In this document: positions 1 to 64,000 of the stretch, piece after piece
Numbering within the stretch: the first letter of the stretch is position 1
How the letters are laid out: every line of letters begins with the position of its first letter
NCBI GenBank assembly: GCA_004565275.1
Contig: SDOX01000121.1
Location: forward strand, 556,625 to 620,624
DNA: 64,000 nucleotides
Direction of reading: 5' to 3'
Origin: Nannochloropsis salina CCMP1776
Taxonomy: Eukaryota; Sar; Eustigmatophyceae; Eustigmatales; Monodopsidaceae
Made by a program: the position numbers and the translations under genes
The notes under the pieces: generated by a model
Seen by the model: only the letters and a program-made list of their open reading frames with translations
Databases searched by the model: none
What the model was told of the DNA's origin: nothing

Positions 1-909
1 GCTGCCCTGTCGCCCTCCATGGGCCAGCAGGCCCCACCCGGCATAGAGGGCGAGTTCGCGGAGTGGGACCCCTTCTTTGCTGAACCCTTGGAGGACGAGA
101 CACAAGCTCAGCTCCAACAGCAATGCCATGATGGGAGTGGCGCTCGGCCACGCGCTGCCACCTACGGAGGGAGCTCTCCCCGTCTGCCGCCCATTGGCCA
201 TACTGGAACTCACCATCACCAATCGCAGACGGAGCAGTCGCATCAACAGCAGTACGCTCACTCCCATCACGGGTACGGGCAGCCGTCCTCTCCTCAATAC
301 CACATCATCAACCATGCGTCTCATAGCACGCCACCACAGCGTGTCGGACATTTCTCTTTTCTCCGAAACGGCGGGCCCCCTCGACATCATCGCGGTGCAC
401 ATGGCGGCAGCGGCGGTACAGGCGGTGGCAACTATGCAACCTCTCCGAGCAGCACAAGCAGCAGTAGTCGACCGCGTTCGTATTCATGGCAAGCTCAGGA
501 AGGGTGTGGCGCTGCTGGCAGCTGTAAAGGTGGTATCGGTGGGGGGGGCGGGGGAGGAAAAGGTTTGCCGGTAGTTTCGGGCGGCAGAGAACCGGCCGTC
601 TCGGGTGTATCCGGAACTGGCCCTTCTCCTGGTAGCAGCAGTTTCTTTCAGCAACTCCCCCGCAATGGAAGTGTCGGTGGCTCTCACGCTTACCTGGCGC
701 CAGGAGGCGGCTGGACGGTGCGGCGCTGTTCTGTTGGCGCGACGGGACAGGCCTCCGAGGCCTTCGGCGTCAGTCCTCAGCCGCAGGGCGCTTCAGGTGG
801 GGCTCTGTCGGCCAATGTCGGCGGGTCCAGCAGGAAGCCACCACCGTCCCCCCGCGGTGCCTTGCGCGCGAGCCCGTCTTTGCCGTCGTCGGGGGAGAAA
901 CCCCGGTAA
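1..909 (+). CDS. 3' part of a low-complexity Gln/His/Ser/Gly-rich protein (5' partial)
   Basis: The frame is open from the first base of the window to a TAA at 907-909, so the true start lies upstream. The protein is low complexity: Gln/His-rich blocks, then Ser runs, a poly-Gly tract and a basic Pro/Ser tail. An acidic-aromatic patch (EFAEWDPFF) near the visible start resembles tails that follow a structured domain, but no domain can be named. The stop overlaps a perfect splice donor (GTAAGT at 906-911), so the exon may end at 905 and continue further on. I do not recognise the family. Confidence 0.5.
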   Translation, partial: AALSPSMGQQAPPGIEGEFAEWDPFFAEPLEDETQAQLQQQCHDGSGARPRAATYGGSSPRLPPIGHTGTHHHQSQTEQSHQQQYAHSHHGYGQPSSPQYHIINHASHSTPPQRVGHFSFLRNGGPPRHHRGAHGGSGGTGGGNYATSPSSTSSSSRPRSYSWQAQEGCGAAGSCKGGIGGGGGGGKGLPVVSGGREPAVSGVSGTGPSPGSSSFFQQLPRNGSVGGSHAYLAPGGGWTVRRCSVGATGQASEAFGVSPQPQGASGGALSANVGGSSRKPPPSPRGALRASPSLPSSGEKPR

Positions 910-1076
910 GTTGGAATATGACGAGAGGACTTCCACGGCAAACAAAAGAGAATCGAAATTTATAGCATGGGAGCTGTACTCCTTCGCCCTCATTTTACTC
1001 AGAAACCTAGAAAGTTCTCTCTTTGACGATCAATCGATTTGCTCTTTCAAAACATCTTGCTTTCATTTATGAAGTG

Positions 1077-1532
1077 TTAATCTTCGTCTTTCATTTCTGA
1101 CTTTGATACCTTGAAGTCTTTCGGTAGCCTGCTTACGACGTAGCCATACGATGCCCTCTTCTTACCTTCCGTCCACACGGCTACAGATCGTATGTACTTT
1201 TTTTCCCGCAAATGCCGTAAAATTTTTGTCTTCAAATAGGTCAGAGTAAGTCGCTCCTTAAGATGTGACTCGGCGGGCAAGGAGTCTTGCAGGCCTTTGT
1301 AGATATCACGGTTGTGCAGGGGTTTGCCTTCTGCCTCGTTCAAAAGCGAAAGTGTGGCATGCCGCAACGTGGGCTGAGGCGTGGCCGTATCAGGGCGTTG
1401 AGAGTTGTGTGGAGCCGCAGAGAATAGTCGGCAAGCATACAAGACAGTATCTAAGCGCCTTCTTGGAACTGACAGGGTCCCCGCTCTCGTAGTTTGTTGC
1501 AGCGCGATCGTGTTTATTGTCCGCCAGGTCAT
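1077..1532 (-). CDS. Small basic protein, probable mitochondrial leader, function unknown
   Basis: Single-exon frame of 151 residues if translation starts at the ATG at 1532. Another in-frame ATG at 1565 would add 11 residues. The first ~45 residues are rich in Thr, Ala and Arg with almost no acidic residues and contain an RRRL patch and RLFSAAP, which resembles a mitochondrial presequence. The rest is Lys/Arg/Leu-rich with predicted helices (LTLTYLKTKILRHLREKKY) and an acidic KSEMKDED end. The size and basic helical character would fit a mitoribosome- or nucleic-acid-associated protein, but that is inference. Confidence 0.5.
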   Translation of the reverse strand: MTWRTINTIALQQTTRAGTLSVPRRRLDTVLYACRLFSAAPHNSQRPDTATPQPTLRHATLSLLNEAEGKPLHNRDIYKGLQDSLPAESHLKERLTLTYLKTKILRHLREKKYIRSVAVWTEGKKRASYGYVVSRLPKDFKVSKSEMKDED

Positions 1533-2340
1533 ACCACGAGCATAATATAACGAGGCACCATACATTAAGAAGTCGATTACAATCTGTTGAAATGGGATGA
1601 ACGTCGGCCGGTCAGTTGAAACAGTGAACCAGCACACACCAATTTCCCGTCCGATCCTTTTGAGTCGGCCTGTATTCGTATTCTTGGTAAGCCTAGCACC
1701 ACAGCTTCTGTCCCGCTTCGCAAACCTTTCCACAAGCAAAGACGCTCTCTTCCCGCCTCCGTCACCCTGAGGCTGTGAGGACAGGTGGGCAGCAGGCTAG
1801 TTGCCGTAGGCTACCAAGTCGAGACATGCATGTCGACAGAAGGTGTCACAATTAGAAACTCGCATGCTACTTATCAATGCTAAACCACTCTTAATTCCTG
1901 ACGTTTCCGTCGTGGGAAAGTTGTCTTAGTTTTGCGATACAATTCCCCGTCGATGACAACAAGCGTGTTGGGTTCTGCGCCCGTGCTGCCTGCTCGCAAT
2001 TCCGAGCAACGCCAGCGTGCGTTCACACAAACCTCACGTCCTGTTTCCCAAGAGCCCTCTGGAACGCGCATTTACCTTCTTTATGTCTCCTCTTCTGTCA
2101 TACACATCTATTTCTGGAAGACACAGCAGGACCACTTGCGAATCAAATGCGGCTGGCGCGACAATCTCTTGCTTGATGCCCGTGAAGTATTGCTCTCCAC
2201 AGCAAACCCGTCCAAGGCCAGTCGCAAAACTCTGGTCAGGCCTTGGCCGTTTGCTCTGCCTCTTCCTTTTTATGTTGACAACATGTTTGAGTCGAGGCAG
2301 GCAAAGTGCTCGAGCGTGTCGCGTCGTCGGTCTTCTCACC

Positions 2341-3872
2341 ATGTCCACGTCTACCTCCTCGTCTTCCTTTGCTCCGCCCAAGAAGCTCCGAATGGTTACG
2401 TATAACATCCTGACGCCAAGCTATTCGACGCCAAAGAGTTTACCGGTGTGTATTTTTCAATTTCTTTTCTTCTTATCTTTACTTTGCCGTTTCGCGCTAT
2501 GGCTAGAAATCAACGTCGGGGGAAGACCGGAATGCTGAATAAAGGTTGCCGTCGACCCCCCTCTGTGACTCTCAATCTTGCTCCGTATACCGATCTCTTT
2601 TCAGGCTCACCCATCCATCTATCTAAATGAACAAGAGCGACTGGAAAAGATCCTGAAGAAGCTCGAACCAGAAACTGCGCAAGGAGCAGTCATCGCGCTC
2701 CAAGAGGTGTCGAGGGCCTGGGCGGGCCATTTACATGTTTTTTTTTCGCGGGCTGGATACCACTTTGTGCACTCAGAGTACGGGCGGCCTTCGAGTGGTT
2801 TCATGGGCGTGGGATTGGCCTGGCCGCAAAGCACCCTGGAGGCAGTCAACATTGAAATATCTCGCCTTGCCGACGCCAAGCCCTGGCCTGCCGCACCGTC
2901 GCCCGGCCCCCTCTCCTCCTTCTCCCACCGGCTCTTTCGCCGGTTTCGAAAGATTTGGGGATTGCAGGCGGGTCGTGAGGAGGACGTGTTGGCCTCAGCG
3001 CGGGATCGGTCCAACGTGGTCATCGTTGCCAACCTCCGAAGCAAGCAAGCGTCGCCGCAGGACATGGACTTCTTCGTTGCGTGCTACCACATGCCATGCG
3101 AGTTTCGGCGACCATCAATCATGACAGTGCACGCCGCACTGCTGGTGCAGCGGATGCAGGCTCTGGCAGGGTCGAAACCCCACATCGTGGCGGTAAGTTC
3201 CATCGGCAGAGGAATATGGAGTGATAGGTCATGATCACCTGCCCCGACCCGCAGGGCCTCTGTTTCTCACGTCGCATGTGAATGCTACAGGGTGACTTCA
3301 ATTTCCAGCCTTCCTGGCCGCAGTATCAAATTATTACAGAGGGTGATATTGAAGCCGCCCATCCTCACTATCCCCCACTGCCTCCGAGTGACCCCTGGGT
3401 TCCGCATGTCGACCGACCTCTTCGCTCTGCCTTGAGGGTAAAGTGGGGCAAGGAGCCGGACTTTACCTGCTATTCTTATGCGGACAAGGTAGGGCGTGGA
3501 GATTGCGTGACGCCCCGGGAGCCTTGAGGGGCGGTGGCAATAAAATACCAAAAGCTCATTTTTTCTGGCACACAGGAGTCTGGCGAGCGGTTTTGCGCCC
3601 CGTTGGATTACATATTTGTTTCGCCGGAATGGAAGGTCGAGGACGCAATCAAGCTTCAGTCCAAGGACGAGGCGTTGAAGATGCCCTGCCCCTTTCCCAA
3701 CCAGGTAAGTAAACAGAAGCAATTGTATCAACAGCAACAGACATTAAGAGCAGATCTTAAAATGAATCGCGAATTTATGAAAAGGAATAATGACACATTT
3801 CTCGTTGAATATCTCATACAGGACGAGCCGTCCGATCACGTGTTGCTATGGGCCGACTTGAGTCTCCCGTAG
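2341..3872 (+). CDS. Endonuclease/exonuclease/phosphatase (EEP) family protein, CCR4/nocturnin/PDE12-like
   Basis: Five exons: 2341-2445, 2605-3192, 3291-3488, 3576-3704, 3822-3872. All are phase 0 and all introns are GT-AG. The product is 356 residues from the ATG at 2341. In-frame ATGs at 2083, 2176 and 2272 would add a leader with a hydrophobic stretch (LLCLFLFML), so the start is uncertain. EEP signatures appear in order: VTYNIL (metal-binding Asn), ALQEV (catalytic Glu), GDFNFQP (Asp/Asn), PLDYIFVS and the terminal PSDH (Asp-His pair). The whole catalytic set is present, so the enzyme should be an active Mg-dependent phosphodiesterase. The substrate (poly(A), 2'-5' oligoadenylate, NADPH or lipid phosphate) cannot be told. 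Intron 4 (117 nt) is a multiple of three without a stop, so retention would add 39 residues. Confidence 0.85.
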
Positions 3873-4577
3873 CACAACCCTGTGAAATTGTGTCTGGCAT
3901 TGAAGGAAGAAAACAGTAAATTTGAATGAAAAGCAAAGTTAGACCTAGTGTCAAGCCGCATAATGTCGATTTTCACAAGTGGCGTTCTTCGCTCCTTTCT
4001 TTCGAGATACAAAGATCTTCATTATCCATCCGTAAAGTTCACAGCCCTTGCCAACAACTTAAAGGTATTACTGCCTCGAGATTCCACGACATGACACAAA
4101 GAAACTATTCTTCTATGCTTGTAGGGCAGATATTTGACGACCCGCGGTCCGAATGGGCCTTTTCGGCGCGATCGATTTGTCAGGTCTTGGCAACGTCTGC
4201 GGCAGGAAATACAGCTCATTTATCTCGAAAGTGTAGATAGGAGGCCACGGATTCAATGCTACAGGCCAAGCACCCATTTTGGAACTTCCCTTGAGCCATT
4301 TCGACATGCCCCACGAAGATCAACATCAACTCGCTCCTGCTGCGAGAGTGTTCAGCGACAAAGGCCACTTTAGGTGAAAGCGCCCAGTTTCAAGCCATCC
4401 TTTCACAGCGTTGATAGGCATTATATTGAAATCTGTTGTTAAAAGGTCGTTGCCGGAAAGCAGAAAGGCAAAAGTAAATCTTTATAGTCGGATATTGTTA
4501 TTTCTTCTATCAGCACCCGATAAAGTATCTTTGATATATGATCCTAATCATTCTACAGGGTGCACAAGTGTGGTAAG
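3873..4577 (+). other. Intergenic spacer between EEP gene and methyltransferase fusion gene
   Basis: Moderately AT-rich sequence with only short, unconvincing frames. It ends in a pyrimidine-rich stretch with TTCTACAG at 4552-4559, directly before the methyltransferase frame. That could be a 3' splice site of a 5'UTR intron. I see no RNA gene or clear repeat. Confidence 0.4.
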
Positions 4578-7500
4578 ATGGACCAAGATGCACGGAGTAA
4601 TTCTCTTGAAGAAGATAGAAATGCACAATTAATGCTTTTAGCATGCGCTGGGGGGAAAGTGAAGGATGTGGAAGCTCTGCTTGCTGCTGGCTTTCCACCG
4701 CACTATCAGGAGGAGAAGGAAGGAACATCACTGCTGATGCACGCTGCCAAGGGCGCACATCTTGAAGTAGTGCAGGTGTTGCTTGCAGCTGGTGCACCAT
4801 GGATGGCCGTAGATCGTCATAGCAAATGCGCAGGGGAGTACGCGATCGCCTGTGACATTGGGGATGCCAATCGCAAGCAAAGCGTTATCGACTCCATCCT
4901 CAATCACGCCGTCATGGCTGAGATGTTGCTGGGCACCGTGGAAGATCAGACTGCAAAGGCAAACGTTCTCGAACAGCAGAGAGAATCTCATGATTATTTG
5001 GGAGGTACCGTGCGCTATGAGAGAGGTCGCCTAGTCGACCAGGTCGACGAAGGTGTTATGATGGAATGGGAGGCGCCGCTAATGGAGGCGCACGCCAGTT
5101 TTCTTTGCGGGGATGATGGTAATCGCGATATTTTGAACGTGGGATTTGGACTTGGCATCATTGATCGGGCAATTCAGCGGCGAAAATGTCGGTCTCACAC
5201 AATCATAGAGGCTCACCCTATGGTCTTGGAGAAGATGAAGACAGATGGTTGGTACCGGAAAGCAGGAGTAACGATTGAAAGTGGACGATGGCAAAATGTG
5301 CTGCCGCGGCTCGTAGCTCAAGGAAAAAAGTTTGACGGTATATTTTTCGATACGTACGCCGAACATTACCGAGATATGCAGGGTTTCCATGCTTGGCTTC
5401 CAAAAGTTATGCGGCCTGGTGGCATCTACTCCTTTTTCAACGGTTAGCTGCTCGCATTCAAATTTTGTGCTTATTCATTTCGAATCAAGTGACCGCAAAA
5501 CCTGCGCTTCTCCTTATAAATTTTGGCTGCGTGATTTAAAACTTCCTGAATTCACTTTTTCTTTTGGCTCTGTGCACCCTTTTCACAGGCCTTTGCCCGG
5601 ACAACCTTTTTTTTCATGCGGTTGCCTGTCAACTTGTCAAATTAGAGCTGGAAGCTTTGAAATTTTCTGTCGACTTCGTAAATGTCGAAATCGAAGGGGG
5701 GGCATCAGACGACAATTCATGGAAAGGGCTACGCCGACGGTATTGGCATGGCCGCGATGAGTACTTTCTGCCAGGTAAATGCTTGTTTCACTCTTATTTA
5801 TTACATTCAGCCTTTTCCAGTTTTTGGGGGCCTCACCAAAATCGTTTTTCCTTTTTTTAATTCCCGGCATGCACAAGTGGCAGTTTTTGAAGTCGAAGAT
5901 GAAAGAGCAGAAGGATCTCGTGATACGCTCGTGCATCCTGTTGACAGTATTCATGGGATTGATGGACTCGACAGTGGGAAAGCAGATGATACATTGATTG
6001 GTGAAGTCACTAGGGAGGACGGGACGAAAGAAGAGGTTTTACTCCATGCTTCTTTAGATCCGGAGGCAGGTGGAATTACATGGCGACCCTACAAAGACAT
6101 GGAAGGGCGCAATGATTCATTGTGTTTATTGAATCTTCGATGTTGGTTTCCTCCAATGCTGCACGATTTTCATCGATACAATATCTTCAAACGTGCGATT
6201 TGGAAATCCATTGAAATAATCAAAGAGCGGGTTGATGAAGACAATGTGGAAATGAAGGAAAAGGGTGAAAAAGACATCAGAGTCCTAGATATCGGGACCG
6301 GTACTGGCTTATTGAGTCTGGAGGCTGTACGAGCTGGAGCGACTCAAGTGACAGCGTGTGATGGCTTCACAGCTCTAGCAAAAGTAGCTGAAGAAGTAGT
6401 TCGTTCTGCTGGCTTGGAGAAGAACATTTGTGTCGTCCATAAAATGAGCTCAGCGCTGGACGAAGAACAAATTGGAAGCATTGATCTTATTGTTGCTGAG
6501 ATCCTGGATTCCACACTTTTAGGAGAGGGCTACTTAAGCACTCTTCGCGATCTTTATACCCGTGGCTTGGTCGACGCAACCACACATGTTGTTCCACGTC
6601 GCGCTCGGGTGTGGGCGCAGTTGGTAGAATGTCCCGAGCTTCAGAGTCATTTTAAAATCCCATCAGCTGATGTGACATGCATGGGGGACGGGAGACCCAA
6701 ACCACTCCATCTTTCTTTACCTTATAAAGATGACGAGGCCAATAACTGGGCTGAAGACAAGACGCTTTCATCGACAAAATTGTCGATACTTTCTCGAAAA
6801 AAGAGGGAGATTCTCGGAGAGAAAAGTGGAGGGCCAATAACCAGCAAGGCATTGTCAGCCCCTTTCATATTATTGGAAATTGATTTCGCCGCTGCGGCAG
6901 CGGAATCAAAAAGCTCAGTTGACTCGTCAAATGGGCCGATCATTGTGGGTCCAAACCTATCAGTCCCGATTTTGAGCGCAGGCAGTGTCCAAGGCGCATT
7001 AATGTGGTGGGAACTTATTTGTTCCGATGGTATTGAGACATACTCGAGCGCGCCTCGCGATATAGATATCGATCCTTTATGGCAAGATCACTGGAAGCCG
7101 TGCATCTGGCCTGTAACCCTGCCGTTTGATATTAATCCTTTGCAAGAAGTAAGCGTGCAGGGTGCTCATCATGATCGGAGCATCTGGATAGAGATAGGAT
7201 CCACTCCACATGAATCTCTCAAAAGATTGCGTGAAGGCCCTCATCCATGTCTTTGCGGACTCCATACCTTTTTGCCTACTGAACGGGTAATAGAATTAAA
7301 TGATGCTCGCCGAGGGGAAGCATATAGTGAGTGTTTGCGGACCATAATTGATGCGAAAGATCTCGAGATCAAAACAATCCTGGACATTTGTGATGGAGGA
7401 ATGACACTCTTCAACATGATTCAAGGATGGAGAACTGCCAGCAAGTCAGCTCGATTGCACCATTTGAATTTGGTTAGCCTTGAAGAAGATGTTTGGCATG

Positions 7501-8357
7501 GTGCTGTGCTGGAAAAAAGCAGTTTGTTGCTCAAATCAGAATATCGGAATGCTTTACATGCCATTCATGAGATGCCGCAAATAAATATATGGCATGGTGC
7601 AGGGAGGGGCGAGAATTGGGACTCGGCCTGCTGGGGAGATGTTCAAGTCCTTTGTGGCGATGGATATTATTCGAATATTGGAGTCAATCGTCCCATATGG
7701 AGTTGGCTAAATTTTTGGATCCTGCGAACGGCTTTAGCACCGATTCTTGCCCGTAATGTTGTGATTTTGCCGTTCCAAGTGCGACTCATGGCTTCGGTTA
7801 TTGAATGCCCTTCACTCTTCCGGGTGTATGGAGGAGGAAATCCCATCGACGAGGAAAAGTTGGGTGGTTGGGATCATACTGCATTTCGTCGTGCAATGAG
7901 TGAAGCAGCTTCCCGCGCAGTTTTCAACGAAGATAAAGATCTAGCGGTGTCTCTGGCAGATTATCCACACCGATTTCTGACACCACCAGCACTTCTTATG
8001 CGCATGGATCTGCATCACGCAATTGATTGGACAGCCTCTCAAGCACACGACGGAGCTTACCGCAGGAATGTGATACATGTCCCATTTTGTAGGGCCGGTA
8101 ATGCACATGCTCTAGCCCTATGGATCGATGTCGACCTCACCTACGGAGCTGCTGTAGGAAGTGAGCCCTCGTTATCGTTATCTGGATGCTTACACCGTTA
8201 TAGTAGACAATCGTTGAGGTGGATGAGTGGAGAACGTGTTGTTGAGGAGCGTACAGGGGAAAGGAATAAGTGTGTGAAAATTAAGGCAACGTTGGATGTT
8301 GTTAGTACACCAGGAATATGGACGGATTGTCAAATCACTGAAGTTGATGGAGACTAG
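4578..8357 (+). CDS. Natural fusion: ankyrin/RMT2-type arginine methyltransferase + PRMT7-type arginine methyltransferase
   Basis: Three exons: 4578-5442, 5589-5774 and 5878-8357. The junctions keep phase (1, 1) and give 1,176 residues. Residues ~15-100 hold ankyrin-like repeats. Residues ~140-350 match the RMT2 (arginine delta-N-methyltransferase) fold: NVGFGLGIID is the AdoMet loop, followed by HTIIEAHP, FDGIFFDTYAEHY and GIYSFFNG, closing with DEYFLP, which is where RMT2 normally ends. Intron 2 removal continues straight into a ~60-residue acidic linker without methionine and then a PRMT7-like enzyme: PPMLHD, VLDIGTGTGLLSLEA (AdoMet loop) and the double-Glu loop VAEILDSTLLGEG. A long second half matches PRMT7's tandem organisation. 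Both catalytic cores look intact. If intron 2 is retained, RMT2 would stop alone near 5860. An acceptor at 5883 is an in-phase alternative to 5877. Confidence 0.85.
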
Positions 8358-9142
8358 AAATCCAATGTACGCAAAACAGTATCATCGTAAAGTTGGCCCT
8401 AATGGTTTGTTGTGTGTCTATGTTCTCCACTAACTTCAAGTCATATTGAAATCTGAAAAGTGGGTCAACACGTTCATTCGTTGCTTTGTTGAGTTGTTCT
8501 CATGCATGCATATTATTGTATTCCCAGCTCTCTCTCTGGACTTTGAGGAAGAAGCCACGCTCCGCTTGCGTAGCTCTGCTATTGCGCTGACTTGGTTAGT
8601 TGGCTGATAGACGAATGTACAAAATACGGTGGACAAGCCGCTCTGAATATATGAAGGAATCGGTAAAACCACGAAAAAACACAAACATAGAAACAACCCG
8701 AAATTTGGGGGACGCCAACGACTTCTATGACCTAGCGCCTCAGCTTGCACGCCATGTTGCCATGCGGCTGACAGGCATGTCAAGACCGTATTTTATACCG
8801 TTGGCTAATAAGATATGATCGGGATTGTAGTTTGAGGGCTCGTTTGCATTTGGCTTCAATTTATCAAGCGAGGCGTACGGACGTATGGGCCAAACCACTT
8901 TTCTTCTCGTTCACCTAACATGAAAAAATGTTGTATAAATACATGAATCGCACGAAGTAAAACTTTTGTTCAAGATTTAAAGAGCTTCATCAGAGTGTGG
9001 TGTTAACTCCTACATTATCTCTTGTCGTAATTTAATAGCCGAGGAATGTGCGAAACAAGAAAGGTGTGAAATAACCCTGGGACCTCCTCTATATACACAC
9101 CCTTTTATAGAGGTCGAGATTCCCAGGAATTGTGACGTCAGT
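8358..9142 (+). other. Intergenic spacer
   Basis: AT-leaning sequence between the methyltransferase gene and the tRNA pair. No frame looks coding. It contains a short tandem-like motif (tatacaccc...tttatagaggt near 9090-9115) but no convincing regulatory site. Confidence 0.4.
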
Positions 9143-9216
9143 GGGGAATTGGCTCAGTTATGGTAGAGCGCGTCCTTCGCAAGGACGAGGCCCGGGGTTC
9201 GATTCCCCGATTCTCC
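9143..9216 (+). tRNA. tRNA-Ala (anticodon CGC)
   Basis: A full cloverleaf folds by eye. The acceptor stem is GGGGAAT/ATTCTCC with the G3-U70 pair that identifies alanine tRNAs. The D stem is GCTC/GAGC. The anticodon stem CGTCC/GGACG closes loop TTCGCAA, so the anticodon is CGC, reading GCG. The T stem CGGGG/CCCCG closes loop TTCGATT, which gives a consensus B box. There is no intron and CCA is not encoded. Confidence 0.93.
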
Positions 9217-9393
9217 ACACCTTTTGTGCTTACATACGAAAATCTTTCAAAAGAAAGACTACCAATTTTTTTTCTTTGATGCCCTCCTCAACAATTACGG
9301 GCACATTTGGCGAATTCCCAGCAAAAAGACATTACATGACAGGCATGTCGTCGTTACGCAATGTGGAAAAAATATGGTAGCGTGGAACGCCGT

Positions 9394-9465
9394 GGAGAAT
9401 GTCGGTATCGATCCGACTGCCTTCCGCACGCTAAGCGGATGCTCTACCATCTGAGCTAATTCCCC
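9394..9465 (-). tRNA. tRNA-Ala (anticodon AGC)
   Basis: Cloverleaf on the minus strand. The acceptor stem is GGGGAAT/ATTCTCC with G3-U70, identical to the neighbouring tRNA. The D stem is GCTC/GAGC. The anticodon stem TCCGC/GCGGA closes loop TTAGCGT, so the anticodon is AGC, reading GCU/GCC. The T stem GTCGG/CCGAC closes loop ATCGATA. Position 54 is A rather than T, as is known for cytosolic eukaryotic tRNA-Ala. It converges with tRNA-Ala(CGC), 177 nt apart. Confidence 0.93.
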
Positions 9466-11135
9466 AGTCGCACACTCTGATACAGCGTACTTGCAGAATA
9501 TATTCTCAAACATTAGCAAGCGAATTTCGCCTTGTCTCATCGTACACTCTACGTATCACCATGAGAAAAGCCGTAAATAGCTACAGATCGTACCCCTCAA
9601 TTTAATTCGTGGGAAGATTTGTTAAATACAGCAGGACGAGCATTGATGGCCAAGCGGCAAAACAAAAGAGTCGCAAAAGCTGTTTTGCTTGCCGGCGAAG
9701 AGGACGTGGAGCACCGTGTGACACTTGTTGGAAGAGCAGTAGACAATGAGTATCGTGTGATTGAGCCACTACTTACATTGAAAAGTAACCCTGAAACTGG
9801 GCGTTTCAAGTCCCACACTCGGAGAAGGAATTATTGCTTTAGCTTGTCACGAGCTTCTATATCCTCCCTAGAATCTCTTCGTGGCATTCACCTCCACAAA
9901 ACTTGACGGAAAGTAGGCAGGCTCCTGGGGGATAGAGGAGCTGATCGCGGCGATTCCGGCTGTGGACCGGGAGCTTGGCTTGTTGTGGACCCGGAGGCGA
10001 GCGTCCCCCCCGCATGAGCTTCTCGTCCGTCGTGCTTATGCCAGTCAACTTAAAGTACGAGAGGTGGAGCAGTCTAAGGTGCACACATCTGCATGACCTA
10101 CCTATACGCATTGTACGCCCATGTGCTCGAGTGGATGCTAGATCGCGCAGGATGGGGATGGTGTACCCCAACTTCCGCCGTCGTGTCCACCATCCGCGAG
10201 GAGCGAGTAAGGCCCCTGCCAACCGTCTTGGGTGGCTGGAGGAAAAACTAATGTAAGGGATGCCTTGGGTGTGCGATGGCTTCCCCGCATGGCAACATTG
10301 CACATGGAAACAGACTCATATCGTATCTTCACAGGATTTAAGCAGCAGATCGTGGTTCTATGATGAGTCATGCGGTACACTGGTCGTGGAAGCATCACTA
10401 CGGCACAGAAGCTAAGCTTTTCGTGGTTTGAGCGTTTCGCATATCAAGGGACTATGGACTGCGAAGAAATTGCGGCACATTCTTTTCTGCTCATGTGTAC
10501 ATTTCATTACTGTGTCAATTGTGTCCTTGTTTATCCTGTTTCTCTCTTTGTAGGATGCTCTCTCCAAGCGGTGTCGCTCTACGGCCCCTACATCCGACAG
10601 CATGGCGCTTATCAGCATGTCGTTGTTTTCATTGTGGGCGCAGACGAGTTCGAATCGTGCAGGCTGGCAGAAAAAACAGAGTTACCTGTCTACGTCGTGC
10701 GTCCCTTGTCATAGACACCCATGCTTTGATATACGAAAAATAGCCCTTCCGGACGGGAGGAGAGAAGCGTCCGGCTCTACTCGTTGATGTCTATTTTTAT
10801 TGACGGAAGGGCAGGAACATAGCACGGATAACGCCTAGACGCTTCGATTCCTCTATGGCACTGTTATGGGCGCGACAAGCGTGTGCACGTTTTTTGCTGC
10901 GATTGGCGATATGTTGCTCTTGTTGTCGTTGCGAAAAGTGACCGCATTGTCAAGTGATACTGCCACCGTGATCTTCTTGATGGTCGCGTCGCCCACTATG
11001 TGGGCACTGTTCACATTTCTTGTGGCGCCGCGCTTGCCACGAGCTACCGTTGCTTCTTTTAGGGATATTCTCACTCTCACCACTCTTGGTTTTCATCATG
11101 ACGCACAGGGCGCAAACCTTTCTCCCTTGTCAGCC
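9466..11135 (+). other. Region between tRNA-Ala(AGC) and RPL32 without a recognised gene
   Basis: About 1.7 kb. Several frames of 60-150 codons exist on both strands (for example 9619-9906 plus and 9857-10303 minus), but none resembles a known domain and they overlap each other. A stable inverted repeat sits at 10743-10812. The last ~300 bases are presumably the RPL32 promoter and 5'UTR; TTGTCAG just before the ATG could be the acceptor of a 5'UTR intron. Confidence 0.4.
10743..10812. repeat. Inverted repeat able to form a hairpin
   Basis: GCCCTTCCG at 10743-10751 is matched by its reverse complement CGGAAGGGC at 10804-10812. Inside, GGACG and CGTCC form a second helix. The loop side carries a U-rich stretch (ctatttttattg). 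It may be a structured RNA or a 3'-end signal; no known family was recognised. Confidence 0.5.
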
Positions 11136-11549
11136 ATGGCCAAAGTCACGCCCCTCGTCAAGCCCAAGAGCATCGTCAAGAAGCGGACCAAGAAGTTCGG
11201 GCGCTTCCAAGCCGACCGCTTTATGCGCATCGCACGCACATCGTGGCGCAAGCCTAAGGGTATCGATGGCCGGGCCCGCCGTCGGTTTAAGGGCTCCACG
11301 CTCATGCCCAACATCGGCTACGGCTCGGACGCCAAGACGAGAAACCTCCTCCCCAACGGCTTCTACAAGTTTGTTGTGAATAATCCGAAGGAGGTCGAGC
11401 TTTTGCTATTGCACAACCGAAAATACTCCGCCGAGATCGCACACAACGTAAGCAGCCGCAAGCGCAAGGCCATCGTAGAGAAGGCGGAGCAGCTTGGTGT
11501 CAAAGTAACGAATGCCGCTGCAAAACTTCGTGCTGAAGAAGACGCATGA
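11136..11549 (+). CDS. RPL32: 60S ribosomal protein L32 (eL32)
   Basis: Single-exon frame of 137 residues from the ATG at 11136, the usual length of eL32 (about 130-135). The family pattern is clear: basic start ([16 protein letters not shown]), then [34 protein letters not shown], and the helical end with [20 protein letters not shown]. It is a structural component of the large cytosolic ribosomal subunit. The same frame stays open upstream to 10866, but the added residues do not look ribosomal. Strong codon bias, as expected for a highly expressed gene. Confidence 0.97.
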
Positions 11550-12227
11550 GAAGCCATGGGATATGTCTGGGGGATTATTAGAAGAGAGAACTTGTTCTCT
11601 TGAATGTGGTATCACACTATCAGGGAAGAGGCCCTTCTACTTAAACGTGACGGAAAGAATGGCGAAAGAACAAAATAGGCATGCTAACCGAAGAAATTGC
11701 GACTTCAGTGTTGCATTGGGCCTCGTCGGGAGGTAAACTTGCTGCGTATCTCTCCATTCTTTCTGTGTTGCTTTGCTTTGAAGAATGTTTGAAATCTCCA
11801 TGTCCTTCTCGACCTGTACATCTCTCTATGAGAGCATTTCATGCGGCATTTCAAGCTTGACAGCGTAACTCATTAAGTGAGAGAGGCGATGTGAGGCTCG
11901 TGCTTGCAGCGTGAATTCCCATTCATTGTGACGACAATAAAGTGCCCGGCCTTACGATACAATTCAACGAGCTTCGAGTAGAATAAGTGTTTTTATCACC
12001 CCCTTGAGTTCCCTTCAGCCACGTGGGGATGGGGGGTATCGTGAGACGTGAAGCGGGACGGAAGCAGCGAGACGCTTTTCCTTTCTCTAGCTGCTTCAAG
12101 CGCCAGAAACCTGGTGGCACGTAGCAGTTGCCGCACAAAGCACTGTGCGCGCTAATTTGTCTCCCATTTCTCACTTTTTCCTTGACCATACACTTAACCT
12201 TCTTTACGCTCAGAAAACAGCGCTAAC
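11550..12227 (+). other. Intergenic spacer between RPL32 and APC13
   Basis: No supported gene. A minus-strand frame at 11923-12189 starts with ATG and encodes 88 residues with no recognisable domain; it would be divergent from APC13. The stretch just before 12228 probably holds the APC13 promoter and 5'UTR. Confidence 0.4.
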
Positions 12228-12494
12228 ATGTCTGACAGCTCATTCGCAGCCGTCTCCCGATATCGAGGGTTCTTGGACGTGATCGACGAGGAGTGGACGG
12301 CCGACTCCCTGTCAGACGACGAGTTAGACGTACCCGCACTCAGTGAATTCTTCTTGGAGGACGATGAGGACGAAGATACGATAAACGGTGGTGACAGTGC
12401 CGCGGGGAGGAAGGGCTTTGTGGGCACGGGCAGGCGGCCCAATCAGGAAGAGAGGTGGGAAGACCTTGGCTTGGACCGTCTCCTGCCCGAGTGA
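12228..12494 (+). CDS. APC13: Anaphase-promoting complex subunit 13 (APC13/Swm1-like)
   Basis: Single-exon gene for an acidic 88-residue protein, close to the ~75-residue length of APC13. The N-terminal segment YRGFLDVIDEEW corresponds to the conserved APC13 N-terminus (GRILDLIDDAW in animals). The central VPALSEFF matches the IPLNELP region, and the C-terminal EERWEDLGLDRLL matches the conserved WTDLAL helix. APC13 is a small stabilising subunit in the TPR lobe of the APC/C. The gene ends 227 bp from the 3' end of APC1, which lies on the other strand. Confidence 0.85.
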   Translation: MSDSSFAAVSRYRGFLDVIDEEWTADSLSDDELDVPALSEFFLEDDEDEDTINGGDSAAGRKGFVGTGRRPNQEERWEDLGLDRLLPE

Positions 12495-12721
12495 GGTCAT
12501 CCCGAGAGTGTACAAAGAAGATGAATCGATGATTACATGAAGCATCGAGACGGTTTCGAGACTCTTCTAAAGAAAATTCGATTGTACCAATGCAGAGCGG
12601 GACATATGTGTAGCACAGGTCTAGCCCTGAAGAGGGAAAATTACTATGTTCTGTGTTCTTTTGGTCATAATCTGTTACGATGATAAGTCTCCAGTTCCTG
12701 AGACCTCCGATTCGTCATCTT

Positions 12722-15700
12722 TCACCATTCCTGCCCGTCGCGCCATCGAGCGGCGCTTCCCAGGCCCCGCAACAAGTCGCTGAGCGCCGCGTGCGGAGCC
12801 CTGGCCCTCAAGGCGGGGAGCTCCCGCATCGCCGCCCTCCTTTGCTGCTCCCATCCTTGCCCGACAGGGCCTGTCCGAGGAAACTCGACGGCGGGTGGGT
12901 GCGAAGCAGCGGCGCAAGGAAGGTCGTAATAGATGGCATACGCCCCGCAAAAAGGCTTCGAGCCCACCGACGACGAATCCACCCCCGCGCGGCTCTCAAT
13001 GGACGAAGCGTGGCCCCTCACACCCCTTTCTGCTATTACTTCCTCTCCCAGGCCGAGGGAGAAAAAGAGCGCATCCATCCTCACCCTCAAGGACTGCACC
13101 AAGTCCGCCTGTAAGAGCCAGTCCTCCGCGCCGCCCTCCTCCTCCCTCCCCCCAGTCCGCGAGCACACCGGGTCATCGTCCCTCCTTTCCCGCTCTTCAC
13201 GACCCTGCTTTCCTCGTAACCGCCCTCGCAAGCGAGCTTCGGGAGAAAAGTACCGAAGAACGAGGCGCAGATTGCAGGTCTGAGTGGAAAAGGGAAGGGA
13301 TGGGAAGGAAAGCGGACGGGCGGGAAGACAATGAGAGGAGGGAGTGGGAGACACGTGCCTGTGTGGGGAGGGAGAGGAGAATTCCAGGGGCTTGTGTCTG
13401 GAGGGGCACGTACGGTGCAGGCGGCGGCCACGGGTTCCATTGTTGGGAGGACCTGGAGGACGTGGAGGAGGGAGAAGTGGAGGACGAGTAGGTCCGGCTT
13501 CTCCCGCGTCAGGCACTCGTAGAGCACGCCCGCGCAGAGCCGACTCTCGCGCTGTAGGAGGGAGGGCCGGGGAGGGAAGGGGAATGAGAAGGAGGGGTCG
13601 AAGGCGAAGGAAGGGGGCAGCCCGGGGCAGGAGGAGGAGGAGGGCTGACCTGGCTTCCCATGCCCTTCCTCCCCACCGCGCTGTCTCCGGTGCAGAAATG
13701 ACGAGCGAAGGCCAAGAGAAAGGGGTCCTCCGTGAAGGCCGCGATCAGCTCGGAGGGGGAGGAGGAGGGGGAGGCGTCGCCGTCGGTGTGGCGGCTCCTG
13801 TGGTCGGCGCCGAAGGGCCGGACGAGAAGAGAGCGCAGGGCCTGAGGGTCCTGCGCGTAGGAGAGGTGACCTGAGGGCGGGGCGGGAAGGAGGGGAGGGG
13901 AGAGAAAAGGGACGGAGGGGAGACAGGGGGAGAGATATAGGAAGAGAAAGAAAGAGAAGGAGAAAGGGAGGGAGGAAGAGGAGTGGGTGCTTGTGCCGGG
14001 CAGAGCATTCAACGCAGGCGCCCTCCTCCCTCCAACCACTCCGCACCCCTCCCCCCCGCCCTCGCCCCCAGTCCCAGGCCCCACCCACCCGGCTTCCGCT
14101 TGACGCGGATCTGTCGCCGGGGCCCCTCGAACATGCGCGGGCCGCCCCGCCTCCTGGTCCGGCGCCGGTTCTCCCTCCCGCCCTCTTCCCCGCCCTCCTC
14201 GGCCCCCACGCTGAAGCTGAGGGGGTAGTAGCGAGGCGAGCGGGTGACCACCTCCGAGAGCAGGTCCAGCTCGGGAAGCAGACAAGGCGCCACCCGCCGC
14301 TCCAGTCGCCCGTCCCGGAACTTGACCTCCAGAGGCAGGAAGACGCTCTCCCCTGTCTCCGCGTCTCGGGCCTCCACGCCTCGGTGCCCCACCGCCAGCA
14401 CGTACAGGTGACGTATGGCCTGCGGAGGGGGCAGCGTCAGGAATTGGCGCTAGGAAACCACCCTACTCCCGGCCTCGCCTTATCCCCTCGCGAGCCGCAG
14501 AGGGACGGAAACTCGGGACCCCACCCCCCTCACCTGGAGCGAGTACTGGTTGTCGCTGGTATGGGCGGGCAGGCGCGGGTAGAGAGCGGCCACCAGGGCG
14601 GCGACGGCGGAGTCGGAGCGACAGAGGCCGGCGCGGCCCCCGCCCAGGAAAAGGAAACCGATGGCCATGTGCAGCGCCATGTGGTGGCCGTAGGAGACCT
14701 GGGGCGGGGGCGGGGAGGCGTCCGGATGAGGACCTCGCCGGGGAAAGAGATGGTAAAGAGGGCCCTCGCCCGCCCGTCGCCCCACCTACCTCTGGGTCCG
14801 CCCTCCACCTGAGCGCCCGCAGCAGCTTGAAGGAGGCCAGGTCACCCGAGCCCGCCATGACCAGGCCCAGGGCCACGGCCGCCGTCCCCAGGCACATCTC
14901 TAGGACGGGCCTCTCCGGCCGCTGGGCGCGGGCCACCGGGTCTCGCCCTCCCTCTCGCCCTCCCTTCCCGCCCGGGTAAGTCTCTCTCATGCGGCGGAAG
15001 TGGAGGAGGACGCCGCGCACGCTCTGAGCCGCCCCTTTGTCGGCCGTGGAGGCAAAACGGAGCCCCAGGGCCAGACAGGCCCCGGCCAGGATGAAGGCGT
15101 GGCCCTGCCGGATGCTCTGCCGGTCCACCGCCTCCCCGCCCTCTCCCCCCCCCCCGGCTCCCTCTTTCCCCAGCCTCGCGAAGGCCGTGGCCAGGAAGGC
15201 GGGCACCTGCTCCTCGATCCAGGCGGGCGTCGCCTCCACGCTGTCCCAGAGCACGAGCGCGCGTGCGAGGACGCGGAGGAGGAGCATGTCGGGCCGGACG
15301 TAGTCGAGCAGGAAGTGGGTCTCGGGCAGGGCGAGCCTCTAGGGTAGGAGGGGCGCTGGTGAGAGGGGGGCAGTGGCACGGGGGGAAAGGAGGGACGCAG
15401 ACACGGGATGCGGGGGGGGAGGAGAGGAAGGAGAGAGGGGAAAGAGGGGAGGGGAAGGAGAGGAAAAGGAAAGAGAGGCGGGGACGCACCGCCGCCACGC
15501 CCGCGTTGTTGCTCCTTAGGAACATGAGCCCCAAGGCTAGCGTGGCCCCGGGCGCCGTCACGTCTGTGTTCACGCGGGCGCCTTCCTGGATGCGCGAGCA
15601 CCTGCTGCTGTCGAAGCCATGCCCGCACCGGTAGTCGCCGTTCCCCTTCTCGCCCGCCCCTCTCCTCTCCCCATACCGGCCCCCTCCTCCTCTATCCCCA

Positions 15701-18700
15701 CTGCTCCCCCCGAACACGGCGCCAAGATCGTCCTCCTCCTCTTCGTTTCCGACCTCTCTCGCGCCCTCGCGCCCACCCACCATGTACCTATGCAGGCGCT
15801 CTTCGATCTTTAGGTCCGCCAGCCCCTCACCCCCTGTCCCCCCCCCCTCCCGCCCTCCCGCCTCCCCTCCCTCCGGTCCTCTCTCTTTCTCCCCTTGCCG
15901 AGCAGGACCATACCTAGAGCCAAGCCCGCGGCCAGTACGTACGCCTCCCGGTCCTGTGGTAGGGCGTGAGAAGCAGCGTGAGATATAGCGCAGCAGTGGA
16001 AGGGGGTGAGGCCGGGGGAGACATGGAGGGAGGAGGAAGCGGGGCGCCAACGGGCGGCGGCGAGGCTCGAGGAGGAAGGTAATATGAGGACAGGCGTATA
16101 CCTGGATCCTGTCGGAAACGGGCCGCTTCCCGAGTTCCCGCAGGAGGAACTCGGTCATGAGCCGGTGGCCGGTGCCCTGGTAGAGGAGGCCCACGCCCAC
16201 CACGGCGGCGGTCTGGGCGGCCGGCGAGACCTCCACCTCGGCCAGAGACAGGAGGGAGGGGATGTGGAGGCAGAGCATCTTGGAGACCTGGGGGGGTGGA
16301 AGGTGAGGCCTACGTACATGCACCCGCGCAGAGGGGGGGGGTCAAAGAGGTCTCACCGTGGCGTCCGCCGTGCCTCGCTTGCTGGCCGCCATGCCCAGGA
16401 AGACGCCGACCGTGGTCGGGTCGTGGCCCTGCGTCAGGTAGTCGTAGAGGTCCGTCACGGCCAGGGAGGACAGGTGCCCCTGGGGGAGGAACGGGCGCCG
16501 GGTGCGCGTTAGACAGCGTCGAGCACGTCCCTCCACCATTTCCCCCTCCCCCTCCCACTCCCTCCCTCCCTCCCTCCCTCCCTCCCTCCCCCTCACCTGC
16601 AGCCCCAGCGCCAGGAGGAAGCCTCCATGGGCGTGGCTGGGCGTCCGCGGACGGTTGTAAATGATCCATGTCCTGCTCACCCCTCCGCCCCGCCCTCCCT
16701 CCCGCCCTCCCTCCCGGCCCCAGGCCGGCGCAAGTCGGAGCCCCGCGGCCACGCCGTTGTGGAACTCGGGCCACAGGGTTAGGTCGGGCGTGTAGGCGGA
16801 GGTGTCGAGGTGGAGCGTGGCCAGGGAGGGGGGGAGGGTGGCGGCCAGGCAGAGGCGGGGCAGGGGGAGGGGCTCGGCCAGGAGCGGGTGGAAGGAGGCG
16901 AGGGTGAGCATCCCGCGGGCGATGGGGGTGGAGAGGGACCGGCGGCAGAGGAGAAGGAGTCGCGCCTGCTGGCGTTGCGCGTAGTCGTGGTCGGAGAGCT
17001 CGGCGGGCCGGTCCACCTGGAGGGGAAGGGGGGGGTGAGGACGGGCGAAGGAGGAGAAGGGCCGCGGCCGGCCACCAGTCTCTATAAGCGGTCTTCCCTC
17101 CCTCCCTCCCTCCCTCCTTATCTTAATGTAGATAGGCCACCAGTCTCTATAAGCGGTCTTCCCTCCCTCCCTCCCTCCCTCCCTCCTTACCTTCAAGTAG
17201 ATGGGCCGGCTCGAGCACAGAAGGCGACAGACCTCCCGCACCCGGTGGTCGCGCCCAAAGCGGAGCCTCGCGCCCTCCTCCACCAGCCGCAGCCCCTCCC
17301 TGTCCGCCATCGACGCCTCCTCCTCCTCCTCCTCCTCCTCCTTCTCCCGCCCCCCCCCCCTTTCCTTGCCCCTTTTCCCTCCCCCCACCCCTCTTTGCGC
17401 CTCCCCCCCTGCCGCCGCCGCCGCCGCCGCCGCTGCTGCCGCTGAGCGTGGGTAGGCCAAGGAGGGCGAAAGGAAGGGGCCGGCAGCGGGCAGGGGTTGC
17501 TCCTGCAGAGCCGCCAGGTCCTCCCTCCCGATCAGCGTGTAGGCGGCCATCGCCTTCTCCCCCAGGCCTCCCCCGCCCCCGCCCTGGAGGCTGGGCTCCG
17601 CCGTGTGCCTGCGTGCCTGGTGCACGGCCTCGTGGAAGGGGAGGGCTATGCCCGTGGGGAGGAGCCCCAGGTCCTCCCGCCCCAGTCCCTCCTCCGCCAT
17701 GGCCTCCACCGCCGTCCAAGCAGCCCGCCTGCCCTCCCCCGCGCCCTCTCCGACCCCGCTCACCCCGCGACACATCGCTTCCAGGACGCGGACGACTTGG
17801 CGGAGGCGGGGACAGGCGCCGGCCCGAACGAGGGAGCGGGCGAATGGCGTGTGGAGGGGGCAGGGGGGAAGGGCGAGAGCGGTCGGGGACAAAGAGGGAA
17901 GGAAGTAGAGGGCGGAGACCCAGTCCGCGATGGGCCGGGGGGGGGGAGGGCGCGGGCGAGGGCGGGAGGGAGGAGCAGCGGATGCGGAGAGAGGAAGGGG
18001 TCCGGTTCCTGGGCGGCCTGCGGGCCAAGGTAGCGGGCGTAGTAATGGCAGGGAGGCGGGCTGGGCGCAGGCGCGAGAGAGGGCGAGGAGGAGGCGCGCC
18101 AGGGGTGGGAGGTGGGGTCCTTGGAGGGTGTTGAGGCTCAGGTCCTGGAAGACGAGGTGGAGGGTCTCCAGGAAAGAGGGGGAGGGCGGGGAGGAGGGCG
18201 GGAGGGGGGTGTGGGACGAGGGCCGGGGAGGTGGAGGAGGGGGAGTGCGGGGGGGGGAGGGAGGGAAGAAGGGGGGCAGCGCCTTGAGGGCTGCGGCGTG
18301 AGAGTGGCGGTAGTTGGCATGGAAAGGGGAGGCGAGCAATTCGGAGAAGGCGCCGGTCGGGACCGGTCCCCCTTTCGCCCTCCCCTCCGCCCTCCTTCCC
18401 GCCCTCCCCCCCGCCCTCCCTCAGATGCCGCAGCAGTTGCTCCACAACCAGACAGAAAGCCGCCCAACCGGGCCGCGCGGCCACGGCCGTCTCCTGGCAC
18501 CGGCTAAGGCGCAGCCCTCCCTCCCGCCCTCCCTCCCGGTCACCACCCGTCAAGCAGTCGAGGGCGTAGGCGACGTCCGCGCGCAGGGGCAGGGCGAGGG
18601 CGGGAGAGAGGGCGGGGGTGAGGGCGACCAGCACGGAGCCCGTGAGTGCGTCCTCCCCTACCTCCTCTAGCCCCAGCCTGACCCGGCGTCGGCTCCCGTC

Positions 18701-20830
18701 CGCGTGGACGAGGGTCAGGCGCTCGCCCACTGCGTGCTCAAGGCCCACGGCCTCGCCTCCGGCCCCCGACACGCCCGCGAATTCCACGAGGGGCGTCAGA
18801 GGGGAGGGAGGGTCCGTGGCGGGGGGGGAGGAGCGGGGGGCTGGCGAGGAGGGTGAGGGAGTGGTCGGGGGCGAGGAGGAGGAGGAGGGAGAGCGGGGGG
18901 CAGGAGAGGGAGACAACCTCGGCGGCGAGGCAGGGCAGGAGGGAGGGGGGGAGAAGGAGAGGGAGAGGAGCGGGGGGTGGGGGGGAGGGAGAGGTGGACG
19001 TGCGTGAGGAGGAGAGAGGGGAATGGAGGGGACGAGGTGCCCGGGAGGGGAGGGAGGAGGAAGGCGAGGAGGAAGGAGGAGGCGGTGAAGGGGGAGATAC
19101 GAGGGTCCGTCGGCTGGTCTTCTCCACGGGCGCCGGGGGGGGAGGAGGGGGGAGAGGGATGGAGGGAAGAGGAAGCAGAAGGGAAGAAAAAGAGGCGCGA
19201 GGCGGGACTGGGGTGGGAGGGGAAGGGTTGAGTGGGGGAAAGGGGGCGCAGAAGCAGCTCAGGCCTGAGGGAGGGGAGAAGGGGTGGGGGAGGGAGGGGG
19301 GAGGGAGGCGAGGAGTGAGAGGGGCGTTGTGCAGCATGCGTGCAGCGGAGGCCAGAGAGGACCGACCGGATAGGGTGCTCGTGCTCGTGCTCCTGGTCCT
19401 CGCCCTCCCTCCCTCCCTCCATGCCCCCGCCCCGCGTGGGGAGCATGGAGGTTCCCGCCCCTGAGGTTGCCTCCTCCGCCAGACCCAGCGCCGACGCCAG
19501 GAGTTCGTCCCTGGTGGGGAGGGGGGGGGAAGGGGGGGGGGTGAGCATGGAGGGAGGGCGGGCGGGAGGTGAGGCGCTTGGGACAGTCCCGATGCCCCGT
19601 TTCTCACCGACTCTGACGCCTCCACGCCTCCTGAGCGCGCGGCCCCGACTCCTCCAGTCCCAGCGACCTCCTGCCCCCCCCGGCCCCGCTCCTCCTCCGC
19701 AGTCTGCGCCCACGCCCCGGGCGCTCTCCCTCTTGGCCGTCCGCGCGCAGGGAGTAGCCAGACTCGACCATGGACACGGGCGACGCCTCCTCTGTCCCCG
19801 CCCGACTTCTCTCTGGACCGCACTCTCCTCCCCTCCCTCCCTCCTCTCCCTCGCCCTCCCTCTCCTCCTCCTCCTCCTCCTCCTCGGTCGCGGCGAGACA
19901 GGCAACCCAGACACTGTGCTGTCCGGTTCCACCATTATACGTGACAACAAGCGTGGCGGTACCCCTGCCCTCCCCCCCTTTCTCCCTTTCCCCCCTTCTC
20001 GTCTTCGCTGCCGCTACCTGCGGGGACGGGATCTCGATTTCCTCCGTGAAAATCACACCTTCCTGCACATCGCACAACAGAACCGGCGCCGGCTCCCGCG
20101 CCCCCCTTCCAGAGACCCCCTCCTCCCCCTCCATCCCCCCCTCCGTCGCCCCCGCCCCTCTCTCCAGCGCCATCGCTACGGGTCGCACTTCCTCGAGAGG
20201 GTGCCGGAGCGAAAAGAGGGCGGGCGCGGCCTCCACGGGCGGGAGCAGCGTGGTCGTCCTAGACTCCTCCTCCCGCGCTTTCTCTCTCCATCCTCCCGTC
20301 CTCTCCTTCCCCAGCACCATTCGAGCCCTCCCAAGACCCTCCTCCCCCTCCTCTCTAACTACCCTAGCCTCCCCCTCCTCCTCTTCCCGTCGCCCCTCTC
20401 CGTGGAGGCCCTCTGCCTCCCACTCCGCCGCTTGCCGCTGTATGAGCAGCCCATCTTTGCCGAGCGCAAAGACGGCCTGGGCCTGGCAGGGCAGAGGGAC
20501 CTCATATATGTCGCCGTCGGGAGGATAGACCACAAGCAACTCGGGGTCTCGAAGCACGCACATGCACCGCGCCCTGCCCCCATCCAACGAAAAGTAGGCC
20601 CAGAGGGCCTGGAGGACGGGACTAGTCTGTTTCCATTGTTTGTAGACGCTGGGACCCCCGAGGGGCCGCCATATCACGCGGAGGTGGTCAGGTGATAGGT
20701 ATAGCTCCTCCTCGTCGGGGGGAGGGGAGGCGGTGGGGGAGGAGGAAGGGCCGGGCGAGGACGGCGATATCTCCCAGTGAGTGGACGGCGGCACGTACGG
20801 CTCCAGGTACGTGCGTAGCTTGGGAGGCAT
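12722..20830 (-). CDS. APC1: Anaphase-promoting complex subunit 1 (APC1, scaffold subunit)
   Basis: Large multi-exon gene read from the ATG at 20830, roughly 2,000 residues. Supported exons (high to low): 20830-19608, 19510 onward (limits unclear to ~18400), to 17191, 17016-16597, 16479-16357, 16287-16102, 15953-15914, 15833-15490, 15338-14790, 14698-14534, 14419-14089, 13870-13677, 13551-13414, 13279-12722. From 17016 down the phases agree throughout. The PC-repeat region is unmistakable: FHNGVAAGLRLAP, TDLYDYLTQGHDPTTVG, SKMLCLHIPSLL, VGVGLLYQGTGHRL, DREAYVLAAGLALG, VDVTAPGATLALGLMFLRSN, LGGGR and AIRHLYVLAVGHRG. The N-terminal WD-like part is less conserved and very Pro/Ser-rich between ~18700 and 19400. 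Frame slips are suspected near 18410, 18050 and 17940. A Gly-Arg-Glu insert lies at ~16690-16730. Confidence 0.9.
16556..16590. repeat. (CCCT)n tract in an APC1 intron
   Basis: About eight CCCT units on the plus strand. On the gene strand it is (GGGA)n, directly after the 5' splice site at 16596. Similar tracts occur in most introns of the long genes in this window. Confidence 0.9.
17070..17203. repeat. Tandem duplication of an exon end plus intron start inside APC1
   Basis: Two ~65-69 bp copies (17070-17134 and 17135-17203) share ggccaccagtctctataagc, a CCCT tract and the end of the coding exon. On the gene strand, copy 2 carries the true exon end PIYLK followed by GTAAGG. Copy 1 carries the degenerate PIYIK followed by GATAAGG, so its donor GT is lost. 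Confidence 0.75.
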
Positions 20831-21287
20831 CTGTGGGGGGAGGATTGCGGGGAGGTAGACAAGGGGATGAGGCCAATGCGCGCATAGCCTGAAGCATTAT
20901 ATGTGAGGGTGAAGGAGTGGGCGAGTCCCGGCGATGCTTTTCCGCAGGGCCGCTGCGACCACAATATGATCGCGCTGGACACACCCCGCTCGTGAGCAGT
21001 CCTGGATTCGAACGCGTTTTTCGTTCAAATGAAAAAAAGTCCTCCCCCATGCATGTTCGAACCTGGATGCGTGCATTTCGCTTTGTTGCTTGAGTGGGAG
21101 TGCCCTCACCCAGCATTCTAACCTCCTCCCCTTCTCCCGGGGAACCGTTCAAGCCCACAACGACACTGTCGTCTCAACAAATCTCAAGACTGGCTTGGTC
21201 TTGATGTCCAGAAAATCCACCTTATTACCATTTGGTATCGTGCTTCTTATCGCTTGACGCTTGCTGGCTTTCTCCTCGGCGCCCAAG
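20831..21287 (+). other. Divergent promoter region between APC1 and the RBBP9-like gene
   Basis: About 450 bp between two divergent start codons. No frame is convincing. It presumably holds both promoters; I recognise no specific factor site. Confidence 0.4.
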
Positions 21288-21887
21288 ATGCCATCATCCG
21301 CACGACGGCTGGTCATTGTCCCCGGGAACGGGGGAGGGGAGGTGACTCGCGCCAACTGGTATGGCTGGGCACAGCGGGCTCTAGCAGACCTGCCTGGGAT
21401 AGAGAAGGTCCAACTGGAGAACATGCCAGACCCCTATACTGCGCGCGAGAGCGTCTGGCTGCCATTCATGAAAGATCGCTTGAAATGCGACGCGTCCACG
21501 GTTGTCATTGGCCACTCGAGTGGTGCGGAGGCCGTCATGCGCTTTGCAGAGTCCCATCGTGTGGCCGGTTTGGTCTTAGTCTCTGCCTGCGTGACAGACT
21601 TGGGCGACGCCAACGAGCGAGCTAGTGGGTACTACAATCGACCCTGGCGATGGACGGAAATAAAGGCCAATGCGGGGTTCGTTCTCCAGTTTGGGAGCGC
21701 CGATGACCCCTTCATACCGTGGGAAGAGCAGCAAGCTGTGCACGAGGGGGTAGGAAGTACGCTCTTCGCCTACGAGAGCGAGGGGCATTTCATGACTCCG
21801 ACGTTCCCGCGGCTCAGGGAGGCCTTACGCGCCCAACTTCTGGCTGACGGAACTGCGAGCCCGGCCCATGTAGGAACCAGCGCTTAA
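21288..21887 (+). CDS. RBBP9/YdeN-family serine hydrolase
   Basis: Single exon, 199 residues from the ATG at 21288; human RBBP9 has 186. It is a small alpha/beta hydrolase. After the first strand (RRLVIVPGNGGGE) comes the nucleophile elbow VIGHSSGAEAVMRFAE with the catalytic Ser. The acid is the Asp in QFGSADDPFIPWEE and the His lies in SEGHFMTPTFP. All three members of the triad are present, so the enzyme is probably active. There is no leader, so a cytosolic location is likely. RBBP9 homologues act as serine hydrolases/aminopeptidases of poorly defined substrate range. The earlier in-frame TTG at 21261 is not a likely start. Confidence 0.88.
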   Translation: MPSSARRLVIVPGNGGGEVTRANWYGWAQRALADLPGIEKVQLENMPDPYTARESVWLPFMKDRLKCDASTVVIGHSSGAEAVMRFAESHRVAGLVLVSACVTDLGDANERASGYYNRPWRWTEIKANAGFVLQFGSADDPFIPWEEQQAVHEGVGSTLFAYESEGHFMTPTFPRLREALRAQLLADGTASPAHVGTSA

Positions 21888-22394
21888 GAAAGAGATCTAC
21901 TCGAAGGGTTTCGATCCATGCCGGTTCCACGTGTCAACCTATGATTGACGCGTCCTGTGATGTTCAACCGACGGGACATGAAAGAAACTACCATGGAAAA
22001 GAAATCTGAAGGCGTCTAGCGGTCACGTTAAGACATTTTCTTTACGTCAAAATCGAATTAGAAAGGGCCACTCCTTCTCAAATTTACTGCACTCTTATCG
22101 TCTGCGCCTCTCTTCGCGATAATTCCGACTCCAAATACCCGCCCAGTCAGCTCACCGCCCTCGACCCCGGGCCCCCCTTCCTTCCACCCAACTACAATCT
22201 AAGACCTTATTCTGCTTCTTTAGCGATCGGTCATGTCCTTAATTCTAATTCCGCCTTGCGAGTCTTTCCTCAAAAGCCTTTCGCGTCTCTGTCATCGGCC
22301 TCGCCCCTTCTTGCGGCTTCCCGCCTCCTCCTTCTTGCATGCCTCTTCGCAACCCCACCGGGCCCACGCTCCCTCCTCCCCGCCCTCGCCCGCG
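21888..22394 (+). other. Spacer between the convergent 3' ends of RBBP9-like and ClpB genes
   Basis: About 500 bp with no supported gene. It becomes C-rich near 22150-22400 and presumably contains the two 3'UTRs and polyadenylation signals. Confidence 0.4.
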
Positions 22395-25300
22395 TTACTT
22401 GCCTCGACCCGGGCTGGGACGGAACAAGGGAGGTGCCGCCTGATTCTCGTCCACCTCCATCGAGGCACCGACCGCCGCACGCGGAACCACCTTAAAGAGG
22501 AGCTCCGAATCCGCCCAGCCCTCGTCCTCGCCCTTCTCGGCGTCGATCGTGAGCGTCTGGTCCCGGTCCAGTGAGCCTCCGATCAGGAGGCGAGAGACCT
22601 GGGTGGTGATGGTCTTCTCCAAGTATCGCCTGATGGGCCGGGCGCCGTACTGCAAAGAAAGGGGAGGGGGAGCATTGAGGAAAGGGTCCCCAGGGTCCAC
22701 GCCCTTAGAGCCCATCCGATCCCTGCGAGCAACGCGCATGCCAGGCACGGACCCAGATCTGCGCCTCGACAAGTCCGGCCCAGCCTCCCGTACCAAGCCT
22801 GACCTTCACCCCAGGCGAGGCGTTCTCCCCAAACTCACGCTCCAGCACCCCATGCCCGAGCCACTCACCTCGGGCACGTAGGCCTTGGCCAGGACGTGGT
22901 CCAGCCCGTGCTCTGTGAGCTGGATTTCGATGTTCCGGTCCTTCAGCCGGTTCGAGATGGCCAACATTTGCAGCTGCATGATGGAGCGGAGCTGGTCGCG
23001 CGTCAAGGGGCTGAAGATGGTGATATCATCCAACCTGGGAGCCAAGGAGGAAACGGAGGGGCGCGCGTGAGAGACGACAGAGGCGGGCACGGCCTGTCCG
23101 GGGCCTGGACTAAGACGCACCGATTCAGGAATTCCGGCCGGAAGTGACGACGCACGACGGCCATGACCTGGTCCCGGACCTCTTGGGATATCGCCCCGCC
23201 CCACTCCTTCTTGCTCTTCTTGTTGCTGCGGCCGCCGTTGTGGCTGCCCTCGTCGTCGCTCAGGAGACCTGTCGGGGGACGTGGTGGAGTCCCGTGAGGA
23301 AAACCGGGGGCCGGAGAGGGGCAGCGAGGATGGGCCGAGGGTCTCACCCGATGAGCTGTCCAGCGCCGCCTTCTGCAGATACTCGGCGCCCAGGTTGCTG
23401 GTGAGGATGATGATGGTGTTCTTGAAGTTCACCACCCGTCCTTGCGAGTCTGCGGGGGGGCGGATCGGGGGAATGGAGAGGGGAGTAAGCAGGGACCACA
23501 CTGCCATCATGCCAGACACGGCCACGTCTAGGCGGCACTCCGATCGGATCTCTTGCCCCCTTAACGCGAAAATTCGACCCCGGATCCCACCACCATGGAC
23601 AGCGCCCGCTGGCCCTCCCACTCACCCGTCAAGCGCCCGTCGTCCAGGACCTGAAGGAGCACGTTGAAAACGCTCTGTGCGGGGCCAGGGGAAGTGAGCC
23701 GCAGGCCCTGGCGGTGGGGGAACTGAGGTACGACAGGGGCGGGCAAGGCGGGCACTCACCACGTGAGCCTTCTCCACCTCGTCGAAGAGAACCACGCAGT
23801 ACGGCTTGCGGCGGACGGCCTCCGTCAGCTGCCCACCCTCGTCGTGGCCTGTGGAGGAGATATGTGTGTACTGGATGCTTAACAACTGTATTTCCACCAT
23901 CGCGCAGCTTCTCTTCGCGTTCCCTGTCCAGATCCGGAAGCACAGCCAGGAACGATCCCCCCGCACTCACCAATATAACCAGGAGGAGCTCCGATAAGTC
24001 GCGCGACTGGGTTCGGAGAGCGACGATCGAGTCAGGAGAGAGAGATAGGTTTACAAATAGAAATATGGTGAGACGGGTCCCAAGGGGCACCTGGACCGCT
24101 GCCCCTCCTCCCCCTCCCGCCCAGAGACCCGGCCATCGGCCTCCCTCCCTACCACTGTGCTGCTCCCCGTATTCGCTCATGTCGATGCGCACCTACAGAG
24201 CCCAAAGGGTCCCAGGGGAGGGGAGAGAGAGACCGGGCAGAGGCGGGGACTGGTCAGCGTCCTTGTCGTCCTTGTCGCCCCTGGGGCCCGCCCACTCACC
24301 ATGTGCTTCTCGTCGTCGAACAGCTCCTGCGCCAGGGCTTTGGCCAGCTCGCTCTTCCCCACACCCGTGGGCCCTGTGAGTGCCAGCCACGCGTGAGCGC
24401 TTGTTCACTCGCATCGGCACCGAGCACAACAACCAGCCAATGGCCCCCTTTCCCCCCTCGTCCCCCTACACAGGCTCACCGCCCTTTTACGGCACGCTCC
24501 GACGCACCTAAGAAGAGGAAGCTGCCCGTCGGCTGCTCCGGTCTGGAGAGACCTGCACGCGATCGAAGGACTGCCTGCGCTACTGCCTCCACCGCCTCCT
24601 CCTGCCCGACGACGCGCTTGTGCAGCACGCTTGCCAGGGCGAGGAGCTTCTGTCGCTCTGAGGTAAAAGAAGAGGGGTAAGAGTCACCACGAGCAAAATA
24701 AAGGGATTTCAGCGCAAACTGGCTGGGGCGAAAGGGGCCAAGACGGAGGAGAGAGGAGCACGCGAGGGGAGGCGGGGGGGAAGGGAGGGAAGGAGGGAGG
24801 GAGGAAGGGAGGAGCGCGTACCTGAGGCTGTCAGCTTGTTGACTGGGATGCCGGTCCAGCGGCTCACTACCTCGGCGATGCTCTGCTCATTCACCATCTC
24901 CCGCACCATATCTTAGCAAAGGAAGGGGAGGGGGAGGGAGTGAGCGCCTCCAGACCCCGCGCGCCTTGTCCTTCAGACCCCCCCGGCCCTCCCTCCTCGA
25001 CATCCCACCTGATTGGCTGGCGTCCCCCCGCTTGGCCTCAATCTCGGCCGAGACTTGAGCCAGGCGCTGTTCTATCTCGGGCAACGCGTGGTACTTGAGG
25101 TCAGCCACCTGCCGCGACCGCGAAAGAGAACGGACGGGTGAGAAATGAAAAAGCGGGACAACTGGGAGGGGAGGGAGGGGATAGTGGAAGGGAGTACCTT
25201 GCCCATGTCGCGGTCGCGCATCGCCACGGAGATCTTCCGTTGGAGCTCCAGGACCTGAAGAGGGGGGGGGAGGGGGGGAAAGGTCAGTAGGAGCGGCGGC

Positions 25301-28300
25301 AGGCGGATGGAGGGAGAGCGGCCGAGAGGGCGTGGAGTACCTCCTACCTTGTTCTGAAGCCGGTGCTGCTCGTTCACTTGGGACTTCTCGGCTTGGTAGC
25401 GGAGCTGGAGGGGCTGCAGCTCGTCCTTGATACAGGCCATCTCCTTCTCCACCTGCCAGGTGGGCGAAGAGGGGACGGTGTGTGATTCATCCAGGGAGGG
25501 AGGGGCGGGGGAACGGGCAGGCGCTGACGTACCTCGGTCAGGCGGGCCTTGGACTGCGCGTCCTCCTCGCGCTGCAGAGCCGTCGCCTCCACCTCCAGCT
25601 GCAGCAATGCCCTCTCAAGCTGGTCGATTCGCTGTTCAGGAGGCAGAGAGCGGGTTCGAGGAAGAGAGGACGCGCGTGGGCGGAATGCGGACTCCAGAAG
25701 CGGCACACGGCTCGAGGGGCCGCCTCCCTCCCATCAATCCCTCCCCCCTACCTCCGGCCGGGAGTCGAGCTGGACGCGGATCATGGAGCAGGCCTCGTCG
25801 ACCAGGTCGATGGCCTTGTCGGGGAGGAACCGGTTCTGGAGGGGGGGAAAGGGGGGTCAAAGCCTTGGGTGCGGGACTTGAATGGGGTGCCTAGACGCAA
25901 GGCAAGGCCGCGAGGTACCCAGACAGGAGGGCAGGCGAAGGGAAGGAAAGGGGAGGGTCAAGCGCTTACCTGAATGTAGCGGTCTGCGAGTTTCGCGGCG
26001 AGGACAAGAGCGGCGTCCGTGATGCGAATGCCGTGGTGGCTCTCGTACCGCTCTTTGAGGCCGCGAAGGATGGAGATGGTGGCCGGGACCGACGGCTCCC
26101 CGACCAGGACGGGCTGGAAGCGGCGCTCGAAGGCAGGGTCTTTCTCCACGTGCTGCCTGGGGATGGGCAGAGGGAAGGGGCAAAGAAAGGTGAGTGTAAG
26201 CCCCAGGTCGCGCCTCCACAAGCCTCCACAAGCTCCCATCTCACCACCCCCGCCCCCCTTTACCGGTACTCCTTCAAGGTGGTGGCGCCGATGCACCGAA
26301 GTTCGCCTCGGGCCAGCATAGGCTTGAGCAGATTCGCTGCGTCCATCGCGCCGTCGCCACGGCCGGCGCCCAGGACGAGGTGGATCTCGTCTAGGGGTAG
26401 GGGAGGAAGGGAGGGAGGGAGGGAGGGAGGGAGAGAAGGAGGGAGTCTTCATGAGCAAGTCATGGGGCGATGGTGACGACTGTCGGATGGGACCTACCGA
26501 TGAAGAGCACAATGTTCCCGTGGGCATCCTTGACCTGGAAGGGAGGCAAAGCGTGAGTCGAGGTGGTCGCCGGAGAGGGGAAGGGAGGGAGGGGAAAGGA
26601 AGGGAGGAAGGGAGGAAGGAAGGGAGGAAAGGATGGGGCACCCACCTCCTTGAGCACACTCTTTAGACGGTCTTCGAATTCGCCACGGTACGAGGCTCCC
26701 GCGATCAGGGCCCCCATGTCCAGGGCGATGACACTGTCGGGGGGGGGGGTGTCATCACACGGAGACCCGCGCCACTCCTGCCCTCCCCCGTCCTCCCTCG
26801 GCCTCGCCCCCGCCCTTACCGCCGGCTCTTGAGAGACTCAGGCACGTCGCCGGCCACTATCCTCTGCGCCAGCCCCTCCACGATGGCAGTCTTGCCCACG
26901 CCCGGCTCGCCGATGAGCACCGGGTTGTTCTTCGTGCGACGAGACAGCACCTGGAGGGCGAAGACAGGAAGAAAGGGGGGGAGAGAGGAAGGGAAAGAGG
27001 AGCAAGCAAGGAAGAAAGAGCGCAGGATCAGGACAAGGCCTTGAGTGCGATAAGCCCTTCAAGCGCCCAGTAAACCCCGGTTCAAGCCCTCAACCTCAAT
27101 ACACACACACCCTTCCCCGCCCTCCTCTTTCCCTCCCTCCTTCCCCCTTCCACCTGAATGACTCGCCGGATCTCCTCGTCGCGCCCGATCACGGGGTCGA
27201 GCTTGCTCTCCTCCGCGTCTGCCACTAGGTCGTGCCCGTACTTTTTGAGCGCCTCGTAGTTCTGCTCCGCCTGGGGGAGGGAGGGAGGGCGGGAGGGAGG
27301 GAAGGAGGGCCGGACGGAGCAAGGGAGATCAGGAGGGTCGGCGCGTCGCTCCGGGTATAAGAGGGCTCTTACCTTGGCCGAGTCCACCTTCTTGCCAGCG
27401 CGGAGCTTCTCCACCGCCTGTTTCACCTGGCGTGAAGGAGGAGCCCAGGAAGAAAGGATGCGGTGAGACTGTGACGCCCTGATGATCCCGCCCTTGACCA
27501 TGACAGTGAGCTTTTTGCCGGCCTCTCACTCCTCCCTCCTTCCCTTCTTCCCTTTTCCTTCCCTCCCTCGCTCCCTCCCTCCCTCCTTATCTCCCCCTCA
27601 CCTTGTCCGGGGCCAGCCCCGCTTGCCTGCAAGCGGAGGCGACGCTGGCGATGTCCATCAAGTGTAAGACGATCGCGTCCGCCGCCAGAAAGGCGTCTCC
27701 CTTCTTCTTCGCCTGCTGCGCGGCCGTGACCAGAACGCCCTCCATGGCAGAGTCGAAGTGGATGGAGGTCGGGGGGGGGTCTTGGCGGGGGCACCGGTTC
27801 AGGGCCTGGACAAGGGACTCGCGAAGGGCCTCCACGTTCTCGAGGCCTGTAGCGAGGAGAGACAGCACAGTAGGCGTGCGAGATCGCCGTGACGCGCGGG
27901 TATCGTCGCCGTGGAAGGGTTTGGGAACTCCAAATTCCTCACGGATATCCACCCGGCAACATACCAGGGCGTTTGTGAGGTCCCCAGCCCTTGTAATCCC
28001 GTCCATCCCTTCCCTACTTACCCGCTGAACGTACGATGCCTGTCCCCATGCTATCGTCGTCAGCCACAAGCGCGCTCATCACGTGCAAGGGTGTCACCTG
28101 CCGAGCAGAGGCGACAAAGGGTGGTAACGTGCTAGGCGTGAGAAAGTCCTTATATATCGGCAAACTCAAGACATCTTGTGTATGCTGGAAGAAATTCTTC
28201 TTGTTTTGCCAGTAGAAAGCCCTGTCGTGCATCGGTGGATGCTTACCTGCGTGTTTTTCATCTCAATCGCCAAGTCTTTCGCTTGGCTAAGGATTTCTTG

Positions 28301-28333
28301 TGTTTTCTCCGTCGGAGTGATGCTGAGCGACAT
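22395..28333 (-). CDS. CLPB: ClpB/HSP101 disaggregase (AAA+ chaperone)
   Basis: Twenty-six exons from the ATG at 28333 to TAA at 22395, with phases agreeing across all junctions checked; roughly 900 residues. Domain order: Clp N-domain repeats ([25 protein letters not shown]), NBD1 with Walker [14 protein letters not shown] and Walker B NIVLFIDEIH, the coiled-coil M-domain (exons at ~25.0-25.8 kb), NBD2 with Walker [16 protein letters not shown], pore loop [13 protein letters not shown], Walker [13 protein letters not shown], sensor [10 protein letters not shown] and [11 protein letters not shown]. The C-terminal small domain ends in an unusual Pro-rich tail. There is no transit peptide, so a cytosolic/nuclear HSP101 is likely. 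NBD2 carries a charged insert at ~23190-23268 ([20 protein letters not shown]). It is divergent from an Hsp20 gene across a shared upstream region. Confidence 0.96.
26404..26434. repeat. (GGGA)n tract in a ClpB intron
   Basis: Seven or so GGGA units on the plus strand. On the gene strand it forms the pyrimidine tract (CCCT)n before the acceptor of the exon that starts with DEIHL. Confidence 0.85.
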
Positions 28334-29292
28334 GATTGCGAATCCTTGATACCCTTCGCAGTAGATGCAATCTGTCTTCTCGTAGTCTAACCCAGAAACT
28401 ATTGATAGCGCTAGGGAGGGAGGATGCGTGGGTGAGACGAACGCGGGGAGAAGTCATCTCAGAAGAACTCAAGGAACTAAGAACAAATGAAGGCGAGCGC
28501 ACTGCATGACAAGGTCGGGTTGAGCAAACCCGCATAGCATGGCACCCGTAAACACACAGGCATCAATCACAATGGTCTTCGCAAAGTGCCATCATCCCTC
28601 ACTAATCTCACGCTCCTGCGGCTGTGTTGAGGGGTCGCGGCCCCCGACGGGGATCGGAGCTTCTAGAAGTTGAAGTTGAGGATCGGCCGTTTCGGTGGGG
28701 AGGTTAAAGCGTTTCCGCTTCTGGAATTTTCAGGCGCGTACATATGGTGTTCTCTTTTGCATGTCTCATTTGTTCTGTGCATATATTTCGTCTGGATGTG
28801 CAGGGAGCTTTTTTTAATACGAACAATGTGGCAACGCTTTAAGTGTGTTGACCGCTTCGCCCTACGCACGAATGTTAACATTTTCCTTCTGTTGTGTCTG
28901 CGCATGCTATGTTCAACTTTCGCATGTTGGTATGTCTCATTCTCCTAAGGCTTCTTTCTCCATAATGTTTCTGCCTAGATTAACTGCTATCCTCTGCATC
29001 ATATACATATCGGGCGCGTTACTGTTAGCTTGTGTGTGACTTGGAAGCCGGACACTTGTAAATGTTCCCGCGCGTGCCAAACGAGTGTTCGCTACGTGTG
29101 TCATTTTTATGAGCTTACGAGATCAATGAGATGCATGTTCGTGAGAGGCTTAGACGTCTCTTTTTTTTTTCATCCAGACATTCCATCATCACGGTCACAT
29201 TTTCTTCTTATCTAAAAACATCGCTTCCATACTATCTTCAATGATACACAGCAAAAAGCAAGCTTTCGCTACCAAACATACTTTCAAGCAAC
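28334..29292. promoter_or_regulatory. Bidirectional heat-shock promoter region (ClpB <-> Hsp20)
   Basis: This 959 bp region separates the start codons of two divergent heat-shock genes. It has no supported gene. It contains a perfect three-unit heat-shock element at 28719-28731 and a two-unit TTCTAGAA palindrome at 28661-28668. The half closer to Hsp20 is AT-rich with T-runs. Confidence 0.65.
28719..28731. promoter_or_regulatory. Heat-shock element (three perfect alternating units)
   Basis: TTCTGGAATTTTC fits TTCnnGAAnnTTC exactly, the consensus bound by trimeric HSF. It lies ~386 bp upstream of the ClpB start and ~562 bp upstream of the Hsp20 start. One such match by chance in a window this size is possible, but its position between two heat-shock genes makes it credible. 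Confidence 0.65.
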
Positions 29293-30209
29293 ATGGCACT
29301 TTCTCGCTACTGGCGTGACGACCCCCTCGGCTCCAACCTCATCGAGCGTGACCCTTTTGCCGACTTCTTCAGCACTGGAGGTAAGCCACTGATCGATATA
29401 ATACACGGCGTGACGCGGAGAGGAATCCGAGGACGTGTTCTTCACTTCAGAAGGAAGCTCGAAGGGTATACTTATACACATTGGCCAAGATTTATCGATG
29501 CATTTCCTCTTATGTTTAATGTCATGTACGTAAAAACCACACATTTGTATCCCTCAACAGGCGGTTGGCTCACACCCAGTGTCGGTGGAGCTCTCAACAC
29601 GGGAACCAGCCGCGGCCAGCCCGTTGTCCCCTCCTTGAACTTGGACGTGAAGGAGAAGAACAATGAGTTCCAGGTAGCCGTCGACGCGCCAGGCATGAAA
29701 AAGGAAGGTGCGTTTGCAGTGTCGGGCCCCACCGAGGGGTTTGACGACGATTAAACTTTGCCTTTCCCACCGTGTGCAATCTGGTCTCACGCTCCCCCCA
29801 TCCCTCATTTCTACCTGACGCAGACTTTGACGTGACCTTCGACAACAATGTGCTACGCGTGGCCTGTGAGCGCAAGGAGGAGAAGGAGGAAGAGGACGCA
29901 CGTTGGCACATTTCGGAGCGACGCTGGGGATCCTCCTCCCGCTCAGTGCGCCTGCCCCGCACAGCGAACGGGGACGGCATCACGGCGGAGTACGACTCCG
30001 GCGTTCTGAAGGTAGGCAGGGGGCGACAGGGCGGGTTGAAAAGGCTCGTGAAGAGATTGGCTGGTGCTGACCCGATCGAGAAGCCGCCTGTCGAGACTCT
30101 CTTCTCTTTGTCAGATTCTCAAGCGCTCTTTCTTTCCTGGTACCATTTCCAGATCCACGTCCCCAAGACGCAGGAGAGTGAGACGCGCAAGACTATTCGT
30201 GTTTCTTAA
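29293..30209 (+). CDS. HSP20: Small heat-shock protein (Hsp20/alpha-crystallin family)
   Basis: Four exons: 29293-29380, 29561-29707, 29824-30011 and 30153-30209. Phases are 1, 1 and 0, giving 159 residues. A short N-terminal arm (RYWRDDPLGSNLIERDPFADF) precedes the alpha-crystallin domain, which begins at LNLDVKEKNNEFQVAVDAPG and runs through DFDVTFDNNVLRVACERK and RSVRLP to the signature GVLKIHVPK near the C-terminus. There is no leader, so it should be cytosolic. Small Hsps hold unfolding proteins for ClpB/Hsp70 refolding, and the ClpB gene is the divergent neighbour. A heat-shock element lies in the shared upstream region. Confidence 0.95.
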
Positions 30210-30678
30210 ACGGAAGGAAACGTTAGATGCGTCGCTCCGGCAATTTGGTGTGCTTCATGCCTCGATATCAGATTAAGTGAAGATTAGACATTTGGAGAAT
30301 GAGAATTGCACGTTACACTAGTTGTCGTATCCGATCCGCGAATTTGAAGACTTTCTAGAAGATTCGAATGTGATGTGATTTTGTCAAGGACGTGTGAGTT
30401 CACAGGAGGGCCTGGGATGTCGGAGACCCCGGGGATGACAGGAGATCAACGTTCAAAAAAGCATCAGACGGCAATACCGCCTGCGCGTGTGACAATCAGT
30501 TAAGAGGCATAGACACACTGAAATACAATGCAAGACATCCATGGAGGGCCCACGTTGACAACATCGCGTATTTTGTTCTTTTGTGTTTCAAGTTGTCTCT
30601 CCGTTCATCACAGTCCATGTTCACTCTATACAAGCCTTCGCATCGACCTTCTGATCGTCTGGCCACCTCTCCGCGCCC
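30210..30678 (+). other. Spacer between convergent 3' ends (Hsp20 and EF-hand EEP gene)
   Basis: No supported gene. A perfect TTCTAGAAGATTC string (30353-30365) matches a heat-shock element, but it lies downstream of both flanking genes and may be coincidental. Confidence 0.4.
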
Positions 30679-33380
30679 CTATCCTTTCAAGAGGTACTGG
30701 GCAGTCAGGAAGCCGTGGTCGGAGAGGTCGAACTCCTCAGGCCAGCGACCTTCCTCCATCTCCCGGGGCTCGATGAAAGCGTCCACGACCTGTGGGGGAG
30801 GGCAAGGTGTATGAGTCAAATCGCGCCCTTCGGCGTCCCGGGGGAGGAAAGAGGTGTCGCAGGCAGAGGGAGGGCCCACCTTCATAGTCCTGACGTTGTC
30901 CAAGGGCGTGCTCTTCCCGAAGAAGAGGTAGTCATCGTCCCGGCGGGGGTAGGGAGCAAATGGAGATGCCCCAGCCTCCAAGGTGGGGGATTCCTCGTCC
31001 TTGCGAGGGAGGTAAGGGACGAAGTTCCCGTCCTCCTTCTGGTAGAGATCCAGCTCCCAGAAGCGGTCCACAAACTGGAGGGGGAGAGGGAGGGAGGGAG
31101 GGAGGAAGGGAGGGAGGGAGGGAGGGAAGCGACAAGCACGAGTCAGATAACCCGCGAGGGGCAGGAAGGGCCTGAGCCACCAGGTGAGTAAGAATGCCAT
31201 GGGCCATGCAGGGAGGAAGGCACGGGCGCAAGAGGAGGGCGAGGCTTTCCTCCCTGTCCCACAGCAATACCTCCTTCGAGGGCGACCATTCAACGGCAGT
31301 GCCAGAGGAGGGGGGAGGGAAGGGAGGGAGGGAGGACGAAGGCGTAAGGGGAGTCGCGACGGGCGGTAGGAGCGTCCCCCTAGGCTCTTACGGCGTGCTC
31401 ACAGCCGGCCCGCCTCCCTCTCCACATTCCCACCCGCCCTCCCTCTATACCTCCTTGAAATCGATCATCTGATTCGAGTCCTTGTCCGTGGTCGAGAAGA
31501 GAAACTCGATCTCTTCGTCTGGGGGAGGGAGGGGAAGGAACGGGGTCGGAGGGCGGGAGGGACAGATGGAGGGAGGGGGGAGGAATCGGTGAGACGGAGG
31601 AGCAGGCGCCTTACCGGTGAGCGCAGGCCGTCCCTCCCCAGTGAAGCCCAGGCTCTGTAAGGTTTTTTTGAACTCGGCGGGGTCGATGAACTTGTTGTCG
31701 TCCGAGTCAAAGACCTGGCGGCAGGGTAGAGGCGTGGGGAATGAAAGAGGAGGGAGAAGGGTGAAGCCCAGCGCCCATAGCCAAGACGCTGCCGCCGGGC
31801 ACACTTCCAGGGTCGCGGCGCCCTGACCTCTCTTCGTTCCCCGCCCTCCCTCTCCCCCTCCCTCCCTCCCTCCCTCCCTCCCTCCCTCCCCCTACCTTGA
31901 AGGCCGCCCTGACTGCGGAGGGGAGCTCCCTCTGGATCTCGCTGAAGACGAGCTTGCGCCAGTCGGCCGCCAGGGGCAGGGATTGGTTCTGGGGCTGGAG
32001 GTGGAAAATGTAGTCCACACCCAAGTATTCCTTGCGGTGGGAGAAGTGGGAGATCCACTTCTGGACCTAAGGGGCAGGGAGGGAGAAAGGGAGGGAGGGA
32101 AGGAGAGAGGGAGAGACGGGTGGGTGAGAATGGGGCGTTCGTGGTTGTGAACTTGACAGTAGCAAAAGGAGTAAGAAAAACAGCAAAAAGGGAGGGAGGA
32201 GGGAAAGAGGGAGGGAAAGAGGGAGGGAAAGAGGGAGGGAAAGAGGGAGGGAAAGAGGGAGGAAAAGAGGGAGGAGAAGAGGGAGGAGAAGAGGGAGGAG
32301 AAGAGGGAGGAGAAGACGGAGGGAAAGAGGGAGGAAAAGAGGGAGGAAAAAGGGGAGGGAGAGAGGGAGGGAGAGAGGGAGGGGACCTTGTGCGGGGCCC
32401 GCGGGCGGTTGTAGGCCTCAAAGGCGGAGACGAAGCCCTTGTGACGGAGGTATTCGAAGACCTGCCCCTTGGGCGAGCCGTTTAAGTCCCCCGTGAAGAT
32501 GATGGGGAGGGGGCCGAGATCCTCGTCTGAGGGGACCGGGAGGAGAGGAGGGAGGGAGGGAGGGAGGGAGGGAGGGAGGGGGGGAGGGAGGGAGGGAGGG
32601 AGGGCGATGAGCAGGGGAAAAACCGCGGACGGCGACAGAGCCCTGGCGCCTACCGTGCTTGTACTTGTCGATGAAGCCCAGGATCTTCTGCACCTCCCGG
32701 AGGCGGATGCGGCTTGAGTAGGCGTTGTGGGGGAAGAGGAGGTGCGTATTCACCACCAGCAGGTCGCACTGTTCCTGCTCCCCGCCCTCCCCTGCTTCCT
32801 CGTCCCTTACCCGCACCCGACAGAGGAGGCCCACCCGGTCACCGCAGTCCAAGAAGAAGATGGGTCGGTAGTCCACCAGCTCCACGCGCGGGGAGACAAA
32901 GCAGGCGACGCCGTCTCCCCTCGCGTTCGTCCGCTCCACCTCCACCAGCTTGTACCCTTTCTCCTCGCAGAGACGAGAGGCGTACAGCCGCCGATAGGCA
33001 GAGCCCTGCATCCAAAACTCCTGCACGCAGAGCACGTCCGGTAGGAGTCTCTCGTCCTCCCCGTCCCTGCTGCCCAACAGCCTGTCTATGACGCGGCTGT
33101 GTCGGCGGAGGTATTGCTCTTCAAAGGCACTCTCACGGGTGCCGTTACTGTCGACGCGTTTAAAAATGGGGGCAAGGAGGTTCGCGCTCGTGATACGGAA
33201 CGTCATGGCTTCAAGAGGAGAAGGGGCAAAGGCGCGGCGGGCGGGCAAGGCAGGGGATACGCGCAGGAAGGCAGAGGAGGAGGTGAGCGCGGTCATGAGG
33301 AGGACGAGGGGAAGAAATTGCACGAGGAAAAAACGCGGAGGGGAGGAGACGACGAGGGCGGACGGAGAGGGTGATGACAT
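30679..33380 (-). CDS. EF-hand-containing EEP family phosphodiesterase/nuclease with plastid-type leader
   Basis: Seven exons: 33380-32654, 32526-32387, 32066-31896, 31714-31615, 31518-31451, 31074-30880 and 30789-30679; in phase, 503 residues. The N-terminus has a hydrophobic signal (FFLVQFLPLVLLMTALTSSS) followed by SAFLRVSPALPARRAFAP, the Ala-Phe pattern of stramenopile plastid preproteins. EEP motifs follow: ITSANLL, VLCVQEFW (Glu), VVNTHLLF, FTGDLNGSPKG and GVDYIFHL. Two canonical EF-hand loops come next, DSDDNKFIDPAE and DKDSNQMIDFKE. The last catalytic motif, LSDHGFLTAQ, is at the very C-terminus. The EF-hands therefore sit inside the catalytic domain, which suggests direct Ca2+ control. 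Plants have a comparable calcium-binding EEP protein. Upstream in-frame sequence to 33761 is open but less likely to be translated. Confidence 0.88.
31081..31128. repeat. (GGGA)n tract in an intron of the EF-hand EEP gene
   Basis: GGGA-rich repeat on the plus strand. On the gene strand it is the (CCCT)n pyrimidine tract before the acceptor of the exon starting FVDRFW. Confidence 0.85.
31854..31893. repeat. (CCCT)n tract in an intron of the EF-hand EEP gene
   Basis: Nine or so CCCT units on the plus strand. On the gene strand it is (GGGA)n immediately after the donor at 31895. Confidence 0.9.
32190..32384. repeat. Purine minisatellite, ~12-bp unit gggagggaaaga
   Basis: About 195 bp of nearly pure purine on the plus strand, built from 12-bp units of the type gggagggaaaga with gradual change to gggaggagaaga. 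It fills an intron of the EF-hand EEP gene. On the gene strand it is pyrimidine-only and begins right after the 5' splice site. Confidence 0.92.
32548..32603. repeat. (GGGA)n microsatellite
   Basis: Thirteen or so GGGA units on the plus strand within intron 1 of the EF-hand EEP gene, close to the 3' splice site at 32527. Confidence 0.93.
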
Positions 33381-34019
33381 GGGTGACGACGGTAGGGGCG
33401 GGGAGGAGGGGGAGGAGGAGGAGGAAGGGGACGAGGAAGGAGAGGAGGAAGGAAGGGAGGCGGGGGCGGCATCTGGTCTTATACCCGTCTCCTCCACGCA
33501 CTTGATGGCACGACCGGGTGCTGGGGCTGATATCGGCATAAGCCCTGCACGAGTGGAGGCGCGACACCCACTACTGAGGTGGGAGTTTGAATCGAAGGAA
33601 TGCAGTGAGTGTTGAGCTCGGCGTACTGATGGGCAGGCTGCTTTCATTTCGACCTGCCGGTTGGCCACCTTGAAGGGAGTGAGATCATCCCGCCAGCATG
33701 CTGCAAAAGCCACGGCCAGGCGCGCGTGCTCCGTGTCAGCGACTCGCTGGGTGCGCCGCAAGATGCACCATGGTAGGTTTGACCGTCATGCATGCATGGC
33801 CGGGGCGCGTGGTCGTTGTGTCTTCAGGCAGACGTCCTGACTACGGCTCAAGAGGCTGCATGCCAAGGGCGTATACTCGCTATTCGACAGCGAGAGGTGA
33901 AGGACGCATACGTATCGCGTGCCGACACTCACAAGCCAGAAACTTGCCGTCCGCAAGCTCTTTTTCACGCAAAAACACATGCACACTGTGCAGGCGACAT
34001 TGCTAGGGTATCACTGGGC
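33381..34019. other. Divergent upstream region of EF-hand EEP and thioesterase-like genes
   Basis: About 640 bp. The EEP frame stays open on the minus strand to 33761, but a leader starting at 33380 explains the targeting sequence better. There is no other gene. GC content drops toward 34000. Confidence 0.4.
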
Positions 34020-36010
34020 ATGAAGATGCGTTCGTTTTGGGCTTGTGTTCGGAGGTAAGATTCCCTCTTTTGTTCCATGATTTGTTTTACGAGTCTCCTT
34101 CACAGGGGACGTAATTGATTTAACCTTTTCTGGGTCGATACACAGGCACGATATCTTCGAGAAGCCGTGCCACCGAAATTTGTGCCACATTTCAAGTCGC
34201 TCGATTGCTAGCACTGGCCATATAGGCTCGGGCGGCACCAATGCCCAAGGTCCCCAACTCTTCGCGTTCGACGAGGCCATGGCCCTGCGCGAAGTCCCGC
34301 CGTCCTCGTCGCTTTCCTCCCATCTGCCCTCCAAATCACGAGTTTTCCAGGGATACCTCGATGAAAGGTGAGAAGGAAAAGCATGGGCGCGAACGGGAGG
34401 AAGAGAGGGAGGAAATAAGACTGAGGCTGTCAGCTACGGTGAGAGTCGCCTTGCTGGAACCGAACACATGCAAGGAGGCAGGCGGAGACTTGAGGCATGT
34501 GAACGACGCACCCGCATCCTTATTGTCATGCAGGTGGTCCTACGGGGATGCCCCCAACGGCGGAATCCTCACCTCCATGGCCATCACGGCCGCCCGCCGC
34601 CTGAGCAGTCCCGCTCGCCCGGACCCTTTGTCTGTGTCCACCTACTTTGTCAAGAAGGTCAGGAGGGGGCGGGTTCTCGGGAGGGGAGGTGGGCATCGAG
34701 GAAAGGGCCCGAGGGAGCTGTCGACCCCTTTCCTTCCTCGGCTGCTGGCCCACTCACACGCTCGGCCGTCCCGGTCTCCCCAGGCCCTCGAAAAGACACC
34801 GGTCTTCCTCCACGCGACGCCCCTTGCTGCCTCCCGCTCGCAGGAAACCCTTCAGGTCGGGTTTCACAGGCGTCTTTTTCCCCCTCCGCTGGGGTAAGCG
34901 CCGGCTTTCCCCTCATCTCCTCTGCCTTTCTCCCCTAGGTGACCCTTGTGCAGGAAAACGAGGCACGGGCCCATTTTCTCGTCACCTTTGGCGCTCTCGA
35001 GTCCTTCAAGGCAAGTCTTCAACCGCTTCTTGCTGGAACCTGCCAACATCTGTCAGGGTTCAGGGGCCGTTTCCCACCCCCCCTTCTCTTCTCTTTTCCT
35101 TTCTTTCCCCGCCCTGATTATCGGAACCAGGGCCTCCGCCACCGTCCACTCAGGCTGCTCCGTCTCACCTCTCTTGCACATCGCAGGGTTTGGACATGAA
35201 CCACCTGCTTCCCCCCGCCCTTCCCCCCAGAGCCCACTGCCTGGACCTGATGGCGCTCCTCCATCAGGAACAGCCCGCAAACCATAAGATAGGGGACAGG
35301 ATCGAGCTCTGGGTCCCGGAGGAGTCCGCGTTCATCAAGGGTGAGGAGGGGGGGAGTGGGAGGGGGTGGCCTGAGGAGTCCTCAAATGCTGACTAGCTCC
35401 TATCCCGGCGCCGACAGGCATTGTCAGGGGGGAACCGATCGACTCGATGGAAGAGCCCTGTGTGCTGGAGGGTTGGGGGGCTTTCCGGGCCGACCGCGCT
35501 TCCGATGGCGAATGTGGAACGGATGGGGCGCCTGCGTCGGTCCTGGAGGGTCTCAGCGAGTCCCGGCGACGCCGGCCATGCCTGACATCATTGGCCTTCT
35601 TCAACGATGCCTACCCTGCCCCTATCCAGACCCATCGAGGGGCCAGCTCTAGACGAGATGGGGGGGAAACAACGCAAGGATTGGGCGGGGGAACAGGGAA
35701 AGAGGGGATAGAAAAGGGGGCAGGGGAACCGGGAAGAGACAACTCAGGAAGAGAGCCATGGGCATGGGTTCCGTCACTGGAGCTGACGACGCACTTCTGG
35801 GAGAGCATTCCTGGGCCGCCAACGTGCGAAACGGAAAACAAGTTGCGCTCCCAGATTGCTTCTACACATGTTCCTTATCTACGGCTGCGTTTTTCCACGC
35901 GCTTCGCCCGGCGGGGCCTCCTCTTCTGTGACAGTGAAGTGTGGGCGGAGGACACTTCCACCCTTTTTTCCACTTCGCGGCAGCTGGCAAGGGTGTTAAA
36001 TCCAAGATAA
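34020..36010 (+). CDS. Thioesterase-like superfamily (double hotdog, 4HBT_3-type) protein
   Basis: Seven exons: 34020-34054, 34146-34367, 34534-34657, 34784-34855, 34939-35010, 35187-35340 and 35418-36010; in phase, 423 residues. The N-terminal ~35 residues are Arg/Ser-rich and may be a mitochondrial leader. The first hotdog is seen in WSYGDAPNGGILTSMAITAA (substrate-helix Asn-Gly-Gly), DPLSVSTYFVKK and VTLVQENEARAHFLVTFG. The second ends in RFARRGLLFCDSEVWAED and STSRQLARVL, matching the C-terminal signature of acyl-CoA thioesterase-like proteins. A low-complexity insert of ~70 Gly/Glu/Arg residues lies at ~35630-35750. The intron at 35011-35186 begins with GC (AAG|GCAAGT), not GT. Confidence 0.8.
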
Positions 36011-37934
36011 AAAATGGAAAGTTGTCAAAATTCCTGAAAGAAAACATCGAAGAAAAAGTTGTCAACCTGATTACCGGGCTTTTCCCATTTTTACATTTTC
36101 CACTCATAAATTCAACGAGTCCGCTTGAAAAACGTCGCCCTATCAAAATCCGCCCTTTTTATCACAGAACTTTGCTGAGAGAATCCTCTAGAAAAACCCT
36201 CAAAGAGATGCCACTCTTGTCGCCAGTTCAGGAAGACCACTCATGAACAACGTGACTGCGGGGAAATAAAAATTTCAGCTTAGACCATCTGGCTTGTCTC
36301 ATCTCGCCCAGCCATTAGCCTCAACGGCTAAAAAGTGAGCGAGGCCTTGGAGATTCAAGTACCAATTTACTCGGCCCAAGAACGACATTTAAAAAAAAGT
36401 CTACATTGTCAAGAGGTTTGTAGAAGAAGACGACTGTTATGGTGTCCTTATGTTGAGTTAATGATTAGTAAATTTCATTAAAGATGGTACAGGAATCAGG
36501 GGGCAGGGGCAGGGATAGACGCGGCCGACAGCTGCTTCTTCAGGCTGCCGTTTATCTCAGACACTGGTGACGGATCAGCAGCATTTTTGCAGCAATTGCA
36601 CTGGAAGCTTTTTAAAGAATTTGTTTAAATTCATTGATTCTTTGTATGTAAGGATTTAATATGAAAAGTCCGGAAATTTCATCGCGTTGAGTACACTTCC
36701 AAAGCGCGAAAAAGATAAAAGCAACAAATAGAAATATGACGCATCACATAAGCCAATTTTATATCTACCCACCAATCGGGGAGCATGGCTTCAAGTATGG
36801 AGTGAGCACTTTTCTTGAGTGCGCTTCAATGCCATACCTTTCCCTTCTCGCGCACAAAGCCCTCTATGTCTATGCCCCTCCCGCAAGCTTTTACTAAGTT
36901 GTTAGATTTTCCCTTGACATTGACCAGTATTGACCAAATAGCCATCGATAGTATTTTAACACTCTCAAAAGTACATATTTGTGATGCGAATCTAAGAACG
37001 CAGATGCGTGCATCCATGAAGTATCACGGACATGCAGGCATTTTCGACACTCCTTCTCACGTACACGTTTCCTTACCGAGACTTTGTTGATGCCCCTTAG
37101 AAATTTTTTTCAGGCAGCTACATTTCAAGTAAATAACATCGATAAATTTTGGTCTGATATGGAATTTAATCTCCCTTACTTCATGGTTTATCCCAACTCT
37201 TGAAGGAAAAAATAATACCACAGGACTTGCCGGGGGGGGGAAGGGAGAATACACTTTCCTGACACGTCTCCTGAAAGTTCTGACAATGTCGAGCGATATC
37301 AAAGCACAAATATTCAAAATTTGTCTAGATTGCATAAAATGACCGTTAACGACTGTTCTGCAATCTCGCGTCCCCCCCTAGGCTCTTGCTCATGACAGAG
37401 AGCCGTTGAAATGGGCCGACAGCTGACCTGCTAGCCTACTTTGTCTCGCGCCCAAAGAGATTCACCGAGGGTTTGCCTAGGCTCTCTCCGCTCTCGCGCG
37501 ACCAGCTTTTTCACAAAGTCTGCATCCGGTTTCCCTATGCTTTGGTGACGGTCATGGGGTGGAAGGGTTGAGATCGATTTCTTTTGCATCCAGGGAACGT
37601 CTTTTCGGATTAATGGAAACATCGACTCCATGGGCCGCGGAATCCAGTTACATGTCTGCGTGACTTGTGTGCGAGCTGGATTTGGCTGCGGCGCTGCAGC
37701 CGATGAATCTATCATTTTTCTTTATTTCTACTGTATATCAGAGGTTGACATTGCTTCTTGGTAACCACGCAAATATCTGTGCGCAAAACGTCCACCACGG
37801 CATTCCTCGTTCTATTCCCTTCCCTCTCTTTCACAAGGTGGCTTGAACACTTATTCTGATTAGATAGCATCAAAATTAAGATTATTCGCTCTGTCTATTT
37901 GTCCGCTTTTTTGTCTAACAGTTAGCTTCAAACG
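36011..37934 (+). other. 1.9 kb AT-rich intergenic region
   Basis: AT-rich with poly-A/T stretches and no convincing gene. A minus-strand ATG frame at 37431-37715 (94 residues, no domain) is GC-richer than its surroundings and could be a small gene, but nothing else supports it. Confidence 0.4.
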
Positions 37935-39236
37935 ATGCGCACTCACGGCCTATCTTTCATCGGCGCCCTGGTGGTGGCGGGTCTGCTGCCTGTGTCCGTC
38001 CTGGGGAACAAACCGCAAGGTAGGCGTACAGGCCTTTAAAGCCACTCAGCGTGCAGGATGTCACCCGTCAATACCGGCATTGCATTCTTGTCCTGTCTGG
38101 ATGCATGCATGGGCCTGCGTATTCTTGATCAATGGCCTTTCCCTTAATCTCTTCCCTCCCTTCCTCTTTCGCACCCCCTCTGCCCTTCGCAGCCCCCCTT
38201 GAGTCCCGTCCCGGGCCCAACCGCACCACGGAGTGTCCGTATTTCTTCAACCCCAAGCCCAGCGCCTTGACTGGCATCGGGAATGCCACCACGTTCGGGC
38301 CCCTCGTCGACTCGGTGGACTACTCACTCACGTTCCAGAAGATTCGGTGGGGCCGCAACACCTGGATCCAAGGCCGCTTCTTCAGCAATGTCCAAGACCT
38401 GCCCATCGAGGACGTGACCTTCTGCAACATGCTGTACAACTACACGCCCGGGGGCCTCGAGTACAGCCCCCTGTACCAGGGTCGCGTCCGATTCTCCCCG
38501 CGCGTGAAGGGCCCGCAGCCCCAGGCCGTGGTATACCCCAACGTGAGTACGCCATACACCATGGGCGATGGCTTCGAGACCGTCTGCGTCACCGTCCCCT
38601 ACGTCAAGGCCCGTGGCAGGCAAAAAGTCCGCTTTCTCTACTCGTCCAATATTTGCTCGACTCAGGTCACGTTCAAGGGGTGGGTGGAGTTCAAGAACCC
38701 TTTCGCGTCCTTGTACCCCGCCACCGCCCCTGTTACCTGCAAGGCTGCTGAGGTCAACTCTGCGCCCGATACCTTCAACAAAGTCCGCACATACGGGGTA
38801 AGTCTTTCGCTTTCATATTCCTCGGCAGCCCCTTCCCGGTTCGAGTCCGCGCGTGTTCCCTCCCAACCCCCCTGTGCCTATTGAAAATGCGTCTGTGGTT
38901 AGCAGGAAGAAGGACCCCTTTCTTGCTTGCCTTTCCCATTTGGACGGCGCATTCTTGCTGCACCATGTCCGAGAACGGGAGGCTCAGATCGCGCCTTCCA
39001 CCCTGTCCTACATAGCCCCCCCGCCTCCCGCCAGTCGAACCAGTGCTTGTCAGAACTTTGCCCCGTGACCTATCTCATCAACCCCCCCCTCCCCCGCTAC
39101 CTCCCCCCAGTCCGACAACAGGAATATCCCTGTGAGCTGCGGGACTTGTACACCGGGCCGCAATTGCAAGGGGAACCGGGCGGCGCACACGAACAGGAAG
39201 GACAACAGAGCCGAGCGCAAGGCGGGCAAGGTCTAG
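37935..39236 (+). CDS. Secreted glycoprotein-like protein of unknown function
   Basis: Three exons: 37935-38019, 38193-38797 and 39111-39236; in phase, 271 residues. A clear signal peptide (LSFIGALVVAGLLPVSVLG) is followed by a mature region with four N-glycosylation sequons (NRT, NAT, NYT, NVS) and several Cys. The body is rich in Tyr, Pro, Val and aromatic residues, and the C-terminal exon is basic with a CGTCTPGRNCKG patch. No known family was recognised. Likely extracellular, cell wall or vacuolar. Confidence 0.75.
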
Positions 39237-39605
39237 GGCCCCGGCCTGGAGGGGGGGGCAAGGACGCGAGACTGTACTCTACCATGTATTTTCTCCGGTA
39301 GCGCCGAGGGTCTAGAACCGAGGAACGAAAGGGAGGTTTCTTTTGGGAATTAAGTACTATTAGAGCGATTGAGTAAAGGAGGCGACCAAGGGAGCCGTGG
39401 CGTCTCGGACCCGCTCAAGTCTGTGATGGCGGTGTTTCCGCGCCGAACATATTATTATGTTATTAAAGTAACAATCGATAGGGAGAAAAGATTCGGAAGG
39501 AATGGGTTCATCTCGCCACACTTTTTATCCCTCGCACTCGGACACTGCACATGGTTTTTACCGGCCCCGCCATCCGCATTGAACCCTCGCATATCTACAA
39601 GCCCC
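39237..39605 (+). other. Spacer between convergent genes
   Basis: About 370 bp separating the secreted protein gene from the 3' end of the PGAP1-like lipase gene. No coding signal seen. Confidence 0.4.
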
Positions 39606-41057
39606 TCAGACGCCAGCCTCCTGCCGGCTTGATTGTTCCATTTTCACCCCCCGTGACGCTCTCGCTCCTCTTCTCCCTCCCCCTCCTCCCTCTTCCTCCT
39701 CTCCCTCCCCCTCCTCTCCCTCCCCCTCTACACACCTCATCCCGCCCCCACGCCCACGTCTCTTTCTCTCCATCTGTTTTCCCCCTCCCCTCCCCTCCCC
39801 TCCCCTCCCCTCCCCCTTTCCGTCCTCACGCAGGTACGACACCCATCGCTCCAGCGGCCAGGGGTCAGTGCCATACCACCGGCGCCCCCGCCTCTCTACC
39901 TCCGGCCCATGTAACACCTCTCCCTCCAGCTCCACCCGCACCGCCCCCGGGAGGCCCAGCGCGCTCTCCACGGGCGTGATCCCGTCGCCCTCCACCCCGC
40001 CCTTCCCCCCGACCACCCCCCCGACCTCCTCCTCGTAGCCACACAGAGCGTAGCTGCTAGCCGCCCAGTCCCTTACCCGGCCCCCCAGCCAGGAGCGTCC
40101 CCGCACCGCCCTACTCCCCACACACACCATGCGCACGCCCCCCCCGCCATCCCTCCCGCAGGACTCCTCCACAAACTTCAAGTTCCGGAGGGCGTAGGGT
40201 ACGTTGCCTACCGCCTTGTCCCGGTAACGGCTGGGAAAGACGTGGGGGCTGCCGAGGGTGATGAGGGTGGAGACGAAGCGACTCCCCTGGTAAGCACGCC
40301 CGTCGTAAGGCACAGAAGAAAGGTAGATGCGCGCCACCCAGCCTCCCGCCGAGTGACCGACCAAGGCAACGTCGTATCGGCGGGCGGAAGGTGGGACGAG
40401 GGAAGGGGAGGGGAGGGGAGGAGGTTGGAGGCCCTTGGCGGGGTCCAGAAGCTCCCGGAGAAAGTTAAGGAGGGCGAAGGTCTTGGCGGGAGCCGCACTG
40501 AGGCCTGGGGCACTTGAGAAGGCCCCAGGTGGCGCGGGGGGAGCGGGGGGGGCGGCGGCCTTCTCGGCTTCTCCCTGGTGGTCCCCCGCTTCTCCCTCCG
40601 AGACAGGCGAGGGGAAGGGCGGCGACGGCAGGGGCCGGTCCGACAGGGCCACGTCCAGGACCGTTTCGTGGATGCGGTCTAGAATGGGCCGGATCGAGCG
40701 GCCGCCGAAGGTAGGCACCCACATGTAGGCGGAGATGGGGACAGTCCAGCATGGAAAGCCCCGTGCCCTGAGGGAATTTTCCAGTCGCTTGTACAGAGAG
40801 GCGTCAGAGGCATAGCCAGGGATGATGACGACTGCCCGGGGGAGGGAGGGTGTGGAGGGTGGTGATGAGAGGGCAGGAGTCGTTGACCGGAGGAAGGGAA
40901 GACGCTTGGACTTGTGGTGGTGAACTTTGGGGAGCAAGATGGGGGGGGAGGTTGGGCAGTGCTGGGGCGCGAGGGTCGTGGGGATAAAACATGTCGGGGA
41001 GATCCCTCGTGCCGGCAGAAACATGAGGCACCCAAGGGAAAGGAGATACTGGGACAT
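39606..41057 (-). CDS. PGAP1-like alpha/beta hydrolase (lipase), probable plastid or secretory leader
   Basis: Single-exon frame, 483 residues from the ATG at 41057; another ATG at 41093 would add 12. The N-terminus is hydrophobic (YLLSLGCLMFLPARG). The fold starts with RAVVIIPGYASDASLYKRLE. The nucleophile elbow VALVGHSAGGWVARIYL holds the catalytic Ser. Candidate Asp and His lie in GDGITPVESAL and LEGEVLHGPEVE. The motif order matches the PGAP1-like lipases of plants and algae, which act on membrane or plastid lipids. A Pro/Ala insert (~40660-40500) and a charged Gly-Arg-Glu tail (39840-39606) are translated simple repeats. The tail may instead be removed by an unrecognised intron. Confidence 0.8.
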   Translation of the reverse strand: MSQYLLSLGCLMFLPARGISPTCFIPTTLAPQHCPTSPPILLPKVHHHKSKRLPFLRSTTPALSSPPSTPSLPRAVVIIPGYASDASLYKRLENSLRARGFPCWTVPISAYMWVPTFGGRSIRPILDRIHETVLDVALSDRPLPSPPFPSPVSEGEAGDHQGEAEKAAAPPAPPAPPGAFSSAPGLSAAPAKTFALLNFLRELLDPAKGLQPPPLPSPSLVPPSARRYDVALVGHSAGGWVARIYLSSVPYDGRAYQGSRFVSTLITLGSPHVFPSRYRDKAVGNVPYALRNLKFVEESCGRDGGGGVRMVCVGSRAVRGRSWLGGRVRDWAASSYALCGYEEEVGGVVGGKGGVEGDGITPVESALGLPGAVRVELEGEVLHGPEVERRGRRWYGTDPWPLERWVSYLREDGKGEGRGGEGRGGGKQMERKRRGRGGGMRCVEGEGEEGEGEEEEGGGGGRRGARASRGVKMEQSSRQEAGV

Positions 41058-41627
41058 GGTAGGGGAAAAGGATGCCGTTCCCGCGCTTGACATTATTGGC
41101 AAAGGCAGATTGAGTTGACTCGCCTGCAGCGGGAGGCTTCAAGAATAATGCTTGCGACGACTGCGAGAAAGCATGCGCAGGCCCCGGGCTGGACCAGGGA
41201 GAGCTGTTGAAATGCAAGAGATGTGATCAGTGTTCGGTAAAAGACAGTCTTTGGCCGTTACTATGGATCAACGTTCAAAAGGGGTTCGCAGGCCCCGGGT
41301 TGTGAGAGTCGCCTCGCGCTATCCCTCCCGCTGCTTCTTGTTTGTGAGACAACATATGTCACACAGACCTTGCGGCCATCTTCGCTGGTGCCACCGACTC
41401 CGTCTTCTCGCGGAGAAGAGTGTCCCAAAATCATGTGGGCACGGATTTTGCATTCGTGCCATGCCAAAATGACTTGGGGAAACGCAAAGGTCTGCGACGT
41501 CTTTTTCTCACGACGCGCGACCGCGGCAGCATAACAGCCTCCTTCCTCACCATCTCCTTCCTTCGCTTCTTCCCTCGTCCCACGCCCTCTTTCATCCGCA
41601 TGGCAGGACTCGGGCAGCAAGAAAATC
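41058..41627. other. Divergent upstream region of lipase and ALY genes
   Basis: About 570 bp between two divergent start codons, expected to hold both promoters. Only short frames on either strand; no specific site recognised. Confidence 0.4.
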
Positions 41628-43197
41628 ATGGACAAGCTGGATGTGTCGTTGGATGAATTGGTCAAGGAAGGCAGCAAGGGCCGGGGGGCTCCGAGACGGG
41701 GGTCTGCAAGCAAGGACCTCGGACGAAGCGCAACGCGCGGGGCCCCCCCCAAAACGAACGGGGGGAAAGGGCTGCTGGGACCGATGCGCACGCAGCACAA
41801 AGGCACGCCTTCAATGCGGTACAACCCCTTGAGCCGAAATGCGGCGCCTTCTTCCTTCCAACCCGCAGCCGCGCCTGTCTCGGTCCCCGCCAAGCAGGTG
41901 GTGTCACTGAAAAGGGGTAAGTGGAGGGGAGCAGAGACGGGGAGGGAGGCTTTCCGCCTCTCTTGGCTGCCAGACTAAAGATCTTTGCTCGCGTGCACCT
42001 TGCCCGGACCTTTCTTCCTTCGAGGGACCACTTAGGTCCGCCAGGCCTCTCAAACTCCACCTCCCTCCCTCAATCCCTCCCTCCCCTCGGCAGAAATGCA
42101 CAGTCAGAACCACGCCGGCGTCCTGGGCCGCACTAACGGCGGGCAGGTGAAGGTGGGAGGAGGGGGGCGGGGACTCTTGGATCGGCTGGGGCCCAAGGCG
42201 GGCCTGCAGAGGGCGGGCACCAAGATCGAGATCAGCAATCTCCTCCCCGACGTGACGGAGAGCGAGGAGCTTCGGGAGCTCTTTGCCACCGTAGGGGAGG
42301 TTCTGTACGCCGAGGTGGGGAGGGAGGAAGGGAGGGATGGAGGGAGAGGGGGGAGGGCGCGCCGATGCATCGGTGTGAGGATTCGCGGCCAGCACCCTCA
42401 TCCTCCCTTTCCTCCCCTCCTTCCCCTCCTTCCCCTCCTCCCTCCCACAGATCAAGTTCGGGCGGGACGGACGGTCCACAGGCCAAGCAGAGGTACCGAC
42501 GCTCCTTTTCCCCTCCCGTGCCTCCCTCTCCTGCTCCTTCCATCCTCACTCCTCTTCTTTCCCTTCCTCCCTTCCTCCCTCTTTCCCTCCCTCTCTGCCC
42601 CACTTCCTCCCTCCCTCCCTCCCTCAGGTTTACTTCGCCAAGTTCTCGGAGGCGCTTAAGGCGGTGGAGAAGTTCCACACGCGGACATTGGACGGTGTCC
42701 CCATGCACGTGAAGATGGGGCCCAGGGAGGGGGGCAGGGAGGGAGGGAGGGAGGGAGGGGGGGAGGGGGGCCGAGGGGGGGGAAGGGAGGGAGGAAAGGG
42801 CGTGGGAATGGCCCGGGAAAGGAGCGAAGAGAGGCAGGCAGGAGGGAATGTGAAGATGGGGCTCTTTGGATCGGCTCTGGAGGAGGAGGGGGGGGGGGAT
42901 GGAACGGGGAGCCGACGTTCTCGGTAATTATCAGCGATGATGCGGATCGACGAGGTGGTGACGGTGGTGGGGTTGGGAAAAAGGGGAGGAGGGAGCCGTG
43001 GAGTGGCGGGGAGGGGAGGGGGAGGGAGGGAGTAGAGGGGGGGGACGGCCGGAGGGCCAGGGTCGAGGGGCTCGAGGAGGGAGGGGACGGGAGGGAGGGA
43101 GGGGGGGAGGGAGGGGGGAGGGCGGGAGGAGAGGGCGCCCGTGACGGAGGAAGACTTGGACAAGGAGCTTGAGGCCTACAATGCTGCGCGTGGGTAA
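41628..43197 (+). CDS. ALYREF: ALY/REF (THO complex subunit 4) mRNA export adaptor
   Basis: Five exons: 41628-41916, 42094-42314, 42451-42492, 42628-42923 and 43134-43197; in phase, 303 residues. The N-terminus has the UAP56-binding motif DKLDVSLDELVKEG, followed by a basic Arg/Gly/Ser region. The RRM runs from TKIEISNLLPDVTESEEL through VGEVLYAEIKFGRDGRSTGQAE and VYFAKFSEALKAVEKFHTRT to LDGVPMHVKM. After a Gly/Arg/Glu repeat comes the terminal TEEDLDKELEAYNAARG, the second conserved UAP56-binding motif. That motif proves that the intron 42924-43133 is removed rather than ending at the stop at 42925. ALY recruits the export receptor to spliced mRNA within TREX in the nucleus. Confidence 0.92.
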
Positions 43198-43650
43198 GAG
43201 GGAGGATAGAAACGGGCGAGAAGGAGGAGCATGGGGTAGGGAAGAGAGAGCGAGTCGAAGCAAAATGATGGGAGGGAGGGCAGATGACCCCCGTGCATGA
43301 AGAAGGAGGGATGAGTGAGCTCGCTGGTTCCTGACTGTGGTGATGAGAGTGGAGGGAGAGGTGTGGCGATCGGCGCTCGTTCCAAGCAGACGGCCGACGG
43401 GGAGGCGGAAGGGGGAGACACACCGCTATCACTCTCGTCAGACAAGCGAAGATGGAGAGCGAAGAGGCAAGAGCTCGGTCGGGGAGAAATATCAGAGACA
43501 ACTCGACACCGGGTTGCCGTGTCGTTCTAGACTATTGCGTTCCTTTTTTTTTCGCCCACTTTCACGGTCAATTGGCTTGACTCCGAGAAATTGGATGTAC
43601 CATCTAATGCTAGAACCGTATTATAGCCGTTTCCGACTCCCTCACTCGAC
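43198..43650 (+). other. Intergenic spacer
   Basis: About 450 bp downstream of ALY with no supported gene; T-rich run near 43543-43552. Confidence 0.4.
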
Positions 43651-44060
43651 ATGCAAACTATACTCAGAGCGGCAGTCACTTCTTTTGACATTCGCTTGGC
43701 TGATAGCAGTCTTTTACTCGCGGTAAGGCAATGTCCTCCGAGCCATGTTACAATTTTGGGTCGGCGAGGAATCCTCACCCAGCCTCACGTCAGGTTCGGC
43801 AGCAAGCCTGCCTTGAAAAAAGACGATGCAGGGCCGAGCCATGTTGAACCTTACATAGACCTAGATGTACTTCCACGAGACTCGGACGCTTTCATATCAA
43901 AGGAAGTCGCGAGGCATCATCGCGACGGAGCTGTCTTCAAGGCGCTCAGCGACTCGACCGGTTCAACTACCCGGAGGTGCTCCTGCACTTTCCTCTCGAG
44001 CCCGGTGTTGTCTACACACACGAGGAAAACAAGCCCTCCAAAAATAATGTCAAGGTCTAG
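43651..44060 (+). CDS. Small hypothetical protein with suspected frame slip
   Basis: The ATG at 43651 opens a frame with a possible 60-nt intron (43723-43782, GTAAGG to CCCAG, a multiple of three without stop). The N-terminus (MQTILRAAVTSFDIRLADSS) could be an organelle leader. After about 43940 a different frame looks far more natural: RLDRFNYPEVLLHFPLEPG, then VVYTHEENKPSKNNVKV and a stop at 44058-44060. One missing base, for instance a third G at AAGGCG, would join the two. The original frame runs to 44094 with a Ser/Arg-rich tail. The family is not recognised. Confidence 0.4.
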
Positions 44061-44179
44061 TAGGCATGCAAAGGAAATACTCCGACTCCTCTGAGTGCCC
44101 GGTGCATCCCGCATTATGTGGTGCGTGTTTGAGCTGCCGTACGTGATATCACCTGACCTCCTCTCTCCTGACTACATAT

Positions 44180-45244
44180 ATGTTCCACGTTTCGTCCATG
44201 CGCCTTCACAAAGCGTTCCCATTTACCTCCAGAGTCTCGTGCATGCCTGGCACTACTGGCAGGGCACCGGGCACATTGCTTTCGTCCTTTCAAACCTTTC
44301 TTCTGGCCGCAGCCCTCCTTCTCGCCTGTCCTCAACCTGCGGCGTCCCGCTCCTCGCGTCGGCTGCCCAAAACGGCGCCCGTACAGACCCTGGCGCTCGC
44401 ACGCCCTTTTCTCTCAGTTGCATCTCGCATCGGAGCCCACCGCCCGAGCGTGACATCATTTGCCCGGTGGTCCGCCGCCTTTCAATACTTCTCGGCTCAC
44501 TCGGTCTTCCCCACCATGAGGAGTGAAGCTGTCCGTGCCGCCAGCGACAGTGCACACCAGGCGCCCGGGCACTCCATCCCTGCAGCATCCAGAGTACAGC
44601 CCAAGACCTACACCCTGGAGACCCTCCCTTTCGACAATTTGGCAGTGCGCTCCCTACCCCTCGATCCGCAGCCCGAGAATTTTATACGGGCGGTGCCCAA
44701 CAGTGTGTACTCGCGCGTGGAGCCGGAGGTAAGGGCCGCGGGACAGGTATCACGCTTACCCGCCTCTTCCGAGGCACATTCCGAACCTTGTTCCGCACCT
44801 TCCCTCTCTTTCCCCTCAACCCTCCCTCCAGCCCCTGAAGAACCCGGTGCTCGTGGCGCTCTCTCCCGACGCCCTCACCGACCTCCTCTCCCTCGACCCC
44901 ACGGAGCTGAAGCGGGAGGAGGACCTCGCGGCCTATTTGGGGGGCAACAAGCGCCTGCCAGGCAGCGAAACCTACGCACATTGCTACGCTGGGCACCAAT
45001 TTGGCGCCTTTTCCGGCCAGCTTGGGGACGGAGCGGCTATCTCTCTCGGTAAGTCTCTCTCGGGTCGTCTCTCTCGGTGTTTCTCGGGCATTGTCCCCCT
45101 TCAGGACGGAAGAGAGACCTTCCGTCTGCACGCGAGCTTCTCACCTCTATGTACCCCGGTGCTGACAGGCGAGGTGGTGGGCGAGGGGAGGGAACGTTGC
45201 GAGATTCAGCTCAAAGGGGCGGGGCCCACGCCCTACTCGCGACG
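44180..45244 (+). CDS. SELO: SelO (YdiU/UPF0061 pseudokinase AMPylase) N-terminal part, truncated
   Basis: Three exons: 44180-44728, 44832-45048 and 45169-45244. The leader has a hydrophobic core (FQTFLLAAALLLACPQPAAS), then an Arg/Ser/Ala-rich stretch. SelO motifs follow: DNLAVRSLP, NSVYSRVEPE, LLSLDPTELKREEDLAAYLG, AHCYAGHQFGAFSGQLGDGAAISLG and EIQLKGAGPTPYSR, ending at a GT donor in phase 2. SelO transfers AMP to proteins and normally has ~450-600 residues. Here the conserved next segment (ADGR.VLRSSIREF) and the whole catalytic core are absent, and no matching exon occurs downstream before the next gene. The missing part was probably lost by assembly collapse or a real deletion. Confidence 0.75.
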
Positions 45245-45372
45245 GTGAGTGGGTGGGGGAACGGGGCGGGGGGGGGAGAGGAAGGGCAGGGATTTGGAAG
45301 GGCTGCCTGGTAGTCGCACGGATCGCTCTTGACTTCTCTCCGCCCTCCCTCCCCCCCTCCCTTCCCTCTCAG

Positions 45373-45857
45373 CTCGCCCCCTCCTATCCCCTCTTTCGCA
45401 CGTATCTGAGCAAAGCCGAAGCCCTAGGCGACCCGGAGGCCCTCTATTGTCTGGCCGATATGCACTTGCACGGGGAGGGCGGGGGGGAGGGCGGGAAGGA
45501 GGGCGGGGAGGGAGTGGCGAAAGACGAGCGGAAGGCGAAAATGTACTTGGAGCGGGCGGGGAGGGAGGGGGGGCACCCGCAGGCCCTGACCATGCTGGGG
45601 AGCTTGGCCTACAGGGAGGGGAGGTTCAAGGAGGCGGTGGGGTGGTATCAGGAGGGGGGGAGGCCGGGAGCGAGGAGGCCTGGCGCAATTTGGCAGCCAT
45701 GTACATGCTGGGAGAGGGGGTGGAGAAGGATGAGGCGACAGCGCGGTATATCGTGAGGACGGTGCTGAAGAAGAAGGGGGGGAGGGAGGGGGGGAGGGGG
45801 TCAGTGGAGCACCGGGCGAAGGGAGGAGCTAGGAGGGGGAGGGGAAACAAAGTATAA
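45373..45857 (+). CDS. Sel1-like (TPR-type) repeat fragment, frame-shifted
   Basis: It begins after the acceptor CCCTCTCAG at 45364-45372 and reads LAPSYPLFRTYLSKAEALGD, then Sel1 repeats: PEALYCLADMHLHGEG, a Gly/Glu microsatellite insert, VAKDERKAKMYLERAG, HPQALTMLGSLAYREGRFKE and AVGWYQEGG. At the G7 run near 45654-45660 the reading must shift by one base to continue EAGSEEAWRNLAAMYMLGEG and VEKDEATARYI, ending at TAA in a Lys/Gly/Arg tail. The reading phase does not match the SelO donor upstream, so these may be remnants of two genes or of one gene with lost middle exons. Sel1 repeats mediate protein binding. Confidence 0.55.
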
Positions 45858-45980
45858 ACTCCTAAGCCCGAGGCTTGTCGAATGGCAACCCGACGCCTTA
45901 TTTCTCCAATTCTTTTGTTCTCTTTCATATTTGGGGTCCTGTACATTCTTCCCGCCCTCCCCCTCGCCCTCCCGCCCTCC

Positions 45981-46571
45981 CTACCCCGCCGCCTGCAGCT
46001 GCCCGAATCCGTCCCGCAAATACGCTCCCAAAGCCTGCGCCTTGGCCATCAGCATGCCCACCTCCGCCTTCTCTGAGCCCACTAGGCACACCAGGTACTG
46101 CGGCCCCGCGGGCGCCACCACCAGGCGTGCCCCTTCCATCTCCAATATCATCGTTTCCAGAGCTCGCTGGCGCTCGCGCCCTCCCTCCCACCTTCCGCCC
46201 GCCGCCGGCTCCGAGACCAAGGAGCCCACTCCTCCATATGTGTCCCATATGTGTGAAGTGATGGCGGCTGTCGCCTGAGCTTGCAGGACAGTAGGTCTGG
46301 AGGGCATATCGGTGGGGGGGGTCGGATTCTCTTCAGGGGAGGGAGGGGCGGGCGGTACGGCTGCTGCACCCAGTAAGGCACCTTCATGATTGTAGACTAG
46401 GGCAGCAAGTACACTATCGCCTAGGCGCCCTGTGAGTATTTCGTGGAGCTGTACAGCAGGAAAAAGGAGAAGGAGGAGGGGGGTAAATGAGAATTGAGGT
46501 CAAGGAGGGGGACGTTCCCGGTAACGTTTTCATTATTGGGTTGTAAAGCGTACCGTCAATGCCCGAATCAT
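45981..46571 (-). CDS. LAMTOR2: Ragulator subunit LAMTOR2 (p14/roadblock-LC7 family)
   Basis: Two exons: 46571-46554 (MIRALT) and 46448-45981; in phase, 161 residues (human 125). The short first exon matches the start of LAMTOR2, and LHEILTGRLGDSVLAALVYN continues the first helix and strand. ATAAITSHIWDTYGG corresponds to the conserved TAAIASNIWAAY. The C-terminal part, LETMILEMEGARLVVAPAG, YLVCLVGS and EVGMLMAKAQALGAYLRD, matches the p14 signature. Two Pro- or Gly/Arg-rich loop insertions explain the extra length. LAMTOR2 pairs with LAMTOR3 in Ragulator on the lysosome/vacuole surface, linking Rag GTPases to TORC1. Confidence 0.82.
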
Positions 46572-47032
46572 ACTTTTCCGAGTTCTTCGCAGAAAGTCAC
46601 CTCCTCGAGCCTGTCTATAGGTTTTAGATCGCAAGTGCGGTTACCCAAGTAGATATGAATTGTAGTCGACTCGGACTGCTGATATATAATTGTCTCTGGA
46701 TGGATCTTACAAAGCAAAAGTGCTGCCGCAGGTTGGGAAGACAGAAAGCAGACGAAAATAATCAAATTTAAACGGCTCAAATCGCCTTTCATGATGATGT
46801 AATGCTCCCAAATATGTGACTATGGACACACGGATTCTAAGAGCTCACGAAAAGCAGGCATTTCTGCTTTGGAGCGCACGACGGGAAGGGAGAGGAGGTT
46901 GTCATACCCCCCAGGAACGTCCGCTACCACCACAAGAAAGGAATTCGCTGGAAGACAGGGATTAGACAGTAAGTGCATTGATAGTACTTATAATTTTACA
47001 CCTTTGATCCTGCGGCTTTGCTTTCCGACATC
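46572..47032 (+). other. Spacer between LAMTOR2 promoter and 3' end of the FAS1-LHC gene
   Basis: About 460 bp, AT-leaning. It should contain the LAMTOR2 promoter and the 3'UTR of the next gene; no gene seen. Confidence 0.4.
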
Positions 47033-48743
47033 TCACATCCAAGGACTCAGAACGCTTCGACCCGTGACGATTTCCTGCGCTAGCATTCCAACGACAGCTA
47101 TCATAGCCAGTCTACCGTTGTTCAATTCTCGATTCCCCGCATCGATTTTTTCACGCTCTTCCTCCCTCTCTGCCTCAAAGTCGGGGGATTCTCGTTTCAG
47201 TATCTGGGTGAGTGCCTCCTCCTTGGATGGCCTGCCCGGCGCCGTGTCCTTCGAGGCTCTGCGCAGTGACCACACTTCCCACGCGACTCCGGGAGCAAGG
47301 ATCGCTGCCAACGCCGCAATCGGAGGCAAAGGTTGTAGAAATGAAACGTCGGGAGCCATGTGTGTGCTGTCACGCAATACATCCAATACAGGCTGGAACG
47401 CGTACGGATGGGTGGGTACCACCAGCTCCTGCGTGAGGATCCCTATTGCAGCCAGCATGGCCAAGCGCGCGTGCTTAATTTCCGCGTCACGCAAACGGGC
47501 TTGTGTTGCGGCGTCCTTTCCCGTCCACAAATCCAGAGGATCCCAGAAGCCGAGGGGAGCGGTCACCCCCAGGACGGGGCCCGGGGAGGCGGCCTCCGGG
47601 GCGGCGAAAGGATCGAAGTCGGACGGGAGGGCAGGGAGAAGGAGGCTGTCCATCACGTGCACGACTCCGTTGCCTGCCTCCAGGCCCCACTCCAGGATAC
47701 GGCCTTCGTCCACCAGGACCGTGCCCCCATAGACGGCGATCGACAAACCGCTGCGCTCCAACGTCTGCCCACAGGAAAGGAATCGACATGGCGTGACGGT
47801 ATAAAGAGGGGCATCGGGTCAATATGGAAGCATTTACCCAGGAACAGGGCCCTCACACTCCCTTCTCGGGCCCCTGCTCCTCCTCCGGACCTAGAGGAGG
47901 GCACTGCCGACGTATTTCTTCCCTCCAGCCCCTCTCTTCCGCCGCACCCTGGGACATGCGTGATCCCCATACCTTCCTCTCTCCTTTCTTCCTTCGCTTG
48001 TCCTTCTTTACCTCCCTTTTCTCCCCTACCTTGACCCGAGTCCTCGCGTCACCGGCGGCCACCAGTTCTCCCAGGCCCATGGCTTTCCCTACGGGATTAC
48101 AAACCAGAAAGAGCAGGTGAGCGAGCACATTCCTCAGCGGGCCATTGTGCAGCCGCATGGACGGCTGCAAGACGCGTGCAAGTGGTGGCATGCGCGCGGC
48201 AAGTGGCCCTTCCACTCCCTCCCCTCCCTCTCTCCGCTCCCCGGCAATAAACTCATCGCCGTGCCCGCGTGCCTCAGATGGGGACACGCCCTTGCCGTGT
48301 ATAGAGCACTCACCTGGGATGATGTGGTAGGACAGCAAGGGTGTCAGGTGCCGCTTTGGCTCCCGTGCAGCCACGGTGAGGGTGAGGTTGGCTATCTGGT
48401 CGTCCAGAGCCGCGTCCGTGGGCGCCAGCACAGTCCACGGCCCAGGGCCACTCAGGGTGGCGTCGAGCCCTGCCTCTTTGAAAAGGTGGAGGAGGCGTGT
48501 GAAGCGTCCGTCCTGGGCCAGAGTAGAGAGGAGGTCGGTCTCGGGCGGAGGAGGTGGAAGGGATGCAGCGGAGGGACGAAAAAGGTTCCTGGGGGTCTCC
48601 GCCGGTGGAAATGGCGGGACAAAGGCCGTAACAACGTAAAATTCTCGCAGGATGTAGGAAAGGCATATAATGGACGGCCACTTTAAGAGGCAAGTGGGGT
48701 GAAATCGACAGGGGGAAGGGTTCCGACACCGGGCTCGGACCAT
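47033..48743 (-). CDS. Fasciclin (FAS1) domain fused to an FCP/LHC-like light-harvesting domain
   Basis: Three exons: 48743-48314, 48088-48030 and 47764-47033; phases agree, 406 residues from the ATG at 48743. The leader IICLSYILREFYVVTAFVPP carries the signal peptide and Ala-Phe cleavage motif of stramenopile plastid proteins. Residues ~60-220 form a FAS1 domain: LLSTLAQDGRFTRLLHLF, GPWTVLAPTDAALDD, LLSYHIIPG and the closing ILEWGLEAGNGVVHVMDSLL. The remainder resembles a three-helix LHC of the FCP type: helix one with RLRDAEIKHARLAMLAAIG, a middle hydrophobic helix (PPIAALAAILAPGVAWEVW) and helix three with ELNNGRLAMIAVVGMLAQE. The Glu-x-x-Asn/His-x-Arg chlorophyll ligands are present in helices one and three. 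Location is probably thylakoid, with FAS1 as an adhesion-like module. Confidence 0.85.
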
Positions 48744-49790
48744 AGCGATGGACTCCTTGCTGAGCCGGCGGCCTAGAAAACCAAATTGTGCCCTCGATTC
48801 CTGCGTGTCGAAATGCATGAGAGTAGGAAAATTACAACGGATGGATTGAGTGCACAATATACATGATTGGCGTGTTGTTCAGGCTGAGTTGTGCTATACA
48901 GTGGCTACTACGAAGCAGTTTCGCGTTATGCAAGTCGCCGATAAAGGAACAAACAAGGATAAAGCATCCTAAACTCAGGCTTATGTTCTACGTCATTCAT
49001 TTAAAGGTTCTACACAGATCTTATTCCACAAATTTTTATCAATGTCAATCTTGGATTGTCACATGGATTTCACACGCGATCTTGGATTGTCACATGGATT
49101 TCACACGCTTGTAGACTTGGTACTTTTTTCGATAGCACAGACTCGCCTCCGGGTAGCCAGGTAGGGTCGTTCTCGAGTTGATGCTGTCAGTCCCACGGCG
49201 ACTCATGCGGCGGGGAAGCGAGTTACTTACATCCTTTTTCGGGATGACTGCTGAGAAAAATCCTAGGAAGTCGTTCTTAATCAATTGCCTTTAGGTAGAT
49301 GCGATCTCTCACAGATGTGCACGAAGAGAGCATCATAGGTAGCATACATTTAAAATGATATACACTCATCTCCAGAGCCCTTTTAAGATTTTTTCCGCGG
49401 CTTGATCAAAATCCTCGACAGACCCCTCTCCTTTTTGTATGCTTTCCTTTGACTTCCGTTACATTCACCGACCAGCTGACGCAATTTTGCGCCAATTTAA
49501 GGATGGTTTGCTTTCAGACTTTCCCCCTTTTTGATTTCCCCTTACGCCTGCAAATTAAGGTCTGCCTCACTCCCACCTCGTCGTCCTTTACTAAAGGCTT
49601 TTCTTCTTTGATGAATTGAAATCATATGCGATGAAATTTTCAAACGAGAATTAGAAATCCCTCTTTTCTTTGTAAGTACGACAGTTCCCCTCATCCCATT
49701 GCCCCCCCGGTCCTTTCAGTCCCCCTCCCACCCGCTCTTTTCAATGTAGGCACTGTTTTATCTTCATCCTATTGACATGAACCCCCCTAT
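48744..49790 (+). other. 1 kb AT-rich intergenic region
   Basis: No supported gene. It contains a 31-bp-period tandem duplication (49048-49108) and several T-rich and C-rich runs. Confidence 0.4.
49048..49108. repeat. Tandem duplication, two ~30-bp copies
   Basis: The unit atcttggattgtcacatgga plus tttcacacgc occurs twice with a period of 31 bp. Confidence 0.9.
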
Positions 49791-51495
49791 CTAGACAAGT
49801 GCGTTACCCTGCGGCTTCCCCTCCACTTTCTCCGCCGTCGTCTCCGCCGTCGCCTTTGCCCTCCGTTTTCCCGCACAAAACGCGGCCATCATCAGGGCCA
49901 AGACGCCCACCAAGACCGCAATCGCCACGCCAGTGGCGGGGCCATTATCCAGGATCTTCTGGGATTCCTTCGCCAAATGGCCGACAAGGTTCGCGGCCTG
50001 ATATTTCACCGTCAAGCCCTCCACCGTCACGGGCGTGTCCCGGCGGTTGGGAATGACGACGAACATGCTATCGGCCCCGTGCACCTCTGCGTCGAAGGCG
50101 TAGTCGCCGTCACCCTGGAAGAGGGTGGAGGTGGGATCCACGGGAATGTCCCCCGCTAGGAGCTGCGGAGCTGTTTCTGGCGTCACGGCCTTGATGACTC
50201 TGTTTGGGGAGGGGAAGAGAATGAGAGGGCGGAAAGGAACGCGAAGCGTAATGAAAGGGAAAAAAGAAGGGAGAGAGTGTCGAGGAGAAGAGGGGGGAAA
50301 AGCGAAAAGGGAAGAGAGACCCGGTCGTGGAGAAACAGCAAATCGAACAGCAGGGGCATCTGGAAGCGACCGAACGACCTCTAACTCCCTCCTTGAATCC
50401 CTCACCCTTTCAAGGTTAAGATGTCGCCGTCGATCGTGTAGGTAAAATCGGCTCCCTTGCAGACGTTCTGCCCGGGAGCATGCTTCTTGAACCACCCGAA
50501 ATAGAAACCGAAGGTGCAGCCAAGGCGCTCGGGCTCCATCTGCTCCTTGTTCACCAGCATCAGCGCCGTTTGCTTTCCCCCGTCCGTATTTTTGGCGCGA
50601 AAGGTGACGGTGGTTTTCTCGGTGGGAACCTCGTCGGCCAAGGGTACGACAGCGGCGGACATGTGGACAGTGGCAGGGGGGAAAACCAGATCTTCTCCGG
50701 CTTGGACCGGCTCTGCGACGCCTGCGATCGAAAATTCGGCGTTGGAGAAAGTGACGGGTCCGCCCATCAAGTTCTCGAACACCACGTACAGGCCCTCGCC
50801 GCCATCCAGGAGCTGGAACGCGGCCTTGACGGTCGAGCCCGTCCCGTCCTGTTTGGGCGTCACTTGCCCCACGAAGAAAGTGGTCGCCGGGTCAGTTGCC
50901 TCTTTCAGGGACCCCATGAAATTGTCGCAGGCGCCATAACCCCATTCGTAAACGGAAACCAGCTTGTCGCCTTCTTGGGAGCAGGCATTTCGAAACTCTG
51001 CATATTTGGCTTGGGAGAGGGCGAAGCCTTTCACATACATACCCCCCGCTAGGGTTGCGTCCGCCTTAAAATCCACTTGGGTTGTGGCAGGGTACTAATT
51101 GTACAGAAAATGGAAGGGGAAAGATTGAGGCGGTAGAACGGAGAAGAATAGGGGGGGGGCAAGGAATCTATTTGTATGAACTGCAAGATAGAAAGGGGTG
51201 TAACATACCAACAGGGAAATCACTTGACATACGGCTTTTGTCTCGCCTCAGGAGAGAGAAAGAGATAAGAAGGCTTTTCTGTGCGAGCGACAAGCACAGG
51301 TAAAGCTCCGAAATATTGTGTACTTACTTCGCCTGTTGCCACTCCAAAAGCTCCTACAGGGCGGCTGCCGCCGGAGGGGGGAATCTCCACGACCTCATTG
51401 ATGCTTGTATCGGTCCGGCTGTCCCAGCTCGAGAAGATGTGTCCTTGAGCAAGGCTTGCCATGAAGGAAGAGACGATGACGGCCTTGAAAGCCAT
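49791..51495 (-). CDS. Type I membrane protein of unknown function
   Basis: Three exons: 51495-51328, 51094-50406 and 50199-49791; in phase, 421 residues. A signal peptide (MAFKAVIVSSFMASLAQG) precedes a long ectodomain with several Cys, repeated beta-like segments and Phe/Tyr/Gly-rich parts (CTFGFYFGWFKKHAPGQN). A transmembrane helix (GVAIAVLVGVLALMMAAFCA) with an AGKRRAK stop-transfer and a ~20-residue cytosolic tail closes the protein. I do not recognise the family. It is probably a cell-surface or endomembrane protein. Confidence 0.78.
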
Positions 51496-54046
51496 GGTAT
51501 TGGCTGGAAGGTACGTTAACCGCTGCAGAGAGTATGTGAGAGCATTGAAGAGCTATGTCAGTCACCAGAGAGGATGTGTTAGGAGACTGCTAAACACAGG
51601 TCAAGTGAAGAAATCATTGTGACTTTGCGAATGTATCCTGTCAATTCCAAGGCCACGCCTACCGGAGGCGGAAATCACTTATCAGGATGTTACCAAGGAC
51701 GGATCGACAAGGACATTATGCCCCAAAAAGTTGGCTTTGAATAGGACTTGCACGTAAAATGTTGGATCTTATTCCATTATGTGGTCTTTCCTTCTCATAG
51801 ATACGGTACACATCGAAGAAGTGGCGGTTGACTGCCATGTATGGAAATGGGCCGGACGGCCTAATAATCACAACTGGGAATTCGCTTGTCTTTGACCTGC
51901 TTGTATCCACACTCATTGATATCCCGTCCTGAGTGCGTCGCCCGAAACTCAGCGCGGGGACAGGCATGGAACACTATGAGCGAGCCAAGAGACATCGCGA
52001 GTAAGAGGTTTGACGTGTGTGAAAGCCCAATCCTTTTCAGGGACCGTTACGACCGTTCCGACTCCAGCCGTTAAGAGCCGTTAAAAAGGCTTCAGTCTTC
52101 CCCAAAGTTTTATCTTAGTTTCAGTTAAGTGTTATGCTGAATCGATTTCGATTATTCGCTTAAGCTTTGTATATAGACTTTCATGCGCAAAGACTCGGGC
52201 AATAATCTTGAACATCGCAACGAAACACAAATTCTTCGCAAATCAAATCTCGTGCTGCTCCTCCTAGTCAATGCCCTCGCAGCTTTAATTTCGCTTTATT
52301 TTCGAGGTACCTCCAACAATTTCACCGAAACAATTTACTGTAAGCGGCAAAATTGCGATTTTATCGCCTTCAGTGGCGCATATTTCCTTCGTATCTGTCA
52401 TTAGATGGCCATTATGCACTTGCGCTTATGCGCTAATTTGTAGTATTGCAGCATTAAACTCCAGTTCCTCATTTTCACATTTCGAAATTTGAATGATGAT
52501 GATGTCTCACAAGTTGTAGGGTTGCAAAACCACCAACAATAAGTCAATGCTGTAAAGCCTATTTTGCCGACACCGTCGACTGATCGGAGAGTGATATCCG
52601 GCAGAGAATGTTAACACACTCAAGAGGGGCATGACAGAAACGAAAACTCTAACCCATTCTATTTCCCCTCTGTACTGATATGATAATTTGGGAATACTCA
52701 TTTTTTGTTTTCCTTTTTCCAATATTCCGATGTTGTTTATCGATATGATTCTGACTTTTTTTGGGTATATTTGGGCTTTTCTTCAATGTTATTTTGTCCA
52801 TTTTCTTATGGATAGTTTCGCGAAACGCTTTACCGCAGCTGGAGTGGTGGAATATTCAGTATGTCATGGACACGAGAGACCAGATCGCTTTCATTCATCT
52901 CTCGAAAACAAAGGTCGCAAGTTATTGATTTCAAACCTCACGAAACATCTTACTCAGATATCCATCGTCGACATATAGGACTCCTTGGACACTAGTCGTC
53001 TAAAAGGGCGGAGCCAGTGGGTAGAAACATACTCAAAGTAGGGAGGAAATGGGTTATTCCGCAGCAGAAACGCAAATGTGCGAGTTTGATGCGTTGTGTC
53101 CTTCTTCTTATCAGCACTTTTTCTGGCTCGAGATCACTGGGATATTCCATGTGTTTGCATGTGCAACGGAGCTTGAGTAAATGAGGGGGGAGTAGACAAA
53201 CTTTATTCAACGGCGATACTTGATTGGCGTGGGCTGATGATTTGAAATAAATTGGCAACAAGGAGCTTAAATTCAAGAGCCTGTCGGCCCGTGTAATTCT
53301 CCTGTATTTTGTTTTGAAGAGCAAATTTTGCTTAGGGTTAGGGTTAGCCATCAAAGAGCTTGGATTTTGTATGCACGGTTGCATCTAGTTGGTTAAGTGT
53401 GCCAATAATACAACGTTACCGCACTTCTAAGATAAGATCTCCCTGAATTTTTTTATTATCTATATTAAGATGCTTCTGTGAGGAATCCACGGAAGAAACT
53501 TCTAGCTGTTTTAAGACAAAGCATCCAAAGCTTTGGAGAACGAGAAGATCGAAAATTTTGGCACGGGTGCCCGCTTGTCGTTGACAGCATGGACCCGAAG
53601 GGGGCCTTCCTTGTTGATATCTGTGACTTGAAATCTCAGAGACGACGAACCCGTTATTAGCCGTCGCGTGGATGGCATTCAAGTATGCATGAAATTTCTT
53701 AAAAAATATGGGCGGTACAGAGAAGTTTTGCTGAAGTTTGAGTCGAGAGTCGCTTCCTTCTGTAGTCGTGTAGTCTCGTCGTCGCTTCTCCCCCTGCTTG
53801 CCCTCTCGCAGCGCTCATTCCTCTATCCGATATCTTATTCAATTCACACACGTGCTCACTAGAACCATCTCCTGCTGTTGCCATAGCGTAGGCGATTGCT
53901 CAGCAGGGGTGGAGAGCGGCGGCAGTCTCTAGTTTGGGTTTCAGGTACCAGTCCGCGAGAAGAAAACGGTTGTGGAGATTCTTGCCTCGGCGCTCGGGAC
54001 TCCACCCTTGTTATCCTTGTGGCTTTCAGTGCAAACGGGATAAATC
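51496..54046 (+). other. 2.5 kb AT-rich intergenic region
   Basis: AT-rich with no frame that looks coding on either strand. It contains a cluster of GCCGTTA-like motifs near 52043-52088 and an interstitial telomere-like TTAGGG repeat at 53332-53347. Confidence 0.5.
53332..53347. repeat. Short interstitial telomere-type repeat
   Basis: TTAGGGTTAGGGTTAG, two and two-thirds units of the canonical telomere repeat inside AT-rich intergenic sequence. Confidence 0.8.
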
Positions 54047-57000
54047 ATGGCCAAATGGTTTCGCTCGGAGGAAATGGAGTACGTCTCCTTGATTGTCAAC
54101 GAGGACGCTGCGCACGGAGCGGTCAATGACTTGGGTATGCTGGGAATAATTCAATTTACTGATGTAAGGACCTGGGGGGGGAAGGAAGGGAGGCCTTTTT
54201 TGTCACCAGTCAAACGACGAAATGGATGTATGCAATGCCTTGCGGAGTGTACATGAGTTTACATCTAAGCGGATGTGAAAGGATGGAGGGGATTTGCGAG
54301 ATGAGGGATCACTTACCACTTACGTCCCCCTCGCGCTGCTTTCTTCATGCCTTTTTTTGGTCAAACTTTGCAGCTGAACCACGAGCAAACAGCCTTTCAG
54401 CGTCGATACATCTCGTACATTAAACGTTGTGACGAATTGGAGCGCAAACTACGCTATATGCGCACCGAAATCGCAAAATTCGGCCTTGATACCGAGGTAA
54501 ACAGGGAGCGGAGAGGGAGGGAGGGAGGGAGGGAGGGAGGGAAGGAAAAGGGTGTAGCGACAAAGCAACGATGTGCGAAGTTGAAGACATTGGGAGAGCA
54601 TTTCTACCGGCACAAAGCTGGCACTGCGCCTGACTACTTGCCGCTTTCCCGTCCCCTTTCCCTCCATCCCTCCTTCCTTCCCTCCCTCCCTCCCTCCCTC
54701 CCTCCCTCCAGGTTCCCGGGGGCTACCAAAAATTTTTTGGCCGAGTCCCAGGGGGACGCCAAGGCCCACCAATCCGGTGCCTATGTGCTCGAGCAGCTCG
54801 AAAACAAGGTATCGGGGGGAGGTCCGTGGCATGGTTTGTTCGCTGCGCATGACTTGGGGTCCCGGGGGAATGCTCGTCCTGGCGGTGACTCTGCTTTCTT
54901 TCTCGGTGCACGGGGGAAAAGGCGGTGGCCTTTGGGGCAGCCAGCTGCCTCGATGCTTGTCGGCATTTTCTATCCCTTCTTTCTTTTCCCCGCCTCTCTT
55001 TCCTAGCTCGTCGCGTTCCCGGTCTTGATTCTTTTCCTTCCCCCTTGCCCTCCAGCTTGAAGACTACGAGCATCAGCTGCAGGAGATGAACAGCCTCGGG
55101 GAGAAAATCACCCGGGAGTACAATGAGAAGGTAGTGAGGGAGGGAGGAGGGAGGGAGGGAGGCGTGGCAAGGAACCGTTTCCGAGCATTGCGCCGCCCTC
55201 CTCAGCCGTGCGTTCACCTGCCTCCCTGCCACCCCCTGATTCCCGTGCTTGCCCCCCCCCCTTTCCCACAGGTGGAATACCAAGAGGTGTTGCAGAAAGT
55301 CCAGCGACTTTTTGCGGCGGAGGGTCCTCAAAAGGTGGAGAAGGACGCCGCTGCCCAAGTGCGTCCGGACCGATCCCCTGTAGGCCAGGCGGATACGGCG
55401 CGGGTAGGGAGGGAGGGAGGGAGGGAGGGAGGGAGGAGGATGTGAAGGAAAGAGGAGGTTCGTCGGTTGTCCTGACAAGCTCGAGGTCGACCTGAATCGT
55501 AGTCATTTCTCCCTGCCTCCCTCCCTCCTTCCCCCCCTCCAGCCCCTCTTGAACGCAGAGGCCGGCCGCGGGGCGACGGCGCCGGACAAGGACATGCGCT
55601 TCTCCTTCTTGGCGGGGGTGGTGAACGAGGAGGACCGACCTCGCTTTGAGCGGATGCTCTTTCGGGCCGACCAAGGGTAGGTAGTGGGGGAGGGAGGGGG
55701 GAATGCGGGTCTGTTGTCCGGTTTCGGTTTAAAGTGGTTGTCGACACCTCTTTTCACACGCCCCGTCATCCCGTAACCTCCTTTCAGGTAACGTTTACTC
55801 CCGTTTCACGGAGATCGAGGTGCCCATGGTGGATCCGCTCACGCAGGTACGTCCTTCCCACCCTCCCTCCCTGCCTCCTTCCCACCCTCCTCTCCCCTCC
55901 CCACAAGCAGTGTTGGACCCCTCACCTCTTCCCTTCCCTTCCCCTCCCTCCCTCCCCCCCCTTCCTACCTCGCGCCTAGGAGCTGACCAAGAAGATGGTG
56001 TACGTGATTTTTTACAAGTCTGCGACCATCGAGAGGAAGATTGTGAAGATCTGCGACGCCTTTGCCGCCCGACGGTACCCAGTTCCCGACCTCGACGACC
56101 ACGCCCGGTAAGCCTCCCTCCCTCCTTTCCTTCCTCTCTTCCTCCTTTCCTCCCTCCCTTCCTCCCTGTCCTCTTTTGCACCCTCCTGTCTATCTTTCAC
56201 GCGACCCTGCCCTGTCCTATATTTCCTCTTGGCATTTTTATTGGCATCGGAAAATCTCATCCCTCCCTCCTTCCCTCCCTCCCTCCCTCCCTCCTCCCCT
56301 CCCTCCCTCCTCCCCTCCCTCCCTCCCTCCCTCCCTCGCGTCCTTCCCCCAGCGTCAAGGAGGTTCTGGATGAGACTAATGCAGAGCTCCTCGACTCTCG
56401 CATTGTCCTGCAAAAGAACAAAGACGCAACTTATAAGCTTTGCAAGGTACTTCCTCCCCCGCTTCCTCCCTTCCTCCCTCCCCCCCTCTTTATCAAAGAC
56501 CTCCTTCCTTCTTTTTCCCCGACATCTTTCCTCGCCATCGTGTACCCCATTTTTCCTTCCTTTCCTCCTCTCCTCCCTCTTTCCCTCCTTCCCCTCCCTC
56601 CCAGGACCTGGCCGGCCAGTGGGAGGAATGGCTGTGGACCGTCGTCCGGGAGAAAGCCACCTACCACACGCTCAACCTCTTCAAGGGCGACGTGTCGGGG
56701 ATGCTGCGTGGAGAGGTGCCCCCTCCCTCCCTCTATCCCTCCCTTCCTCCCTCCCTCTTCTCATTGCTATCCACTTGGATATAATGCCATAGGCCGCCCG
56801 CCTTCCTTCCCTTCTTCCCTCACGCCCTCTTTCCCTCCCTCCCTCCCTCAGGGCTGGGTGGTCAAGGCGGGCATCGACGAAGCTCGCAGGGCGGTCGCCA
56901 GTGCCCACAACCGCTACGAATCTTCGATGCCATCCTTGCTGGAGAAGGTAGGTGGGGAGGGAGGGAGGGAGGGAGGGAGGGAGAGAGGGAAGGAATTCAA

Positions 57001-59756
57001 GGGTGTTCATCCTTCCTCCGTCCTTCCTGTGTCAGGTTCCTTTGCCGTGGCCGACGCCTCCCACGCACTTCGAAACGAACAGCTTCCAATGGGCTTTCCA
57101 GGTGACCCTCCCTCCCTCCCTCCCTCGAGCAGGAAGGCGGCGAGGCTGTGAGCATGCACCCCTACGGCTCCTTTGCCCAGGTCTACCCTTTCGGCGTGGA
57201 TCCCGCCTGGCACCTCTCCGAGAACTCTCTGCTCTTCCTCAATTCCTTGAAGGTAGGGAGGGAGGGAGGGAGGGAGGGAGGGGGTTGCCAGGAGGACTTG
57301 GGTCCTTGATGGACGAAAATACCGCGTTTACAACATGGGATTCCCCTCCTACCTTCCCTTCCTCCCTCCCTCCGTCCCTCCCTGCAGATGAAGCTCTCGG
57401 TGGTGATCGGTATCATTCACATGACGTGGGGCATCATGTTGCGCGGGTCGAACGCCCTCTACTTTAGGCAAAACGTCGATTTTATCTTCGAGTTTCTGCC
57501 CATGATCATCTTTGACCTCGCTCTCTTCGGGTGAGAAGAAGAACGGGTTTAAAATGGGAAAAAAGGCGGGGGGGGGAGGGAAGGGGGAGGATGATGGAGT
57601 GCCTGTGTGATGGAGCGGATTTTGCGAAGAGAGGACGGGGAGGAGGGAGGGAAAGATGGAGGGAGATGAAGACAAGTAGCCACCAGTCAGCGCAAGGCAA
57701 AAGATCCCGTCCGCCTCTCACCGATCCCTCCCTCCCTCCCTCCCTTCCTCCCTCCCTTTCTCCCTCCCTTGGGGGTAGATACATCGTGGTCCTCATTTTC
57801 GTGAAGTGGAGCATTAATTGGGACGAGCGCATGCTCTTGGCGTCCTGTCTGGGCTTTGACGTGGCCACGGAGGTCAGGCACTGATGGAGGGCGGGAGGGA
57901 GGGTAGGAGGGAGGGAAGGAAGAAATGGCAGAGAAGGGCGAGACCCTTTCCTCCCTTACAAGCCCAGCACCCACCCACCCCTCTTCCCCGCCCTCCCTCC
58001 AGACCTGGATCCCCCTGTCCGGGGCCCACCACCACCTGCTACGTCTACAACCACGGCCCCCTCTCTGCCAGCCCGCAGGAATGCGTCCTTGGCGTCTCTA
58101 GCACGGCCGACATGTGTCCTCTCGGATACGGAGGCGATGGGTACGTCCCTCCCTCCCTCCCTCCCTCCCTCCCTCCTTCCCTCCCTCCCTCTCTGTCGTG
58201 TGCTTCCCGGTCTTTCCTTGTTTCCCACCCTCGTGACCCTTTTCCACGTCCATTGTATGGCCGCCTCTCACCCCCCTCCCTCTCTCCCTCCCTCCCTTTC
58301 TCCCTCCTCCCTTCGTCCCTCAGCGGCGGCTGCCAACCCCCCAACCTGATCAACACCCTCATCTCCATCGCTCTCGCGCCGGGCACTGTCACGGAGCCCA
58401 TGTTCGGAGGCCAGAGCCAGCTCCAGGTCGGGAGGGAGGGTGGGAGGGAGGGAGGAAGGAGGGAGGGAGAGCGGGAGGGAGGGCGGGAGTCGATTCAGCC
58501 CTTCCATCCGTCCCTTGACGTCGTCTTTCCTCCTTCCCTCCCTCCCCTCAGGTATTCCTTCTCCTCTTGGCCTTCGCCACGGTCCCGGTTCTCCTCTGCG
58601 GCAAGCCTTGCGTCATAATCAACCAGGTACCCCCCCCTCTCTCCCTCCCTCCTTCCGTCCCTCCTTCCCTCCCTCCCTTGCGGGCCAATTCACGCCAAAT
58701 CAGGCCTACCCGTATCTTAGCCTCCTCCCCTCTCCCTTCCTCCCTCCCTTTCTCTCTCCCCGGGGTACAGATGAAGAGGAAGCAGGCGGGCCTGGCCGGG
58801 GGCCATCAGGGCGCGGTGACGCACCAGGCGCTTGGGGAGGAAGGGGAGGAGGAAGGGGCGCACGGTCACGGACACGGGCACGGCGGCCATGAAGACCATG
58901 GTGAGCGACCTTCTTCCCTCCCTTCCTCCCTCTCTTCCTTCCTCCCTCCCTCCCTGCCTCCCTCCCACCCTTGTCTGACGCCTCTGTCCAACCACTCTAC
59001 CTCTCCTCCTGTCTTCCCCTCCTTCCCTCCCTTGTCAGGCGGCGTTGGCGAGATCGTGATCCACCAAATGATCGAGACGATCGAGTTCGTCCTGGGCATG
59101 GTCTCCAACACCGCGTCCTACCTCCGGCTGTGGGCGCTTTCCCTCGCGCACTCCCAGCTGGCGGAGGTGGGGAGGGAGGGAGGGGGGGAGGGAGGGAGAG
59201 ACGGTGGGGAGGAAGGGAAAGCATTGCACCACATGGGAGTCCCGGGGATGTCTTTTATGTGTCATGTTCGCGCTTTTCCTTCATTTCCCTCCCTGTGCTC
59301 AGGTGTTCTTTGAGAAAACCTTGAAGGGTCAGATGGAATCTGGATCGGTCATCGGCGTCTTCATTGGCTTTGCAATTTTTGGCGGTAGGGAGAAAATGGG
59401 GGCAAAACGACTCCACGGATTCTCAAATTTTCCACTCATCGTGTCTCTGTCCACCCTCGATTCCCTTCTCGCCCTCAGCCGTGACCTTCGGCGTCATTCT
59501 CTCCATGGACGTGGTCGAATGCTTCCTGCACGCGCTCCGCCTCCACTGGGTCGAGTTCCAGAACAAATTCTACAAGGTACAGGGGAAGGAAAAAAAAGCC
59601 TGTACTGAAGAGGACATAGCACTCGGTCCGACGGTTGCTTGCCTCTGACTAGCTCCTCACTGGACCTTCCGTTCTTCTATCCTTCCACAGGCAGATGGCT
59701 ACAAATTCGCCCCCCTCTCCATTCCAGCACTCTGCAAAAAAGTGGTGCTCACGTAG
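54047..59756 (+). CDS. V-type H+-ATPase subunit a (membrane V0 sector)
   Basis: About 23 exons from the ATG at 54047 to TAG at 59754-59756. The start [20 protein letters not shown] and [20 protein letters not shown] are typical of subunit a. The cytosolic half continues with [35 protein letters not shown] and [19 protein letters not shown]. The membrane half shows [55 protein letters not shown] followed by [13 protein letters not shown] (with the proton-path Arg), and the end [16 protein letters not shown]. It carries protons across vacuolar/endosomal membranes with the c-ring. Between exons ending 57101 and starting 57133 the first two transmembrane helices are missing. Frame slips are suspected at ~54734 (T6), ~55673-55677 (GGG) and ~58018-58024 (GGGG). 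Confidence 0.93.
54505..54543. repeat. (GGGA)n tract after a V-ATPase donor
   Basis: About eight GGGA units just downstream of the 5' splice site at 54497. The same intron ends in a (CCCT)n tract, so the intron ends are complementary. Confidence 0.9.
54669..54711. repeat. (CCCT)n tract before a V-ATPase acceptor
   Basis: CCTCCCT repeats ending in CCAG, which is the acceptor of the next exon. Complementary to the GGGA tract at the other end of the intron. Confidence 0.9.
56259..56340. repeat. (CCCT)n microsatellite in a V-ATPase intron
   Basis: About 80 bp of CCCT/CCTT units before the acceptor at 56352, interrupted by CTCCCCT. Confidence 0.9.
57104..57125. repeat. Short (CCCT)n tract at a suspected collapse point
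   Basis: Five CCCT units lie within an apparent 31-nt intron (57102-57132). The flanking exons are not neighbours in any complete subunit a, so this tract probably marks an assembly join or deletion. Confidence 0.6.
58144..58193. repeat. (CCCT)n microsatellite in a V-ATPase intron
   Basis: Ten or more CCCT units immediately after the donor at 58141. Confidence 0.92.
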
Positions 59757-61209
59757 GTAAGACCGGGGGAGAAGCGTGGGACGGGAAAGCAGGGAAAAGG
59801 GGCGCGCCAAAGACATGGCACCACCTGCTTCCTGGCACCGTTTGTTCAGGGTTCTCTCTCTTGGCTCCGTGCCTTCGTTTAGACATTCTTGAGTCAGCCG
59901 TCTAAGCGGCATTCCCTTGCTTTGCAACACCCCCAGAGCTATGTAAAAGTCATCCATTCGCGAGCGGAGCAGCCTGCAATTCATTCCGGATGGAAGGAAA
60001 TGGGGTTGAGAGTGATTCGTGCGTGGTTAGGGTATAGAGATATGTAAGGGAGACAGTTTGTGAGGGTCCATCGATGTGTGTTAACGGCGCGCTCCTAGGC
60101 TCTCCTCTGAATAGCCTCTTTCGGGGTGGAGAGGACGGAGCTAGAAATCGGACATGACGATGGATTCTCCCGCGTCGACGGATAAGGGAAAGAAGACCAG
60201 ACCATCCCTGTAGGGAAAGAGTCAGAAAAGGATATTCTGGACCGACAAGAGCAACGCCAGCAGTACATGTGTATGTGCCAGCTTTTTCTCTGTATCGTTT
60301 TTATGAAGTCGTTCATCTGTTGTCCTAGCACTCGACTTCTTCCCTTCCCACCAGGACTTCTCCCGCTCTCTTCCATCTCTCCTTACATGCTCATCATCTA
60401 CGACCGTTTTCTCTATCAACCCTTGCTTTCTTTGACGTCATTCTTTTCACCGGGGGGATTAAACTCAACGCTGCGCGTGATTGCCGTATCATTGGATGGT
60501 GGCTGGTCAGGATGATCCCTGACACGCGCCCATGCTTTGTAAAAAGATGTCGTTGACCTCTAGCGAATCTAATTACGCACACGTGCAATTTGAATGCGGA
60601 GACGGGAGCATGTGTGTGACAGCTAGATTCTCCGGGATACGTTTTATCATATATTCGTATCAGATGACGATCGATTTGAGTACTTCTTGGCTTTTGCCAT
60701 TCATGCATACGTGCTTTTTCAATGCATTGAATACGAGCAGTATTTTTTATTTATTTATTCATATCTATATGATATTCGTCGTTTTTGAATGCTTCATGAT
60801 ATGAGGCTTCTCCTTGAAAAATAGAACGCAATCATGAGAGGCGAAGGACGTCGCAAGACTTTTCATTTATTTTTTTTATGGAATCTAGAGGAGTTTCGTT
60901 TTCTTACACGCTGCAGTAAGTTTTCATGTAATATCTCAGGCAAGAGAAAATTGATAGGACAAATTCTGTGCGTCATCATCTCGTTCACTCCACCTGTGCA
61001 CAAGCCAAGATTGCGTATCAAGATCGACAATTACACATACAACAAAAACAACAAATTCATTACGCCAACTACAAATTCCTCGTAGTAGAAGATTCCCATC
61101 GAATCATGCGCAGTCTTTTCCCGGGAAGTTGGTAAGAACTAATCAAGGATCCGGAGAGCGTAGTGGGGAGACTGACACTAAGGCGCCTAACCAGAAAATG
61201 GCGTACATC
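59757..61209 (+). other. 1.45 kb intergenic region, right half belongs to a duplicated segment
   Basis: No supported gene. From about 60950 the sequence is similar to 63757-64000, and 61108-61197 is identical to 63911-64000. Confidence 0.5.
61108..61197. repeat. 90-bp exact repeat, copy 1 (3' flank of secreted protein gene)
   Basis: Identical to 63911-64000 (starting gcgcagtcttttcccgggaa). It ends 12 bases before the stop codon of the minus-strand gene at 61210. Spacing between copies is 2,803 bp. Confidence 0.97.
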
Positions 61210-61785
61210 TTAACGCGCAGCTGTGGGGGCATCCGTGGGAATGATGGGCCCTGGGATGCATGTGGTCCTCGTCGTCCTGGTCCCCCTGACAGAGCAATCG
61301 GTCAATGTCTGAGAGAGAGTGCCGACGCCTGGGACGGTAAGCTCGGCCGTCAAGGGGGAAATCACAGGGTCTTCCTGAAACTGCACACGCCGGAAGCTGC
61401 CTGACACACTGTAGTATCCTCCCGTCGAGTTGTACGTCTTGACCTTAACATCCTTGGGGGGCTTGCTGGCCCTGATTGACACACGTGCCCCCATCATCTT
61501 GCACTTCGCCCCCTTGGAGTTCTTCCGCACCACGCAGTCGCCCGCCGCGAAGGACGCTGTGTCCAAGGTGTCATCCGCCGTATCGAGCAGCGTCACAATC
61601 AGACCATTTGTGCCAATGCCGGACACGACAGCAAGAGTAGGATCCTCCAGGTGGCCCTTCATGCTCCACTTGTCTTTATTCATCTGCGTCCTTTCGGACG
61701 TCTTGATGGACTTGAGGGAGAGCATTTGTCCGGTAGTAAGCGCAAGGGTAAGCCCCAAGGCGAGCAAAGAAAGACCACGTCGCAT
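61210..61785 (-). CDS. Small secreted protein of unknown function, member of a likely tandem family
   Basis: Single exon, 191 residues from the ATG at 61785. A signal peptide (RRGLSLLALGLTLALTTGQ) is followed by a Lys/Ser/Thr-rich, Gly-containing region with only a few Cys, one N-glycosylation sequon (NST) and a possible beta-rich fold (GYYSVSGSFRRVQF). No family recognised. Its 3' flank is repeated at the right edge of the window, so a sister copy on the same strand probably begins just outside. Confidence 0.75.
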   Translation of the reverse strand: MRRGLSLLALGLTLALTTGQMLSLKSIKTSERTQMNKDKWSMKGHLEDPTLAVVSGIGTNGLIVTLLDTADDTLDTASFAAGDCVVRKNSKGAKCKMMGARVSIRASKPPKDVKVKTYNSTGGYYSVSGSFRRVQFQEDPVISPLTAELTVPGVGTLSQTLTDCSVRGTRTTRTTCIPGPIIPTDAPTAAR

Positions 61786-63910
61786 GATGGTAAGCTTGGT
61801 TGAGTTCCTGTCGAGTCGAAAGAGCAGGATTAGATGTGGAACATTGCTTGTATGGCTTATACCGGAGCGAGCAAGCGCAAGCTCCGAATACGGGCAGTCT
61901 GTCACACATCCAGTAGCCATACGAAGTCATGGAGCTTTGTTGCTATCAGCATGTCGTGTCAATATAAAGCTTGACTCTAATTGGCAAGCTGACTCCCACT
62001 TGAGCGGCGACTCGTATATTGAAACTTGTGTACAGATGATGCTCAACAAAGAATATGAAAGGTCCATGAGACGACGGCTTTGCTGGCGGCGCCATCTAAA
62101 ATGGATGGCAGTTCACAACGGAAACACACCTTTCATAATGTAGACATTTGTTTCTAATGTCGGCCGAGCATTACGCTCAAAGTTGTCTGATGGTTTGTTA
62201 GGGTCTCAATGCCAAGATCGTCAATAAGAGAGGCAAGCATAGTTTTTGAATATTGCTTAGGTCACACCGTCATAAACGAATAGCATACGACATCTAGGCA
62301 CGTTGGGGAACTCTGTCAGAAGGGAGAATGTCTTCCTAGTCGCTTACGAAACGGCTGAAGAGCCGTTGCAACTGCGATGAAGTTAAAAAGCCGTTTAATC
62401 AGGGAGCAGAAGCAAAAGACAGCAAGAGGCAAATATCAGTGTACTATGAAAGGCCTTTAAAAAATAGACGAGCGGAGACATGCGAAAAGCCGTGATGTAA
62501 ATCAATAAACATCAATATTGTCCGAGTAGGTATCTTGATCGATGTTGTAAAGCTGCCATTCGATAGGTAACACATTGTTATGAGGATACGTTTTCGAGCC
62601 AATCAATGCGACATTCATTGAATTGCTATAATATCTTCAAACATCTATCTCAAAGCATCTTTTTGTGTACAGTCTAGCTTCTCACTTCTACTAAGGCCGG
62701 CCGAGAGTGAACGTAAATCTTACGATATAAGACAAGCGGATCATTCCAATATCTTCCGCAATTTCTTCATCGATGTGTGCATGAAACTAGGAGCCACCTT
62801 TTATAAACTTCAGTACTTCATGCTCCCTCTTCTCTATGTCTTATTAATATCGTATTTATTTCCGGTACGAACACTCGGATTAAGGGAGGGAGCTGGTGAG
62901 GAGAGTGTACTCACATTAAGATTTGTTTCAGATGCCGGGCGAGCTTTACAAACGTGCTCGAAGCTGTCCGATAGCATGATAGAGTTTCAACGCAAGCCTC
63001 GTCACAAAGAAAGGCAGCCACCTTTAAACATTGCTTAGGTGACACCGTTATCTACAGACAGCTATCATCCTCATCCAGCCGTGGCATGAGAAGAATACAC
63101 GTTTTTAGGAAACGGTCAAACAGCCGTTACGATCTTGAAAGGCCGCTTGAACATGAAGCAGAAGGAAAGGAATAATACGCGACCAATATCCATATAACAT
63201 GAAAGACGCTAAAGCCAGCCCATCAGTGGTGATTTACAAAAGGACTAAGAGAAGGAGGGAAAGAGATCCGGGCATAGAAAGCTGAAGACGAGAGAGAATG
63301 AACCAACCAGGCGTGAGATCATGGAATTGCATCCGGTGTGGAATACAAATGTTGCCAAACATCTACAAATGCCGGCAAGTAGGGGGGGGGGCTGAAGGAC
63401 AATGAGAGGTTTCCATCCTTGCTGTTCTTTTACGTGCACACATACACAGTTGTACGGAATGCCATGCATTGGACATAGCACTTCATAGAACGCACATTTT
63501 TTAGGCTAGAAAATTAATCATAATCAGATGATAACAAGGCTTTCCTTTCCTACAAAAGCGTTTGATAGTCACATGCAATAGAATGATGTATGCTTCCTTC
63601 TTTTGTACAACTCTCATGACCAAAAAGCAATCAAAAAGTTAACCAGTCAAAACGTAGTGTATACCACAAGCATTTTACTTTTGACGACATTTTACGGGAT
63701 TTTGCTCGTATACACGCTTCAGGAAGGCTTCATCATCTGCCTCGCACACAATATTTAAACAAATAAGCGCAAATCTTGTGCGTCACCTTCTCGTACACGG
63801 TGCCCACTCCAAGACTTGCATGTCAAGATCGACATTCACATATAACAAAAACAACAAAAGTCATCACATCCCCTGCAAGATCGTCATAGTAGAAGATTTG
63901 CATCGATCAC
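61786..63910 (+). other. 2.1 kb intergenic region with diverged internal repeats
   Basis: AT-rich, no supported gene. Segments 62160-62510 and 62930-63240 resemble each other (shared blocks: ATTGCTTAGGT.ACACCGT, AACGG...GCCGTT, GAAGCAGAAG). It separates the secreted protein gene from its expected neighbour copy. Confidence 0.5.
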
Positions 63911-64000
63911 GCGCAGTCTTTTCCCGGGAAGTTGGTAAGAACTAATCAAGGATCCGGAGAGCGTAGTGGGGAGACTGACACTAAGGCGCCTAACCAGAAA
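63911..64000. repeat. 90-bp exact repeat, copy 2 (window edge)
   Basis: Identical to 61108-61197 and cut by the window end. Confidence 0.97.

Follow-up and report, generated by a model that had tools for sequence, protein, structure and literature searches.

The window analysed here, a 64,000-nucleotide stretch of the Nannochloropsis salina CCMP1776 genome, contains on its plus strand a predicted three-exon gene that would join ankyrin repeats, an RMT2/GAMT-type methyltransferase and a PRMT7-type methyltransferase. Exon 1 (4578–5442) opens with the ATG at 4578, just downstream of an in-frame stop at 4545–4547 in the list of open reading frames, and covers the ankyrin repeats together with the greater part of the RMT2/GAMT-type domain. 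It is followed by intron 1 (5443–5588, 146 nt), which has a weak donor (ACG/GTTAGC) and the acceptor CACAG, and by exon 2 (5589–5774), which encodes the final part of the RMT2-type domain and whose last residue is the P of FLP. Intron 2 (5775–5883, 109 nt; donor CAG/GTAAAT, acceptor CAG at 5883) separates exon 2 from exon 3 (5884–8357), which supplies the V of FLPV, then a linker and the PRMT7-type tandem modules, with its frame open up to the stop at 8357.

Conceptual splicing yields one continuous frame of 1174 amino acids with the acceptor at 5883, or 1176 with that at 5877, and the linker between the two parts would be about 50 residues long. An in-phase splice of an RMT2-like onto a PRMT7-like half had been put forward in an initial annotation of this DNA, and it is borne out in the sequence by the single 1174-residue frame over exons 1–3. 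The acceptor proposed at that time (AAG, ending at 5877) is in phase, as is the CAG six bases further on, and the motifs named for both halves are present where they had been placed.

Domain content of the predicted protein

By sequence, both methyltransferase domains are full length and carry their key motifs. The ankyrin segment (4638–4850, residues 21–91) matches ankyrin structures in a PDB search and Pfam Ank_2 and Ank_5 at scores slightly below the cut-offs; with a GAMT-type methyltransferase behind it, the layout of RMT2 is present. The methyltransferase domain contains the motif VMMEWE (5055–5072), the AdoMet motif ILNVGFGLG (5130–5156) and the motif FFDTYAEHY (5343–5369), of which FDTY aligns with YDTY of guanidinoacetate N-methyltransferase (GAMT). 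GAMT structures are its closest solved relatives (best E 2e-11), and because their alignments stop at SFFN, with the end of exon 1, other relatives were required to judge exon 2. No RMT2 entry appeared among the PDB or Pfam matches of the domain, and NCBIfam, PHROGs and plasmids gave no match to it; the phage search returned one matching record, 634 kb long and unannotated.

GAMT, whose substrate is a small molecule, lacks ankyrin repeats, and Rmt2 is a separate protein. The ankyrin layout is what suggests orthology to RMT2 rather than GAMT, a weaker case than was first stated. Yeast Rmt2 (type IV, ankyrin repeats plus a Rossmann methyltransferase) shares the order of ankyrin repeats ahead of a GAMT-type domain, a likeness judged by layout and not from the yeast sequence, and differs in that the algal protein would continue for ~820 further residues of PRMT7 type. 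Methylation of the delta nitrogen, which the initial annotation attributed to RMT2, is known for yeast Rmt2, whose target is Arg67 of Rpl12 (passages of PMC3365026); for the algal domain it would be an extension by analogy.

When searched against the PDB, the 3' half returned mouse PRMT7 (4c4a, E 4.7e-30), C. elegans PRMT7 (3wst, 2.1e-22) and PRMT9 (1.8e-10), followed by type I PRMTs, so that PRMT7 is its closest solved PRMT. Both modules align to mouse PRMT7, in two aligned stretches. Module N has the AdoMet motif VLDIGTGTGLLSL (6282–6320) and the double-Glu loop AEILDSTLLGEG (6495–6530), both of which had been described as intact; the loop aligns to mouse PRMT7, with a Thr where the mouse enzyme carries a second acidic residue. 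Also aligned are VLDIGTGTGLLS, the DHW of WQDHWKPC (7080–7103), which holds the His-Trp of the THW region and aligns over WQDHW, and a CxC..H stretch, CLCGLH (7248–7265), a candidate zinc finger between the modules that pairs with mouse CDCQAH. The AdoMet motif of module C, TILDICDGG (7374–7400), is degenerate. According to passages of PMC8399567, PRMT7 consists of two modules with a zinc finger where they meet and a module C that cannot bind cofactor. The likeness to the mouse and C. elegans enzymes thus covers the tandem modules, the module N motifs, the loop, the His-Trp, the CxC..H stretch and the degenerate module C, and the differences are the RMT2-type domain and linker placed in front and the Thr in the loop.

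Upstream of the core lies LLHASLDPEAGGITW (6039–6083), by its resemblance a probable N-terminal PRMT7 segment; in isolation it retrieved no PRMT7 from the PDB and one unrelated match (E 0.028). AlphaFold2 models made without an alignment were unusable (mean pLDDT of 39.6 for exon 1 and 31.6 for exon 3).

The exon 2/3 junction compared with viral relatives

With the RMT2-type domain as query, a profile scan of IMG/VR yielded 515 confirmed relatives; the best 80 were kept, and six came from a second scan. Identity to the algal domain was 31–46% in the best 80 of 515 and 38–44% in the six. These sequences form a large GAMT/RMT2-like family on environmental viral contigs (L038–L043 and L150–L229). 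None of four members tested matched a PHROG family, and with Pfam at E 0.01 two of the four had no match and the other two matched below cut-offs only. The viral proteins share a C-terminal P-[I/V] motif with the algal domain and differ in the absence of an ankyrin or PRMT match on all 86 loci (E 1e-3; 80 being the best of 515); PRMT7 queries found no relative on viral contigs.

To the junction alignment, the best 80 of the 515 loci and four of the six from the second scan contributed 58 distinct viral proteins. By a count from the match table, the alignment extends at least as far as the V that follows FLP (query residue 223) in 35 of the best 80 of 515 matches. The aligned query already contained the spliced V, and the residue counts that follow concern the viral relatives themselves. 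At the P of FLP, the 58 proteins have P in 45, a gap in 10, H in two and Q in one. Of the 45 with P, 28 continue with I, eight with V and nine with another residue, and none with G; I and V together account for 36 of them, and after clustering at 80% for 25 of 31. Nearly all (43 of 45) terminate no more than 22 residues past this position. Reading through intron 2 would instead place G after FLP and add a 28-residue tail.

The RMT2-type domain would accordingly close with P-[I/V] plus a short tail; the P is the end of exon 2, and the V is given by exon 3. The exon 2/3 junction thus falls within the final conserved part of the domain, which exon 3 completes, and exon 3 is therefore tied to the RMT2 half. 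We regard this as the best single argument that the sequence offers for the join.

Splice sites, composition and codon usage around intron 2

GT-AG pairs were enumerated with donors in 5740–5859, acceptors no further than 5959 and a spacing of 40 nt or more; 26 such options leave one open frame. Eight use donor 5775, the sole NAG/GTRA donor within 5589–5900, and four of these (acceptors 5820, 5877, 5883 and 5892) leave V after FLP, so the predicted fusion does not depend on which of the acceptors is chosen. We prefer 5883 because it is a CAG, as are five of the six best-supported acceptors of the genome, and because the resulting 109 nt fall within the 94–300 nt spanned by the same six introns. 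These reference introns came from 17 exon pairs of CCT and proteasome genes; four pairs had no candidate, seven were ambiguous and were dropped, and six had a best candidate ahead by 4 bits or more; one of the six (L142, with an AAG acceptor) crosses a gap in the profile and is possibly in error.

The T content is 40% in intron 2 and 39% in intron 1, and 40% was reached in none of 3417 windows of 109 nt taken from the joined exons. The octamer CAGGTAAA occurs three times in the analysed 64,000 nucleotides against 1.07 expected, which is no clear excess. Donor-acceptor pairs of equal strength, 60–200 nt apart, number 47 over the same stretch (both strands); given so many comparable pairs, phase and position at the end of the domain are what count for intron 2.

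Codon models gave a divided picture of the linker. Trained on the certain exons of this gene, a model favoured the linker frame (+16.8 and +11.4 bits) as well as exon 2 (+11.4 bits). A second model, based on ten different genes from this genome, scored frame 0 of the linker at −1.4 and +1.2 bits, which is neutral and lends no support, and frame 1 at +17.8 in the first half, where frame 1 contains one stop. The fused gene has a GC3 of 0.41–0.49 versus 0.50–0.84 for the ten model genes, and this lower value may be the cause of the neutral score.

Copies in the genome and other relatives

Across the 26.5-Mb genome (103 contigs), the RMT2 type had one match (two candidates scored). Of the five PRMT matches, one is the fused gene, one was PRMT9-like and three resembled type I PRMTs by eye. 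As far as the sequence searches reach, the fused copy is the sole PRMT7-type and the sole RMT2-type gene found in this genome. Duplication in the assembly was considered, and one full-length copy was found. The PRMT9-like gene (L007:1861-4590) is uninterrupted over 909 codons and has a TPR-like front part, and its product matched an 830-residue 'MGC151858 protein' (9.1e-30), PRMT9 (1.1e-25) and PRMT7 (2e-19) in the PDB. An LHC protein encoded in this genome is close to red-lineage types, which together with the 26.5-Mb size suggests a eustigmatophyte such as Nannochloropsis.

Scanning genome contigs with the PRMT7 alignment gave at least 592 pattern matches. Among the matches listed were 76 bacterial loci, 57 of which were also matched by a longer PRMT7 query and none of which carried an RMT2 match. 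Bacterial genomes and MAGs (L044–L057: Actinomadura, Streptomyces, cyanobacteria and alphaproteobacteria) encode PRMT7/9-like methyltransferases, several of them after TPR-like repeats. PRMT9 and these bacterial proteins have the same kind of PRMT core as the algal protein and differ in their front part, which is TPR-like by eye and not RMT2-type. Apparent tandem PRMT modules were seen by eye in a Kiritimatiellae MAG and a Desulfobacteraceae MAG.

A probable fused polypeptide and its possible function

We conclude, with a probability of roughly 0.78, that one gene would produce one 1174-residue polypeptide in which ankyrin repeats come first, then an RMT2/GAMT-type methyltransferase and, behind a linker, a complete PRMT7-type tandem-module methyltransferase. 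This reading is well supported by the sequence because the splice is in phase, the junction completes the RMT2-type domain and no separate copy of either type was found in the genome. Each of the two enzyme classes is familiar by itself; a single polypeptide uniting them did not turn up in the open-access papers searched. The earlier claim that no described enzyme carries both holds for those papers and is limited to them: no paper on an RMT2-PRMT7 fusion was found by title or abstract in the open-access literature or in passages of PMC3145265, PMC3365026 and PMC3153492. Passages of PMC3145265 record PRMT7 genes, layout not given, for the genomes of three marine stramenopiles, and passages of PMC3365026 place RMT2 genes in fungi and plants, groups outside which the RMT2-type enzyme predicted here would lie.

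We infer that the product is probably a bifunctional arginine methyltransferase. The mRNA would be spliced across the predicted introns and both sites would be active, the ankyrin repeats docking a substrate (in yeast Rmt2, the ribosomal protein Rpl12) within reach of both. The RMT2-type site would then methylate one nitrogen, in analogy to yeast Rmt2 the delta nitrogen. The PRMT7 site would add a single methyl group to an omega nitrogen in that arginine, in a neighbouring one or in a partner. An on balance unlikely extension is a natural bifunctional enzyme whose two products, delta-N- and omega-N-monomethylarginine, arise on one protein or within one complex, probably a ribosomal or RNA-binding one, as a 'Rosetta stone' fusion that would put RMT2 and PRMT7 in one pathway. 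If both halves work, a common substrate or pathway is predicted for delta-N and omega-N arginine methylation, and this could be tested in organisms that keep RMT2 and PRMT7 genes apart.

The fusion may also be real with one half that is no working arginine methyltransferase, the RMT2-type domain either having another substrate or serving as a mere targeting part for PRMT7. We consider this quite possible, if somewhat less probable than its opposite; it overlaps the one-gene reading, which concerns the join of the gene. In its favour, the solved structure nearest to the RMT2-type domain is that of GAMT, a small-molecule enzyme, and the ankyrin layout is the sole pointer to RMT2; against it speak the catalytic-type motifs retained in both halves, for which decay would be expected in the absence of function.

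Separate transcripts or translation starts

The one-polypeptide reading has to be weighed against two genes or alternative transcripts, in which the RMT2 part would end by intron retention at the stop at 5858–5860 and PRMT7 would be expressed from an internal promoter, starting at the ATG at 6099 or, through the intron, at 5748 or 5757. The initial annotation held that PRMT7 has no start of its own. There is indeed no Met from junction 2 to residue 423, but Met423 itself is encoded by an in-frame ATG (6099–6101), the first in exon 3 and the sole possible exon 3 start ahead of the PRMT7 core, and to that extent the claim was overstated. This ATG lies 15 residues ahead of the W in a conserved W..ML.D element, common to the genome's PRMT9-like protein and, by eye, to bacterial relatives; because a start at 6099 keeps the element, a separate shorter PRMT7 is possible on the sequence. 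The PRMT7 frame is, moreover, open upstream over 5682–5883 on the plus strand, across intron 2 and part of exon 2, out of the RMT2 frame and with ATGs at 5682, 5748 and 5757. This openness is probably due to chance and would permit other transcript forms.

The neutral score of the ten-gene codon model on the linker also leaves room for two genes. Against them, retention of intron 2 puts a G where the family has I or V after the P, a residue seen in 0 of the 45 viral relatives; the gap between the genes would be just ~100 nt; six out-of-frame ATGs precede 6099 in exon 3; and intron 2 is T-rich with a canonical donor. On this evidence we judge separate genes or transcripts improbable. A bicistronic mRNA from which leaky scanning or reinitiation would yield two proteins, a situation known from green algae, is least credible of all. 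In the green-algal loci the first start is weak and ORF 2 is preceded by few AUGs (passages of PMC11892635), whereas the mRNA predicted here has 33 ATGs upstream of 5748 (start included) and a strong context at the first of them (A at −3, G at +4), and, with intron 2 removed, no stop separates the halves.

Just downstream of the predicted fused gene lies a convergent pair of tRNA-Ala genes, at 9143–9218 on the plus strand and 9392–9465 on the minus strand, with anticodons cgc and agc.
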